Notes under the pieces: model-generated
Told to the model about the DNA's origin: nothing
The model's input: the letters and a program-made list of their open reading frames with translations, nothing else
Database searches by the model: none
Part shown: in pieces, positions 1 through 52,792 of the stretch
How positions within the stretch are numbered: position 1 is the stretch's first letter
Layout of the letters: each line of letters opens with the position of its first letter
Virus record (IMG/VR): IMGVR_UViG_3300031659_000012
Location: 1 to 52,792 of that record
Source of the DNA: a virus
Reading direction: 5' to 3' (one strand)
DNA: 52,792 nt
Translations under genes and position numbers: made by a program

Positions 1-2
1 CC

Positions 3-794
3 GCTATATCAGATGCTTTAGCAGGGCTTGAAAATATTAGCACTGAAGAGGTGCAAGGTGTTGTTGACGACACAGTGGCAGAACTTACTGGTGATGTGGC
101 GGGGCTTACGGGTGATGTGGCGGGGCTTACTGGCGATGTAGATGCACTGAGTAATGACTTATCTGCTTTAGGGTTAGACCTTGATGAGGTAGCGAAGTTT
201 GTTGGTAAACCTGCGCGTAATGTTACAGAAACAGACGTTGACTTTGTAATTGATGCAATAGCGCAGGGGAATGTCAACGCGGAGTTAACAGCGCAGTATG
301 ATGTTACTGGAGACGGTATCGTTGACATACTAGACCAAAACCTGTTAACCGATACACTACAGGGTACTACTGACACTCCCCTTGCGGATACGTCTATGTT
401 TAATCCAGCCACAGGTCTTTACTTGCAGGCGGACCAAAATACGCAGGCTACGTTGGACGCCGCTGCCGACATGAACCAAGACATGAACCAAGATTTTGTT
501 ATGCAAATGGATAGAAACAACAAACAGCAGAATGTAAATCAACTTGCTGAAATGCTAGCAGGGGCTAACGATATAGGTGGACGGCAAGTAGTGACTACAC
601 CGGGAGATAAGGCACAGATAGATTACCTGTACGATATTAGCGGGGACAACATATTCGCTACGGAGGAACAAGCGGGGCTGTTTGGAAGTCCGTACGGCAC
701 AAAGCGTGGTCCAACAGGTGCTGGTAACCTTGCACAGGGTGGACAAGTTGAAGACGAAAATGGTAGACTACTAAGATTACTTGGAGAATTGTAA
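3..794 (+). CDS. Virion-associated protein with heptad-like repeats and a dockerin/EF-hand-like motif (5' partial)
   Basis: The frame is open from base 3, so the gene begins upstream of the window; the GTG at 51 is only an internal candidate start. Near the 5' end, three 7-residue units of the type LTGDVAG (about 85-140) suggest a short helical or coiled segment. A calcium-loop-like motif DVTGDGIVDILD (about 300-335) resembles an EF-hand/dockerin loop, and a weaker second one (DISGDN) follows near 634. The C-terminus (AQGG...GRLLRLLGEL) resembles the Gly-Gly motifs of the next virion proteins. It overlaps the next gene by one base (TAATG). Inference: internal or tail virion protein of the late operon. 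Exact function unknown. Confidence 0.75.
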   Translation, partial: AISDALAGLENISTEEVQGVVDDTVAELTGDVAGLTGDVAGLTGDVDALSNDLSALGLDLDEVAKFVGKPARNVTETDVDFVIDAIAQGNVNAELTAQYDVTGDGIVDILDQNLLTDTLQGTTDTPLADTSMFNPATGLYLQADQNTQATLDAAADMNQDMNQDFVMQMDRNNKQQNVNQLAEMLAGANDIGGRQVVTTPGDKAQIDYLYDISGDNIFATEEQAGLFGSPYGTKRGPTGAGNLAQGGQVEDENGRLLRLLGEL

Positions 795-1480
795 TGGCAA
801 GCTGGTTAGATGGTTTAATTAAAAATTTTACAGGGTCCGATGGGAACACTGACTTGCTCCGAGGACTTGTTACCGCTGGTGGTTCATACGCGTTGGACCA
901 ATCAGGTCTTTTTGATGCCGATATACAAAAAACAGGTTACCAAGGTAGTATTCCTAACTACACAGCACAGCGCGATGTAGTGCAGGGCACGTATGACCCC
1001 AATAGGCGTGCAGGGAGCGGCGGACAGCGGTATTTTACAGACACGCAATTCCAGCCTGCGGGTGCAGCCCCTGCCGCGCCGATGTCTGCTCAAGGTCTAC
1101 AAGCTCTGAACGCAGCAAACCCCGCGCAGCAAAGACGCCCCGGAGGTCCAAGAGTACCTTTAAACCCTATAGAAACAGCTATCCCCTCACAGAATATGGC
1201 TGCTGGCGGTATAGCACAGCTTAAAAAAGGTCAGTATCTAGCTGGCGCAACAGACGGTATGGCTGATAAAATACCTGCGTCTATCGAAGGTGAGCAAGAA
1301 GCGCGGTTGAGTGACGGCGAGTTCGTTATCCCTGCTGATGTAGTAAGTCACCTCGGCAACGGTAACTCCGATGCAGGCGCGAAAGTATTAAAAGAAATGA
1401 TGAGCCGCGTACGTAAAGTTCGTACGGGGAACGAAAAACAGGGTAAAGAAATTGACCCTAAAAAATTCTTACCAGCGTGA
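794..1480 (+). CDS. Internal virion protein-like, 228 aa
   Basis: Starts at the ATG that overlaps the previous stop codon, so it is probably translationally coupled. The N-terminal half is Gly/Ala/Pro/Gln-rich and looks flexible. The C-terminal part contains an AAGGIAQLKKG segment, then a compact region with LSDGEFVIPADVVSHLGNG and ending VRKVRTG. I recognise that arrangement from hypothetical virion proteins of marine podoviruses, where it sits among internal core proteins. No enzymatic motif is visible. Position between the partial first gene and further large virion proteins supports a structural or ejected role. The precise job is unknown. Confidence 0.7.
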   Translation: MASWLDGLIKNFTGSDGNTDLLRGLVTAGGSYALDQSGLFDADIQKTGYQGSIPNYTAQRDVVQGTYDPNRRAGSGGQRYFTDTQFQPAGAAPAAPMSAQGLQALNAANPAQQRRPGGPRVPLNPIETAIPSQNMAAGGIAQLKKGQYLAGATDGMADKIPASIEGEQEARLSDGEFVIPADVVSHLGNGNSDAGAKVLKEMMSRVRKVRTGNEKQGKEIDPKKFLPA

Positions 1481-1488
1481 GGTAGATT

Positions 1489-2391
1489 ATGGCACTTGCA
1501 CCAACACCAATAGCTTCTACGGCTACACAGGACACTATGGATGGTAATAGTAGTATCGTCGGCAACGTAACGGGTAAAGAATCTAACCTATCTAACTGGG
1601 CAGGTGAATACGTCACCGACATGCTAGGCCAAGGTAAAGCGCTGGGTGAACAAGGTTACGACGCTTATATGGGGCCGTTAACTGCGGGGGAATCAAATTT
1701 ACAAACCCAAGCGTTTGAAGGTATCGGCGGACTTGCGCTTCCAACAGACCAGATGGGCGTTAGTGGGTATCAAGACCAGACATTTACTGGGGATATCGCA
1801 CAGCAGTACATGAACCCCTACTTGCAAGCCTCGCTAGACCCACAAATTGCAGCGGCGCGTAGGCAGTCTGAGATTGACCGCGTTAATAATGCGTCACGTA
1901 TGACACGCGCTGGGTCATTTGGTGGGTCACGTCAAGCTGTTATGGACGCAGAAAACCAAGGTAACCTACAAAGAAACCTAGCGGGTATTACCGGCCAAGG
2001 GTACGCCGACGCGTACAGTCAAGGCTTGAACCAGTTTAACACCGAACGCGGACGCGCTGCACAAAATCAAGACAGTATCAACTTATACGGCAGCACTGGC
2101 CTACAAGGGCTTGCGGATATGGGTAGTGTGCAACGGGGTATCGAATCTGAAGGCGTACAAGCAGATCGTTTGCAATTCGAGGAAGAGCGCGATTTTCCGT
2201 ACAAGCAGGTGCAGTATATGCAGTCGCTATTGCAGGGGCTACCTATTGAGGCGCAGTCTGTAAATTACGCACAACCCAGCCAACTGTCTGAAATTTTGTC
2301 GGGCACAGGTGGGCTTGGATCGTTATATGATACTATCTTTGGCGGCGGCAGTTCTAGTACAGCCCCAGTAGCCGCTAATTCAGGAAAATAG
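1489..2391 (+). CDS. Internal virion protein-like, 300 aa
   Basis: ATG preceded by a GAGGTAG ribosome-binding site, 8 bases after the previous stop. The protein is rich in Gln, Asn, Gly and Ala, with a central helical region (about residues 105-190) containing ARRQSEIDRVNNASR and AGSFGGSRQAV, and a low-complexity Gly/Ser tail. This composition is typical of ejected core proteins in podovirus late operons, but I recognise no named domain. Same strand and tight spacing on both sides indicate one transcription unit. Function is assigned by context only. Confidence 0.68.
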   Translation: MALAPTPIASTATQDTMDGNSSIVGNVTGKESNLSNWAGEYVTDMLGQGKALGEQGYDAYMGPLTAGESNLQTQAFEGIGGLALPTDQMGVSGYQDQTFTGDIAQQYMNPYLQASLDPQIAAARRQSEIDRVNNASRMTRAGSFGGSRQAVMDAENQGNLQRNLAGITGQGYADAYSQGLNQFNTERGRAAQNQDSINLYGSTGLQGLADMGSVQRGIESEGVQADRLQFEEERDFPYKQVQYMQSLLQGLPIEAQSVNYAQPSQLSEILSGTGGLGSLYDTIFGGGSSSTAPVAANSGK

Positions 2392-2401
2392 GAGCGCAAT
2401 A

Positions 2402-4414
2402 ATGGCTTTAGGTGATGGTGGGTTAGACGCTCAAGTAGAACAACGCATGGATACCTACCGAGGTAATCCAGCGCAACTGCAGAAACGTTATGGACAGAGC
2501 AAAGAGCTTCTGGACCTGCTAGCCCTGCAGAAATTGACCCGCGAAAAGAAAGAAGTAGCGGCGGCTATGCAGCTTGAGCAGTCGCAGCAACCGGGGACTA
2601 TTGCCGAGCAGCGTGAAGCGGAAGCCCTAGAACTAGTAAAACAAGAACAAGCGGGCGGGCTTGCCGACCTGCAGTCCCGTACAAAAGATACACTTGACCA
2701 AAAGCAGAAGATGCAGGGCAAGGGTATGCAAAAAATAGCGCAGGGGGCTGGTCGGCCACCACAACAAGCTGGTGGTCTTGCTGGATTAACAGGGGGGCAA
2801 CCGGCACGTCCTCCTATGCCACCACAGGGTGGCCCTCAAGCTGCGGGACTTGCTAACGCGCGTATGATGCAGGCTGCTAACGGTGGTCCCGTCCGTCGTA
2901 TGGCTGGAGGTGGTATTGTTGGTTTCGCTGGTGACGACGGGAACAACCAAGTTAAAGTTGGTAGCTCCGTACAAGAACGTATTAACGAACTTGGGATCAG
3001 TGCGGACGATTTTGCGGCTATGCCCGAAGCGCAGCGGAAAAGTGTTTTAGATTCTATAAATGACCGTGCCAGCTTAGGCCAATTTGGTTCAGGAACCAAA
3101 AATATACCCGCAGCTTTATACGACCTGTTAATAACGAACCCCATAGCAGGTTTTAAAAACATAGGCACTGATATATCAGAATCGCGTATTGGGGCTATGT
3201 TAGGACTATCTGACCCCACTACTGGCTCTGCGGAACGTGCGCCAACATTTGAAACTTTGACTGGAGTGCAGGATGAAATAGCGGACAACGAAGCAGGCTT
3301 AGACGAAAAAGGATTAAAGAGTTTATTGCCTCCGGGAGTCGAAGCGTTTGGGGGACCAGATGTTCCTGTTGTAATACCTCCCACTGTAGACCCAGTCGTT
3401 GATCCAGTCGTTGATCCAGTCGTTGATCCAGTCGTTGATCCAGTGGTAGAATCAGAAGTAGAAACAGCGGAAGCACCTCCTGCTCTGCCCGATGCAATTC
3501 AAACGATTGACCAAATAGATGCAACTCCTATGGATTCAGTCAATGATATGTCTGGCGATGTTGCACTGCGCAAGGGTACAGCTTTCTCAGATGATTACTT
3601 GAACCGTGATGCAAATAACCAGTCTTTCGAGGACATGAAAACTCGCATGTCAGAGTTTGACAAGGAGAACTACAGCCCGAATGAAGACCTCAACAACTTC
3701 TTAATCGGTATGGGCGGCACAGGTTCTATGGGCGAGGCCATGAAAGGCGGCAAAGCCGCTATGGATAAGAGCAAAACAAACCGCCGTAACCGTATGGTAG
3801 ACGAGTTCCTGATGGAAGAAAGCCGTATGGATATGGACGCGGGCCTTGGGAAAGCTGGTCTTATATTAGGCACAAGTATGAGCAAAGACGCTCAACTAAA
3901 TGAACGCAATATGATAACTGTTTTTAATAGCATGACCGAGAAACAAATGGACATCGCAGCGAAAGACGCGGACAGGATCGCAGCGCGAGAAGCAAACCTA
4001 CTTATCTCTGCCGATAAGAAATTACAAAGACACATTGATCTTTTGACGGTAAAAAACCAAAGTATCCAAATAAAACAAAAAGCTGCTACACAAGTTTTAA
4101 CTGAAATTAACATTACGCGTGACGCGCTACGTCTAGCTGAAGAAACAACTGGGCCAGAAAGTGAAGCGCTACGGAACGCAGGTGATGAACTGGCGGACGC
4201 AATCGAGGATGGTGCCCCAAGGCGTATTGCTGGTGCCCAAGCGGAAGTTGCGGCGATTAGAGCTAGAATTTACGCTGCGGTAGAAAACGTATTAAACCAA
4301 CCAAACGATGCTGGTCAGAACCGTCTTGAGCTTGAAACTTTGGCAAATCAAGTTTTCCAAGATACGTTATCCATGCCGACATTATCTGGAAATATAAGTG
4401 GTTTTAGAGAGTAG
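2402..4414 (+). CDS. Internal virion protein-like with VDPV repeats, 670 aa
   Basis: Good ribosome-binding site (TAGGAGC) before the ATG. The N-terminal 100 residues are Gln/Lys/Glu-rich and predicted helical. A Gly/Pro-rich linker follows, then an RRMAGGGIVGFAGDD motif. In the middle (about residues 329-348) lies a tandem VVDP repeat made from 12-bp DNA units. The C-terminal 250 residues are alpha-helical and charged. The repeat probably acts as an extended spacer and may vary in copy number. No catalytic motif is seen. It lies between two other large virion genes, which supports an internal core role. Confidence 0.68.
   Translation: MALGDGGLDAQVEQRMDTYRGNPAQLQKRYGQSKELLDLLALQKLTREKKEVAAAMQLEQSQQPGTIAEQREAEALELVKQEQAGGLADLQSRTKDTLDQKQKMQGKGMQKIAQGAGRPPQQAGGLAGLTGGQPARPPMPPQGGPQAAGLANARMMQAANGGPVRRMAGGGIVGFAGDDGNNQVKVGSSVQERINELGISADDFAAMPEAQRKSVLDSINDRASLGQFGSGTKNIPAALYDLLITNPIAGFKNIGTDISESRIGAMLGLSDPTTGSAERAPTFETLTGVQDEIADNEAGLDEKGLKSLLPPGVEAFGGPDVPVVIPPTVDPVVDPVVDPVVDPVVDPVVESEVETAEAPPALPDAIQTIDQIDATPMDSVNDMSGDVALRKGTAFSDDYLNRDANNQSFEDMKTRMSEFDKENYSPNEDLNNFLIGMGGTGSMGEAMKGGKAAMDKSKTNRRNRMVDEFLMEESRMDMDAGLGKAGLILGTSMSKDAQLNERNMITVFNSMTEKQMDIAAKDADRIAAREANLLISADKKLQRHIDLLTVKNQSIQIKQKAATQVLTEINITRDALRLAEETTGPESEALRNAGDELADAIEDGAPRRIAGAQAEVAAIRARIYAAVENVLNQPNDAGQNRLELETLANQVFQDTLSMPTLSGNISGFRE
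3385..3448 (+). repeat. Short tandem 12-bp repeat encoding VVDP units
   Basis: About five near-identical 12-bp units (GATCCAGTCGTT type) in frame inside the 670-residue virion protein, giving repeated Val-Asp-Pro-Val. The units are almost identical at the DNA level, so slippage or recent expansion is plausible. Confidence 0.85.
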
Positions 4415-4426
4415 AGAACAACTAAC

Positions 4427-7400
4427 ATGGGTATTTACACGCTAGACCTCGACGATGGTTCTCAAATTGAAGTAGAAGCTCCCCGAGATACTCCTCTCCG
4501 AGAACTGTTAACGATAGCCGCTCAACAACGCGTTGAAGCTAGTAAACCCGCTCTTGTGGAACGGCAAGGGGAGAGACAGGCAAAGATAGACAAACGATTA
4601 GCGACGGAAGTTGTAGGTGGTAGGGATGCCAACACTGCGATTGGACGTGGTATTGGTCGTGGTATTGACTCCTTGCAACAAAACCTTGGGTCCGCAACAG
4701 AGGGTATAGGGAGTGTCTTAGGGCTTGAAGGTCTTGAGAAATTTGGTTCTGAGATTGCGCTTAATAACGAAGCTGAATTACAACGCGCGGAACGGTTCTC
4801 CACAAGGCTAAGTGATGTTGACGGTGTTGGTAGTGGTCTGAGCGCAGCGGGGGAGCTAGTAGGTGAGTCTGCTCCACAAATGGCACAGGTTGCCGCGGGT
4901 GCCGCCGCTGGTGCCGCTTATGGTGGTGGTGCTGGTGCCGCTTTCTTTGGTATCGGAGCAGCCCCCGGAGCGGCCATAGGCGCTGTTGTTGGTGGCGCAT
5001 TAGCTGCGATCCCCTTGTTCTTTGGGGGAAACCGCGAACGGCAAATATCCGCTGCTGAGGGGGATCGTACTGGGGTTAATGAAGGCGCTGCGTTCCTTAC
5101 AGCCGTACCACAGGCACTTATGGATTCGATCTTTACTATGTTGGGCGCAAAATATGTTCTTGGGCCACTCGCAAAAGCTGCACCGGCAGGCCAAGGGCTG
5201 TTTACACGCGCTGCTAAAGGCGCTGGCGTCGGTGCCGCTACAGAGATACCTACTGAGATTGGGCAAGCTGTCCTTGAACGTGCGCAAGCGGGCCTCTCTA
5301 TAACAAGTGCGGAAGCCCTGCGAGAGTATGGTGAAGCTGGTTTAGCCGCAGGTCTACTAGGTGGTGGTCTCGGTGGTCTCGGTGGAGCAGCTAGACGTGC
5401 CGGCGTTCCAGAAGCAGAGCCAGAAGCCTTACTACAATTACCGGCACCTAGCGCAGCAGAACTTGGTAGCCCCGTCACGCAAACAGAACCGTTACAGATT
5501 ACCGATCAGCCCCCGCAGTTGCAGATTACAGGCCCAGATGATCTTGGTATTCAGTTAGACGCTGGAACAGGCCAAGCTACCACGAGGGATCAAAGAATAG
5601 AAACTGGCGAACAAGGTTTAGCAGGTCTTGTAGCCGAGAACGAAAAAACTAAGGCGACTGCAAAGAGGACTACAGAACTTGTAGAACAAGCTAAAGCCGA
5701 GTTACAGAACGACGGGTCAATAACTCCCGCAACTTTCCGCGCTTTAAAAGACAGCCCGATAAACCAAGTTAAAGCTGAACTAGAAAATACACAGTACCAA
5801 CCACTATTGAGTTTGATAGAAGGTTCCCCTGTTGATAAACGACCTCTCGGCACTAAACCCGAAGAGTTTACTCCTCCACAGGGTGTACAGAATAAAGAAC
5901 GTCTGGCTAAAGCTGTAGCAGATGCAAAAAGTGGCGTTGGCGCAGTTGCGGGTAAACAAGACACCGAGATTAAAGCAGACCTTGCTAGGGAACAAACGCA
6001 AGACACTAGCGCTAAGTTACGTAGGTCCGCAGCGGATCAGTTAGATGCAGATACAGACAGCCTTATAGCCGAGCTTGACCGAACTGGCAGCGACACACGT
6101 ACTCAGGCTCAAACTGACTTGCAGAAAGCATCCGCACTGGAAACAGTGGAAGGCCAGCGCGATACTGGTCGGGCAAAGCAGTCTGAGGCTACGCGCACGA
6201 AGATACTACAGGATACAGTAGCCAACGCAGGTGATCTTAAACAGCCAGCGGCTTTGCAGCGTGCATTTGAATCCGCATTGACCGCTGCAGGTATAGGAAA
6301 AGCCACAGCTACACCTGCCGAAGTCGCTAGTATAGAAAAAGCGTCTGCTATTATAGTCGCCAAAGCTCCTGATAGGGTTACTGCTGACATGGCACCTGCG
6401 CCTTTACCTGCAGTGGTAGACCCACGCCAAACTGCTATGGAAGCGGAGGTCGCTCCTAAACCTGTAGAGCCAATACAGCAATCCCTCCCCACACTAGGGC
6501 GTAAACGCGATTTTGGTACTGCACCTGCGCAGGAGACTACTGCAGAAACAACTGTAGAGCCAAAGATTGTAGACGCTGCGCTGTTTGACAAGCTGGGCGT
6601 GCCGCCGTCTGCCCCCATTCGTAAACGTGTTATGGGTAAAGACTTTAACGACACAGAAGTACGACAACAGTTTGCTACACTGGCAGGGAACAAGAATACT
6701 TCTGCTACAGTAAAAACAAAAATAAACCGAGAGCTTCAAGCTACCTCCGAAGCACAATTAGATTTACCATTTGCTAAAACAAGGGCAACGGCAAAGGAGA
6801 AAAAACCCGATGTCAAAACTGCAGAAATTAAGCCAAAAACAAGTAGAGACCGCGTTCCAACTCCTAAGTCAAATGTGGGAAGCAAGTCCGCAGCAGCAGT
6901 TCCTATCGCTACCACTACCGCGAAAAGTCCCAAAAAACCTACAGCACCTAGAACTAGCGGAGTGGGAAGCCCTGTCGTGGAGTCTGGATCAACTGCAGGA
7001 GCAACAAGAACAAAGTCAGATACACTAGAACGTTCTTTAAGTCGTGATGCTGCCCCCGGAAAACAAACCGCGAAAACACCAGCACAACCAATTCCTGCCG
7101 AGTTAAAAGAAGCAAAAGCAAAACGTGTTGCCGCTGAAAAAGCAACTACGCCTAGAGAAAGTTTAAAGTTTGCAGATCAAAAATCTGACGCGGCTACGAA
7201 AGCTCGTGCGGAAACAGTAAAGACTAAAGAAGCCGACGCAAAACAAGAGGCTATTTTCGCCGCGCAAGATGCGGTTATTCAAAGGCAAGGCAACGCGGAT
7301 TCAGATTTAACCGCTCCGCAAGCGCCTATAACCGCGAGTGATAAAAACAAAATACTTAAACTAGCGGAATCCAAACGGACAAGCGCCCCACGTTCGCGAC

Positions 7401-10400
7401 TTGCCAACGCAGTACAAAAATACTTTAATCAGTACCCTACGTTCACCGCCGCCTTAGACGCGATTATATACGATGTAAGTATGCAAATTCCTACTAGGAA
7501 AAAAGACGCTATCGAATACAAAGACAACGCTGACTTATCGCAGTTCTACACTGCGGACAAAGACAATAATCTACCTTCTATGGGCAGAGATAGCGCCCGT
7601 AAGATTACTGATTGGCTAACTTCTAAAGAGGCAAACATGTCTGTTGAGTTACAGAAATACGTAACAACAGAACTACAAAAAGGGAGTCAAGCTCGTGTTT
7701 CGCAGGCTAACTACCTAGCTGGAGACAGAGTAGTAAAAGCACGGTCAAAGTTAACCCCTGAAGAATTGGCGGATTTGGAAGTTATTAGCAACGAAGATTT
7801 CAACTTACCCGCAGAATTTGCAATAGACACACCGCTGCGTCCTTCTGTAAAAGCTGCCATCCTTGAGGGTGACTTAACGGGAGCGTTAAACGCACTCCGG
7901 TTTACTGCAGGATCAAAAGACATCGCACTTTTAGCAAAACGTCTTATGGAAAATATAGGTAATACAAAACTTATAACTAAAAAGAATCTTAAAACTGACG
8001 ATGGTTCTACACGTTTGGCAGGTTACTTTGATCCTGAGACCAACACGATAGCGCTAGACGAAAAAGCTGGTATCAATGCGCACACGCTGCTCCACGAAAT
8101 GTTGCACGCGGTTACGTCCGCTACAATAGCTAACAAGTCACACCCGCTAACCAAAAAATTAAACAGGATATTTGAGGGTGTTAAGGAGCAGTTGGCTGGA
8201 GAGTACGGTGTAACTAACTTAGACGAGTTCGTAGCAGAGGCTTTTGCTAACCCCGACTTCCAGACACAGTTAAAAACTACCACAGTAAACGGGGGCAACC
8301 CATTTCTTCGGTTAGTACGAGACATAGCTAATTACGTACGTACTTTCTTCGGACGCCCTACTGTATCTGAAACTTCTACATTTGATGCAGTGGACAAGCT
8401 GGTGCAGGAGATAATTGCACCGACTTACGATGGGCGGGCGGCTACTAAAATATACATGGAGGCTCAAACACCTAAAGGCGCGGCAGGAGTTATAAACAAT
8501 ATAGGCACCGCACCCAACGCTGTTAAAGTTACCACTAAAAAAGCGATGTACGACTATATACAAGAAGGTAGGAACTGGATGGGTAGCAAAGTGCCACTAC
8601 CCGCTAAGAAAGTATGGCTGAACTTACAACCTGTTAACATCTTAACAGCATTGTCGGAGTCACGTATCCCCAGAGCTAGTGAGCTTAACACCATAATAAA
8701 CAATATGAGTGCGGCCTTGCGCGGCAGGAATGAATCACTAGACCCGATTGTTAACGATCTGAGAGCCTTTAGAAAAAAATCGCCCAAGCTATACACCATC
8801 CTGCAATCTATGGTGCCTAACGCATCTAAAGAACGTATTGATCCACGCGAAGCTAACTTTGAAAAAGCCTACGGGCGCAAAGAGGGCGAAGAAGGTTATG
8901 ATCTAGTTAGAGCTAGGGAAGTCCACAAAAAACTTCGGGCGCAGTACGAAAGTTTAGCCGTTAAAAACGCGGATGGTACTGTAGATGCCACGGGGCAGAA
9001 GCTGTACAAAATTATAACCAACAACTTTGAGAAATCTTTGAACGACGTCATGGGTGCAATAGAAACAAACCTAGCGGCCACCATAGGGGACGTTACGGCG
9101 CGGAAGAGGGCAAGAGACAAACTGGCCGAGCTTTTGAACCGAGAGCGTGGGCGTATTAAACCGTTTGCTCCACTCACACGTTTTGGACCGCACCGTCTGG
9201 AGTACAACGCTCTCGACCCTGAAACAAACCAACCCGAAATGTTTGTAGAATATTTTAAAACAAGGGGACAGCTAGAGAAAGCCAAAGTAAAAGTTTTAGA
9301 ATACAACAAAAATTCGTTAGCTAAACTTCCCGCAAACGACCCAAGACGGGCGTATATCGTTGATAAAGCTGGTAACCCCGTTGGAATGCACGACGGTAAA
9401 GCCTCTGAGGTACGGGACTTTAGTGGCGCACCAAAAACCTCGTTTGTTTATGAGGTACTCCAAATATTAAATGCCAATGGCGCGGACAAGGCAACAGTTG
9501 ACCGTGTTGTAAACCTCGCCATTGACTCCATGCCAGAGCGTTCGTTTATGCAGTCGTTCCAAAAACGTAAAGACGTTCGTGGTTTCTTAGGAGATGTTAC
9601 TCCTACAGGGATGGCCGCAGAGGCATACGACCTTATAGATATGGTTCAGACCAAAGGACGTGATTACAACCGTCAACTTGTGCAGATGGAGTTTGGTGCC
9701 CAGCTAGAAATATTCCAACGCGATGTCTTAGGACTAGACGCAAAGAGAACAGACCCAACTACGATGTTGTACCGAGACAGGTTGGACCTAATTGTTAACT
9801 TCGCCAAGAGTCCTAATATCCCACGGTGGTCTCAATCACTCACGGCTGCAGGGTACGCATGGACTATGGGTTGGAACTTGTCTTCCGCTGCCATTACCAC
9901 CTTCGACGTGTTTATGAGTACGGCTCCACGCCTCATGGGCCGGTACGGTGACAGGGCTACTTTTAGGGCTATGGGTGCGGCTACATCTATTCTAGCGAAA
10001 AGTCCAAAAACTAAAATGGTTGCCGTAATGGACGAAAATGGCAACATGACCAAACGCAAAGTCAACACTGGGATGGCAGGGTTTTCTATAGGTAACTACG
10101 ACTTCAGTGACCCCGACCTCGACCCCAGAATAAAAGATTTAGAAATACTAGCCGAAGTTGCTACAGAGAACGCACAGATAAACCAGTCCTTGAACCAAGA
10201 AGAACTGGATATGAACAACGCTAAAGATGTTTTAGAGAAGATAAACTCTTTTACAAGTTTCTTGTTCCACCACTCCGAGCGTTACAACCGCGAAGTTGCA
10301 ATGACTGCTAACTACATGCTTGAAGTAGACCGCATGAAAGCAAAGAAGGGTAGCGCACTTACAGACCTCGAAAAACGTGAAGCCGCTGCAGTTGCCGTTA

Positions 10401-11443
10401 AAGAAACAGAATTTACTCTGGGTGCGACAGCATCAGCAGGGCGTCCTGTGTACTCGCAGTCATCGTATGGCAACGTGTTAATGTTGTTTAAGCGGTTTGC
10501 TATTAGTAAATACCACATGATGGCAACTATGACGAACGAAGCGTTCCAAGCAGGGGGCGATGCAGATACCGTAGCAAACCGTAAAATTGCACAGGGGCAG
10601 TTGGCGCGTTTTCTGATATCTACGGGGCTGTTTGCCGGTGTCGCGGGTATGCCGTTGCTGGGGGCGGTAGGGCAAATTTACAATATCTTCGTTGATGATG
10701 ATGAGGACGACTTTGATGCTATGCTCCGCAAGACTGTTGGCGAAGGGTTGTACGGCGGGGCCATAAACGCGGCTCTGGGTGTAGACGTTGCCAGCCGTAT
10801 CGGTATGAACAGCCTGCTGTACCGCCCACCAATTATTGATAAAGACCAATCACTATTCTACACTCTTATAGAACAGTTCGGTGGTCCCGTTGTAGGTATC
10901 GGGCTAAGTGTTGAACGTGGTTTTAAAGACGCCGCAGAAGGTGAGTATGCAAGGGCTGCCAAAGCTATAGCCCCCGCTGCGGTGCGCAACGTGCTAAAGG
11001 GTGGGGAGCAGCTTGCTACAGGTGAGGTACGAACTCGCAGAGGTGACGCCGTTGTTGAAGACATAGGTATCGCTCAGATACTCGCTCAAGCTGGCGGCTT
11101 CGCTAACGCTGATGTCAATAGACAATATGACATAAACAAGAACGAGCGTCGGAAGAATACTTACCTCGGTAAAAAACGTACATCTCTGCTACGCCAAGCA
11201 AACATCGCCGCCGCAAACGGGGATCGGAAAGCCTACAGAGATGCGCTTAGGGACATAAGAAAGTACAACAGCGGGTTGCCTCGTGATGCACGATCTAAAA
11301 ACCTTATTCTTCCAAAGACAATCGAACGGTCTCGTAAGGCATTTGATACACGAACAAGTAAGATGGTAGGTGGTATTGAGTACACACCTCTGATGCGCAG
11401 CAGCTTGGAAGAGTATGACCAAGGAATACAACTCTTTGACTAA
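4427..11443 (+). CDS. Giant polyvalent virion protein with zinc metallopeptidase motif, 2338 aa
   Basis: Largest gene in the window. Residues about 150-205 form a Gly/Ala-rich hydrophobic stretch that could be membrane-active, and residues about 300-320 hold another Gly-rich run. Residues about 370-1000 are low-complexity, Lys/Ala/Thr-rich and largely disordered or helical. A zincin motif HEMLH lies at 1223-1227, with EFVAEAF downstream (Glu1271 could be a third ligand or structural). The C-terminal third is ordered, with a hydrophobic segment near 2065-2090 followed by an Asp-rich patch. Known polyvalent phage proteins carry such peptidase domains and are packaged and ejected with the DNA. 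Inference: ejection-channel or internal core protein that also delivers a protease. No lytic transglycosylase motif was recognised, though one could be hidden. Confidence 0.8.
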   Translation: MGIYTLDLDDGSQIEVEAPRDTPLRELLTIAAQQRVEASKPALVERQGERQAKIDKRLATEVVGGRDANTAIGRGIGRGIDSLQQNLGSATEGIGSVLGLEGLEKFGSEIALNNEAELQRAERFSTRLSDVDGVGSGLSAAGELVGESAPQMAQVAAGAAAGAAYGGGAGAAFFGIGAAPGAAIGAVVGGALAAIPLFFGGNRERQISAAEGDRTGVNEGAAFLTAVPQALMDSIFTMLGAKYVLGPLAKAAPAGQGLFTRAAKGAGVGAATEIPTEIGQAVLERAQAGLSITSAEALREYGEAGLAAGLLGGGLGGLGGAARRAGVPEAEPEALLQLPAPSAAELGSPVTQTEPLQITDQPPQLQITGPDDLGIQLDAGTGQATTRDQRIETGEQGLAGLVAENEKTKATAKRTTELVEQAKAELQNDGSITPATFRALKDSPINQVKAELENTQYQPLLSLIEGSPVDKRPLGTKPEEFTPPQGVQNKERLAKAVADAKSGVGAVAGKQDTEIKADLAREQTQDTSAKLRRSAADQLDADTDSLIAELDRTGSDTRTQAQTDLQKASALETVEGQRDTGRAKQSEATRTKILQDTVANAGDLKQPAALQRAFESALTAAGIGKATATPAEVASIEKASAIIVAKAPDRVTADMAPAPLPAVVDPRQTAMEAEVAPKPVEPIQQSLPTLGRKRDFGTAPAQETTAETTVEPKIVDAALFDKLGVPPSAPIRKRVMGKDFNDTEVRQQFATLAGNKNTSATVKTKINRELQATSEAQLDLPFAKTRATAKEKKPDVKTAEIKPKTSRDRVPTPKSNVGSKSAAAVPIATTTAKSPKKPTAPRTSGVGSPVVESGSTAGATRTKSDTLERSLSRDAAPGKQTAKTPAQPIPAELKEAKAKRVAAEKATTPRESLKFADQKSDAATKARAETVKTKEADAKQEAIFAAQDAVIQRQGNADSDLTAPQAPITASDKNKILKLAESKRTSAPRSRLANAVQKYFNQYPTFTAALDAIIYDVSMQIPTRKKDAIEYKDNADLSQFYTADKDNNLPSMGRDSARKITDWLTSKEANMSVELQKYVTTELQKGSQARVSQANYLAGDRVVKARSKLTPEELADLEVISNEDFNLPAEFAIDTPLRPSVKAAILEGDLTGALNALRFTAGSKDIALLAKRLMENIGNTKLITKKNLKTDDGSTRLAGYFDPETNTIALDEKAGINAHTLLHEMLHAVTSATIANKSHPLTKKLNRIFEGVKEQLAGEYGVTNLDEFVAEAFANPDFQTQLKTTTVNGGNPFLRLVRDIANYVRTFFGRPTVSETSTFDAVDKLVQEIIAPTYDGRAATKIYMEAQTPKGAAGVINNIGTAPNAVKVTTKKAMYDYIQEGRNWMGSKVPLPAKKVWLNLQPVNILTALSESRIPRASELNTIINNMSAALRGRNESLDPIVNDLRAFRKKSPKLYTILQSMVPNASKERIDPREANFEKAYGRKEGEEGYDLVRAREVHKKLRAQYESLAVKNADGTVDATGQKLYKIITNNFEKSLNDVMGAIETNLAATIGDVTARKRARDKLAELLNRERGRIKPFAPLTRFGPHRLEYNALDPETNQPEMFVEYFKTRGQLEKAKVKVLEYNKNSLAKLPANDPRRAYIVDKAGNPVGMHDGKASEVRDFSGAPKTSFVYEVLQILNANGADKATVDRVVNLAIDSMPERSFMQSFQKRKDVRGFLGDVTPTGMAAEAYDLIDMVQTKGRDYNRQLVQMEFGAQLEIFQRDVLGLDAKRTDPTTMLYRDRLDLIVNFAKSPNIPRWSQSLTAAGYAWTMGWNLSSAAITTFDVFMSTAPRLMGRYGDRATFRAMGAATSILAKSPKTKMVAVMDENGNMTKRKVNTGMAGFSIGNYDFSDPDLDPRIKDLEILAEVATENAQINQSLNQEELDMNNAKDVLEKINSFTSFLFHHSERYNREVAMTANYMLEVDRMKAKKGSALTDLEKREAAAVAVKETEFTLGATASAGRPVYSQSSYGNVLMLFKRFAISKYHMMATMTNEAFQAGGDADTVANRKIAQGQLARFLISTGLFAGVAGMPLLGAVGQIYNIFVDDDEDDFDAMLRKTVGEGLYGGAINAALGVDVASRIGMNSLLYRPPIIDKDQSLFYTLIEQFGGPVVGIGLSVERGFKDAAEGEYARAAKAIAPAAVRNVLKGGEQLATGEVRTRRGDAVVEDIGIAQILAQAGGFANADVNRQYDINKNERRKNTYLGKKRTSLLRQANIAAANGDRKAYRDALRDIRKYNSGLPRDARSKNLILPKTIERSRKAFDTRTSKMVGGIEYTPLMRSSLEEYDQGIQLFD

Positions 11444-11468
11444 AAAACCCCCGCTGGTAAGGCGGGGG
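11442..11468 (-). terminator. Intrinsic terminator of the leftward replication operon
   Basis: Read leftwards, a perfect 7-bp GC stem (CCCCCGC / GCGGGGG) with a 7-base loop is followed directly by six T residues. The T tract overlaps the stop region of the rightward 2338-residue gene, so this is a convergent boundary. On the plus strand no T run follows, so it is mainly a minus-strand terminator. Confidence 0.85.
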
Positions 11469-11517
11469 CGTAGTAAGGAGAACGACAAGTGTGTCCAAAC
11501 TTGTCAAGGGTAGGCTA

Positions 11518-11745
11518 TCATACAGTTCTCCATATGCGAACCCCAAACATTTCGTTCTCTATTCTGACCCGCATTTCTACTTGCCATGATTTTAACTCTG
11601 CGACTTTTTCCAGTTGCTGCTTGGCTTTTTCGGTGTCAATGCAAGGAACAAATACCGATGCGCCGACAACCATCTTATCCCACTGAACTATAATCTTAAC
11701 AGTGTCAGGGTTTATATCGTCAGTCTTCAGTGGGTTTTGGTACAA
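11518..11745 (-). CDS. Small hypothetical protein, 75 aa
   Basis: Last gene of the leftward module. It starts at a TTG codon inside the end of the primase gene (26-base overlap) and is followed after about 50 bases by the operon terminator. The sequence contains VQWDKMVVGASVFVPCIDTEKA followed by a Lys/Glu-rich helix and a basic C-terminus; no domain recognised. The TTG start is the only candidate that uses the whole frame; a shorter protein from an internal ATG is possible. The coding call rests on position and plausible composition. Confidence 0.55.
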   Translation of the reverse strand: MYQNPLKTDDINPDTVKIIVQWDKMVVGASVFVPCIDTEKAKQQLEKVAELKSWQVEMRVRIENEMFGVRIWRTV

Positions 11746-14524
11746 CGTCTGCCCCCTCTAGTTTCACAGATATCGTCCATGAAGCAGGTAGGTTAAAGTT
11801 AGTGCCCTTACTGATACGCTTCTTAACTTTCTTAGCGCCCATCTGTTTCGTCATCTCCTCGATTGTGCTGGTGTAGTCTATCTTCTGCTCACCAAGCCAC
11901 TTCTGGAAATGCTTCTGCACGATGAACAGCATTTGTGTGTCTGTCTCGAACCGTGCCACAAACATGTTACGTGGGTTCTGTTCGGGTATAACCATAGTAG
12001 CTATACCATCCTGCCCTGCGGAAGTCTGCGTACTCTTTATCTTCAGTATGTTTGTCCAGTTCTCAGTCATAAAATCAGTGACGAGTGTCTGAACGGAAGC
12101 GGTGCTGTCGTCTACAAATGATTTCACCGTAACCAACATTTTTGCGACCCATTGGTACAACTTCTTCAAGTCGTAATCTATTATGCCTACTTCTTTAGCT
12201 ATATAAGCCCCAGTAAGTATAACCGCACAACCACCAGACCAGAAACGGTTGACGTTATTCAACCCAGCTTTCTTATCCAGCTTCGCCTTAATGTCTTTGT
12301 ACAGCGCGGCTATTTTTTCTTTATTGTTTATAACATATTGCACGTATATAGGCGCGAAGTGGCCGTAGTTAAGCTGCACGTCCGTAAGCTGTGCATCTGC
12401 TTCCTGCTGGTTAACTTCAACACGAGGCATCTCGTCTACTCTAAGCTCTAGTAAACGCTGCATTTCTGCTCTAGTGTCGCCTTTAAACATAGCCATTTGC
12501 GCGTACATGCTCACGTTACCCGTAGAGAAAGCCAGTAATCTCCAAGGTTTACCCCTAACACGTTCGTGGTTGCCTCCACCCGCCATCCTGTTTTTCTGCT
12601 TACCTTCGGACAGTTGGTATGCGTACTGAGATGCTTCCTTACCAACGAGGTTTGTCATCTCGTCTGTGTTTAACATCAGGTTGTGCATAAGCTCCGCAGC
12701 GTTCATTTTTGAGTTGAGTGTATCTCCAGTAGTACCCGTTAGCCCAAATGGGTCACCCCATATAGACGACCCTGCGTACATAGCAGTTGTTTTTCCGCCA
12801 CCTGTTTTACCGAACAGATGTACGCCTAGACTGTACAGACCTGTAAAGGGCATGAGTATAGTACCGAAACCACCACATACAGTAAATTGATGTAGTTCCA
12901 TACCATCACGGTTGTACCAATCCAGTATCTCTCTACTACGTTCTTGCGTACCTTTAGGTTTAAACTTCTCTATGTACCCCGAAGTTTTTGCGGAGGGTGG
13001 GTTATACTCGACACCTTTGGCAGTAATTAGTTGGTCACCCAACACAAACTCATCCATCTTAGTATCGTCAACCCAGCCAAACTGTTGGTGCGCTTCACTA
13101 GCTGTGGTGGTCTGCTGTAGTTCTTTTATCCATGCCGCTGTATAGGTCATTAGTTTATCTATATCCTTCCCAAAAGTGACTACGCCGTGCATAGACATAT
13201 TTTTACGGAACTCTTCCCTTGAGGTAACTGCAGCTAGTGGCACCACAAAATCTCGTACCCCATCTCTTGGCAAGTGAAGTGCAAACGCTATGACTTCCCC
13301 TAACTCCACATCATGTAACCTACGAGTGACGTAAAAATCGTGGTGGTACACGCAAACTTCTTCTGGGTCACCATCTGCGTTCTCGCCACGTATATACACC
13401 CCGCCGTTCTGACCTCGGAAATATGGGTTAGGGAATGTCGGTATTTGGTATATCTGTGGAGTATCCTTAGTCATGTCTGTTACGGTGTTATCCTCTGGTG
13501 CCGCTGCCCGTATCTCTTTCGTGAGCATAGCAGGTGTGGATATCTTGCCCTTGTTAGGGCAGACGGCACATATCTCAGGGTTGTGTAACTCAAACGTTGA
13601 ACAGAAATGTGGACCGCCTGTGTCTGCCATCTTATGCAGTGTAGCTTCTAGGCTGTAGTCCTCGTGTTCACTTGACATAAGCGCTGCCGCTTTGTCCCCG
13701 TCTTTACATACATTTGCAATAGACAACCCTGACCGCCATAGATCATGGGGTACTGTTTTCTGGTTCTGGATAATGTGACTTATCTGCCCACACCCATTAC
13801 CTTTGTTTGTTTTAAGCAGTAACCGCTTGAAACTACCTTTTTGGTTTTCGTTCATCGCGTCTTGGAACGCACTAGTGGTGCTGGCCGTGTACTTGGTTGG
13901 TACTGGTATCGGATCACCACCAAGTAACGCAGAAAACTTTTCAAACCCCACAGTGGTAGGAGCTTCTATACCGTAAAACGTAACAGGTAGTGGGGGGTCA
14001 TACTTGTAGTTGTAAGTAGAAGGTACACGTAAGATACGCGCCGCATCAGAAGTAACCGAAGGGTCAGCCTTAAAACCGCTGGCTGTGCATAAGTTCTTCA
14101 GGCGTTCAGCTACTGGCCACCAATCATCTCGCGCAACAGCCTCGGTTAAAATCCAGTACACATGTATGCCCCGTCCTGAGTTAACAAGTGTAGGGGTAGG
14201 TAGACTGTGCTGCTTGCAGAAACCTTGCAACTCCGCGATGGCAGTTTCTTTGTCTGCAAATTCTTTGGTAGGTCCACAATCTAGGTCTAAGAAGAACGAC
14301 TTCATCCGCATGACGTTATCCGCTACACGGGAGCCAGCCTTCTCATAAGTTCCTAGTGCGTAGAACGCGTTCCAACCATGATCGCTAAGGTCATGCGCCG
14401 CGCTTATAACTTCTTCTACAGAAGTATAGAACTTTTGTTGTATTTGTTTAGCAGGGTTATTAGCCCACACACAGTAGTAGCCCTCAGAGCCTAATACTAA
14501 ATCTAAAAATCTTTTCGTTTCCAT
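11720..14524 (-). CDS. Primase-polymerase / DUF927-like replicative ATPase, about 934 aa
   Basis: The N-terminal domain has the archaeo-eukaryotic primase signature: FFLDLD (Asp80, Asp82) and SGRGIH (116-121), the metal- and nucleotide-binding motifs of PrimPol-type enzymes. A Cys/His cluster (CSTFELHNPEICAVCP) in the middle may bind zinc. The C-terminal half resembles DUF927-type ATPases, with a Walker A motif (FGKTGGGKTTA) near residues 570-582 and a candidate Walker B (NTDEMTN). Together these would prime and unwind DNA at the fork. The ATG at 14524 is chosen; a GTG at 14533 in the same frame is possible. It follows the SSB-like gene after a stem-loop. Confidence 0.85.
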   Translation of the reverse strand: METKRFLDLVLGSEGYYCVWANNPAKQIQQKFYTSVEEVISAAHDLSDHGWNAFYALGTYEKAGSRVADNVMRMKSFFLDLDCGPTKEFADKETAIAELQGFCKQHSLPTPTLVNSGRGIHVYWILTEAVARDDWWPVAERLKNLCTASGFKADPSVTSDAARILRVPSTYNYKYDPPLPVTFYGIEAPTTVGFEKFSALLGGDPIPVPTKYTASTTSAFQDAMNENQKGSFKRLLLKTNKGNGCGQISHIIQNQKTVPHDLWRSGLSIANVCKDGDKAAALMSSEHEDYSLEATLHKMADTGGPHFCSTFELHNPEICAVCPNKGKISTPAMLTKEIRAAAPEDNTVTDMTKDTPQIYQIPTFPNPYFRGQNGGVYIRGENADGDPEEVCVYHHDFYVTRRLHDVELGEVIAFALHLPRDGVRDFVVPLAAVTSREEFRKNMSMHGVVTFGKDIDKLMTYTAAWIKELQQTTTASEAHQQFGWVDDTKMDEFVLGDQLITAKGVEYNPPSAKTSGYIEKFKPKGTQERSREILDWYNRDGMELHQFTVCGGFGTILMPFTGLYSLGVHLFGKTGGGKTTAMYAGSSIWGDPFGLTGTTGDTLNSKMNAAELMHNLMLNTDEMTNLVGKEASQYAYQLSEGKQKNRMAGGGNHERVRGKPWRLLAFSTGNVSMYAQMAMFKGDTRAEMQRLLELRVDEMPRVEVNQQEADAQLTDVQLNYGHFAPIYVQYVINNKEKIAALYKDIKAKLDKKAGLNNVNRFWSGGCAVILTGAYIAKEVGIIDYDLKKLYQWVAKMLVTVKSFVDDSTASVQTLVTDFMTENWTNILKIKSTQTSAGQDGIATMVIPEQNPRNMFVARFETDTQMLFIVQKHFQKWLGEQKIDYTSTIEEMTKQMGAKKVKKRISKGTNFNLPASWTISVKLEGADVVPKPTED

Positions 14525-14551
14525 AGCCACCACTCGCCATTGTAAGGTTAA

Positions 14552-14575
14552 CCACGGCTAAGTTAATAGCCGTGG
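14552..14575 (-). promoter_or_regulatory. Stem-loop between SSB-like and primase genes
   Basis: Perfect 9-bp inverted repeat CCACGGCTA / TAGCCGTGG with a 6-base loop in the 53-base gap between two leftward genes. No T run follows, so it is more likely an RNA processing, stability or partial-attenuation element than a full terminator. Confidence 0.6.
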
Positions 14576-14586
14576 CATGGGATCGT

Positions 14587-15303
14587 TTAGTCGTCCCAAT
14601 TATCAATGATCGCCCCAAGGTCTCCCGCGTCAGAATCTGGAGCCGGTGCTGCTTTTGTAGCAGTTCTTTTTACCGGAGCTTCTTCCTCGTCAAACCCTTC
14701 GTGCAAGCTATCGTCTAGTACGTTATTGCTTTTGGCAGGTGTTGGTGCGCCCCCTGCAAACGGATTGTCGTCCTCAAGTACGAAGCCCCCGTCTACTGCG
14801 TCAAACGGATTACGTGTTTCCATCGGAACGTACTTGATAACCTGTACAGCCTTCAACCGTAGGGATACGCCCCAGTTGTTTTCTGACATGTAGTAGGGAG
14901 TAAAGGTTACTGCTACGCTGACTGTGCTACCCGTAGTTAGCTGGAAGTCATCTGGCAACGGAGTGCCCTGAGAATCTACCTGTAACGGCTTAGTAGTGAG
15001 CTTACCGCTATAAGCACCTTTTATGTTTGACTTACCGGTGTATGTTCCGTTGTCGTCTTTGACAAGCGAGTTAGTCAGCACTTCAGGCCAAGACTTCTCT
15101 CTGTTAGCGCTCCACACGTTGCTCATCGTTATGAACAATGCTTTTGCCGTTCCGTTGTCCATACGAAAACCTATGGAAAATTCAGCGTTAGTGTCTCGTG
15201 GACCGCAAGGCATACTACGTCTTACCTTCTGATCGAAGACGTACGTCTGGTCAATCCGAGGCCATAACGCCTCTACGTTTTCAATGATATATTGTTCAGC
15301 CAT
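14587..15303 (-). CDS. Single-stranded DNA-binding protein-like (DUF2815-type), 238 aa
   Basis: Strong ribosome-binding site (AAGGAGAAC) before the ATG. Residues 1-160 resemble the beta-rich OB-fold SSBs of phages (DUF2815-like): an opening VEALWPRIDQTYVFD, a central GKSNIKGAYSGKL, and VSLRLKAVQVIKYVP at the end of the domain. Residues 165-238 form an acidic, flexible tail ending in IIDNWDD, as in SSBs that recruit partners through an acidic C-terminus. It lies directly before the primase gene and after an HTH gene, consistent with replication. No enzymatic motif. SSB role is inferred from fold resemblance, tail and context. Confidence 0.72.
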   Translation of the reverse strand: MAEQYIIENVEALWPRIDQTYVFDQKVRRSMPCGPRDTNAEFSIGFRMDNGTAKALFITMSNVWSANREKSWPEVLTNSLVKDDNGTYTGKSNIKGAYSGKLTTKPLQVDSQGTPLPDDFQLTTGSTVSVAVTFTPYYMSENNWGVSLRLKAVQVIKYVPMETRNPFDAVDGGFVLEDDNPFAGGAPTPAKSNNVLDDSLHEGFDEEEAPVKRTATKAAPAPDSDAGDLGAIIDNWDD

Positions 15304-15322
15304 GTTGTTCTCCTTCTGGCGT

Positions 15323-15565
15323 TTATGCGTCTTCGTCTACACCGAAATCGAACTGTAACTGTTCTTCAATCGGAGCCTCGTTTACGTCCTGCGCACCTTT
15401 TGTTAGGGCTTCAGTCACTGAGGTTTTGTTGAACCGGTAGGTGTTACCGATCTTAATATACGTGGTTTTAGGGATATGACCCTGCCGTACCCACGCCCTA
15501 ATAGTAGAGATGGATACTGCAAAATGCTTCGCCAACTCCTCTATCTGTATAAATGGTTCTGCCAT
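15323..15565 (-). CDS. Excisionase-like / MerR-type winged HTH protein, 80 aa
   Basis: The sequence IQIEELAKHFAVSISTIRAWVRQGHIPKTTYIKIGNTYRFNKTSVTEAL matches the HTH_17 / excisionase family pattern: helix-turn-helix (EELAKHFAVSISTIRAWV), a wing containing KIGNTYRF, and an acidic tail. No integrase is present, so a role as a transcription or replication regulator is more likely than excision. The start overlaps the stop of the preceding 133-residue gene by one base. It is one candidate to bind control sites in this genome. Confidence 0.8.
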   Translation of the reverse strand: MAEPFIQIEELAKHFAVSISTIRAWVRQGHIPKTTYIKIGNTYRFNKTSVTEALTKGAQDVNEAPIEEQLQFDFGVDEDA

Positions 15566-15966
15566 TATTTCTTCCTAACTGAGATTACGTACTCGTTATC
15601 AATGTTAAGCCCCTTCGGCATAACATCTGGATTCTCTTCTAAGAATTGTTTTACGTTGGTCTGGTTCAAACGCCGATCCAGAAATTCGGGCATGTCATGT
15701 TCTTTTATGAACGAGTACATAGATTCCCAATCCCCTGTCCAGTATTTCGTTTTCGTAGACCTAAAAAATAAACCCTCAGATGTTCGTACGCTTTCAACAT
15801 TATGCGAGTCACAATAATCTAGTAACGCTTTCTTCAAGATATCTTGTTGGCGAACCAACGATCCATCTCGTTCCTTAAATTCCGCAGACAACAACGCTCT
15901 CTCTGACCGTATTTTGATATACGCCTTAGTGAGTTTGTCCGCAGGAATGTCGCTATTATCACTCAT
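15565..15966 (-). CDS. Conserved phage hypothetical protein, 133 aa
   Basis: First gene downstream of a good leftward promoter, with GGAGAG upstream of the ATG. The N-terminal half is a charged helix. The C-terminal half contains TKYWTGDWESMYSFIKEHD, LDRRLNQTNVKQFLEENPD and a final NEYVISVRKK, a pattern I recognise from uncharacterised phage proteins near replication genes. No catalytic motif identified. It is followed without a gap by the HTH and SSB-like genes, so it is probably part of the same replication sub-operon. Confidence 0.75.
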   Translation of the reverse strand: MSDNSDIPADKLTKAYIKIRSERALLSAEFKERDGSLVRQQDILKKALLDYCDSHNVESVRTSEGLFFRSTKTKYWTGDWESMYSFIKEHDMPEFLDRRLNQTNVKQFLEENPDVMPKGLNIDNEYVISVRKK

Positions 15967-15995
15967 TTTAACTCTCCTGCACTAACGAGACTTAC

Positions 15996-16024
15996 ACTGT
16001 AGTACCGAGCAATAGGCTAGTCAA
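15996..16024 (-). promoter_or_regulatory. Leftward sigma70-like promoter before the 133-aa/HTH/SSB/primase genes
   Basis: On the minus strand TTGACT, a 17-base spacer, then TACAGT. The predicted start is near 15989, about 23 bases before the ATG at 15966. The -35 box overlaps the stop codon of the helicase gene, so the promoter is internal to the operon. Confidence 0.6.
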
Positions 16025-17552
16025 GTATTTCCTTGTATAAATCTATCATTTTTGTGTGGACGTTAATTCTCTTGTCGAGAAGTGCGTAAACACGCTTTTC
16101 TACAGCAGACCCTTGAAGCTGTACCACAGTACACGGATGCGTCTGACCTGACCGATGAACCCGCGCGTTTGCTTGCGCGTAGGTCTCTAAAGATGGTGTC
16201 GGACCCCACCAGACAACTGTATTGGCAGCGGTTAACGTAACACCGTGTGCCGCAGACTGCGGCTGGATAACCAGAACGCGCGGGTTATCAGTTGTTTGGA
16301 ACCGTTTGAATATGTCCGTGCGCCTAGCTACAGGCACGTCACCACGTATAACTTCTGTGGTAATCCCGTCAGTACGCAACTTATCTGTCAGTATGTCAAT
16401 GGTGTGTTTAAAAGGTACAAAGATAAGAACCTTCTGGCTGCTCTCGTCGATCACTTCTCTTAACACTTTATACCGATGTTTGATGTCGAACTCTAAGGTG
16501 TCGCCCTCGTCGGTGTACACGGCACCCGCAGAAATCTGTAGTAGCTTGTTCATAATGACAGCGGCGTTCACTGCGGATACTTCGTCGTCACCCACTGTCA
16601 TAACAAGTTTCTTCTTCAGCATGTCGTAGTACTTCTGCTGCTGGCGCGTCAACTCTACCTTACGTTTGACATATGTCATAGCTGGCAGGTCAAGGCACTG
16701 TTCTTTGGTGAAACGGATGGCAGGTTGTAACACGTTAAACACAAGGTCAGTTGCTTCTGGTTTGATGATCCACCTAAACTGCGTAACTTTGCGCATGACC
16801 ATATCTCTAAACGATCCAAAGAACCTTGGCACGTTGAGGGGGTTAATCATCTTAGCTAACCCGTAAGCGTCAAGCGGAGACTGCGCGGCGGGAGTACCCG
16901 TCATTAGCCACAGCCACGTATCGTCCTTAATAAGTTTGTTTAGTGTCTTCCACCGTTTTGATTGTGCGTTCTTGTAGTGCGTTGCCTCGTCCACAATGAT
17001 GAGGTCAAACCCACCGTTGGCAATCTCCTCGGATACAATCTCCACACCGTCATAGTTTATTATCACAAAGTCTGCACCTTGCTCTATGATTGCTTTGCGT
17101 TTCTTGGATGCGCCGTAGGCTATATCTACACTGCGATGCGGGGCAAAGGTAAAAAAGTCTTCGCGCCATGCTGAGTCCATAATTGACAGAGGGCATATGA
17201 CCAGAACGCGTTTGATCTTGCCTTGATTAAGTAGGAAGTCTGCGGCCCATATTGCGCTGGCTGTCTTGCCTGTACCCTGTTCGTTGAAGCAGAAAGACCT
17301 GCGGTTCATTGTAAAAAACGCTGCGGTCTTCTTCTGGTGGTCGAACGGTTCATACTTGCCCGTCCACTTGTACTGCCCTTGTATAGGAGATGGGACATTG
17401 ATGTTCAGCTTCTTTAACGTGTGCATCTCGTCGAGACCCCAGTTTACCAGAACCTCGTTGTCTCGCACTATCGTACTCTTTGGCACTGTTTCAGTGACAC
17501 GTTTTGGATTGCGTAGCTTCAATAGCAACGCCTTACTGTCGATTATTCGCAT
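16017..17552 (-). CDS. SNF2/superfamily II DNA helicase, 511 aa
   Basis: Complete SF2 helicase. Motif I is EQGTGKT (91-97), motif II is VDEAT (187-191, a DEAH-type box with Thr in the last place), motif III is TGTPA, and motif VI is QANARVHRSGQ in the C-terminal RecA-like domain. The last two motifs are typical of the SNF2 branch, which translocates on double-stranded DNA. Length is normal for phage SNF2-like helicases. Probable role: replication or recombination remodelling together with the nuclease encoded upstream. AAGGAGAAC precedes the ATG, and a copy of the 18-bp palindrome lies just upstream in the leader. Confidence 0.92.
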   Translation of the reverse strand: MRIIDSKALLLKLRNPKRVTETVPKSTIVRDNEVLVNWGLDEMHTLKKLNINVPSPIQGQYKWTGKYEPFDHQKKTAAFFTMNRRSFCFNEQGTGKTASAIWAADFLLNQGKIKRVLVICPLSIMDSAWREDFFTFAPHRSVDIAYGASKKRKAIIEQGADFVIINYDGVEIVSEEIANGGFDLIIVDEATHYKNAQSKRWKTLNKLIKDDTWLWLMTGTPAAQSPLDAYGLAKMINPLNVPRFFGSFRDMVMRKVTQFRWIIKPEATDLVFNVLQPAIRFTKEQCLDLPAMTYVKRKVELTRQQQKYYDMLKKKLVMTVGDDEVSAVNAAVIMNKLLQISAGAVYTDEGDTLEFDIKHRYKVLREVIDESSQKVLIFVPFKHTIDILTDKLRTDGITTEVIRGDVPVARRTDIFKRFQTTDNPRVLVIQPQSAAHGVTLTAANTVVWWGPTPSLETYAQANARVHRSGQTHPCTVVQLQGSAVEKRVYALLDKRINVHTKMIDLYKEILD

Positions 17553-17563
17553 ACCGTTCTCCT

Positions 17564-17581
17564 TTCGGGCACCTGCCCGAA
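17564..17581. repeat. 18-bp palindrome copy 1 (upstream of helicase)
   Basis: TTCGGGCACCTGCCCGAA. It fills the gap between the stop codon of the upstream HNH-like gene and the helicase ribosome-binding site, touching the stop codon directly. Member of an 11-copy family restricted to 17.5-29.9 kb. Confidence 0.95.
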
Positions 17582-17836
17582 TTATTTTTTCTTTTTGTAG
17601 TTACGAGCGCGGTTCTTGCTTGAACTTTCTATGGTCACGCCATCTTTGTTAGTACCACCTTTGGACAAGGCTTTCTTGTGACTAACATCTTTGCCTTCAC
17701 GCTTGTCGGCCTTACCATTGCCATTGCGATCTGCACCTTCTTTATCAACCTTGCGGCGGGCACGCTGACGTTCCATACGTGCCTCAAACGTCTTACTACC
17801 TACAGGGGCGTTGACTTGCTTCTTACGTTTTCTCAT
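17582..17836 (-). CDS. Small basic protein with degenerate HNH-like core, 84 aa
   Basis: Starts at an ATG overlapping the previous stop (TGATG). Very basic: MRKRKKQ at the start and NYKKKK at the end. The centre holds a DRNGNGKADKREGKDVSHKKALSKGG segment. The SHKKALSKGG motif resembles the DHKKPLSKGG core of phage HNH endonuclease-like proteins, but the usual Asp before His is Ser, and only part of the fold is present. It may be a DNA-binding remnant rather than an active nuclease. Located between the Cas4-like nuclease and helicase genes. Confidence 0.68.
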   Translation of the reverse strand: MRKRKKQVNAPVGSKTFEARMERQRARRKVDKEGADRNGNGKADKREGKDVSHKKALSKGGTNKDGVTIESSSKNRARNYKKKK

Positions 17837-18504
17837 CAGTTTGCTCCATTGTGAACACATTCAATTACAGGGCAGTGGCGTCTGCATAACCCGTTAGGTC
17901 GTGCGTTCCACATGTCATCGTCTGCGGCAGCTTTCATTTGCGCGTACTTGCCCAACCATTTTTCCCACAGCTTGCCCTTATCATACTCCATGTATGTGTC
18001 TTTTACCAAGTCATTACATACAACGAATAGTAGCCCTGCACGTACAGTTTTGATCTGGGGGTACTTGGCAAACAACCCCAAGGCCATCAACTCTAACTGA
18101 CCCTTGTCTGCGTACTTGGCAGATTTACCTGTCTTGTAGTCCACCACCCACGCAAGATCATCGTCGAGTATTACTAGGTCAGCGATACCACGGAACCAAA
18201 CGTCCTTGGCATAGAAGTCACAGACTTCTAGGTTCTCTGTTACACCCAGCTTTATCTCGCATAGCTTTTTGCCCTTGCGGTTCTTCAGTGATACCAGTGC
18301 CTCTTCCGCAAAGCTAAACTTCTTAGGCACAGGTACGTCTGCACCTACAAAGTCTTCTGCCATCTTGTGGAACGCAGAGCCATACAAGATAGCCTCAGTC
18401 TGTTTAAACGGAAACTCTTTGAGTATCTTCTCATGGTAGAACTGCTTAGGACATTGCTCAAATGCTTTGATCCTGCTGAAAGACCACGGCGATACTTTAG
18501 TCAT
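17836..18504 (-). CDS. Cas4/RecB-like PD-(D/E)XK nuclease, 222 aa
   Basis: Start chosen at the ATG in an ATGACTAA overlap with the upstream gene. Motifs: SFSRIKAFEQCPKQFYHEK at the N-terminus (first conserved Cys), LYGSAFHKMAEDF (His motif), GIADLVILDDDLAWVVDYKTGK (the Asp and D-x-K catalytic motif), QLELMALGLFAK (motif IV Gln), and a C-terminal CRRHCPVIEC cluster. Four cysteines suggest an Fe-S cluster, as in Cas4 and AddB-like nucleases. Probable 5'-3' exonuclease in replication or recombination, working with the SNF2-type helicase downstream. Confidence 0.88.
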   Translation of the reverse strand: MTKVSPWSFSRIKAFEQCPKQFYHEKILKEFPFKQTEAILYGSAFHKMAEDFVGADVPVPKKFSFAEEALVSLKNRKGKKLCEIKLGVTENLEVCDFYAKDVWFRGIADLVILDDDLAWVVDYKTGKSAKYADKGQLELMALGLFAKYPQIKTVRAGLLFVVCNDLVKDTYMEYDKGKLWEKWLGKYAQMKAAADDDMWNARPNGLCRRHCPVIECVHNGAN

Positions 18505-18868
18505 CAACAGAACTTTCTGAGTTAAACACATCACGCGTAAGGCGTTTCATACGTTTTGTTCTAAAGAACCCTACGTACTGTTGGTGCCGTACCATGTATA
18601 ACCGCGCAAACAATGCAATGAAGTTATTAGAAATTTTATACTCGTTGCCTCTAGTTACTACGCTAGTCTCCCAACGCACTCTGTTGGTTATCAACCAACC
18701 GCTTAAATTCTTATGTCCTCGGCTTATTGCATCTGCGGTAAACCGTTCAAACAGGGTAAAAAAGTCGGGGTTCTTTTTGTGCCAGCGCAACCAATCACGC
18801 CCTAAAGCGCTCTCGCGCATAACTTCGTAAAACTCTGCTTCAGTACAGGTGATTTCTATCGTACTCAT
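18497..18868 (-). CDS. Conserved hypothetical protein, 123 aa
   Basis: Overlaps the end of the polymerase gene (ATGA). Contains ALGRDWLRWHKKNPDFFTLFERFT, then RWETSVV and NNFIALFARLYMVRHQQYVGFFRTK. I recognise this layout from small uncharacterised proteins of phages and bacteria, with an aromatic-rich N-terminal half and a basic C-terminal helix. No known enzyme motif. Its location between polymerase and nuclease suggests an accessory role in DNA metabolism; that is inference. Confidence 0.75.
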   Translation of the reverse strand: MSTIEITCTEAEFYEVMRESALGRDWLRWHKKNPDFFTLFERFTADAISRGHKNLSGWLITNRVRWETSVVTRGNEYKISNNFIALFARLYMVRHQQYVGFFRTKRMKRLTRDVFNSESSVDD

Positions 18869-20694
18869 TCACATTCTCCATATGATTTGCCTGTGCCACT
18901 TTCACAGGTTATAGGTAATCCTTCGGCCCAATCGGGCGTCTGGCTCATGCACTCTTCCATGTACGCTTGTGCTTCATCTAGTTCTTCGTCACGTACACAG
19001 GTAATTATTGAATCATGTACAGTTAGCACAGCCTTGTACTTCTTAGCAAGGAGTATCATTTGGTGCCCTATGATACAACGTGCAACAGCTTGGCACACGT
19101 TCTCGACAACTTTACCGCCGTATATTCTGTTTGGTCCTTTGCGAGTTCGGTAGGTGTACTCATAGCCACGTTCGGATTTCTCTGCGGCTAGGCCATGATA
19201 GAACATGGGTAGACCAGAAGGTAACATGATAGCGTTCTTCCGTGCGTCTACTTGCAAGACACCTTCCTTACCAAACTGTACGCTATCGCCACGAGCCATA
19301 TACTGCACCATGTTGTTAGCGTCACGCCATAACTGGCTGATAGCTCCGTTGGTACTGCGGTAGATGTCAATGATACGCCGCGCTTCTTCAAGCTCTATGT
19401 ATACACCCATACCTTGCAACTGTACTTGGAACTTGACCGCACCCATGCCGTAACCGGCACCGAGGATTGTAGTCTTGCCCACGAACCTTTGGTCCTTGCT
19501 CACCCCATCTACTGGCACGTTATATATACTGGACGCCATGTGCTTATACACATCGTCACCCTTGGCGAAGGCGCTAGTCAGATCATCTTGCCCTGCTAGC
19601 CATGCCAACACACGCGCTTCGATCTGCGAACTGTCACAGTCAATCAGAGAATACCCTTCGGGAGCCACAATGCTACGCTTTAATTTCTTACCGTTCGGCC
19701 CACGGCTTGGTAGGTTTTGCAGATTGATCTTATCGTCCCCGCCCCACCGTCCAGTGTGTGCTGCATAATATCTTACAGGTACGGGTAGAAGGCCACGAGC
19801 AGAGATGTCTATGAACCTTTGCGTCCGTGTTTCTTCCAAGGTACTTTTAGTACCCAAACGTGCAGCTACTAGAGATTGTACCTTATCGTTCTCATGTGTG
19901 AGCAACGCCTTGAAACCCTCGTCTGATTTGGCAAACGCGAACGTCTCCTTGTCTGTCGTCGGGCTAATCTTCATAGGCGGATCAACATTAAACCCCTTCA
20001 GCAATTCAGCGAACTTAGGGTTAGACATAAGCTCTTTCTTATCCGTCACCCCTGCATCTACTAACAGCTTACTCTTACGCTCTTTAATGTCGTCGAGGTG
20101 CGAGGCTAATAGGTCGGCATCCAACTCTAATGAGGGTTCAGTGTACATACGCAAGGTGAGGTCGATCAACTGTAGCTCCGACTTAGGAAACTTACGTGCC
20201 ATAATACTAAACAACTTATAGGTTAGGATCACGTCATTGATGCAGTAGTCCCCGTACGCTGCTAGTGCTTCGGGTCCAAAATCTCCACGCAGCAGACCCT
20301 GCGCAGCCAATACTTCTGTCCCTTTAACGCCTATGTCATACCTTTCAGATAACGCCCCGAGACTTGCGCTAGCTTCAGTCCCATGTAGCGCACGGGCAAT
20401 GCACAGAGTATCGGTATACATGCGAGGACGAATATCAAAACGCCAATTAAGAATGGCACCATCAAACATAGTATTATGACAAAGTAACATAGCTTTGCCC
20501 CAGTCGAAGGTCTTGAGGTACTTTTTAATCTGTTCATGCGTTCCACTAGCCCACTCCGTCTCCCTGTTGTTTACTCTTACAGCCACGCCGATCACCTCAA
20601 AACGAGGATCACGGACGTAGGCTTCTGTTGTCATCTTACGCAGAGAATAATCTTTGTCGTAAAATGTTTCAAAGTCTAAGGTTATGAGGTCCAT
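18865..20694 (-). CDS. polA: Family A DNA polymerase with 3'-5' exonuclease, 609 aa
   Basis: The N-terminal DnaQ-like exonuclease has DFE (7-9), NTMFD (74-78) and YCIND (150-154), so proofreading looks intact. The polymerase has TGRWGG...NLQNLPS, motif A DSSQIEAR with Asp354, motif B R403-K407-L411-Y415, and motif C VHDS with Asp561. The residue matching E. coli Phe762 is Leu411. The usual Glu after the motif C Asp is Ser562. There is no 5'-3' exonuclease domain, as usual for phage enzymes. Start ATG overlaps the preceding stop (TAATG). Confidence 0.95.
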   Translation of the reverse strand: MDLITLDFETFYDKDYSLRKMTTEAYVRDPRFEVIGVAVRVNNRETEWASGTHEQIKKYLKTFDWGKAMLLCHNTMFDGAILNWRFDIRPRMYTDTLCIARALHGTEASASLGALSERYDIGVKGTEVLAAQGLLRGDFGPEALAAYGDYCINDVILTYKLFSIMARKFPKSELQLIDLTLRMYTEPSLELDADLLASHLDDIKERKSKLLVDAGVTDKKELMSNPKFAELLKGFNVDPPMKISPTTDKETFAFAKSDEGFKALLTHENDKVQSLVAARLGTKSTLEETRTQRFIDISARGLLPVPVRYYAAHTGRWGGDDKINLQNLPSRGPNGKKLKRSIVAPEGYSLIDCDSSQIEARVLAWLAGQDDLTSAFAKGDDVYKHMASSIYNVPVDGVSKDQRFVGKTTILGAGYGMGAVKFQVQLQGMGVYIELEEARRIIDIYRSTNGAISQLWRDANNMVQYMARGDSVQFGKEGVLQVDARKNAIMLPSGLPMFYHGLAAEKSERGYEYTYRTRKGPNRIYGGKVVENVCQAVARCIIGHQMILLAKKYKAVLTVHDSIITCVRDEELDEAQAYMEECMSQTPDWAEGLPITCESGTGKSYGECE

Positions 20695-21155
20695 TACGCG
20701 CTCACAAGCTCACCGCCACAGGCTAAATAACCCGCACCGTCAATGAAGTTATCCATATGGCGTGGGTTGGATTTGATACGCGCTACCTTTAGCAAGGTCA
20801 TCATCACTGCTACATCGTGGGCGTCGATGCGTTGGTCTAGGTGGACCGACCAGTAATCTGCAATGCGTTGAAAGTTGTCTTCCATGTCACCGTGGTCAGC
20901 CGCTCGGTCCTTAGTCACATACTGCTTGGCTGTGTCTAACACGTCACCGCGTGAGTATGAACGTGGCTCGGACCCGGCACGTATGTCTTCTACCGCAACA
21001 GAGCTTAATATTCTGGATGGCGTACCGATCTTTTGGAACAGTTTGTACACGTACCCGTAGGATGTTTTGGTGGCCTTCGCAACTTCGCTTACCGAGGCTA
21101 GTGGGTGGTCAACTTTGTATGCCCAGATTTTTACTGCTTTGCTTTTCTTAATCAT
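20694..21155 (-). CDS. HTH plus DUF6378-like protein, 153 aa
   Basis: N-terminal residues 1-45 look like a small HTH (VSEVAKATKTSYGYVYKLFQKIG). Residues about 70-150 match the DUF6378-like pattern: VLDTAKQYVTKDRAADHGDMEDNFQRIADYW, then DVAVMMTLLKVARIKS, HMDNFIDGAGYLACGGEL. That family is common in phages and its Asp/His/Glu-rich helices resemble MazG-like folds, though activity is unproven. The fusion suggests DNA-linked or regulated nucleotide handling. It overlaps its upstream neighbour and directly precedes the polymerase. Confidence 0.8.
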   Translation of the reverse strand: MIKKSKAVKIWAYKVDHPLASVSEVAKATKTSYGYVYKLFQKIGTPSRILSSVAVEDIRAGSEPRSYSRGDVLDTAKQYVTKDRAADHGDMEDNFQRIADYWSVHLDQRIDAHDVAVMMTLLKVARIKSNPRHMDNFIDGAGYLACGGELVSA

Positions 21156-21474
21156 GTCGTTCTCCCTTTATACTTATACGTACGTCGTTAGTGGCGTCGG
21201 CAAACAGTGTCACCACGTCCCCGACCTTTGCGCGTTTAGCAATCCCCTTGATTGAAAGCAGTTCATCGCCGCGTGGACGTCGGTATATACGCAACTCTGT
21301 TTTTGTACCGTCATCAAAGATAGCTTCACTATAGGTTGCCTTTTGTCCGTTGTTTAACTCGTCGTAACTTACAGGCAGGTGTTCTTTAACGAACGCAAGC
21401 ACAGATTTGTTTGCATCTATGATACTTTTGGTGAGCATCCGTTGAGTTAGTTTTATAATTGCCACAGTAGCCAT
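21148..21474 (-). CDS. Hypothetical protein, 108 aa
   Basis: AAGGAGAACGAC precedes the ATG. The protein opens with a helical stretch (VAIIKLTQRMLTKSIIDANKSVLAFVKEH), and the second half is beta-rich with RIYRRPRGDELLSIKGIAKRAKVGDVVTLF. The last part could form an SH3-like barrel, but I do not assign a family. It overlaps the next gene by 8 bases, which indicates translational coupling. Function unknown. Confidence 0.7.
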   Translation of the reverse strand: MATVAIIKLTQRMLTKSIIDANKSVLAFVKEHLPVSYDELNNGQKATYSEAIFDDGTKTELRIYRRPRGDELLSIKGIAKRAKVGDVVTLFADATNDVRISIKGERHD

Positions 21475-21488
21475 GTCGTTCTCCTTGG

Positions 21489-21743
21489 TTACTTTTTAAA
21501 TCGTTTCTTAGTCCGTTGCGCTACGTACTGGAAAAGCCCAACCCGTGTTGCCTTGTTTTTGAATAGCCGCTTTTGCACGAGGTTTACCAAACCCGCGTTT
21601 GCCGCTGCGAGGGCATCGTTCTTAAACAGCCCCCCTGCGTATATCCCAACATGATAAGTTATAGTGTCACCATGTTTGGTTGTATTTAAAGCGTCAGTGA
21701 ATGCACTTTTGTTCTTTGCGTCCAAAAGGTCTAACTCGATCAT
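21489..21743 (-). CDS. Hypothetical basic protein, 84 aa
   Basis: AGGAGAGG lies upstream of the ATG. The N-terminal half is mixed, with KHGDTITYHVG; the C-terminal half is strongly basic (VQKRLFKNKATRVGLFQYVAQRTKKRFKK), suggesting nucleic-acid binding. No family recognised. Located between two other small hypothetical genes in the leftward module. Confidence 0.68.
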   Translation of the reverse strand: MIELDLLDAKNKSAFTDALNTTKHGDTITYHVGIYAGGLFKNDALAAANAGLVNLVQKRLFKNKATRVGLFQYVAQRTKKRFKK

Positions 21744-21779
21744 ATTTATTGCCTCTCCTGTTTTGTTAGGTGCCCCACC

Positions 21780-21884
21780 CTACAAGGCAGGGGCTAACCG
21801 TCTCGTGGTTTCTCCGATATGGTCACAATGTTTTACGCTGAACGCGATAGGAGACTTTGCCCATACTGTTGCGGATATTTTCAC
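21780..21884 (-). CDS. Possible small ORF, 34 aa
   Basis: A GTG-started frame in the 180-base gap between the VRR-NUC gene and the 84-residue gene, with GAGAGG about 11 bases upstream. It encodes a short peptide beginning MKISATVWAKSPIAF. The GTG start and lack of recognisable homology make it weak; the gap may instead be a leader for the downstream gene. Confidence 0.25.
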   Translation of the reverse strand: MKISATVWAKSPIAFSVKHCDHIGETTRRLAPAL

Positions 21885-21923
21885 TATGAATTGGCCTCTC
21901 ACAACTTAGCCTTAGTGTTGCTA

Positions 21924-22220
21924 TTATTTGGATACAGACCAGCGTGATAGAACTCTTGTAACAGAGTCCATATTTTCTTCATTCACTATTAGGTCAAGCC
22001 CACCTGCATGGTTGATTTCTTTTAAGTTCTTCTCTTGCAGGGGTGTGGCTGTGTTCTTGCCAGCTTTGCACTCGAACCCAAAGAAGAACCCTTTGTAACA
22101 CCCTACTATGTCAGGCACACCGCTTTTGCCGTAGCCGCCGGTGGCTGGGTAGAAATAATACGCGCCTAATTCTTTTAGTTGTTTGACAACAACCTTCTTA
22201 ACTTTTGCTTCGGGGGTCAT
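21924..22220 (-). CDS. VRR-NUC nuclease, 98 aa
   Basis: Start chosen at MTPEAKVKK, because the upstream in-frame ATG lies inside the ribosome-binding region TGGAGATTACT. The core GKSGVPDIVGCYKGFFFGFECKAGKNTATPLQ matches the VRR-NUC fold of the PD-(D/E)XK superfamily: Asp in PDIVG, E-x-K in ECKAG, then Gln in TPLQ. Such stand-alone domains in phages are thought to cut branched DNA or act as nickases. An RNA-level stem-loop and a palindrome copy lie in its leader. Confidence 0.88.
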   Translation of the reverse strand: MTPEAKVKKVVVKQLKELGAYYFYPATGGYGKSGVPDIVGCYKGFFFGFECKAGKNTATPLQEKNLKEINHAGGLDLIVNEENMDSVTRVLSRWSVSK

Positions 22221-22246
22221 AGTAATCTCCATTGATACCAGTAGTG

Positions 22247-22266
22247 GGGGTGGCGCTAACCACCCC
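22247..22266 (-). promoter_or_regulatory. Leader hairpin upstream of VRR-NUC gene
   Basis: Perfect 7-bp stem GGGGTGG / CCACCCC with a 6-base loop, about 26 bases before the VRR-NUC start and 7 bases from a palindrome copy. No T run follows, so termination is unlikely; translation control or mRNA stability is possible. Confidence 0.5.
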
Positions 22267-22273
22267 GTTGAGT

Positions 22274-22291
22274 TTCGGGCACCTGCCCGAA
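22274..22291. repeat. 18-bp palindrome copy 2
   Basis: TTCGGGCACCTGCCCGAA in the 72-base gap between the 83-residue gene and the VRR-NUC gene, starting one base after the upstream stop codon. Confidence 0.95.
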
Positions 22292-22292
22292 T

Positions 22293-22544
22293 TTAGGGGT
22301 ACACCCAATATAGATAAGGACTTAGCTTACTGCCCACACCTTCCACATCGCTTAGTGGTGGTGGGACATCCAGCATAGACAGCACAGCCAGCTTATATTG
22401 TATCCATAAAGGTAGCTCGTCCACAGAAGCATAAGTACCGTCAACACTCCTGTCAAGCGGATACATACCAAAACATTCCACGGAGACAGTTTTAGTTTTG
22501 TTTGATAGGATTATTCGGTATGTACTATCGTCCGATACACTCAC
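22293..22544 (-). CDS. Hypothetical protein, 83 aa
   Basis: GTG start overlapping the stop of the 306-residue gene by four bases (GTGA). Sequence is mixed, with a short helix (LPLWIQYKLAVLSMLDVPPP) and a Tyr/Trp-rich C-terminus (PYLYWVYP). No domain recognised. The coupled start supports translation with its upstream neighbour. Confidence 0.65.
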   Translation of the reverse strand: MSVSDDSTYRIILSNKTKTVSVECFGMYPLDRSVDGTYASVDELPLWIQYKLAVLSMLDVPPPLSDVEGVGSKLSPYLYWVYP

Positions 22545-23461
22545 GTTGTAACATCTTCTACATAGAGGTAGAACATATTCTCACTTACCTTGTACCCAAC
22601 GTCTTCTACGAAATCTCCATCCTCACACATAGACATGACTGCGATATGACCCATAAGTTCTTCGGGTAGTTCTTTGGCAAGCCACGTCCGGTTGTGGTCT
22701 CTGTCTACCTCGAACCTGTAACTTGATATGTCCTTTACCCGCACAGTGTCCACACGCTGTTCGCCGTAGCTCATGGTATACGCACGTACGAAGTCCATAG
22801 GCACAGCATCGGCAGCGGCAAACCGTGAGAAGACCTTCTTCTTGGCAAGCATGTCTTGGATGGCCGTGCTCAACTCAGGGTTTGAGAAGACATGCCCACT
22901 TAACATCAGGTAACCTAGCTCACGTTCGAGCGCGTTACTACATAAGCCCCTACTTCCGGTTTGATAATCCAAGGTGGAGACTAGGCCAACATCTTCTTTA
23001 GCTTTCCGATACTCCATCCTTGCCGTGGTGCTTACATCTCTGACCGCCACCTTCGCTGGGTTATACAACGCTTGCGCAGTCTCGGATGTAGAGTAGTTAA
23101 TTAAGTACGCCTTAGCATGTTTCAGGGCCACGTCCATCTTCAGGGCCACACGCATGAAGTGCTGCTCGTTCATGTCGTTGTACTTCATGTTGCGGATACC
23201 TCGTGCATACACGGCGTACTTTTTAGACGCTGCTGCTCGGCTGGTCTGGAAGTCACCGTAGCCTATGTAACCCATAGCCATGTCTTCGCCTTCCATGTAG
23301 ACCCACGCACTGTTGAGGGTTCTGGGGGTTGTCTTGACGCCGCGCATAGACTTCGTAACCGCAAGGCAGAACTCTGTTAGCTCCTGTGGTATCGCCCGTG
23401 CGTTGAGCAAGCTCTCTTGATGGATCGCGATACTAGATATTCTTTGATGATTGTAACTCAT
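22541..23461 (-). CDS. Hypothetical phage protein, 306 aa
   Basis: Start set at MSYNHQRISSIAIHQ, where AAATGGAGAATACT provides the ribosome-binding site; the longer frame would include a palindrome and leader. The protein is helical in the middle (VALKMDVALKHAKAYLINYS), with ELMGHIAVMSMCEDGDFVEDVGYK near the end. No catalytic signature or known fold found. It sits between HTH and small genes in the leftward module and is preceded by a palindrome copy, implying shared control with other early genes. Confidence 0.75.
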   Translation of the reverse strand: MSYNHQRISSIAIHQESLLNARAIPQELTEFCLAVTKSMRGVKTTPRTLNSAWVYMEGEDMAMGYIGYGDFQTSRAAASKKYAVYARGIRNMKYNDMNEQHFMRVALKMDVALKHAKAYLINYSTSETAQALYNPAKVAVRDVSTTARMEYRKAKEDVGLVSTLDYQTGSRGLCSNALERELGYLMLSGHVFSNPELSTAIQDMLAKKKVFSRFAAADAVPMDFVRAYTMSYGEQRVDTVRVKDISSYRFEVDRDHNRTWLAKELPEELMGHIAVMSMCEDGDFVEDVGYKVSENMFYLYVEDVTT

Positions 23462-23478
23462 AGTATTCTCCATTTGTA

Positions 23479-23496
23479 TTCGGGCAGGTGCCCGAA
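23479..23496. repeat. 18-bp palindrome copy 3
   Basis: TTCGGGCAGGTGCCCGAA in the leader of the 306-residue gene, followed leftwards by an A-rich TACAAATGGAGA leader and the start codon. Confidence 0.95.
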
Positions 23497-23501
23497 AGTT
23501 G

Positions 23502-23804
23502 TTATAGGTTATATCGTTTCTTGTAACTTGATACACCTTGGGCGCTGATGCCCATCTCTTCGGCTACCTCGAACGTGCGGAAACCTTGACCTAGCAACTC
23601 CTTAACCCGTTTTGCTTGTGGGGTTAGCTTCGTCGGATCATTAGGTGGGCGTCCCCCACTTGCCCCATACGCACCCAAGTTTTGGTCTCTTTTTCGACGG
23701 GCATGTGCTTCCGCATATGCTGAACTATTACCCCACTGCCGCCTTGCTTGCCGGTTCTCTGCCTCGGCCAACTTCTTCATTCGTTCCAAAGGGGTTAACA
23801 TCAT
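23502..23804 (-). CDS. HTH DNA-binding protein, 100 aa
   Basis: ATG overlaps the previous stop (ATGA). The C-terminal half reads RVKELLGQGFRTFEVAEEMGISAQGVSSYKKR, a clear sigma-70 region 4 / resolvase-like helix-turn-helix. The N-terminal half is basic and Ala/Arg/Gln-rich (RQARRQWGNSSAYAEAHARRKRDQN), which could contact DNA or oligomerise. It is a strong local candidate to recognise the 18-bp inverted repeats, one copy of which lies 5 bases past its stop. That link is inference. Confidence 0.8.
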   Translation of the reverse strand: MMLTPLERMKKLAEAENRQARRQWGNSSAYAEAHARRKRDQNLGAYGASGGRPPNDPTKLTPQAKRVKELLGQGFRTFEVAEEMGISAQGVSSYKKRYNL

Positions 23805-23959
23805 TTGTCGTCCCCTTCCCCACGCGCCAACGACTTCATAAGTTCGTCACCTTTGGGCGGTACTGCACCGAAAATTTTGTAGAACACACCGTCGAGTATC
23901 TGCTCAATATCGGTATCTCTTTCTTGCAGACCCACGACATAATTACCTATCTTACTCAC
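23801..23959 (-). CDS. Hypothetical protein, 52 aa
   Basis: GTG start preceded by GGGAGATGTAAG; the longer upstream frame overlaps the VWA gene and has unlike composition, so I use the short form. The peptide is acidic and helical (QERDTDIEQILDGVFYKIFGAVPPKGDELM). It starts two bases after the VWA stop and overlaps the HTH gene. No known family. Confidence 0.6.
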   Translation of the reverse strand: MSKIGNYVVGLQERDTDIEQILDGVFYKIFGAVPPKGDELMKSLARGEGDDK

Positions 23960-23960
23960 C

Positions 23961-25163
23961 TTACATCTCCCTTGATTTAATATGTACAGTTGTGCCCACG
24001 TCGGGCTTTTTGCGGGCGTTGTCCAAGATGCACCACAACACAGGCGTATTCCATGTGCCCCATCCGCGATACAAGTCACCATCTGTTAGGACGATACACG
24101 CTTGCGGTTTGATGCCATGCTCTTGCATATACTCAGGCACACACTCGACATCCGTACCGCCGCCACCTGCTGGCTTGGTTGACTTCACTAGATCATCTAG
24201 CTCGTGCATCTCATACGCTTCGTCACGACAGACCTTTGTGTCCCAGTACAACACGCGCACCTTGTTAGGTTTTACCGTGTCACACACAGACTTGACCTCA
24301 GACAAGAACGCAGACAACGCCACGTTACCGATAGAACCAGACATGTCGATAGCCACAACCAACTCATCGACCTGCTGACTGATACCAGATGGCATGTAGA
24401 TATTCGCACCTATGTACCGTCTGTTAGGACGTTTCCACGTAGAGTAGTCAGACCCTGCGCACGTAGTATGTATAAACTCGCGCAGTGTTTCACGCCAATC
24501 TATCTGTGGTTGCATGAGTTCTTCAAGGTTGCGATCACCACCGCTACCCATCTTACCCGCGATCAATGCGCCTTGGCGTACAGCCTCGTCGATCTCACGC
24601 GCTAGTTCGCGTATCTCGTCGGCGTCCATATCGGTTGCACCTTCCCAGTCGTGACTGTCGAACCCTTGTGGCCCAGCAGTTCCGCCGCCACCTCCATCCT
24701 CACCCTGTGGCTTGTTATCGTGTAAGTCCCCGAACACCTGCGCAGTGTCCCAGCCACGATACTTCTCGTCATAGCAACCACCTTCGGGTAACTTGATCCA
24801 CCCATCTGCACCGTATTCGTCCATGAGCTTGATGTTGATAACGTAGTCCATAGCCATGTTGGCAAGATGTGGGGCTATCTTGGATAGGTGTGCCCACGTT
24901 GTCAGGTGGCGGTATAGTTTGTGATAGTTCTCGTGCAGTACAAGAAACCGTAGCTCTGCATCGTTAAGACTATCCACAAACTCTGCACCGTACCACTCGT
25001 CACGCCCGTTGGTACAGGCTGTTGGCACCTTGGCATTGTCATGCTCAACGACACGATCACCGATCATCAGCACTGCTGACAACGCAGGAATCTTAGACAT
25101 AAGAGCGACGATTGTTTTGGGCACCCGCTGCTCTGGAGTAAGTTGTTTACCGATAGATAACAT
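23961..25163 (-). CDS. VWA-domain protein with metallopeptidase-like HENYH motif (DUF2201-type), 400 aa
   Basis: N-terminal residues 1-150 hold LVLHENYHKLYRH (His77-Glu78, His81), the HExxH-type signature of VWA-like putative metallopeptidases (DUF2201_N). An acidic Gly-rich linker follows (155-185). The C-terminal VWA domain starts near 265 with the MIDAS motif DMSGS (Asp273, Ser275, Ser277) and later GGTDVE and VLTDGD. Such proteins pair with MoxR-type AAA ATPases in metal-insertion or remodelling machines, and the ATPase gene is two genes upstream. Probably forms a complex with it in host remodelling; substrate unknown. Confidence 0.88.
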   Translation of the reverse strand: MLSIGKQLTPEQRVPKTIVALMSKIPALSAVLMIGDRVVEHDNAKVPTACTNGRDEWYGAEFVDSLNDAELRFLVLHENYHKLYRHLTTWAHLSKIAPHLANMAMDYVINIKLMDEYGADGWIKLPEGGCYDEKYRGWDTAQVFGDLHDNKPQGEDGGGGGTAGPQGFDSHDWEGATDMDADEIRELAREIDEAVRQGALIAGKMGSGGDRNLEELMQPQIDWRETLREFIHTTCAGSDYSTWKRPNRRYIGANIYMPSGISQQVDELVVAIDMSGSIGNVALSAFLSEVKSVCDTVKPNKVRVLYWDTKVCRDEAYEMHELDDLVKSTKPAGGGGTDVECVPEYMQEHGIKPQACIVLTDGDLYRGWGTWNTPVLWCILDNARKKPDVGTTVHIKSREM

Positions 25164-25164
25164 A

Positions 25165-25446
25165 TTATTTCCTCCACCACATCATGCTAGTCCACCAACT
25201 TGGTTTTGGTTGTGACCCTTGCACTGTTACAATTTTACTTTCGGGCACCTGCCCGAAATCCATCTCCACCTGCCGTATCTCACGACCACCCACGGGTAGC
25301 TTCAAGACAGTTATGCGGTTAGTCACCGATGAAGATGTGCGCTTCAAAATTATTGCAATCACCTTCGTGGATACGGCAGCCTCGCGCAGTAATACTAACT
25401 CTGCATCATCTGCTTGGGTCCAGCCCTTGTATGTACGTTTTGTCAT
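25165..25446 (-). CDS. SANT/HTH-like small DNA-binding protein, 93 aa
   Basis: Start at MTKRTYKGWTQADDAELV with AGGAGAG upstream; the longer frame overlaps the AAA gene. Residues 8-50 look like a Myb/SANT or GcrA-like helix-turn-helix: WTQADDAELVLLREAAVSTKVIAIILKRTSSSVTNRI. The C-terminus is Pro/Trp-rich (KPSWWTSMMWW). A full copy of the 18-bp palindrome lies inside this coding sequence and reads FGQVPE in frame. This makes it a candidate regulator and a possible autoregulated gene. It sits between the AAA and VWA genes. Confidence 0.75.
   Translation of the reverse strand: MTKRTYKGWTQADDAELVLLREAAVSTKVIAIILKRTSSSVTNRITVLKLPVGGREIRQVEMDFGQVPESKIVTVQGSQPKPSWWTSMMWWRK
25240..25257. repeat. 18-bp palindrome copy 4 (inside coding sequence)
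   Basis: TTCGGGCACCTGCCCGAA within the 93-residue SANT-like gene. The copy keeps both arms even though it is translated, unlike the intergenic copies. Confidence 0.95.
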
Positions 25447-25456
25447 TTGATCTCTC

Positions 25457-26551
25457 CTACTTTTTATCTGCTGCAAACATGTGGTTGTTATCCATAGCCC
25501 ACTTGGTGAGTTTCTTGTTCTGCATCGCCATAGAACGCTTTGAATACTTGGGGGCACGTACGCCATTGGCAAACATACCTTGTGCTTCGGTGTCGAGACG
25601 TGGCATGTAATCCATCCACGCATCCAGCCAATCCCGCTCCAAAGATGCTAACGTACGGTACACAACCATACATATAGCGGCAGCGCTGTCAGGCACCTTG
25701 GCGGTCTTTGGATCATCTTTGATAGACTGCAACGACGGTAGTTGATCCGACATCTTGACGAACGCCATCAAGTCCATTGCACCACGATCACCGATAGTAC
25801 CTATCAGGGCAGAGGTCAGCGTCTTATCGTTGAACAAGTGCCGTTGGTGTAGGATGTCAGACGCAGAGTGTAGCGAACGTGGGGTAACAAAGGCGGCGCG
25901 TTGCTGCTTGGGGTGGAAGATATACGGGTTCTCGTCGGGGTCTTTGATGTCCTCGAACGATGCGAACAAGTGCGGGTTATCTTTACACCAGCCAAGCAAG
26001 CTATGGTCGATACCAGCATTGATGCCCCATTCGATCCACTCCAAGTTGGTAGACTTGCGTATCTGTACGACGGTCATGCGATTACGTGCGTGAGGTGGTA
26101 GCATGTCACCCACACCTTCTGAACCTTTGTTCGTCGTTGCATACACGATGCTGTCAGGGTGCAATGTGTAGCTACCAATCTTGCGCTCCAAGATCAAACG
26201 TAGCAGAGCCAGCTTGACAGATGGATTAGCCTTGCCGAACTCGTCGATCATAATGATGACAGGCCCGTCCGTGTGCAGACCCAGTTCTTCGTTGGTGACA
26301 TAGCGAACGAACTTGCTGTTCTCGTCAATTTCCATAATCATCGGGATCATAATGTCACCAAGATCAAGGCTCGTGCAGTCTACGTAGAACGTCCTATGTG
26401 TTGGCTTGAGCTTGCCCAACTCACCGAGCGTTGATGATTTACCGTTACCGATGTCACCTTGGAATAGAACAGTACGTTGGTGGCCGATAGCCCCGACAAG
26501 GGTAACACCCTCGTCTAAGCTCAGTGAGTACATTTGTTGTGCAGTATTCAT
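25457..26551 (-). CDS. MoxR-type AAA+ ATPase, 364 aa
   Basis: Walker A GDIGNGKS (32-39) and Walker B VIIMIDE (98-104), then sensor-like TTNKGS and an Arg-containing PPHARNRM segment, match AAA+ ATPases of the MoxR/CobS group. The C-terminal region is helical with no known domain. MoxR enzymes act with VWA proteins to remodel or insert cofactors into partners, and the VWA gene lies just downstream. ATG follows ACAGGAGACTACC with a palindrome copy about 15 bases upstream, so expression is probably co-ordinated with other early genes. Confidence 0.9.
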   Translation of the reverse strand: MNTAQQMYSLSLDEGVTLVGAIGHQRTVLFQGDIGNGKSSTLGELGKLKPTHRTFYVDCTSLDLGDIMIPMIMEIDENSKFVRYVTNEELGLHTDGPVIIMIDEFGKANPSVKLALLRLILERKIGSYTLHPDSIVYATTNKGSEGVGDMLPPHARNRMTVVQIRKSTNLEWIEWGINAGIDHSLLGWCKDNPHLFASFEDIKDPDENPYIFHPKQQRAAFVTPRSLHSASDILHQRHLFNDKTLTSALIGTIGDRGAMDLMAFVKMSDQLPSLQSIKDDPKTAKVPDSAAAICMVVYRTLASLERDWLDAWMDYMPRLDTEAQGMFANGVRAPKYSKRSMAMQNKKLTKWAMDNNHMFAADKK

Positions 26552-26566
26552 GGTAGTCTCCTGTTA

Positions 26567-26584
26567 TTCGGGCAGATGCCCGAA
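26567..26584. repeat. 18-bp palindrome copy 5
   Basis: TTCGGGCAGATGCCCGAA (centre GA) between the 35-residue membrane peptide gene and the AAA ATPase start. Confidence 0.95.
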
Positions 26585-26586
26585 AG

Positions 26587-26694
26587 TTAAATTAACCCTG
26601 TGGCGTAAGCGCCCCAGATAATAAGTAAGGGTATGGCAAAGACTGCCAGCCCCCCGATTAGGTCGTACAAAAATTCTCGGATAGTACCTTTCAT
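26587..26694 (-). CDS. Single-pass membrane peptide, 35 aa
   Basis: ATG overlaps the stop of the 302-residue gene (TAATG). The peptide starts MKGTIREFLYDLIGG and continues as a hydrophobic helix (LAVFAIPLLIIWGAYATGLI) to its end. It would place a short N-terminal segment on one side and one helix in the membrane. Position between the 302-residue protein and MoxR ATPase suggests it is part of that module, perhaps anchoring it; a small toxin or holin-like role is also possible. Too short for most gene finders. Confidence 0.6.
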   Translation of the reverse strand: MKGTIREFLYDLIGGLAVFAIPLLIIWGAYATGLI

Positions 26695-27602
26695 TACATA
26701 TCCAGACTTGGCAGGGTAGCGATGGCTGCGGTTAGCTTCTCTTGCGTGTCAGCGCGAAGCGTTGGTGAGTTCTTGATTTGGTGCAGGTTTACCGGTTGAT
26801 TATTTTTGGTGAACGCTTCTTCTAGCTTGAGGCGCATTGCTTCCATTTGGCTATCACCTGTCACGTTACACGTACGTAACATGTCGATCAGTGACAAAGC
26901 ACCATCGAACACGGTATCATATAGCCTGTTACCTTTGCCCTCTTCGTTGACGTCAAGCTGTCGGACAAGTGTAGTCAGGTTATCATGTAGCCGCTTCCAA
27001 ACGTCATTCATCGCGCCCTTGATCTGCGCTGCGTACTGCGCGGCATACTGCGTCTGTATTTGCACCATGCCCTCGTTACCGATGTCGATACGAAAGTCAC
27101 CGCTGTCAGGTAGTGGGATGTAAGCCATACGAAATGCAAACTTACTCTCTAGCCCTGCGCGTGTTGGGTACTCGTCACGGTTAAACATGTCACCCAGTTT
27201 GGCCTGCGCTTCCATGATCTTCCACTCGTACACCTGCAAGAACTGCTCGGTCAGCCGGTAAAACTCTTGCTGTAGGTCAGTCATTACCTCGTGGTACTTG
27301 AAGTATTGCGCTGTCGTTAGTAGCCGTGACCCGTTGTCCGACCATGGCATTGTCATGCTGTAGTGCATGTTGCGTACGTTAGCGGCGAACTTCTGTACTG
27401 CGTCCAACTCGGCACAGTTACCCAGTAGGTTCTTAGACACATTGGCAACGCCCTTGTCAGCGTGGTTCGCGTCCGTCACATCCTCGGATGCTTTGCGATC
27501 TTTCTTACGTGCAGTCCAGACGCTTGCGTTGAAGTCAACGATCATAGCCGCTGATGATATGCTAGGCGCGGTGGCCTGCGGGGTTTGAAGTATCTCGTTC
27601 AT
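26694..27602 (-). CDS. Hypothetical protein next to MoxR/VWA module (possibly DUF3150-like), 302 aa
   Basis: Start at MNEILQTPQ after TGGAGATTACT; the apparent earlier ATG lies in the ribosome-binding region. The protein is largely helical with several long charged segments (LTEQFLQVYEWKIMEAQAKLGDMF and KGAMNDVWKRLHDNLTTLVRQLD). Proteins of this size beside phage MoxR/CobS-type ATPases are often DUF3150-like; I offer that only as a tentative match. First gene after a strong leftward promoter and a palindrome copy. The order 302-aa protein, membrane peptide, AAA, HTH, VWA forms a compact cassette. Confidence 0.7.
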   Translation of the reverse strand: MNEILQTPQATAPSISSAAMIVDFNASVWTARKKDRKASEDVTDANHADKGVANVSKNLLGNCAELDAVQKFAANVRNMHYSMTMPWSDNGSRLLTTAQYFKYHEVMTDLQQEFYRLTEQFLQVYEWKIMEAQAKLGDMFNRDEYPTRAGLESKFAFRMAYIPLPDSGDFRIDIGNEGMVQIQTQYAAQYAAQIKGAMNDVWKRLHDNLTTLVRQLDVNEEGKGNRLYDTVFDGALSLIDMLRTCNVTGDSQMEAMRLKLEEAFTKNNQPVNLHQIKNSPTLRADTQEKLTAAIATLPSLDM

Positions 27603-27620
27603 AGTAATCTCCATTTGTTA

Positions 27621-27638
27621 TTCGGGCAGGTGCCCGAA
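27621..27638. repeat. 18-bp palindrome copy 6
   Basis: TTCGGGCAGGTGCCCGAA in the leader of the 302-residue gene, about 30-50 bases downstream of the predicted transcript start. Confidence 0.95.
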
Positions 27639-27676
27639 AGGTTTGATTTATTTCGGTGAGTCTTCTCACTACCTAT

Positions 27677-27705
27677 AGTGTATCATAGGTAGTAAGTAAT
27701 GTCAA
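27677..27705 (-). promoter_or_regulatory. Leftward extended -10 promoter for the MoxR/VWA cassette
   Basis: On the minus strand TTGACA, a 17-base spacer and TGaTACACT (extended -10). Start predicted near 27670. It shares an ACTTGACAT core with the promoter near 28.5 kb and lies in the gap after the 65-residue gene. Confidence 0.75.
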
Positions 27706-27756
27706 GTAATGGGGTTTGGTGTCCCCTTGTGGTGTAACATGTTTAATCGTGGTCTT

Positions 27757-27954
27757 CTAGTCCCATTCACGTACACATTCGAGCGTAGTCACAAGCTCAT
27801 CGTAGAACGCCCATGCTTTGCAAGTTGGGCACTCGTCAAAGAACTCATCACACCTGTCTCCAACAAACGCGTACACAAGAGAATAGGTAGCGGTCAGCCG
27901 TTGATCCCATACCTTATCCGCGAACGGCAGTTCTTTTAGGTCTTCACTATTCAT
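27757..27954 (-). CDS. Hypothetical protein with CxxC pair, 65 aa
   Basis: ATG preceded by AGGAGATTGTG; a GTG three bases upstream is possible. Acidic protein with DRCDEFFDECPTCKAWAFYDEL, which contains CPTC and another Cys nearby; it could bind metal, but the His/Cys set is incomplete. It is the last gene of a short operon before the promoter of the MoxR/VWA cassette. Function unknown. Confidence 0.65.
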   Translation of the reverse strand: MNSEDLKELPFADKVWDQRLTATYSLVYAFVGDRCDEFFDECPTCKAWAFYDELVTTLECVREWD

Positions 27955-27963
27955 CACAATCTC

Positions 27964-28158
27964 CTAACGTGTTTTCTGGTTGAGGTGCAGCAAGTCTTCC
28001 TTGCGCGATATTAATGTGTAGCCCTGCTTTGGCAGTGGAGCTATGCACCACCCAAGTCTTTGCTCAGTGGCAGCAACGTCACCGCATTTGAGACAGACCC
28101 GATAGCCTAGCTTGGCGCGACCTACTGGGAACGTGTCCCCACAATCTTTGCACTTCAT
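27964..28158 (-). CDS. Zinc-ribbon protein, 64 aa
   Basis: ATG overlaps the upstream stop by one base. The N-terminus has CKDCGDTF and, 16 residues later, CLKCGD, a four-cysteine zinc ribbon. The rest is mixed with a basic end. Small zinc ribbons in phages often bind nucleic acid or host proteins. No other domain seen. Cotranscribed with the 73-residue gene from the leftward promoter near 28.5 kb. Confidence 0.72.
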   Translation of the reverse strand: MKCKDCGDTFPVGRAKLGYRVCLKCGDVAATEQRLGWCIAPLPKQGYTLISRKEDLLHLNQKTR

Positions 28159-28379
28159 TAGAATGCCACCTCGTCTTCTATCTTTGACGCAGCCAACATC
28201 CGCAGCATCAAGAACGATGTGTTGTCCGACAAGATAGTCAGGTTTAGCAAATGCACCGAGTTGCGTTCAATCCATGCCTCGGCAGTTACGATGTTAGTTG
28301 CTTCGTGGATTACTTTGTCCGAGTGGCATCGGGTCTTATCGCTCCAAGCGAACCCCTGAACTGTTACTGTCTGCTTCAT
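28158..28379 (-). CDS. Hypothetical protein, 73 aa
   Basis: First gene after a strong leftward promoter. Start chosen at MKQTVTVQGFAW, where TGGAGACTACT is the ribosome-binding site and an upstream ATG overlaps that site. Beta-rich N-terminus (VTVQGFAWSDKTRCHSDKVIHE) and a helical C-terminus. No family identified. Confidence 0.65.
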   Translation of the reverse strand: MKQTVTVQGFAWSDKTRCHSDKVIHEATNIVTAEAWIERNSVHLLNLTILSDNTSFLMLRMLAASKIEDEVAF

Positions 28380-28397
28380 AGTAGTCTCCATTTGTTA

Positions 28398-28415
28398 TTC
28401 GGGCATCTGCCCGAA
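28398..28415. repeat. 18-bp palindrome copy 7
   Basis: TTCGGGCATCTGCCCGAA (centre TC) in the leader of the 73-residue gene, between its start and the promoter at 28478-28506. Confidence 0.95.
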
Positions 28416-28477
28416 AGTGCTGTTAGTGTAGGGTTACGTAGTGATTCATTAAACTACGTCTTTACCGTCCATATAAC

Positions 28478-28506
28478 ATACTACCACATAGAGCGTGCGA
28501 TGTCAA
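28478..28506 (-). promoter_or_regulatory. Leftward extended -10 promoter before the 73-aa gene
   Basis: On the minus strand TTGACA, a 17-base spacer and TGgTAGTAT. Start predicted near 28471. Shares ACTTGACAT and similar upstream bases with the promoter at 27677-27705, so the two are probably controlled together. Confidence 0.75.
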
Positions 28507-28554
28507 GTTTTGGGGTGCGGTGGTGTCGCGTGGTGTCTGGTGGTAAGTCCTGTC

Positions 28555-28621
28555 AAGTTCCAACGTGTGTGTCTGTATGCTGCTGATTTAAAAAGAAAGT
28601 TCCAAAGTTCCAAAGTTCCAA
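28555..28621 (+). repeat. AAGTTCCAA iteron-like array, left side
   Basis: AAGTTCCAA at 28555-28563, then three overlapping copies with an 8-base step at 28597-28605, 28605-28613 and 28613-28621. The opposite orientation occurs on the other side of the AT-rich tract. Confidence 0.9.
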
Positions 28622-28680
28622 GGGTATATGTCAGGATTTGTGAAAGGGTTTTTAGCGAGAAAGTACCCTCTTACTCTCTC

Positions 28681-28710
28681 TAACAATATATTTATATATA
28701 TACTTATAAT
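28681..28710. other. AT-rich tract between inverted iteron arrays
   Basis: A run of about 30 bases almost entirely A/T (ATATATTTATATATATACTT core) lying between the two oppositely oriented arrays. Such easily melted tracts with flanking repeats are typical of DNA unwinding elements at origins. Confidence 0.6.
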
Positions 28711-28711
28711 C

Positions 28712-28790
28712 TTGGAACTTTGGAACTTTCTTCTACTTTCAATGCTTTACGAGCCGTTTGCTTGGAACTTCTTTGGAACTTCTGGAACTT
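28712..28790 (-). repeat. TTGGAACTT iteron-like array, right side
   Basis: Inverted-orientation copies at 28712-28720, 28720-28728, 28762-28770 and 28773-28781, plus a one-mismatch copy at 28782-28790. Two groups are each followed by a GGAACTTTCTTYTACTTTC unit, so the array itself is duplicated. Confidence 0.9.
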
Positions 28791-28848
28791 TCTTTTACTT
28801 TCAGATACTTAGATGCGTAGAGCTACTCTACTTACTGGTATCGGAAGT

Positions 28849-28866
28849 TTCGGGCAGTTGCCCGAA
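28849..28866. repeat. 18-bp palindrome copy 8
   Basis: TTCGGGCAGTTGCCCGAA (centre GT), at the end of the first 54-bp unit. Confidence 0.95.
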
Positions 28867-28958
28867 GTACAATCTAGTGACATCCTATGGGCTAACCCGT
28901 TTGGAACACGCGCAAACGTGTCATGCGTAGAGCTACTCTACTTACTGGTATCAGAACT

Positions 28959-28976
28959 TTCGGGCAGGTGCCCGAA
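28959..28976. repeat. 18-bp palindrome copy 9
   Basis: TTCGGGCAGGTGCCCGAA at the end of the second 54-bp unit, next to a leftward terminator. Confidence 0.95.
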
Positions 28977-28977
28977 T

Positions 28978-29002
28978 AAAAAAAGACCCGCCGAAGCGAG
29001 CC
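28978..29002 (-). terminator. Leftward intrinsic terminator (second)
   Basis: Read leftwards: GGCTCGC-TTCG-GCGGGTC followed by seven T residues. Stem has two G-T pairs and a UUCG tetraloop. It is the second terminator after the 192-residue gene. Confidence 0.78.
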
Positions 29003-29046
29003 TAGTAGAGCATTGTGGTGCAATGTATTGCCTAGATATCATAGGC

Positions 29047-29062
29047 GTTGCGTATACGCAAC
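29047..29062. repeat. 16-bp perfect palindrome between two terminators
   Basis: GTTGCGTATACGCAAC, a perfect inverted repeat without a spacer, different from the 18-bp family. Could be a protein-binding operator. Confidence 0.85.
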
Positions 29063-29068
29063 AAAACT

Positions 29069-29086
29069 TTCGGGCAGGTGCCCGAA
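29069..29086. repeat. 18-bp palindrome copy 10
   Basis: TTCGGGCAGGTGCCCGAA, lying just past the T run of the first leftward terminator. Confidence 0.95.
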
Positions 29087-29095
29087 AAAAGACAC

Positions 29096-29124
29096 AAAAA
29101 AAGGGGCCACCCGAAGGCAGCCCC
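29096..29124 (-). terminator. Leftward intrinsic terminator of the 192-aa gene
   Basis: Read leftwards: GGGGCTGCC-TTCG-GGTGGCCCC followed by seven T residues, 18 bases after the stop codon of the 192-residue gene. UUCG tetraloop with a 9-bp stem; a strong terminator. Confidence 0.9.
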
Positions 29125-29141
29125 TGTAGAATGTTATGTGG

Positions 29142-29720
29142 TTAGCAGAATGTTTTGACGAAACCCTTGAGAACCGCGATCGCATCGTCGTGCGCGAACG
29201 TGTCAGGGAATGGCTTGTCACCTTGCAACAATTTGGTGGCCTTTTCCATTAACGCGGCGAGGTCTTCAATGGCCGTCTTAGGCTCATTCGCGCCACCCGA
29301 TACGTATTCCTCAGGACATGCCAGCTTATGAGCCGTGATTAAGCCACGTCGCACAGTCTTGAGAAATTCGGTGCGGCGATCCTGCAACACCTTGCGCGAG
29401 GCCTTTTGCTCGGCTGGTGCATCCTTTGGCAATTTGGTGGCCAATTCTGCCCGCTCGGCTTTGGTATAACATACCATGCCAGCCGCTTCCACGCGAGCCG
29501 CGTATTGCTCGACAGACGCTGTGCTGTCCTTATTCTTAGCGGAAAGGTAATCGCTTGGCAGGATGCCCGCAGCAACTAGGTAGGCATACGTATGGGCTAG
29601 TTTGCCCTCGGCCTTGCGGACAATGTCCATTGCGCCCACCTCAACAATGTCGATACCTTCGACGTTAAACTTTATGCCAATGGTTGCTAGTGTCTCGGTC
29701 ATCTTTGAAATAGTTGTCAT
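29142..29720 (-). CDS. Hypothetical early protein, 192 aa
   Basis: First leftward gene after the divergent region and a monocistronic unit closed by its own terminator. Start at MTTISKMTETLATIGIKFN with AAGGAGAC upstream. Helical, charged protein (AERAELATKLPKDAPAEQKASRKVLQDRRTEFLKTVRRG), with a C-terminal region FAHDDAIAVLKGFVKTF. No domain recognised. Its place beside the divergent promoter region, alone in its transcript, suggests an early host-interaction or regulatory role. Confidence 0.7.
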   Translation of the reverse strand: MTTISKMTETLATIGIKFNVEGIDIVEVGAMDIVRKAEGKLAHTYAYLVAAGILPSDYLSAKNKDSTASVEQYAARVEAAGMVCYTKAERAELATKLPKDAPAEQKASRKVLQDRRTEFLKTVRRGLITAHKLACPEEYVSGGANEPKTAIEDLAALMEKATKLLQGDKPFPDTFAHDDAIAVLKGFVKTFC

Positions 29721-29842
29721 AGTGAAGTCTCCTTGTCTGAGATTGATCGTGCGCCAATCCCTTCTGACAACCAATCAATACCGCGCCATAACGTGTTATA
29801 CAATGGGTCTGCATACTAAATGATATTAAACCAAACTAAACG

Positions 29843-29875
29843 CCGTTGAAACTAAAACGCCGTCGAAACTAACTG
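29843..29875 (-). repeat. Two direct repeats in the divergent region
   Basis: AGTTTCAACGGCGTTT and AGTTTCGACGGCGTTT (minus strand), one difference, spaced by about one helical turn and a half. Possible activator or repressor sites for the leftward promoter. Confidence 0.75.
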
Positions 29876-29881
29876 ACTACA

Positions 29882-29899
29882 TTCGGGCACCTGCCCGAA
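29882..29899. repeat. 18-bp palindrome copy 11
   Basis: TTCGGGCACCTGCCCGAA in the divergent region, about 160 bases upstream of the 192-residue gene and the last copy on the right. Confidence 0.95.
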
Positions 29900-30033
29900 A
29901 CACGTTTTACAGAAGGGTACCCCGTCCCCACCCCCCGCGCTGTCATATAGGATTCCGCCGTAGTACTATTATTACTAATCCAGACGAATAAATTGGTATT
30001 TTTTGAAAACCCCCCGCCCCTCTTTAGAAACCC

Positions 30034-30062
30034 TTGCTAAAATTTTTTTTGTAACCTAGTAT
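30034..30062 (+). promoter_or_regulatory. Rightward promoter candidate for the terminase/late operon
   Basis: TTGCTA, a 17-base T-rich spacer and TAGTAT, about 30 bases before the small terminase ATG. Moderate match to sigma70; the only such pair in this gap on the plus strand. Confidence 0.5.
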
Positions 30063-30093
30063 TACGTTACCGGTTAACTACCTGCGAAATGAT

Positions 30094-30690
30094 ATGACAT
30101 TGAATCTAATGCCCGAACTAGGTGTACCCTTAGAGGATGAAGCAAAGCAGCTTCCGTTACCCAAACGCACCGCTGCGCTGGCTAAAACAGTGACAGAATT
30201 AGAGGGCCACGGGCTAAACACCACCCCAGACGAGGACGACAAAGAGGTTGCCGCTGTTTTAGCGACTGCGTTCGCGCGAGAACCAGACAAAACGTCCCGA
30301 AAAGTTACCAACAAACGCGCAGCGAAGCTAACGCCCCCATCTATTAAGATGGCAGGGGCTATAATAGAGGAATTTAACCACTCTGTAGTGGAATCTTCTA
30401 AGCAACTGCGCAACTTAGTAACAAACAAGCTCATCATAGAGTCAGAAAACCCTGATCCACGAGTACGTATGCGTGCTTTAGAGCTTATGGGTAAGATATC
30501 AGACGTAGGGTTGTTCACTGAGAAGTCCGAAGTGACCATTACCCACCAGACCACCGACGATATCAAAGAAAAACTCCGCAGTAAGCTGGCAAAGCTGGTA
30601 AACCCAGAGCCAGAGATAGAAGATGCCACCATTCTAACCGCTAGAACCCTAGACGTTGACGAAGAGTTCGGGTTTGACGACGATGACTGA
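30094..30690 (+). CDS. terS: Terminase small subunit, 198 aa
   Basis: First rightward gene and directly overlapping the large terminase. Layout fits a small terminase: disordered acidic N-terminus, central helical DNA-binding part with basic patches (TSRKVTNKRAAKLT), then a region PDPRVRMRALELMGKISDVGLF that resembles the oligomerisation part of phage TerS, and an acidic C-terminus. Weak ribosome-binding site; the ATG at 30109 is an alternative. It should bind packaging-site DNA and pass it to the large subunit. Confidence 0.75.
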   Translation: MTLNLMPELGVPLEDEAKQLPLPKRTAALAKTVTELEGHGLNTTPDEDDKEVAAVLATAFAREPDKTSRKVTNKRAAKLTPPSIKMAGAIIEEFNHSVVESSKQLRNLVTNKLIIESENPDPRVRMRALELMGKISDVGLFTEKSEVTITHQTTDDIKEKLRSKLAKLVNPEPEIEDATILTARTLDVDEEFGFDDDD

Positions 30691-32233
30691 GGGTTTTGAC
30701 TTCAATAACGACGATATTGATATCATGCTGGCTAATCTTGACTCGTTTAGTGAGGAAGAAGTGGCCGAGATTGACCGTATGGTGGACGAATTGTCTACAC
30801 GGTCTAAAAACAAGCGTGCGTACGACGACCTGATTGAGTTCTGCAAACTTATGATGCCTGAGTTTATTGTAGGCAAGCACCACCGCATCCTTGCTGACTT
30901 ACTCATGGGGATTGAGCGAGGGGATAAAGACCGTATCTGCGTTAACATCCCACCACGCCACGGCAAATCACAACTTGTGTCTATCTTCTTCCCAGCATGG
31001 TTCTTAGGCAGGAACCCAGACAAGAAAGTTATGATGGTGTCCCACACCACAGACCTAGCGGTAGATTTTGGTCGTAAAGTACGTAACTTGATAGCCCTAG
31101 ACGATTACAGGTCTATATTTCCCACTGTGAAACTCGCACAGGACAGTAAGTCAGCGGGTCGGTGGAATACCAACGTAGGTGGAGAGTATTATGCGTGCGG
31201 TATTGGCTCTGCACTTGCGGGTCGTGGCGCTGACTTGCTTCTTGTTGACGATCCACACTCGGAGCAGGATGTAATCAACGGGAACTTTAGCGTCTTTGAG
31301 AAGGCGTATGAGTGGTTCACCTTCGGCGCACGGACACGATTAATGCCCGGAGGACGTGTAGCTATTATACAGACACGTTGGCACCTAGATGATCTTACAG
31401 GGCGTGTGGTACGCGACATGGGTAAGAACGAACGTGCGGATCAGTACGAAGTCGTTGAGTTCCCCGCCATCCTAGATGTTGTCAACAAGAAAACCAAAAA
31501 GGTAACTCAAAAGCCGTTATGGCCTGAGTTCTTTGACTTAGAAGCCCTACTACGTACCAAAGCCTCTATGCCTGTATTCCAATGGAACTCGCAGTATCAA
31601 CAGCAGCCCACCACAGAAGAAGCAGCTATCGTTAAACGTGAGTGGTGGAACGAGTGGACCCCAGATACACCGCCGTCCTGTGAATATATTATCATGTCGC
31701 TTGACGCCGCAGCCGAGAAACATAACCGTGCAGACTTTACAGCGCTTACCACATGGGGCGTATTCTTGAACGAAGAGACCAGCGCGTACAATATTATATT
31801 GTTAAATAGCATAAAACAACGTATAGAGTTCCCAGAACTTAAACAGCTTGCGATGGAAGAGTACAACGACTGGGAACCAGACTCGTTCATTGTGGAGAAG
31901 AAAAGCTCTGGTGTAGCCTTGTATCAAGAGATGCGACGTATGGGTCTACCAGTGTCTGAGTACACACCACATAGAGGGTCAGGGGATAAGTTGGCTAGAC
32001 TTAACTCCGTTGCAGACATTGTAGCATCTGGACTTTGCTGGGTGCCGCAGACACGATGGGCAGAAGAAGTGGTCGAAGAGATTGCAGGATTTCCATTTAT
32101 GAGTAATGATGACCTTGTGGATTCTACGGTTATGGCTCTGATGCGTTTTAGGCAGGGTGGCTTTATTAGGTTGCCTAGTGACGAACCAGAAGAACAACAA
32201 TATTTTAAACAACGCCGAGGCGGGTACTACTAG
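30683..32233 (+). CDS. terL: Terminase large subunit, 516 aa
   Basis: Start set at the ATG in an ATGACTGA overlap with terS; a longer TTG-start form is less likely. Walker A-like PPRHGKS (90-96), Walker B LLLVDD (185-190), and a RNase H-like nuclease with SLDAA near 348 and SNDDLVDS near the C-terminus. This is the ATP-driven motor and endonuclease that packages DNA into the prohead. Length typical of podovirus large terminases. Confidence 0.96.
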   Translation: MTEGFDFNNDDIDIMLANLDSFSEEEVAEIDRMVDELSTRSKNKRAYDDLIEFCKLMMPEFIVGKHHRILADLLMGIERGDKDRICVNIPPRHGKSQLVSIFFPAWFLGRNPDKKVMMVSHTTDLAVDFGRKVRNLIALDDYRSIFPTVKLAQDSKSAGRWNTNVGGEYYACGIGSALAGRGADLLLVDDPHSEQDVINGNFSVFEKAYEWFTFGARTRLMPGGRVAIIQTRWHLDDLTGRVVRDMGKNERADQYEVVEFPAILDVVNKKTKKVTQKPLWPEFFDLEALLRTKASMPVFQWNSQYQQQPTTEEAAIVKREWWNEWTPDTPPSCEYIIMSLDAAAEKHNRADFTALTTWGVFLNEETSAYNIILLNSIKQRIEFPELKQLAMEEYNDWEPDSFIVEKKSSGVALYQEMRRMGLPVSEYTPHRGSGDKLARLNSVADIVASGLCWVPQTRWAEEVVEEIAGFPFMSNDDLVDSTVMALMRFRQGGFIRLPSDEPEEQQYFKQRRGGYY

Positions 32234-32242
32234 AGGTGACAC

Positions 32243-34729
32243 ATGGCTATTGAAAAAGGGCAGTACGCTGCTCCAATGGGACTAGAAGACCTAGAGGGCG
32301 ACCTAGAGGGCGTAGAAGATATGGACATCTCTGAGTTAGAGATTGAGATTGTTGATCCTGAGTCTGTCACTCTAGCCGACGGTAGCATGGAGATTACCAT
32401 AATTCCCGGTAATGAACAAGATTTCTCTGAGTTTGGCGCAAACCTAGCGGAACTCATGGAGGACAGTGATCTTGAAACCCTGTCAGGTGAGCTTGTCGGC
32501 CAGATAACAACGGACATAGATGGTCGTAAAGATTGGGCAGACACGTTTGTTAAGGGCTTAGACGTACTTGGTTTCAAATACGAAGAGCGCTCAGACCCGT
32601 GGGAGGGCGCGTGTGGCGTTAACTCTACAGTTCTAGCTGAAGCAGCCATCAGGTTCCAAGCTGAAACTATGGGTGAGACTATGCCAGCCGCTGGCCCTGT
32701 AAAAACTAGAGTACTTGGCCGAGAGACTAAAGAAAAAGATGAAGCCGCTGCCCGTGTTATGGCAGACATGAACTACGAACTCACCGAGAATATGGTTGAG
32801 TACCGCCCAGAACACGAACGGATGCTGTACAGCCTTGGTTTAGCAGGCTCTGCGTTCAAGAAAGTCTATTACGACCCTAATCTAGGACGTCAGGTTGCTA
32901 TCTATATCTCCGCAGAGGATGTGATTGTCCCCTACGGTGCCTCGAATATTGAAGCTGCAGAGCGTGTAACGCACGTAATGCGCAAGACAAAGAACGAATT
33001 GAAGAAGCTGCAAGCTGCAGGGTTTTATAAAGACGTAGACCTTGGCGACCCAGAACCTTACCACACAGATATTGAAGAGAAAAAAGCAGAAGACGGTGGA
33101 TATTCGCTTACCGATGATGACCGTTATGCTGTATATGAAATACACGCAGACCTTCTTATTGAGGGTATTGATGATGATGACGGAATTGCTCGACCTTACG
33201 TTGTCACCATTGAGCGTGGAAGTGGCGAAGTGCTGGCGATCCGTAGAAACTACGAGGAGGGTGACCCACTCACCCTTAAACGTCAGCACTTCGTCCACTA
33301 TAATTATGTACCGGGATTTGGCTTTTATGGCCTCGGATTGATCCACATTATTGGTGGATACGCCCGCGCTGGAACTTCCTTGATACGTCAGCTTGTTGAC
33401 GCTGGTACGCTCTCCAATCTCCCGGGAGGGCTAAAGTCTCGTGGACTACGTATCAAGGGGGACGATTCCCCTATCAATCCGGGTGAGTTTAAGGATGTGG
33501 ACGTACCGTCAGGGTCTATCCGTGACAACATCATGCCACTGCCGTACAAAGAGCCTTCACAGACGCTCCTAGCGCTTCTAAATCAAATTACGACTGAGGG
33601 GCGGCGTCTGGGCGCTATTAGTGATATGGACATCTCTGACATGTCCGCCAACGCTCCTGTGGGCACAACACTAGCACTACTAGAGCGCACACTAAAACCT
33701 ATGGCTGCGGTGCAAGCACGCGTACACTACGCGATGAAGCAAGAGTTTAAGCTACTCAAGGCCATCATGGCTGAGTATGCCCCTGAAGAGTACGCGTACA
33801 TCCCATCCAGAGGCGAAGTAGGAGCCAAGCGGGCAGACTACCTGATGGTAGACGTGATACCCGTCAGTGACCCTAACAATTCGACTATGGCCCAACGGGT
33901 CGTACAGTACCAAACAGTGCTACAGATGTCAGCGCAGGCTCCACAGATATACGACCTGCCTCAGTTGCATCGCCAGATGATAGAAGTATTGGGCGTGAAG
34001 AACGCCGACAAACTCGTCCCGACTAAGGATGACGCAAAACCAGCCGATCCGATAAGCGAGAACATGGATGCCCTAGTTGGCAAACCTATGAAAGCGTTCA
34101 TCTATCAGGATCAAGACGCTCACATCGCTACGCATATGTCGTTTATGCAAGACCCGATGGTGGCTCAGTTGATTGGTCAAAACCCACAGGCCAAACAGAT
34201 TATGACTTCGCTACAAGCGCACATCGCAGAACACCTTGGGTTCTCTTATCGTCAGAAGATAGAAGAAAAACTAGGCGCACCGCTACCTGCCCCGAACGAA
34301 GAGATGTCAGAAGACATGGAAGTACAACTGTCACGTCTGGTCGCAGACGCAGGCAAGCAGTTACAGCAGGCTAACCAGCAGCAGGCGGCGCAGAAGAAAG
34401 CTCAAGAACAGCAAAAAGACCCGATCATGCAAATGAAGCAAGCTGAATTGCAGATCAAACAAGCTGAAGAGGAGCGCAAAGCAGCAAACGATCTGGCAGA
34501 TCAAAAGATCAAACAGTTTGATATGCAGCTAAAAGAGCAAAAGATTTTGTTGGATGGCAATGTTGCCTCCGAACGCCTGAAGTTAGATGAGAAAGAACTC
34601 ATGTTAACCGCGCAGAAGGACGGGTTAAAGATGGCGGGAGATAGGCGTGTATCCAACGCCAAACTTGACATGGATAGCCTAGAAGCTGACCGTGAAAAAC
34701 CTGACCGCAACTCGGAAGGTAACCAGTAA
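32243..34729 (+). CDS. Portal protein, 828 aa
   Basis: Next to terL. After an acidic N-terminal arm, it has a conserved core with DPWEGACGVNSTVLAEAAIRFQAE, LAGSAFKKVYYDPNLG and SAEDVIVPYGA, as in podovirus-type portals. The C-terminal 160 residues form a Gln/Lys-rich helix (likely barrel) with an extended coiled coil. The portal forms the dodecameric ring at one vertex through which DNA enters and leaves. Long for a portal because of the extended C-terminal helix. Confidence 0.92.
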   Translation: MAIEKGQYAAPMGLEDLEGDLEGVEDMDISELEIEIVDPESVTLADGSMEITIIPGNEQDFSEFGANLAELMEDSDLETLSGELVGQITTDIDGRKDWADTFVKGLDVLGFKYEERSDPWEGACGVNSTVLAEAAIRFQAETMGETMPAAGPVKTRVLGRETKEKDEAAARVMADMNYELTENMVEYRPEHERMLYSLGLAGSAFKKVYYDPNLGRQVAIYISAEDVIVPYGASNIEAAERVTHVMRKTKNELKKLQAAGFYKDVDLGDPEPYHTDIEEKKAEDGGYSLTDDDRYAVYEIHADLLIEGIDDDDGIARPYVVTIERGSGEVLAIRRNYEEGDPLTLKRQHFVHYNYVPGFGFYGLGLIHIIGGYARAGTSLIRQLVDAGTLSNLPGGLKSRGLRIKGDDSPINPGEFKDVDVPSGSIRDNIMPLPYKEPSQTLLALLNQITTEGRRLGAISDMDISDMSANAPVGTTLALLERTLKPMAAVQARVHYAMKQEFKLLKAIMAEYAPEEYAYIPSRGEVGAKRADYLMVDVIPVSDPNNSTMAQRVVQYQTVLQMSAQAPQIYDLPQLHRQMIEVLGVKNADKLVPTKDDAKPADPISENMDALVGKPMKAFIYQDQDAHIATHMSFMQDPMVAQLIGQNPQAKQIMTSLQAHIAEHLGFSYRQKIEEKLGAPLPAPNEEMSEDMEVQLSRLVADAGKQLQQANQQQAAQKKAQEQQKDPIMQMKQAELQIKQAEEERKAANDLADQKIKQFDMQLKEQKILLDGNVASERLKLDEKELMLTAQKDGLKMAGDRRVSNAKLDMDSLEADREKPDRNSEGNQ

Positions 34730-34731
34730 AT

Positions 34732-34929
34732 ATGGCTAGAACCGTCTTTGACGTGCTAAAAACTAAACTCGAGGATGATAAATCCTCCGCAAAAGAATTT
34801 CTTGGAACAGGTGGAGCAAAAGACTTCTCTCAATACAAGGAAGTTGTTGGCTTAATTCGGGGTCTCGAAGCTGGCATTAACTACGTGGAAGACCTTGCGA
34901 AGAACTATATGGATAACGATGATGACTGA
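34732..34929 (+). CDS. Small hypothetical protein, 65 aa
   Basis: Starts three bases after the portal stop and overlaps the co-chaperonin gene by 8 bases (ATGACTGA). Helical: FDVLKTKLEDDKSSAKEFLGTGGAKDFSQYKEVVGLIRGLEAGINYVEDL. It resembles small structural or assembly helpers found after portal genes in marine phages. No further function can be stated. Confidence 0.75.
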   Translation: MARTVFDVLKTKLEDDKSSAKEFLGTGGAKDFSQYKEVVGLIRGLEAGINYVEDLAKNYMDNDDD

Positions 34930-35296
34930 CAAACCAGTTGAAATTAGCGATGACGACTTAGAACTACAACTACCTAGACCCGTAGGCTACCGCGTGTTGA
35001 TAGCCTTACCACAACCCGAAGAAACCGTTTCAGGAACATCAATCTTGAAGACAGAGACTGCCAAAACTCAAGATCACATTATGTCTATCATAGGACTTGT
35101 TGTGGACATGGGTGACCAAGCGTATTCCGATGCAGAACGTTTCCCCACCGGAGCATGGTGTAAGGAAGGTGACTTTGTAATGTTTCGTATGAACTCAGGA
35201 ACACGGTTCACCATTGGCGGGGTCGAGTATCGGCTTATGAACGACGACTCTATTGAGGCCGTTGTAGCTGATCCATCAGGCATTCAGAGGGCGTAG
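34922..35296 (+). CDS. GroES-like co-chaperonin, 124 aa
   Basis: Start in the ATGACTGA overlap. Pattern fits a co-chaperonin barrel: RPVGYRVLIALPQPEETVSGTSILKTETAK, then IIGLVVDMGDQAY, CKEGDFVMFRMNSGTRFTIGGVEYRLMNDDSIEAVV. In GroES the loop after the first strands (here near VSGTSILKTE) is the mobile loop that docks on GroEL. Phage homologues (T4 gp31 is the classic case) replace host GroES for capsid folding. It lies between portal and scaffold genes, which supports a capsid-folding role. An acidic extension precedes the domain. Confidence 0.85.
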   Translation: MTDKPVEISDDDLELQLPRPVGYRVLIALPQPEETVSGTSILKTETAKTQDHIMSIIGLVVDMGDQAYSDAERFPTGAWCKEGDFVMFRMNSGTRFTIGGVEYRLMNDDSIEAVVADPSGIQRA

Positions 35297-35298
35297 AT

Positions 35299-36306
35299 AT
35301 GGCATTTCAAAAAGTAGAATTTGAGTTTCCTGAATTAGAGGATAACAAATTAGAAATAGAGGACTCCGGTGCAGTTGAAGTTGATATCTCCGGTAAAAAG
35401 ACTAAAAAGGATTTCGCAGAAGATGCGGCTAAGTCTGACGATGACAGTCGTGAGGTTGAGGTGGAGGTTGTTGATGATACGCCTAAAGCTGACCGTAATC
35501 GCAAAGCGTCTGAACCTCCAGAGGACATCACAGATGATGAACTTGAGGATTACTCTGACAAGGTTCGTAAGCGTATCCAGCATTTTAGTAAGGGATACCA
35601 TGACGAGCGCAGGGCTAAAGAAGAAGCCCACCGTCAGAGCCAAGAGCTTGAGCGCGTTACTCAACAGCTTATGGAAGAGAACAAAAAGCTAAAAGGTAAC
35701 GTCAATAAGAACCAAGCTGCTTTATTAGATCAGGCTAAGAAAAACGCCGCTATTGAATCAGATAATGCTAAACGTGCGTACAAAGAAGCGTACGAGTCTG
35801 GTGACTCAGATGCAGTGTTGGATGCACAAGATAAGCTAACCAATGCTAAGTTAAAGTCCGAAAGACTAGCAAACTTCAAACTACCGTCTTTACAGGAAAC
35901 AGAAACACCTGTACCAAAAGAAGTAGAACAAATCGCTCCGGCAGTACAAGTCGATGGTCGGGCCGCAGATTGGCAAAAAGCTAATACGTGGTTTGGTCCT
36001 GACGATGAGATGACAAGTTTGGCGCTGGGGCTGCACAACAAACTTGTCAAACAGGGCGTAAGCCCGCAGAGTGATGAATACTACGAGTCGATTGACACTC
36101 GTATGCGTCAAGTATTCCCCGATAATTTCGAGGATGCTGAACCGAAGCGAAAGCAGACACAAGTGGTAGCGCCCGCAACGCGGAGTACAGCCCCACGGAA
36201 AGTGACGTTGACACGCACTCAGGTACAAATCGCTAAAAGGTTGGGTTTGACACCCGAACAATACGCCAAACAGGTTGCAATAGACATGAGGAAAGCAAAT
36301 GGCTGA
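35299..36306 (+). CDS. Scaffolding protein, 335 aa
   Basis: Acidic N-terminal half (many Asp/Glu), a long helical middle (RRAKEEAHRQSQELERVTQQLMEENKKLKGN), and a basic C-terminal end (RKVTLTRTQVQIAKRLGLTPEQYAKQVAIDMRKANG). This composition and location just before the capsid gene match internal scaffolds that guide prohead assembly. No protease motif is visible. Confidence 0.85.
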   Translation: MAFQKVEFEFPELEDNKLEIEDSGAVEVDISGKKTKKDFAEDAAKSDDDSREVEVEVVDDTPKADRNRKASEPPEDITDDELEDYSDKVRKRIQHFSKGYHDERRAKEEAHRQSQELERVTQQLMEENKKLKGNVNKNQAALLDQAKKNAAIESDNAKRAYKEAYESGDSDAVLDAQDKLTNAKLKSERLANFKLPSLQETETPVPKEVEQIAPAVQVDGRAADWQKANTWFGPDDEMTSLALGLHNKLVKQGVSPQSDEYYESIDTRMRQVFPDNFEDAEPKRKQTQVVAPATRSTAPRKVTLTRTQVQIAKRLGLTPEQYAKQVAIDMRKANG

Positions 36307-36748
36307 AAATCGCATAGACCGCGAATTAGACAAACGTGAAAAAACTGTACGTAAGAAGGCTTGGACGCGCCCGGAGACTCTACCTTCTCCAATTCCCCAA
36401 GACGGTTACGGATTTCGGTGGATTCGCGTTAGTAATCAAGGCCAGATAGACGCTACCAATGTCTCATCTAAATTACGCGAAGGTTGGGAGCCTGTAAGGG
36501 CAGCAGATCACCCAGAGATTGCTATGGTTACAGTAGAACAAGAACGGTTTGCTGACAACGTAGTGATAGGTGGCTTGATGCTTTGTAAAGCTCCACTGGA
36601 GATGGTTGAAGAACGCACTGACCATTTTCAACAACAGACGGACAGTCAAATGAACTCCGTTGATAACAACCTAATGCGTGAAAATGACCCTCGTATGCCG
36701 TTGTTTAATGATCGCAAGACCAAAGTAACCTTCGGCAAAGGAACTTAA
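36299..36748 (+). CDS. Hypothetical head-region protein, 149 aa
   Basis: Overlaps the scaffold stop by 8 bases. Basic N-terminus (RELDKREKTVRKKAW), then FRWIRVSNQGQIDATNVSSKLREGWEPVRAADHPE, a compact segment found in many marine phage head modules, and a flexible C-terminus. Probably a head component or assembly factor; function unknown. Confidence 0.75.
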   Translation: MAENRIDRELDKREKTVRKKAWTRPETLPSPIPQDGYGFRWIRVSNQGQIDATNVSSKLREGWEPVRAADHPEIAMVTVEQERFADNVVIGGLMLCKAPLEMVEERTDHFQQQTDSQMNSVDNNLMRENDPRMPLFNDRKTKVTFGKGT

Positions 36749-36765
36749 CTTTTTAGGAGCTTAAA

Positions 36766-37398
36766 ATGGCTTATCCTACTATCTCGGCCCCCTATGGGCT
36801 AAAGCCTGTTGGCTTGGTCGGCGGGCATAATTATGTGGGTTCTACCCGCAAAATACCTATTGCTTCCAACTATGGAACAGGAATCTTCTACGGAGATGTT
36901 GTACAGTACACAAGTGACGGTACTATCATTATCTCCACCTTGCAGAACAATACTTCAGCAGTTGCTGGCGTTATCGGTGTTTTTCTTGGATGTAGTTTTA
37001 CTGACCCAAACTCGGGTCAAGTAGTATTCAGGCAAAATTACCCTGCAAGCACTGTAGCATCTGATATTGAAGCTATCGTTGTGGATGATCCCAACGTGAT
37101 CTTTAAAGTTGTGAACGTTACGAACACAACTGCTAACGGCGCAACAACTGGACTCGCGCCTTTGGCGAAGTCTCGTGCCACTACAATCTCTTGTAACGCG
37201 GAGTTGGTGCTTAACACAGGACTGACTGCTACAGGTAATGGCCGTATGGGCGTGTTTATTAACAACGTCACATCTGTCTTACCATTCACTGTAATCGACG
37301 TAGTGCCAGACACGGTTGATAGTGCAGGCAATTTCACAGAGTTTCTCGTGAAGTTTACTGCTGGCTATCATCGCTATGACCACACCGTCGGCGTTTAA
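36766..37398 (+). CDS. Head decoration / capsid-associated protein, 210 aa
   Basis: TTTTTAGGAGC gives a clear ribosome-binding site. Starts MAYPTISAPYGLKPV, then beta-rich sequence with many Gly, Asn and Thr residues, ending AGYHRYDHTVGV. Resembles beta-rich decoration proteins placed before major capsid genes. Role inferred from fold type and position. Confidence 0.72.
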   Translation: MAYPTISAPYGLKPVGLVGGHNYVGSTRKIPIASNYGTGIFYGDVVQYTSDGTIIISTLQNNTSAVAGVIGVFLGCSFTDPNSGQVVFRQNYPASTVASDIEAIVVDDPNVIFKVVNVTNTTANGATTGLAPLAKSRATTISCNAELVLNTGLTATGNGRMGVFINNVTSVLPFTVIDVVPDTVDSAGNFTEFLVKFTAGYHRYDHTVGV

Positions 37399-37410
37399 GG
37401 AGATTAACTA

Positions 37411-38319
37411 ATGGCTATTTCACGCGCACAGCTACTTAAAGAGCTGCTCCCGGGCCTGAACGCATTGTTCGGCTTGGAATATGCAAAATACGGTGAAGAA
37501 CATACCGAGATTTTTGAAACAGAATCCTCAGATAGAAGTTTTGAGGAAGAAGTTAAATTATCAGGTTTCTCAGCGGCACCTGTCAAGAACGAAGGCTCTG
37601 CCATCGAATATGACAATGCTCAAGAGGCGTTCACCGCACGCTACACACACGAAACAGTGGCAATGGGTTTCTCTATTACTGAGGAAGCTATTGAGGATAA
37701 CCTGTATGACTCCTTGTCATCTCGTTATACTAAAGCACTGGCTCGTGCCATGGCGTACACTAAGCAAGTTAAGGCGGCTACAATTCTAAACAACGCCTTC
37801 TCTAGCGGCACCACTTACGGCGACGGCGTTGAGCTTTGCTCTACTGCTCACCCGCTGATTTCTGGTGGGTCAAACTCTAACGAACCAACAGTAGCTGCAG
37901 ACTTGAATGAAACTTCCCTTGAGGCGGCTATCATTCAGATTGCAGGTTGGACTGACGAGCGCGGCCTGTTGATCGCTGCAAAACCTAAGAAACTTGTGAT
38001 TCCACCGAACCTGCAATTCGTTGCAACTCGTTTGTTGGAAACAGAAGGTCGCGTAGGCACTGCAGACAACGATCTTAACGCTATCCGCAACAACGGCTCT
38101 GTTCCGGGCGGTTATACTGTCAATCACTATCTGACAGACACTGACGCTTGGTTCTTGATGACTGATGTTCCAAACGGTCTGAAGCACTTCACACGTAGCC
38201 CAATGGCTACTTCGATGGACGCTGACTTTGATACTGGCAACAGCCGCTACAAAGCTCGTGAGCGCTATTCGTTTGGTGTATCCGATCCTCTTGGAATCTT
38301 TGGTTCACCCGGAGCGTAA
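37411..38319 (+). CDS. Major capsid protein, 302 aa
   Basis: AAGGAG lies before the ATG. Contains FSAAPVKNEGSAIEYDNAQEAFTARYTHETVAMGFSITEEAIEDN, then GDGVELCSTAHPLISGG and FGVSDPLGIFGSPGA, a pattern typical of HK97-fold capsid proteins of the Mu-like type. Immediately followed by an intrinsic terminator, as often seen for a highly expressed capsid gene. No delta-domain or protease cleavage site can be defined here. Confidence 0.93.
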   Translation: MAISRAQLLKELLPGLNALFGLEYAKYGEEHTEIFETESSDRSFEEEVKLSGFSAAPVKNEGSAIEYDNAQEAFTARYTHETVAMGFSITEEAIEDNLYDSLSSRYTKALARAMAYTKQVKAATILNNAFSSGTTYGDGVELCSTAHPLISGGSNSNEPTVAADLNETSLEAAIIQIAGWTDERGLLIAAKPKKLVIPPNLQFVATRLLETEGRVGTADNDLNAIRNNGSVPGGYTVNHYLTDTDAWFLMTDVPNGLKHFTRSPMATSMDADFDTGNSRYKARERYSFGVSDPLGIFGSPGA

Positions 38320-38373
38320 ACAATTACTTTGCTGGGTTAGGATTCGCACTGCAAAGGCAAAGTTTGTTGAGAT

Positions 38374-38413
38374 GGGGGCTACTGCGGTGGCCCCTTTCTT
38401 TTTATTTTATTTT
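38374..38413 (+). terminator. Intrinsic terminator after the major capsid gene
   Basis: GGGGCTAC-TGCG-GTGGCCCC followed by TTTCTTTTTATTTTATTTT. An 8-bp stem (one G-T pair) and a T-rich tail. It may allow partial readthrough because the late operon continues. Confidence 0.88.
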
Positions 38414-38416
38414 GTG

Positions 38417-38422
38417 TATAAT
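38417..38422 (+). promoter_or_regulatory. Possible promoter -10 box after the capsid terminator
   Basis: Perfect TATAAT right after the T-rich tail of the capsid terminator; no good -35 can be defined because the tail itself is T-rich. It would drive the downstream structural genes from near 38429. Confidence 0.4.
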
Positions 38423-38481
38423 ATGCACATTCCCTGACAGCCGCCTAATGTGGCTGACACTCGCCACGACAGGAGATTATC

Positions 38482-39090
38482 ATGGCTAATACAACTTTTA
38501 ACGGTGCCGTTCGCTCGAAAAACGGTTTTGAAGACATCACTGTTTCCGCAACAGGCGGTGAAACAGTCAATTCCACGTATGGTACAAACGCCTCTGTAGG
38601 TGGCGATCTTACGGTACTTGGGTCTATCTTGTCTGGTGGTGCGCACCCCACGCTGAACGGTCTAACTGTAACGGCTAAAGCCACTGGTGCTACAATTACT
38701 TATGTTGCTGGAATTAACGTCAACCCATTCACTGGCGGCGCACAGCAGATTACTACTCTGCCAGCAGCGACAGTAGGCGTTGTTGTTGTCCACGCTCAGT
38801 CCGTAGACACTACTGGCGGCACTGCTTTCTTGAGCTTTGATTGTGCGGGTAGTGATGCTTATGAAACAGGCAGCGTTATCGAAAGCCGTACCAGCAGTGC
38901 AGTTGTGTTTGATAAGTCTACTGCGGGTGAAACTTTGTTGAAGTATACTCCTGCAAGCGCAACAACAAACTTGTTTAGCATTGGCTCGTACATCTACTTT
39001 ACTTGCACAACAGCAGGTCTGTGGAATATCTCGTTTCACTTTCAGCCTCTTGGTGCGGGTACTACTGGCACGTTTGCTTTTGCAGCCTAA
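38482..39090 (+). CDS. Beta-rich structural protein, 202 aa
   Basis: AGGAG upstream of the ATG. Rich in Gly, Thr, Ala and Val, with GGAQQITTLPAATVGVVVVHAQ and a C-terminal TAGLWNISFHFQPLGAG; beta-strand dominated. Probably a head decoration or head-closure protein placed after the capsid gene. No named family assigned. Confidence 0.72.
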   Translation: MANTTFNGAVRSKNGFEDITVSATGGETVNSTYGTNASVGGDLTVLGSILSGGAHPTLNGLTVTAKATGATITYVAGINVNPFTGGAQQITTLPAATVGVVVVHAQSVDTTGGTAFLSFDCAGSDAYETGSVIESRTSSAVVFDKSTAGETLLKYTPASATTNLFSIGSYIYFTCTTAGLWNISFHFQPLGAGTTGTFAFAA

Positions 39091-39140
39091 TAACTAATCT
39101 GGTGGGGTGGAAGCCCCACCGTTACATATAGGAGATTGAC

Positions 39141-39752
39141 ATGAGTCATTCCGCACAATCTGACGTCACCCCCGTATTTATTAGTGACGAAAACGCTGCC
39201 GACCCAGACCGGTTAGTTACAGCGGCTAGGCCAAATACATCAGCTACTATGGCAGCGACTACCTTCTTAGGCGGCGGCGCTAGAAATGTGACCGTCACGA
39301 CGGCTGGTACTGGCGATAACAATAAAACTTGTACTATAACAGGCACAGATGTTTTTGGTAATGCTATTACCGAAGTGATAACATCTACAGGTTCTGCTGA
39401 AGCAGTAGCAGGCGCTAAGTTATTTGTCACAGTCAGTGCAGTAAAATGTTCTGCTCAGTATGCCGGTAATATTACAGTTGGTTCTGGATCATTATGCGCA
39501 CAGGCACTTCAAGGTGTTAACCGTGTTAGGCTAAAAGGTTTTTCCATTGTCTCTGGTGGCACAGCAGGAGTGGTTAACCACTTTGACGGTACGCCTGAGT
39601 CTGGTACAATTTTGTTTAAGTCCCGCACTATAGGCACTGATAACGATACTGTTTCTCACGCAGTACCCGGAGAAGGCGTGTTGTTTAAAGATGGTATGAC
39701 TGTACAGTATACAGTTGCTACCATTGATATGATGACGTTCTTCTATGCGTAG
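39141..39752 (+). CDS. Beta-rich structural protein, 203 aa
   Basis: Clear AGGAG. Contains TVTTAGTGDNNKTCTITGTDVFGNAITEVIT, a Gly/Thr-rich beta stretch, then VRLKGFSIVSGGTAGVVNHFDG. Resembles the preceding gene in composition. Overlaps the next gene (DUF6321-like). A head or neck surface component by context. Confidence 0.72.
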   Translation: MSHSAQSDVTPVFISDENAADPDRLVTAARPNTSATMAATTFLGGGARNVTVTTAGTGDNNKTCTITGTDVFGNAITEVITSTGSAEAVAGAKLFVTVSAVKCSAQYAGNITVGSGSLCAQALQGVNRVRLKGFSIVSGGTAGVVNHFDGTPESGTILFKSRTIGTDNDTVSHAVPGEGVLFKDGMTVQYTVATIDMMTFFYA

Positions 39753-40053
39753 GTACTTCAAGTCTGGTGGGAGTACAAACTCTCCTGCTTGGACTCGCAA
39801 AGCGGGTAAGAGTGAGTCCGGTGGGCTTAATCAAAAAGGGGTTGACAGCTATAAACGCGCAAATCCCGGTAGCAAGTTAAAGACCGCAGTCACTAAGAAA
39901 CCTAGTCAACTTAAAAAGGGTTCTAAGGCTGCTAACCGCCGCAAATCCTTCTGTGCCCGTATGTCGGGTATGAAGAAGAAGAACACAAGTTCCAAAACGG
40001 CTAACGACCCAGATAGCCGCATAAATAAGAGTTTACGGAAGTGGAATTGTTAA
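39745..40053 (+). CDS. DUF6321-like small basic protein, 102 aa
   Basis: Begins MRRYFKSGGSTNSPAWTRKAGKSESGGLNQKGVDSYKRANPGSKLKTAVTK and ends RRKSFCARMSGM...RINKSLRKWNC. The pattern (Trp-x-Arg-Lys, SGGLNxKG, RRKSFCARM, final RKWNC) matches DUF6321-like proteins from phages and giant viruses. Strongly basic, so possibly bound to packaged DNA. The MRRYFKSGG start is shared with the small gene at 41385. Confidence 0.82.
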   Translation: MRRYFKSGGSTNSPAWTRKAGKSESGGLNQKGVDSYKRANPGSKLKTAVTKKPSQLKKGSKAANRRKSFCARMSGMKKKNTSSKTANDPDSRINKSLRKWNC

Positions 40054-40197
40054 ATGACGATGGGCCGTTCAAACTTTAGTAAACAGATACAAAGCCCTCC
40101 GTCTAAAAAGAACCCAGCATCTGCGGTATCTCAAGAACGCAAGATAGCTGCTGCGAAAAAATTGGAGAAGAAACTTAATGCCGTATCTAACAAGTAG
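40054..40197 (+). CDS. Small basic protein, 47 aa
   Basis: ATG follows the preceding stop directly. Short, Lys/Ala/Ser-rich helix with QERKIAAAKKLEKKLNAVSNK. Overlaps the next gene by 20 bases. No family recognised; consistent with a minor virion or DNA-binding peptide. Confidence 0.62.
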   Translation: MTMGRSNFSKQIQSPPSKKNPASAVSQERKIAAAKKLEKKLNAVSNK

Positions 40198-40858
40198 TAT
40201 ACCGTATTTTAAAGCGTGGGTACGTAGAGAGTACACCAAAAACCTTGAAGACTACCATGGCGAGTTCCTACACGCTATGGTCATTGGCGTCACTACAATG
40301 CCTAACAGGACACTTAGTTTTCAAGTAATATTTACAGGTTGTGAGACCGACGATACAGACGACGAGAACGTCCATGGTGGGGCTATGTGGGCTAGAATGC
40401 CTCTTACAGCCCTTGTAGCAGACACACCGTACGAGGAATGGCCCGCAGAGCTACCCTCCTACTTAGCACAACCTTGGGACTGCATGTCCCACCACCACTC
40501 CGTGTATAAGTTAGAACGAGCTTCACCTGCTCCATGGATAGCTAAAGTAGACGGCGAGTTTTACCCTGCCAAGTATCTGTTCACCGTGGATTACACGGAT
40601 AACGAGGTGGCAGACGACCCAGCGCAGCACAAGCAAAGTCACGTACTTGAATTATTAGACGCTGGAGAGTATACAGGTAACATAGTAGCATTACCAAATA
40701 ATCGGGTTCGTGTAACGCACCCTGCGTGGTTTGAGACAGGGCAAGGCGCTCCAGATTTTAAACCAAACCAACATACCTACAACTCTAAAGAAGACGTAGG
40801 GTATGTCTGGGACACAGAACGCGTATTTAACAATCTCTATAAGGAGACGGACCAATGA
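40178..40858 (+). CDS. Hypothetical virion-region protein, 226 aa
   Basis: ATG inside the preceding small gene. Contains YFKAWVRREYTKNLEDYHGEFLHAMVIGVTTMPNRTLSFQVIFTG, an HGGAMWARMP segment, and WDCMSHHHSVYKLER; acidic overall and globular in appearance. Found in head modules of marine phages, by my recollection, without known function. Not an enzyme by any motif I can see. Confidence 0.75.
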   Translation: MPYLTSSIPYFKAWVRREYTKNLEDYHGEFLHAMVIGVTTMPNRTLSFQVIFTGCETDDTDDENVHGGAMWARMPLTALVADTPYEEWPAELPSYLAQPWDCMSHHHSVYKLERASPAPWIAKVDGEFYPAKYLFTVDYTDNEVADDPAQHKQSHVLELLDAGEYTGNIVALPNNRVRVTHPAWFETGQGAPDFKPNQHTYNSKEDVGYVWDTERVFNNLYKETDQ

Positions 40859-41382
40859 AGATGAAGAAAAAAGGTTACGCCATGGGTGGCATGAAAAAAG
40901 GCTACGCCATGGGTGGCATGAAGAAGAAGATGAAAGCTGGCGGCGGCGTCAAGAAGATGCAGGCTGGAGGTATAACTCAAGAACAGATAGACGATCCGAA
41001 GCGTGCTGTAGCTGCAGGTGATCGCATGTCTGAAATGCGTGCAAAAGAAGCTGTTATGGGCAAAAAGAAGCCAATGGATAATTCAACAGGTTCTTTAGAT
41101 GCAGCAGCAAGGACATTACCATCTGGCACATCAGTGGAAGAAGAGCGAAAGGCTGCTAGGGCCAAGAAGCCCATGCGTCCAAAAAAGCGTCCTACGGCTC
41201 CTTTGACTTCAAAGCGACCAGAGTCGCGCCCTGCTATGCCGATGATGAAAAAAGGCGGCATGACTAAGAAGATGAAAGCTGGCGGCGGTGTAGCCAAAAA
41301 AGGCAAAGCTAAAGGCGGCAAGTCCAAAGTACGTGGCGCAGGTATTGCCCAGCGCGGTGTACGTTCAGCACAGATGAGGTAG
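40855..41382 (+). CDS. Lysine/glycine-rich repeat protein, 175 aa
   Basis: Overlaps the preceding gene by 4 bases (ATGA). Begins MKMKKKGYAMGGMKKGYAMGGMKKK, a tandem copy of a GYAMGGMKK unit made of near-identical DNA repeats, then KMKAGGGV, repeated again near residue 138. Very basic and disordered. Probable DNA-associated virion protein. No domain known to me. Confidence 0.78.
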   Translation: MKMKKKGYAMGGMKKGYAMGGMKKKMKAGGGVKKMQAGGITQEQIDDPKRAVAAGDRMSEMRAKEAVMGKKKPMDNSTGSLDAAARTLPSGTSVEEERKAARAKKPMRPKKRPTAPLTSKRPESRPAMPMMKKGGMTKKMKAGGGVAKKGKAKGGKSKVRGAGIAQRGVRSAQMR

Positions 41383-41384
41383 CT

Positions 41385-41546
41385 ATGCGTACGTATTATA
41401 AGTCTGGCGGTAAGATATGCGCAAAAGGTAAATCTTGGGCCAAACGTACTTTTGATACGTACCCTAGCGCTTATGCCAATATGGCTGCGTCTAAATATTG
41501 CAAAGACCCAAACTATGCTAAAGGTAGCAAGGGGAAGAAGAAGTAA
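41385..41546 (+). CDS. Small basic protein with YYKSGG start, 53 aa
   Basis: MRTYYKSGGKICAKGKSWAKRTFDTYPSAYANMAASKYCKDPNYAK, ending GKKK. Two Cys and strong positive charge. Shares its N-terminal tag with the DUF6321-like gene at 39745. The ICxKGKxxAKRxFxxYPSAYAN pattern recurs in small phage proteins. Overlaps the next gene by one base. Confidence 0.72.
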   Translation: MRTYYKSGGKICAKGKSWAKRTFDTYPSAYANMAASKYCKDPNYAKGSKGKKK

Positions 41547-41875
41547 TGGGTGATCTGAAGAAGTGGCGGGACCAAGACTGGGTTAGGGTTGGTACTGACG
41601 GTAAGATAAAAGGCGCGTGTGGGACTTCTAAAGATAAGAAGAACCCTGATCGTTGCTTGCCGCGCAGTAAAGCTAACAGTCTAAGCCAAGGTCAACGTGC
41701 CGCCACTGCTAAGAAGAAGAAACGTGCAGGCGCTGCGGGTAAAACTGTGGTAAAGAATACTAAGCCAGCGGTAGTAAAGCTCAACGGTGGTGGTCTAGCT
41801 AGACGAAAACGCGACATAGCACGAGGTTGTGGAGCAGTAATGGAAAACCGGCGTAAAGAGACGTTGTATACGTAA
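41546..41875 (+). CDS. Basic conserved small protein, 109 aa
   Basis: ATG overlaps the preceding stop. DQDWVRVGTDGKIKGACGTSKDKKNPDRCLPRSKANSLSQGQRAATAKKKKR resembles a family shared by phages and large DNA viruses, and the C-terminus has KLNGGGLARRKRDIARGCGAVMENRRK. Basic throughout, so DNA or acidic-surface binding is likely. Part of the run of small basic virion-region proteins. Confidence 0.78.
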   Translation: MGDLKKWRDQDWVRVGTDGKIKGACGTSKDKKNPDRCLPRSKANSLSQGQRAATAKKKKRAGAAGKTVVKNTKPAVVKLNGGGLARRKRDIARGCGAVMENRRKETLYT

Positions 41876-41887
41876 AGGAGTCAAAGC

Positions 41888-42574
41888 ATGACTGCATCAA
41901 CCACAGCAGCGTTTGACATGGAGTTCACGGAGGTTGCCGAGGAAGCATGGGAACGTGCGGGTCGTGAAATGCGTTCAGGGTACGACCTACGTACTGCTAG
42001 ACGGTCTATGAACCTAATGACAATCGAATGGCAGAATCGTGGCATAAACATGTGGACGATTGACGAAGGCTCTGTAAGCCTCATTAAAGGCACGTCAGAG
42101 TACCCCTTACCAGCAGACACTATAGATTTACTCGAACACGTAATTCGCACTAACAACGGCAACGTTTCAACACAGTCGGACCTTACCATAAGCAGAGTTA
42201 GTGTATCCACGTACGCGTCTATACCTAGTAAGTTAACACAAGGACGTCCGATACAAGTTTGGGTAGAACGGTTAGCTGCAGCGCCGACTATTAACTTGTG
42301 GCCTGTACCAGACCGCGATGATTACGTATTCAAGTATTACCGTATGCGCCGCATTAAGGATGCAGGTGCAGGTGTAGAAACCCCCGATATGAACTTTCGG
42401 TTCTACCCTTGTCTTGTTGCTGGCCTAGCGTATCACATTGCTATGAAGATTCCTGAGCTAGTATCGCGCATACCAATGTTAAAAGCAGTCTACGACGAAC
42501 AGTTTGAAATGGCGGCAGGCGAAGACCGTGAAAAAGCGTCTGTTACCTTCGTTCCTCGGATAGCGAGGATATAA
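41888..42574 (+). CDS. Head-to-tail adaptor-like protein, 228 aa
   Basis: AAAGGAG before the ATG. Helical N-terminus (FTEVAEEAWERAGREMRSGYDLRTARRSMNLMTIEWQNRG), then IKGTSEYPLPADTIDLLEHVIR, LWPVPDRDDYVFKYYRMRRI and LVAGLAYHIAMKIPEL. This matches the layout of phage neck adaptors (P22 gp4 / T7 gp11-like), which bind the portal and link it to the tail. Strong context after the head genes. Confidence 0.78.
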   Translation: MTASTTAAFDMEFTEVAEEAWERAGREMRSGYDLRTARRSMNLMTIEWQNRGINMWTIDEGSVSLIKGTSEYPLPADTIDLLEHVIRTNNGNVSTQSDLTISRVSVSTYASIPSKLTQGRPIQVWVERLAAAPTINLWPVPDRDDYVFKYYRMRRIKDAGAGVETPDMNFRFYPCLVAGLAYHIAMKIPELVSRIPMLKAVYDEQFEMAAGEDREKASVTFVPRIARI

Positions 42575-42576
42575 CC

Positions 42577-42930
42577 ATGGCAAACGCGTTCGCAGCCGCT
42601 AAAAGAACAATAGCTGAATGCGACGTCTGTGGATTTCGTTTTAAGCTAAAAGAGTTGCGTAATATCGTAACAAACGGTAGAGATACTAACATAAAGGCAT
42701 GTCGTGAGTGCTGGAGTGGAGATCATCCCCAGAACAAACTAGGGAAATTTCCAGTTAACGACCCGCAGGCGGTACGCGACCCACGTCCCGACTTTGCTGG
42801 GTACGACAGCAGCAGAAACTTTCAGTGGGGGTGGAACCCAGTGGGTGGCGGAAACAACATTTACGGGCTAACCGTTAACAAATTGGAATTAACCGCCTCA
42901 GTAGGCGATGTAACTGTAACGACCACGTAG
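42577..42930 (+). CDS. Zinc-ribbon structural protein, 117 aa
   Basis: CDVCGFRFKLKELRN ... KACRECW gives a four-cysteine zinc ribbon at the N-terminus. The remainder is a Gly/Asn-rich, Tyr-containing segment ending in a beta-rich tail. Similar zinc-ribbon proteins lie between neck genes in marine podoviruses. Probably a small neck or tail component. Confidence 0.75.
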   Translation: MANAFAAAKRTIAECDVCGFRFKLKELRNIVTNGRDTNIKACRECWSGDHPQNKLGKFPVNDPQAVRDPRPDFAGYDSSRNFQWGWNPVGGGNNIYGLTVNKLELTASVGDVTVTTT

Positions 42931-42940
42931 GAGATACACC

Positions 42941-42991
42941 ATGGCTAAGAAACTGAGCAAAGGCTTGTTTGCAAGAGGACCGATGGGGTAA
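42941..42991 (+). CDS. Possible 16-aa peptide (leader)
   Basis: AGGAGATACACC before an ATG, encoding MAKKLSKGLFARGPMG, ending 3 bases before the next gene. Very short. It may be a translated leader that couples translation of the adaptor, or a genuine tiny protein. Confidence 0.35.
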   Translation: MAKKLSKGLFARGPMG

Positions 42992-42994
42992 ACC

Positions 42995-43654
42995 ATGAAT
43001 TACGCTACGCTCAAAACTAATATCGAGGACATCTGTGAAACATCTTTCACCGCTGACCAACTTGCTATGTTTACGCAGCAGGCGGAAGAGAAAATCCTGC
43101 AGACGGTGGACATTCCAGCGTTACGTAAATCAGACGATGGACCTTTGGTCTCTACTAACAAGTTATACACACTACCAACCGATCATTTGTATACCTATAG
43201 CATAGCCGTTATAACAAGCAGCACTAGCACGTTTTTGCTTAACAAAGACGTTAATTTTATACGTGAGGCGTACCCCGTTAACACTAGCGCAAATTATGGG
43301 CTTCCTAAGTTTTATGCGCAGTATAGCGCAACAAAAATTGAACTAGCACCCACTCCTGATTCTAACTACGAAATTGAGCATATATACGGGGCATACCCCA
43401 CCTCTATTGTCACTGGCAGCACGTCTTGGTTGGGCGATAACGCCAGTGCGGCGTTGCTTAACGGAGCGTTGTTAGAAGCTATACGGTTCCAAAAAGGCGA
43501 ACCTGATGTTATTGCAAACTACGAGAAGTTGTTTTTGCAGGCTATTACGTTGTTGATAGATTTCGGTACCGGTAAGTTGCGTAGAGACGCATACCGTTCA
43601 GGGCAGGCACGTATACCCGTACCTAGTGCGCCAATAGCTCAAGGTGGAGTATAA
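42995..43654 (+). CDS. Neck adaptor / tail-tubular-like protein, 219 aa
   Basis: MNYATLKTNIEDICETSFTADQLAMFTQQAEEKILQTVDIPALR is a helical opening common in phage adaptor proteins. Later YTLPTDHLYTYSIAV, ELAPTPDSNYEIEHIYGAYP and WLGDNASAALLNGALLEAIRFQKGE. Fits a second neck protein between portal and tail fibres. No enzymatic motif. Confidence 0.75.
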   Translation: MNYATLKTNIEDICETSFTADQLAMFTQQAEEKILQTVDIPALRKSDDGPLVSTNKLYTLPTDHLYTYSIAVITSSTSTFLLNKDVNFIREAYPVNTSANYGLPKFYAQYSATKIELAPTPDSNYEIEHIYGAYPTSIVTGSTSWLGDNASAALLNGALLEAIRFQKGEPDVIANYEKLFLQAITLLIDFGTGKLRRDAYRSGQARIPVPSAPIAQGGV

Positions 43655-43657
43655 TAG

Positions 43658-44104
43658 ATGGCCTTTACTGGGAACTACACATGCACGTCTTTCAAAGTCG
43701 CTCTACTAGATGGAGAAATGGACTTTAGCTCTAACACTAATCAGACGTTCAAAGCGGCTCTGTACACTTCTGATGCTACGTTAGACGCAACCACGACTGT
43801 GTACAGCACTACCAACGAAGCGTCTGGCACTGGGTATACGGCTGGAGGTAACACGTTAACCGTAGCTACAAGACCAACAAGTGACACGGCTACAGGTGGA
43901 ACTGTTGCGTACATAGACTTTAGTGACACAACTTGGACAAATTCTTCTATAACTGCCCGTGGAGCGTTGATATACAGCGCTGGCGGCACGAACCCTGCGG
44001 TAGCAGTGCTTGATTTTGGCGCGGACAAGGTAACTGTAAATCAACCATTTAAAATTGTTTTTCCCCTGTCAGGGGCCACAACTGCTATAATTCGCATCGG
44101 ATAA
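43658..44104 (+). CDS. Structural beta-rich protein, 148 aa
   Basis: Starts 4 bases after the adaptor stop. Thr/Gly/Ala-rich with DGEMDFSSNTNQTFKAALYTSDATLDATTTVYSTTNE, ending AVLDFGADKVTVNQPFKIVFPLSG. Beta-rich composition and position before the fibre genes suggest a tail or baseplate-like component. Family not identified. Confidence 0.7.
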   Translation: MAFTGNYTCTSFKVALLDGEMDFSSNTNQTFKAALYTSDATLDATTTVYSTTNEASGTGYTAGGNTLTVATRPTSDTATGGTVAYIDFSDTTWTNSSITARGALIYSAGGTNPAVAVLDFGADKVTVNQPFKIVFPLSGATTAIIRIG

Positions 44105-44116
44105 AGGTGAACTACA

Positions 44117-46282
44117 ATGAGTACATTTGAAAATGATCTGAGGCTTGAAGAGATTGGAACCGGCGAACGCGCGGGTACTTGGGGCACCGCTACTAACACA
44201 AACCTAGAGCTTATTGCCAACGCGCTTAGTTACAGCAGTACCGGAGAAGCTATACCTAACGCTAGTACACATACACTAACGATGGTAGACGGTGCGGCAG
44301 ACGAGTTTAGATCGTTGTACTTAAAGTGTACTGGGGGCGGACAGGCTTGTACGGTTACACTTGCGCCTAACACCTTATCTAAAGTCTGGATGATTGAGAA
44401 CACAACATCCCACACACTGACGTTCTCTCAAGGTTCTGGAGCCAACGTAGCAGTGCTTGCGGGACAAGTTAAAGTCATCGCCACTAACGGGGTGGGGAAC
44501 GCAGGAGCGGTCTTTGACCTTATGCAAGACTTATCTGTACCTGATTTGTTTGTGGATAATGATCTCACTCTGCAGTCCGACGCAGCGGTCTTGGGGTTTG
44601 GCGCAAACAAAGACGTAACTCTTACACACGTACACGACGCAGGGCTGCTGTTAAACGCTGCTATGAAAATACAGTTTAGAGACGCTGCGCTTTCGATTGG
44701 CTCAAGTGCTGATGGTCAACTTGACATTATTGCTGATACAGAGATTCAAATCGCTGCCACTACAATTGACATCAACGGTGCGATAAACGCTAGTGGTGAA
44801 ATTATCGCTGCAAGTTTAGACATATCAGGTAACGTAGACGTCGATGGAACTTTAGAAACTGATGCACTATCTCTTAATGGAACCGCAGTTACCAGCACCG
44901 CCGCAGAGTTAAACATACTTGATGGGGTCACCGCAACAACTGCCGAGTTAAACATACTTGATGGTGTAACTTCTACCACAGCAGAGTTAAACTTACTTGA
45001 CGGTGTAACCTCTACTACAGCAGAGTTAAATATTCTCGACGGGGTTACAAGTACTGCAGCAGAACTAAACATTCTCGACGGGGTTACAAGTACTACAGCA
45101 GAGTTAAACATTCTCGACGGTGTAACCTCTACTACAGCAGAGCTAAATATTCTCGATGGTGTTACAAGTACTGCAGCAGAACTAAACATTCTTGACGTAA
45201 GTAACAGTACAATAGGTGATCTAGCTGAGATAGGCACTGCAGCTAGCGACGATGTATTCATAGCCCTTGATACTTCTGGCGGTGGACTTAAAAAGATTAC
45301 TAGAAGTACTATTCTTGCAGGCTCTGGTTCAAGCAACGATATAGCTAACGTTGTAGAAGATACTAGCCCACAGCTAGGTGGAAACCTAGACATGAATGGG
45401 AAGGACATTGTTACGGTTTCTAATGCCACACTGGATTTGGCACCTAACGGTACAGGTACAGTAGTCGTTAGAGGTAACAGTAACTCAGGTGCAATCGTAT
45501 TTAATTGTGAAAGCAACAGTCACGGGCAAAAAGTATTTGGCCAACCTCACTCAGCAAATATAGATAACACTCTTATGCTGCCTGCTGGTGCTAACTCAAC
45601 GTTAGTATCTCTTGTATCTACAGATACACTAACAAATAAGACTTTAACGTCCCCTAAAATTAATGAGAATGTAGTAGTAACTTCAACAGCTACAGAGTTA
45701 AACATACTTGATGGTGTTACTAGCACAACAGCAGAGCTTAACATATTAGACGGGGTTACTAGTACTACTGCTGAGTTGAATATACTTGATGGTGTAACCA
45801 GTACGGCTGCAGAACTTAATATCTTAGACGGAGTTACTAGTACAGCCGCAGAACTAAACTTGTTGGATGGTGTTACTTCTACTACAGCAGAGCTTAACAT
45901 TCTTGATGGGGTTACATCAACAGCAGCAGAGCTTAACCTAGTCGATGGTCTGGTGGGCATTGTTGCAAAGACAAGTGCTACAGGTTCAGCCCTGCTGCCC
46001 ACAGGTAATACAGCCCAGCGAGATGGCTCACCAACTACAGGTGCATTCCGTTTTAACTCTACGCTGACTGCATTTGAGGGCTACAATGGTAGCGCATGGG
46101 GTTCAGTAGGTGGTGGAGCAACTGGTGGTGTCGGAAATGAAATGTTTTACGAAAACGACCAGATAGCAGACGCGAGTTATACAATCCCCGCTAATAAAAA
46201 CGCAATGACTACGGGACCAATAACTATTGCGGATGGTGTTACGATAACAGTTAGTGACGGTTCAAGATTGGTGGTGATTTAA
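44117..46282 (+). CDS. Tail fibre protein with long 13-residue repeat blocks, 721 aa
   Basis: The N-terminus MSTFENDLRLEEIGTGERAGTWGTATNTNLELIANAL is typical of marine phage tail proteins that attach fibres. Two blocks of VTSTTAELNILDG units follow (eight units near 44888-45199 and seven near 45677-45949), probably forming a regular trimeric stalk. A beta-rich, Gly-rich C-terminal part ends VTITVSDGSRLVVI. It is the first and only fibre gene with this N-terminal attachment region. A short gap then leads to the next fibre gene. Confidence 0.9.
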   Translation: MSTFENDLRLEEIGTGERAGTWGTATNTNLELIANALSYSSTGEAIPNASTHTLTMVDGAADEFRSLYLKCTGGGQACTVTLAPNTLSKVWMIENTTSHTLTFSQGSGANVAVLAGQVKVIATNGVGNAGAVFDLMQDLSVPDLFVDNDLTLQSDAAVLGFGANKDVTLTHVHDAGLLLNAAMKIQFRDAALSIGSSADGQLDIIADTEIQIAATTIDINGAINASGEIIAASLDISGNVDVDGTLETDALSLNGTAVTSTAAELNILDGVTATTAELNILDGVTSTTAELNLLDGVTSTTAELNILDGVTSTAAELNILDGVTSTTAELNILDGVTSTTAELNILDGVTSTAAELNILDVSNSTIGDLAEIGTAASDDVFIALDTSGGGLKKITRSTILAGSGSSNDIANVVEDTSPQLGGNLDMNGKDIVTVSNATLDLAPNGTGTVVVRGNSNSGAIVFNCESNSHGQKVFGQPHSANIDNTLMLPAGANSTLVSLVSTDTLTNKTLTSPKINENVVVTSTATELNILDGVTSTTAELNILDGVTSTTAELNILDGVTSTAAELNILDGVTSTAAELNLLDGVTSTTAELNILDGVTSTAAELNLVDGLVGIVAKTSATGSALLPTGNTAQRDGSPTTGAFRFNSTLTAFEGYNGSAWGSVGGGATGGVGNEMFYENDQIADASYTIPANKNAMTTGPITIADGVTITVSDGSRLVVI
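44888..45199 (+). repeat. 39-bp tandem repeats, fibre block 1 (8 units)
   Basis: Eight in-frame 39-bp units encoding VTSTTAELNILDG with one or two substitutions each, in the 721-residue fibre gene. Confidence 0.93.
45677..45949 (+). repeat. 39-bp tandem repeats, fibre block 2 (7 units)
   Basis: Seven in-frame 39-bp units of the same type as block 1, in the same gene and separated from it by a unique segment. Confidence 0.93.
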
Positions 46283-47026
46283 ATGACAATACTATTAGAT
46301 GGTACAAACGGTGTAACAACAGCAGGTATAACTCTAGGGTCAACTGCTATTGCTTCCACAGGTGCTGAGATTAACATCCTAGATGGTGTAACTAGTACAG
46401 CCGCAGAGCTTAATATATTAGATGGGGTTACCAGTACAGCCGCAGAGCTTAATATATTAGATGGGGTAACTTCTACTACAGCAGAGCTTAATATACTTGA
46501 TGGGGTTACCAGTACAGCAGCAGAACTTAACATCCTAGATGGAGTCACCTCTACAGCGGCTGAACTTAACATCATGGATGGAGTTACAACTACCGCAGCA
46601 GAAATTAACTTAATAGACGGTGGCACTGCAAGAGGCACAACAGCCTTAGCTGACGGTGACGGTATACTTATTAATGACGCTGGAACAATGCGTATGACTA
46701 CAGTGCAAACTGTTAAAACATACATGGGTGGTAACCCTTACACAGCACAGTCTACATCCTCTAATGGTTACATTACATTTGTTGGGGGTATTATCATCCA
46801 GTGGGGTTATTTCTCCTCTGGTGATACTAGCGTTACAACCGTGACGTTTCCGATAGCTTTTCCAAACGCTTGTCATAGTGTTGCAGGACTTCACCGAGGT
46901 ACTTCTGGTGCTAACGATCACCGCAACGGGTGGTGTCTTACGGGCAGTCCCGGTACATCCTCTATGGCTATAAAGAACGTAACCGCTGCTACAGCCGCTT
47001 TTTACTGGATAGCAATAGGGCATTAA
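46283..47026 (+). CDS. Tail fibre protein with gp53-like C-terminal domain, 247 aa
   Basis: ATG directly after the previous stop. Short N-terminus, then seven 13-residue repeats (46349-46621), a conserved junction AEINLIDGGTARGTTALADGDGILINDAGTMRMTTVQTVKTYMG, and a distinct C-terminal domain beginning NPYTAQSTSSNGYITFVGGIIIQWGYFSSGD, which fits gp53-like fibre tips. Likely receptor-binding variant. The following gene encodes its chaperone-like partner. Confidence 0.85.
   Translation: MTILLDGTNGVTTAGITLGSTAIASTGAEINILDGVTSTAAELNILDGVTSTAAELNILDGVTSTTAELNILDGVTSTAAELNILDGVTSTAAELNIMDGVTTTAAEINLIDGGTARGTTALADGDGILINDAGTMRMTTVQTVKTYMGGNPYTAQSTSSNGYITFVGGIIIQWGYFSSGDTSVTTVTFPIAFPNACHSVAGLHRGTSGANDHRNGWCLTGSPGTSSMAIKNVTAATAAFYWIAIGH
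46349..46621 (+). repeat. 39-bp tandem repeats, fibre block 3 (7 units)
   Basis: Seven in-frame 39-bp units at the start of the 247-residue fibre, ending in the shared LIDGG junction. Confidence 0.92.
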
Positions 47027-47038
47027 GGAGTATTAAAA

Positions 47039-47422
47039 ATGAGATATGCACATATAAATGAGAACAACCGCCTTCTTGGCTGGTACGCTGACGAAGTACA
47101 TTCTACTATACCGACACCTAAAGTGGTTGTTACAGATGAACAATGGCAAACAGCATTAGATAATAATCACAACTCCATTAATGCAGACGGTTCCGGTTCG
47201 GTTGTAGACTTTTCAAATGATGAAGAAAAAGCGTTGTCAGTAAGGGAAAGTCGTGACAACATCCTAGTAACAGTTGTTGATCCTATTGCAGGTAATGCAC
47301 TGCGCTGGGCTGCATTAACGTCAGAGCAACGAACTGCATGGGCTACGTACAGAACCGCCCTTTTAGATGTACCTGCACAAGCTGGCTTTCCTAGTAGCAT
47401 TACATGGCCTACTGCGCCTTAA
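47039..47422 (+). CDS. Tail fibre assembly chaperone-like protein, 127 aa
   Basis: AAGGAG upstream of the ATG. N-terminal part contains RYAHINENNRLLGWYADEVHSTIPTPKVVVTDEQWQTAL; C-terminal part ends ATYRTALLDVPAQAGFPSSITWPTAP. The pattern (helix, YRxALxxVPAQAGFPxSITWP) is shared with the chaperones at 48152 and 49488. Likely promotes folding or trimerisation of the neighbouring fibre. Confidence 0.82.
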   Translation: MRYAHINENNRLLGWYADEVHSTIPTPKVVVTDEQWQTALDNNHNSINADGSGSVVDFSNDEEKALSVRESRDNILVTVVDPIAGNALRWAALTSEQRTAWATYRTALLDVPAQAGFPSSITWPTAP

Positions 47423-47453
47423 AACATAAGAACTACAACACGGAGTATGAAAT

Positions 47454-48152
47454 ATGAGTAAAATAGCCCTTACACCAAATGCAAGTGGTAATGGTGTATT
47501 TACAATTACCGCACCAAACTCTGGTACGAATAGGGCTATTGCTCTACCCGATGCTGCGGGTACAATTCCACTACTAGCAGCCGCAAGTAACACAGCCATT
47601 ACATCCACACCAGCAGAGCTAAATATATTAGACGGTGTGACTAGCACAGCCGCAGAGCTTAATATCCTTGATGGAGTTACTAGTACTACTGCTGAATTAA
47701 ATATACTTGATGGAGTTACATCAACAGCCGCAGAACTAAACATCTTGGATGGTGTAACCTCTACGGCAGCAGAGCTTAACCTAATAGACGGTGGTACAGC
47801 CAGAGGTACAACTGCTGTAGCTGATGGCGATGGCATACTAATTAACGATGCCGGTACAATGAGAATGACTACAGTACAAACTGTTAAAACATACATGGGT
47901 GCTAGTACAACCTCTGGCGCTGTTGGGACGTATCAACTAGGCAGGCCACTCTCTAATGCCGCTTTTGCTATTGGTGCTACAACTAGTTCGTTTTATGCAT
48001 GGGCGCAGGCCCGTGAGGGGGGAGTTGCGAATTTTGAGGCGCAGCTGGTTGGTGCAAATACCGCTAGTCAGTCTGGTACTTGGAGGTGCATAAGTGGCGC
48101 TGCAGCTGCCAGCGGCCAAGGTTTCGCTGGCTTATGGGTAAGGATATCATAA
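47454..48152 (+). CDS. Tail fibre protein, short variant, 232 aa
   Basis: ATG preceded by GGAGTATGAAAT. N-terminus NASGNGVFTITAPNSGTNRAIALPD, then five repeats (47598-47792), the shared LIDGGTARGTTAVADGDGILINDAG junction and a different short C-terminal domain rich in Ala/Ser/Gly. Overlaps the next chaperone gene by one base. Confidence 0.82.
   Translation: MSKIALTPNASGNGVFTITAPNSGTNRAIALPDAAGTIPLLAAASNTAITSTPAELNILDGVTSTAAELNILDGVTSTTAELNILDGVTSTAAELNILDGVTSTAAELNLIDGGTARGTTAVADGDGILINDAGTMRMTTVQTVKTYMGASTTSGAVGTYQLGRPLSNAAFAIGATTSSFYAWAQAREGGVANFEAQLVGANTASQSGTWRCISGAAAASGQGFAGLWVRIS
47598..47792 (+). repeat. 39-bp tandem repeats, fibre block 4 (5 units)
   Basis: Five in-frame 39-bp units in the 232-residue fibre gene, same consensus as other blocks. 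Confidence 0.92.
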
Positions 48153-48547
48153 TGAGTATAACAATTACACAAATCCGCAATGCGGTATCAATGAACGCTG
48201 CTAACACAAGCATTGACGTTGAGATTAATCATCCAGACTACGGATGGATACCCTACACACTAGACCCTGCTGACACTGATATGACTATCAACAACGATGC
48301 AGTCATGGCCCTTATTGGTGCAGACTTTGATGCTTATGTTGCTCCTACTGATGCAGAGATAGCCGCAGCTTTAGCAATTAAAGTTCGTGCAAAACGAGAT
48401 GAACTAATTGCAGCCACTGATTGGACGGGCAACAGTGATGTGACTATGACTTCTGCCATGACCACATACAGGGCTGCATTACGGAATGTACCTGCACAAG
48501 CTGGGTTTCCTAATAGTATTACTTGGCCAACCTTGGGGGGATCATAA
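48152..48547 (+). CDS. Tail fibre assembly chaperone-like protein, 131 aa
   Basis: Start chosen at MSITITQIRNAVSM, coupled to the fibre stop (TAATG); a longer frame starts inside the fibre gene. Ends YRAALRNVPAQAGFPNSITWPTLGGS like the other chaperones. N-terminal part is a distinct acidic domain with NHPDYGWIPYTLDPADTDM. Pairs with the upstream fibre. Confidence 0.8.
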   Translation: MSITITQIRNAVSMNAANTSIDVEINHPDYGWIPYTLDPADTDMTINNDAVMALIGADFDAYVAPTDAEIAAALAIKVRAKRDELIAATDWTGNSDVTMTSAMTTYRAALRNVPAQAGFPNSITWPTLGGS

Positions 48548-49461
48548 TGTCCACACTACGAACAGACGCAATCGTTGACCTAGCGGGTAACGGTAAGCCT
48601 GACTTGAGTAACGGCGTTCAGATTGGTGGCGTTGCTGTTACCTCTACAGCCGCAGAGCTTAATATCCTTGATGGTGTGACCAGTACAGCCGCTGAACTTA
48701 ATATTCTTGACGGTGTAACTTCTACCGCTGCTGAACTTAATATTCTTGACGGTGTAACCAGCACCGCTGCTGAGTTAAACATCCTAGATGGAGTTACAGC
48801 CACTGCCGCTGAAATAAACCTTATTGATGGTGGAACGGCACGAGGTACTACAGCAGTAGCTGATGGTGATGGTTTTTTAACTAATGATGGCGGTACTATG
48901 AGGATGACCAAAGTTGAGACTTTGGCTACTTATATGGGTACTAAAGTTGGCGGCGGGGCAAGGGTTTTTGTTGCCTCATCTGGCGTTGTTAGCGGCGTTG
49001 CATCTATTGTATTCACTCAATTTGATTCAAGCAAGTTTGATTACTACGTATTTACAATGCTATCTGTGATTCCCGCAACAAATGAGGCTACTTTATTCTG
49101 CCAGACTAGCACTGATGGCGGTACTAATTTTGCAACTGATAGTGGAAATTACAGACATAGCGGTAATACACATAGTATTGGGATGAATGTGATAGACACC
49201 GCAATAGGTAGCTCATCTGGCCAAGACGGAGTGTTTGGGGATTTCTCTTTATTTGAGCCTGAAACCTCTGGCAAGCAGACAAGAGGTTTAAGCAATTGTA
49301 TGGCTATTCATAGTGCCTCCACTCATAGAGTTGCATCAACAGACGTCAGCTGTGCGTCATCTAGAGCATCTGCTGAAGATAATAACGCTGTCAGGTTTAT
49401 TATGAGCGCTGGCAATATAGGGTCAGGTGAAATTGTAATGTTTGGCATAGCCAATGCTTAA
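48547..49461 (+). CDS. Tail fibre protein with beta-rich tip, 304 aa
   Basis: TTGGGGGG is a good ribosome-binding site and the ATG overlaps the chaperone stop. Five repeats (48637-48831), the shared junction (here VADGDGFLTNDGGTMRMTKVETLATYMG), and a long C-terminal domain (ARVFVASSGVVSGVASIVFTQFDSSKFDYYVFT ... SGEIVMFGIANA) that looks like a jelly-roll-type receptor-binding tip. Confidence 0.82.
   Translation: MSTLRTDAIVDLAGNGKPDLSNGVQIGGVAVTSTAAELNILDGVTSTAAELNILDGVTSTAAELNILDGVTSTAAELNILDGVTATAAEINLIDGGTARGTTAVADGDGFLTNDGGTMRMTKVETLATYMGTKVGGGARVFVASSGVVSGVASIVFTQFDSSKFDYYVFTMLSVIPATNEATLFCQTSTDGGTNFATDSGNYRHSGNTHSIGMNVIDTAIGSSSGQDGVFGDFSLFEPETSGKQTRGLSNCMAIHSASTHRVASTDVSCASSRASAEDNNAVRFIMSAGNIGSGEIVMFGIANA
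48637..48831 (+). repeat. 39-bp tandem repeats, fibre block 5 (5 units)
   Basis: Five in-frame 39-bp units in the 304-residue fibre gene. Confidence 0.92.
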
Positions 49462-49487
49462 AAATAATAAAATAAAGGAAGTGCATT

Positions 49488-49766
49488 ATGCCCAGATTTA
49501 ATATGGTAGATGGTGTGAGGGTACAGTGCAGTGCTGAAGACGAAACTTACTTTGACGCCTTAGATCAAACACATACTGACACAGCAGTAGCTCGTGCATC
49601 TGCTGCTGTTCGTAAAGAACGAGATGCCTTAATTGCAGCTACTGATTGGTGGGCTTTAGGAGACAGATCAATAACAGATGCACAAACTGCGTATAGACTT
49701 GCCTTACGTAATGTACCTGCACAGGCTGGGTTTCCTAACAGCATTACATGGCCGACTAAGCCATGA
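49488..49766 (+). CDS. Tail fibre assembly chaperone-like protein, 92 aa
   Basis: AAAGGAAGTGC upstream. Short N-terminus and the same C-terminal block as the other two chaperones (YRLALRNVPAQAGFPNSITWPTKP). Overlaps the next gene by 4 bases. Third member of the chaperone set, so each of the three short fibre genes has its own chaperone. Confidence 0.8.
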   Translation: MPRFNMVDGVRVQCSAEDETYFDALDQTHTDTAVARASAAVRKERDALIAATDWWALGDRSITDAQTAYRLALRNVPAQAGFPNSITWPTKP

Positions 49767-50020
49767 ACATTAACTGGACAGTCGTAACAATAGCAGGTGC
49801 TTTATTATTACAAGGAGCCGCTGTAGTGTGGGCTGTGTCAGCAATGGTGTTAGACATTAGGTACAATCGTATGGACATATCAGAGATGCGTTTAGATTCG
49901 TCTAGACTAGCTGATGAAATACATGAGAATGATATAATGATAGCACGTATTGATGCTAATGTTACTGCAATAAAAGAAGCGTTAAACGTAGTAACATTAA
50001 ATCATAGTTCAAGGAATTAA
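49763..50020 (+). CDS. Membrane-anchored coiled-coil protein (holin/spanin-like?), 85 aa
   Basis: Overlaps the chaperone gene (ATGA). Residues 5-28 are one hydrophobic helix (VVTIAGALLLQGAAVVWAVSAMV), followed by a charged coiled-coil-like region with IHENDIMIARIDANVTAIKEAL. This layout fits holin or spanin-like lysis proteins, but is not proof. It directly precedes the exported-protein run. Confidence 0.6.
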   Translation: MNINWTVVTIAGALLLQGAAVVWAVSAMVLDIRYNRMDISEMRLDSSRLADEIHENDIMIARIDANVTAIKEALNVVTLNHSSRN

Positions 50021-50022
50021 AA

Positions 50023-50586
50023 GTGACACGAATAATTGCCGCTATAGTACTTCTCTTGGTAGGAAGTTTAACCACAGCACAGGCTGCGGACACAGTGTAT
50101 AGTGACAGCAATGTCACCTCCTCTGGTACTATGGACACCACGGTTCGCAGCCCCCCGCCCTCTGCAATCTCTCCACAGATCAGCACTGGGACGGGCGACC
50201 TTTGCACGATTGGCGTATCTGGTGCAGTCCAAACCCAAATTCTTGGAATATCCGTAGGCAAGGTCTACACGGAAGAGAACTGTTTGCGGTTAAAGAATGC
50301 TAAAACCATGTACGATATGGGCATGAAAGTGGCGGCTGTGTCTGTAATGTGCCAAGATTCAAACGTAAAACTTGCGATGAAAAATGCTGGAACTCCCTGC
50401 CCAATCAACGGATTGATAGGCGATGCTGCGACGATGGCTTGGGAGGAACAAGAGCTTATCGAACCCGAAACATATGCGGATGATGGTGAGGGCGCTATAA
50501 AAGGTATGATAAAAAATGTGGATAAAGACACAAAGTTCGGTGTGGGTGCTGTCCTTGGCGCTCTTGGCCTCCTCCTCCTCCTCTGA
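50023..50586 (+). CDS. Exported protein of unknown function, 187 aa
   Basis: GTG start. N-terminal signal peptide (RIIAAIVLLLVGSLTTAQA, cleavage near AQA-AD). Then an ordered region with DLCTIGVSGAVQTQILGISVGKVYTEENCLRLKNAKTMYDMGMKVAAVSVMCQD, containing several Cys and likely disulphides, and a final hydrophobic C-terminal stretch (GVGAVLGALGLLLLL). I recognise this layout from marine phages but not its role. First of four exported proteins. Confidence 0.75.
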   Translation: MTRIIAAIVLLLVGSLTTAQAADTVYSDSNVTSSGTMDTTVRSPPPSAISPQISTGTGDLCTIGVSGAVQTQILGISVGKVYTEENCLRLKNAKTMYDMGMKVAAVSVMCQDSNVKLAMKNAGTPCPINGLIGDAATMAWEEQELIEPETYADDGEGAIKGMIKNVDKDTKFGVGAVLGALGLLLLL

Positions 50587-51388
50587 GCCGTTCACGTACA
50601 GCGCCACGGGAAACGCGGCCCACGGGGCGCTAAACTGGTCAATGGGTGCTATCTTACCTGATATACCGGGATTAGACATTAACGGATTAATCTACCGATA
50701 CCGCACAGTAAAAAATACTGAAGACGCCATGAAAGTCCACGTCAGCAATCTAAAGGCCCAAGGCGGGGGGTACATTTTTAGAGAGACAGATGATTGGAGC
50801 GGCGTCCCCGGAAACAGAATTACAAAATCATTTGCCTTGGGAAACATTCCCAGCGCGAATTGGGGTAATGGCTCCATCTCTGTTGAAGGTACGGGCAGCG
50901 TTCAGGATGCGGTTGTGGTTTACAGCTATAGAGTTGACGCATGTTACGATCCACAATTAAACTCTAACTGCGTTGGTTACGTTAAGCCCGCGCCAGCCGT
51001 AGTTAAAGTCGAAGTTTATGACGCGCTTGAAGACGATGTTGTCCTTGTAACTTTAGACAGCAACACCAATTTTAAATACGATCAGGACGGCAACCGTATC
51101 GTTGACGACGAAGAGGAAGAGCAAGAAACAAGGCTGGAGATGGGGCTTACCGCTTCGGCTAATGCGTTAACAATGCTTCGAGTTGAGGGGCAATCTGCTA
51201 TAATAGACGCAATTAATCTAAACACTAGTTTGGCTACCTACTATAATTCCAGTATAAACGGTGGTACATACACAGAAGGGTACGCCCTAGCCGATGCGAC
51301 TCTGCCAGACAACGCACGGGGATTGAGAAATAATCTGGCGCAACAGCTACTGCACGAAGAAATGGTGCAGATGCAATATGGTGAATGA
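50516..51388 (+). CDS. Exported beta-rich protein, 290 aa
   Basis: Overlaps the previous gene by 71 bases in another frame, so its signal peptide (VWVLSLALLASSSSS) is encoded over the C-terminal hydrophobic codons of that gene. Beta-rich, with GLIYRYRTVKNTEDAMKVHVSNLKAQGGGYIFRETDDWSG, a Cys-containing YSYRVDACYDPQLNSNCVGY segment and a helical C-terminus. No known enzyme. Possibly periplasmic or surface protein. Confidence 0.75.
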   Translation: MWIKTQSSVWVLSLALLASSSSSEPFTYSATGNAAHGALNWSMGAILPDIPGLDINGLIYRYRTVKNTEDAMKVHVSNLKAQGGGYIFRETDDWSGVPGNRITKSFALGNIPSANWGNGSISVEGTGSVQDAVVVYSYRVDACYDPQLNSNCVGYVKPAPAVVKVEVYDALEDDVVLVTLDSNTNFKYDQDGNRIVDDEEEEQETRLEMGLTASANALTMLRVEGQSAIIDAINLNTSLATYYNSSINGGTYTEGYALADATLPDNARGLRNNLAQQLLHEEMVQMQYGE

Positions 51389-51396
51389 GGTTTGAT

Positions 51397-51885
51397 ATGA
51401 AGTATTCTGTTTTAGTTTTCTCTGTTTGCGCTCTGCCTGCGCTTGCGGATGTTAATATCGTTGGAAACGTGGCGGCCAAGTGCATAATCCAGACAGACAC
51501 TAGCGGCGTTTACGGAAACCCGACAGCTACAAAACTCAGCACTCTACCTGCTGACGGTGGAGTAGTCCCGATTGTTCGCTACGATGTAGCTGTAGCAAAT
51601 TATTACACTGCTAAAATTACTCATCCATCAGCGTTTTCATCCTCACCAAGTCTGAGTGATACAGTTTCTTGGACCGGGGCAAGCTCAGTGGCTCAAACTT
51701 CAGTGGCTGGTATGGCAGCATATGACGCCGCAAAAGTTGTGTATGGCTCTACGACTAATTTTAATTTGACGATTGCTGGAAGCACTTGGTTTAAGACCGC
51801 GTCTACCGCTACTTACGGTGTGAGCAAAGCGTTTCCCGGTGGAAGTTATACCGCCATAGTTCAGGCAGAGTGCATTGCTAATTAA
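51397..51885 (+). CDS. Exported fimbrial-subunit-like small protein, 162 aa
   Basis: Start at MKYSVLVFSV after GAGG; an earlier ATG at 51385 overlaps the previous stop. Signal peptide ends near PALA. Mature protein has one Cys near the start (AAKCIIQ) and one at the end (AECIAN), with many Ser/Thr, a beta-sandwich-like composition seen in spore-coat U / pilin-type domains. That match is tentative. Probably secreted to periplasm or surface. Confidence 0.68.
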   Translation: MKYSVLVFSVCALPALADVNIVGNVAAKCIIQTDTSGVYGNPTATKLSTLPADGGVVPIVRYDVAVANYYTAKITHPSAFSSSPSLSDTVSWTGASSVAQTSVAGMAAYDAAKVVYGSTTNFNLTIAGSTWFKTASTATYGVSKAFPGGSYTAIVQAECIAN

Positions 51886-52261
51886 AATAATCTTAACGCT
51901 GTTTGGTCTGTCTTCCGCTTTGGCGGCACATGAAATGACGCCTGCCTATCCTGATCTCAAACCTTCATATGTTAAAGATGTGATGAAGGCGGACATGTCT
52001 TTGTTCAACTACAGAGATGATGTTCAGTATTATCAAATAGCCGTCTTTGATATTGATTGGGTCAACGTACCTTTTGCTTCAAAATACAGGATTATGAAAG
52101 TAAAACATGAAAAGCGGCAGGATTTTTCGGTCTACATAAGAAAGGCTGACGTAGCTCGTGCTGTGTATTTATGCACAACTTCTAAAATGCTAAAAGAGTC
52201 TGGCGTTAAAACTGTAATCTCGTCTAGGATATGTTCGAGGGTTGATGGAGCAAAGCCGTGA
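51875..52261 (+). CDS. Exported small protein, possible assembly partner, 128 aa
   Basis: TTG start overlapping the preceding gene. Short signal peptide (IILTLFGLSSALA). The mature part has YYQIAVFDIDWVNVPFASKYRIMKVKHEKRQDFSVYIRKADVARAVYLCTTSKM, beta-rich with two Cys. It could be a short periplasmic chaperone-like partner for the preceding protein; unproven. Overlaps the next gene by 4 bases (GTGA). Confidence 0.65.
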   Translation: MLIKIILTLFGLSSALAAHEMTPAYPDLKPSYVKDVMKADMSLFNYRDDVQYYQIAVFDIDWVNVPFASKYRIMKVKHEKRQDFSVYIRKADVARAVYLCTTSKMLKESGVKTVISSRICSRVDGAKP

Positions 52262-52692
52262 AGTGGTATGCAACCTTCTGGATTGTGTCATTTTGTATCT
52301 TTTTTGGCGTACTTGAGGCGAGGTCAGAGAGTAATTCTCTTGCATTGCAGTTGCCCAGCGCCCCAATGAACTATCAATCTGACAGGTTTCGGGCAGGAGA
52401 TTTGGATTGCAGTAACGCTGTCGGCGGTGGCACAACCCTTGAGTGGGGCGTCACTGGGGTTATAACAGATATCGGCAATGGAGTAGGGCAGGGGAAAGAC
52501 GTTGGGCTGTATGCGCGTGTCGTTATTCCGTTGGATAAACCTAAGAGCAGGGTGAACTGTGATACTCTTTTCCAACTTGAAATAAAACACAGGCGGCTTG
52601 AAATTGAAATGCTTCGAGCCGAACTGGAACAATTAAAAAGATTGCAGGAAACAGGTGAGAATAGTGACGGCGAACTGGAGTTTGAAAATTGA
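52258..52692 (+). CDS. Exported protein with C-terminal coiled coil, 144 aa
   Basis: GTG start. Signal peptide (WYATFWIVSFCIFFGVLEARS), then DLDCSNAVGGGTTLEWGVTGVI...GLYARVVIPL, a Cys-containing segment, and a helical C-terminus KHRRLEIEMLRAELEQLKRLQETGE. The coiled coil suggests oligomerisation. Fourth of the exported run; I recall the same shape in other marine phages but not its role. Confidence 0.68.
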   Translation: MKWYATFWIVSFCIFFGVLEARSESNSLALQLPSAPMNYQSDRFRAGDLDCSNAVGGGTTLEWGVTGVITDIGNGVGQGKDVGLYARVVIPLDKPKSRVNCDTLFQLEIKHRRLEIEMLRAELEQLKRLQETGENSDGELEFEN

Positions 52693-52792
52693 CAGACTTA
52701 ACCAAGGTTGCGGACAATATTGATGGCCTTGCGGATCGTGAGATCAAGGCTGGAGGGTTCAAGTTTACCTTCGCGTCAGTATTTGCAATACT
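52689..52792 (+). CDS. Partial gene at the window end, start only
   Basis: TTG start overlapping the previous stop; frame MTDLTKVADNIDGLADREIKAGGFKFTFASVFAI runs off the window end. The last visible residues are hydrophobic, hinting at a membrane helix. Too short for a function; a holin or spanin is one possibility. Confidence 0.45.
   Translation, partial: MTDLTKVADNIDGLADREIKAGGFKFTFASVFAI

Follow-up and report, generated by a model that had tools for sequence, protein, structure and literature searches.

The 52,792-base virus record analysed here at its full length (the window) contains, between positions 44117 and 49766, a tandem set of fibre and chaperone genes that share a short repeat, which raises the question of whether the fibre tips are exchangeable and, if they are, what unit is exchanged and by what means. 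The record includes large terminase, portal and major head genes, and its source is an uncultured marine virus of bacteria. The genes of the region lie in the order F1, F2, C2, F3, C3, F4, C4, all on the forward strand, and it is proposed, with a probability of roughly 0.8, that F1 is constant and that F2, F3 and F4 are receptor-binding fibres fixed in slots A, B and C, whose tips and cognate chaperones form cassettes exchanged by recombination. In this model the fibres would have a shaft of ELNILDG units in common, and the exchangeable cassette would be the distal tip with its cognate chaperone. The cassette would be replaced through general homologous recombination, most likely at co-infection, by two crossovers, the first located in the repeats of the shaft or in a 105-bp junction and the second where the chaperone gene is conserved; any of the three slots could then receive a tip and its matching chaperone with the anchor undisturbed. 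The slot-specific anchors and ends, the occurrence of tips in different slots and the mosaic breakpoints can be read directly from the sequences. The receptor-binding role given to the tips is putative, and their exchange would probably alter the choice of bacterial surfaces to which the virus can attach.

F1 (44117-46282, 721 aa) has a conserved N-terminus and carries two of the five repeat blocks (44888-45200 and 45677-45949). The initial annotation had counted it among four repeat-bearing fibres, which holds for the repeats; however, its final 111 residues are 92-100% conserved among full-length relatives of the window kind, and F1 is therefore a constant fibre outside the set of swap cassettes. 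A search of a phage collection returned no near relative of the window phage. The nearest cultured relatives by the F1 N-terminus are the Roseobacter phages CRP-901 and CRP-902, which have one fibre gene at the corresponding place and no annotated array; HTVC008M has the repeat and the junction, but within a single large gene. In one contig (L007:5839-9876) a mostly different fibre of 1,345 aa is found, with no array, beside neighbouring structural genes that are 75-89% identical, indicating that the host-recognition module has been replaced between close relatives. In two others (L014:6909-8757 and L015:9807-11679) a glycine-rich adhesin-like protein follows the long fibre in place of the cassette array.

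The three cassettes behind F1 are built alike. In slot A, a slot-specific anchor (MTILLDGTNGVTTAGITLGSTA, 46283-46348) is followed by the F2 repeat block of seven units (46349-46621) and the F2 junction (GTARGTTA..TYM, 46622-46726), which together form the 5' crossover zone, then by the F2 tip (46727-47026) and the C2 chaperone (47039-47422), the N-terminal part of which goes with the tip while its 3' end is of slot A type. Slot B comprises an anchor of 48 aa (47454-47597), the five repeats of F3 (47598-47792), the junction (47793-47897), a tip of the GAVGTY...GTWR type (47898-48152) and the C3 chaperone (48152-48547), which has the slot B 3' end WPTLGGS. Slot C comprises the anchor (MSTLRTDAIVDLAGNGKPDLSNGVQIGGVA, 48547-48636), the five repeats of F4 (48637-48831), the junction (48832-48936), a tip of the YYVF type (48937-49461) and C4 (49488-49766), with a slot C 3' end. 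The coordinates given earlier for the region were correct apart from two start codons: the likeliest start of F4 is the ATG at 48547, which overlaps the C3 stop, and that of C3 is at 48152, an upstream TTG codon being disfavoured in each case.

The junction AE[IL]NLIDGGTARGTTA was found only in F2, F3 and F4, and the homology between these fibres runs about 36 residues from it, as far as TYM; beyond this point the tips gave no match to one another at E<=1e-5, in agreement with the earlier description of one junction followed by unrelated tips. That each of these fibres is followed by its own chaperone is likewise borne out: C2, C3 and C4 match PF16778 at 2e-13, 5e-16 and 2e-18 (50-66 bits against a cut-off of 26.6), membership of this family and of PF21882 being taken as a profile match above the gathering score. 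The F2 tip matches Gp53-like_C (PF21882) at 9e-17 (61.8 bits against a cut-off of 24.9); the phage fibre 4mtm and the fibres of R-pyocins are further sequence matches of this tip. The F4 tip is predicted to be an all-beta domain (pLDDT 85) that resembles predicted phage fibre domains; it had no sequence match and no confident structural match in the PDB.

The comparison set consists of the window and 15 related contigs, all of these relatives being metagenome contigs. In this set the genes after F1 start with one of three anchors, MTILLDGTNGVTTAGITLGSTA in slot A, MSKIALTPNASGNGVFTITAPNSGTNRAIALPDAAGTIPLLAAASNTA in slot B and MSTLRTDAIVDLAGNGKPDLSNGVQIGGVA in slot C. These anchors are short (22-48 aa), and their DNA is 91-92% identical when the slot is the same and 40-42% identical when it differs. 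Eight of the 15 contigs, two of them with an extra anchor, show the order F1-end, A, B, C, and most of the remainder end inside the array; in several contigs, the downstream genes of the window follow. The extra anchors are a second C in L101 (A,B,C,C) and a second B in L432 (A,B,C,B), and in these four-anchor arrays (L101:3301-4622 and L432:6830-10667) the number of slots is itself variable. As in branched multi-RBP systems, there are several fibres, each with its own conserved N-terminal anchor, and the slot-specific anchor presumably sets where the fibre attaches. None of the F2, F3 and F4 anchors had a Pfam match, and thus no T4 gp10-like XD domain was detected by sequence profile.

The stable A-B-C gene order, together with the identity of tip types between the window and L088, would be expected if the fibres were fixed components that arose by old gene duplication and have since been inherited vertically with no exchange. 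This is extremely improbable, as it is already contradicted by a sharp conflict between anchor and tip similarity and by mosaic switches inside single genes. Tips of the Gp53-like type occupy slot A in the window and slot B in L089; F4-type tips occupy slot A in L216, slot B in L103, L169, L170, L433 and others, and slot C in the window, L088, L431, L432 and L101; and an S74 tip occupies slot A in L103 and slot B in L360. The F4-type tip in slot B recurs in paired independent assemblies (L169/L170, L103/L362 and L216/L431). Amino acid identities of tips across slots are 85% (window slot A and L089 slot B), 90% (L433 B and L431 C), 82% (L432 C and L433 B), 77% (L216 A and L433 B) and 77% (L103 A and L360 B). 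Slot B of L089 is identical in DNA to that of the window from 60 bases upstream through the anchor and the first repeat, switches within the repeats to the window slot A sequence, which it follows at 82-100% through tip and chaperone, and reverts to slot B type at the final bases of the chaperone; L433 and L216 contain switches of the same kind. Between L089 and the window, slots A and B have traded tip types, but a single reciprocal swap was rejected: with F3-type tips at just 44% identity, this was not one recent event.

The same conflict is seen when 21 cassettes are compared as pairs sharing a slot with different tips and pairs sharing a tip type in different slots. Identity in the former versus the latter was 0.92 versus 0.42 for the anchor, 0.94 versus 0.71 for the first repeat and 0.97 versus 0.54 for the last 15 bp of the chaperone, and conversely 0.40 versus 0.67 for the tip and 0.56 versus 0.80 for the N-terminal part of the chaperone. 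Slot therefore governs the anchor, the first repeat and the chaperone end (permutation p=0.0005), the bases following the chaperone also tracking slot in a permutation test, and tip type governs the tip and the chaperone N-part (permutation p=0.0005). Tip and chaperone are inherited together and are discordant with the backbone of slot anchors and flanks, the pattern known from syringacins, and it is well supported by these comparisons that the tip and the N-terminal part of the chaperone have repeatedly moved between fibres. The exchanged unit had previously been taken to be the tip; this part stands, but the unit also includes the chaperone, and the common chaperone C-terminus, noted at the time and left unused, marks the conserved end that acts as the 3' arm.

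The crossovers, known here on an evolutionary timescale from comparison of contigs rather than from a growing culture, were placed by 13 three-sequence breakpoint scans, the events of which partly overlap. In all 13 the 5' breakpoint falls in the stretch bounded by the first repeat and the border of the tip, within the repeat blocks in L089, L103, L360 and the window and within the 105-bp junction in several others. The 3' breakpoint falls in the chaperone in the ten scans where a chaperone bounds the exchange. In two scans of S74 tips it falls near the fibre stop, since these tips have an intramolecular chaperone domain (PF13884) and their cassettes (L103:68-1096 in slot A and L360:1756-2811 in slot B) have no separate chaperone gene. 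The scan of slot C of L101 reached the end of the compared stretch with no 3' breakpoint; the third cassette of this contig has a C anchor, a B-type chaperone end and then another C anchor, an arrangement such as an unequal B/C crossover would leave.

Whether the repeats take part in these crossovers as DNA or are simply a protein shaft is a separate matter. The 32 copies of the VTSTTAELNILDG unit in five blocks (8+7+7+5+5; 31 AE[IL]N and one TELN) agree with the original count, and the 39-bp arrays, with TRF scores of up to 392, are not due to chance; no mention of the AELNILDG motif was found in the papers searched. Between the blocks, DNA identity is 71.5%; re-encoding these proteins at random according to the codon preferences of the phage yields 69.8% (sd 0.5%), and only 41% of third positions match. 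The repeat DNA is thus near synonymous saturation and is kept as protein, presumably as the fibre shaft, and upkeep of the 39-bp repeats at the DNA level was rejected on this control. It is possible, though doubtful, that the repeats are a structural shaft only and that tips move either by way of the junction and the chaperone end or through illegitimate recombination whose products selection then sorts. This would account for the saturation, for the several 5' breakpoints in the junction and for the identity of the last repeat, which follows slot more than tip, but not for the 5' breakpoints that lie within repeat blocks in the four arrays named above, nor readily for the variation in repeat number (5-9 in slot A, 3-6 in slot B and 1-5 in slot C, with none counted at two anchors), which is consistent with recombination inside the block. 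Exact cross-slot matches within the window genome are short, 12-29 bp in the repeats and junction and 14-19 bp in the chaperone ends. Given exact runs of 12-29 bp between blocks and breakpoints at these places, the repeats appear to act as arms incidentally. Of the original proposal that the repeats are arms for swapping tips, swapping at the shared junction is thus strongly supported and crossovers also occur in the repeats, but the repeats are not kept for that purpose (0.715 versus 0.698); it advised seeking tip swaps and changes of repeat number in metagenomic reads and related genomes, and the related contigs show both tips in different slots and a varying number of repeats.

A short-read assembler can jump from one strain to another within shared arms, and the mosaics could be chimeras in which the tips of co-occurring strains were linked through repeats, junctions and chaperone ends. 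For the contigs from South Scotia Ridge (L101, L104, L179, L215, L362 and L431), 2x150 bp reads were assembled with IDBA_UD and the assemblies pooled (PMC6410227). Two of these, L431 and L215 (metagenome 3300028548), have different slot C tips flanked by identical sequence, 565 bp upstream and 5,498 bp downstream; their slot B cassettes differ too, that of L215 being 94.1% identical over 896 bp to the slot C cassette of L101, and with pooled runs of such reads the phase of L431 and L215 over these distances is not proved. The window and L088, which have the same tips, show 31 differences in 6,632 sites, all confined to four patches in shared segments: the F2 junction (46654-46669), the F3 repeats (47606-47705, the F3 repeat block holding 19 of the 31), C3 (48410-48454) and the F4 junction (48894-48948). 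L169 and L433 carry the same F2 patch as L088, and L170 and L179 carry the core of the window patch; the four patches could be either short recombination (gene-conversion) tracts or strain switching by the assembler. Nevertheless, chimerism is a very unlikely explanation of the mosaics as a whole: the slot and tip statistics are materially unchanged when all South Scotia Ridge contigs are omitted, the window array recurs independently in L088, the F4-type tip in slot B is present in both L169 and L170 with 816 identical bases, tips across slots have an identity of 77-90% and not 100%, and the breakpoints in slot B of L089 lie where there is no exact cross-slot match of at least 70 bp. The slot A arrangement of L216 and the arrangement of L089 each rest on a single contig.

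The agent of exchange in the model of slot-fixed fibres with movable cassettes would be the general recombination of the phage or host. Neither a reverse transcriptase (PF00078) nor a serine recombinase, resolvase or invertase (PF00239) nor a tyrosine integrase (PF00589) was found in the record, in agreement with the initial annotation. On the reverse strand, a Gp2.5-like ssDNA-binding/annealing protein (14587-15303; phrog_112, 4.6e-14) is a candidate for general recombination and a PD-(D/E)XK exonuclease (17836-18534; phrog_69) a candidate partner, and together they could support recombination at short homologies.

The initial annotation spoke of an alternative-fibre set but allowed equally for all fibres on one virion. 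It is conceivable that all three serve one attachment site by turns, through expression or swapping, in the manner of invertible tail-fibre systems; a shaft, junction and chaperone end in common with tips that differ would fit such an arrangement. This is quite unlikely for several reasons. The three anchors are distinct and each is conserved in its own slot; the array genes lie on one strand with overlapping stop and start codons (TAATG); none of the recombinases or the reverse transcriptase sought was found; and inverted repeats bracketing the tips were limited to weak arms of 14-25 nt at 74-94%. Promoters and terminators between the cassettes were not in excess over chance. Separate anchors, overlapping codons, the lack of such signals above chance and the lack of inversion machinery favour joint expression and display, and the three fibres are probably displayed together on one virion. 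A further possibility, rather unlikely, is that inter-slot recombination at the shaft repeats or junction and chaperone ends within one replicating genome pool would continually make new tip combinations and slot numbers in a recombinase-free shuffling array, so that sibling virions would have different sets of three or four tips.

Comparable designs are known. In the distal fibre of T-even phages (gp37/gp38), adhesin specificity is swapped through recombination between conserved motifs, but this concerns one fibre tip, with glycine-rich motifs in gp38 and no tandem cassettes, and the window cassettes gave no match to a gp38-type adhesin family with such motifs. The invertible fibres of phages Mu and P1 pair alternative tips with alternative assembly chaperones; these systems require an invertase and inverted repeats, neither of which was found in the window. 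Localized recombination affects the receptor-binding protein and chaperone of R-type syringacins (PMC6331570) and the tail-fibre loci of Pectobacterium carotovoricin (PMC13195805), where homologous recombination confined to the fibre genes (with the chaperone in syringacins) in a conserved backbone changes tip specificity, as it would here. There, however, the partners are bacterial strains and the site is a chromosomal fibre locus, whereas in the window array three slots lie in tandem, each with an anchor of its own, cassettes are exchanged from slot to slot and from phage to phage, and the arms are mapped to the shaft repeats or junction and the chaperone end. The branched multi-RBP systems of Ackermannviridae (PMC11414711) also comprise several RBPs in which conserved N-terminal modules set the place and C-terminal domains are exchanged by recombination, but these are tailspikes with T4 gp10-like XD domains, unlike the anchors of 22-48 aa, repeat shaft and cognate chaperones of the window. 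Alteromonas phages A5 and V22 have tail fibre and chaperone modules in common (PMC10579305), and fibre and cognate chaperone likewise travel together between phages; what is shared is the whole host-recognition module of one fibre, and the available part of that account describes neither tandem slots nor slot-specific chaperone ends. Fibre and chaperone recombination is therefore itself known, and what is new is the combination of tandem slots with fixed anchors, tip and chaperone cassettes that move among them and crossover arms at both ends.

This suggests a modular design in uncultured marine phages, in which the part that would fix the place of a fibre is separate from the part that would bind the host and the matching chaperone is carried along. 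How phages change receptor without breaking fibre assembly becomes a testable question, the anchors and crossover arms being sequence handles with which tip exchange can be measured in metagenomes. The scheme used here, naming slot, tip type and chaperone type, is offered for fibre genes that are otherwise unannotated.

Two minor observations may be added. In slot B of L216 (2425-2475) the chaperone gene is gone save for its first and last bases, by deletion or assembly error, and slot A of the same contig retains a chaperone of the missing type. Elsewhere in the window, on the reverse strand at 23961-27614, a VWA/metallopeptidase-like protein (DUF2201), an AAA ATPase and a DUF3150 protein form a cluster similar to MoxR-VWA pairs, the first of these being labelled an HNH endonuclease in PHROGs.
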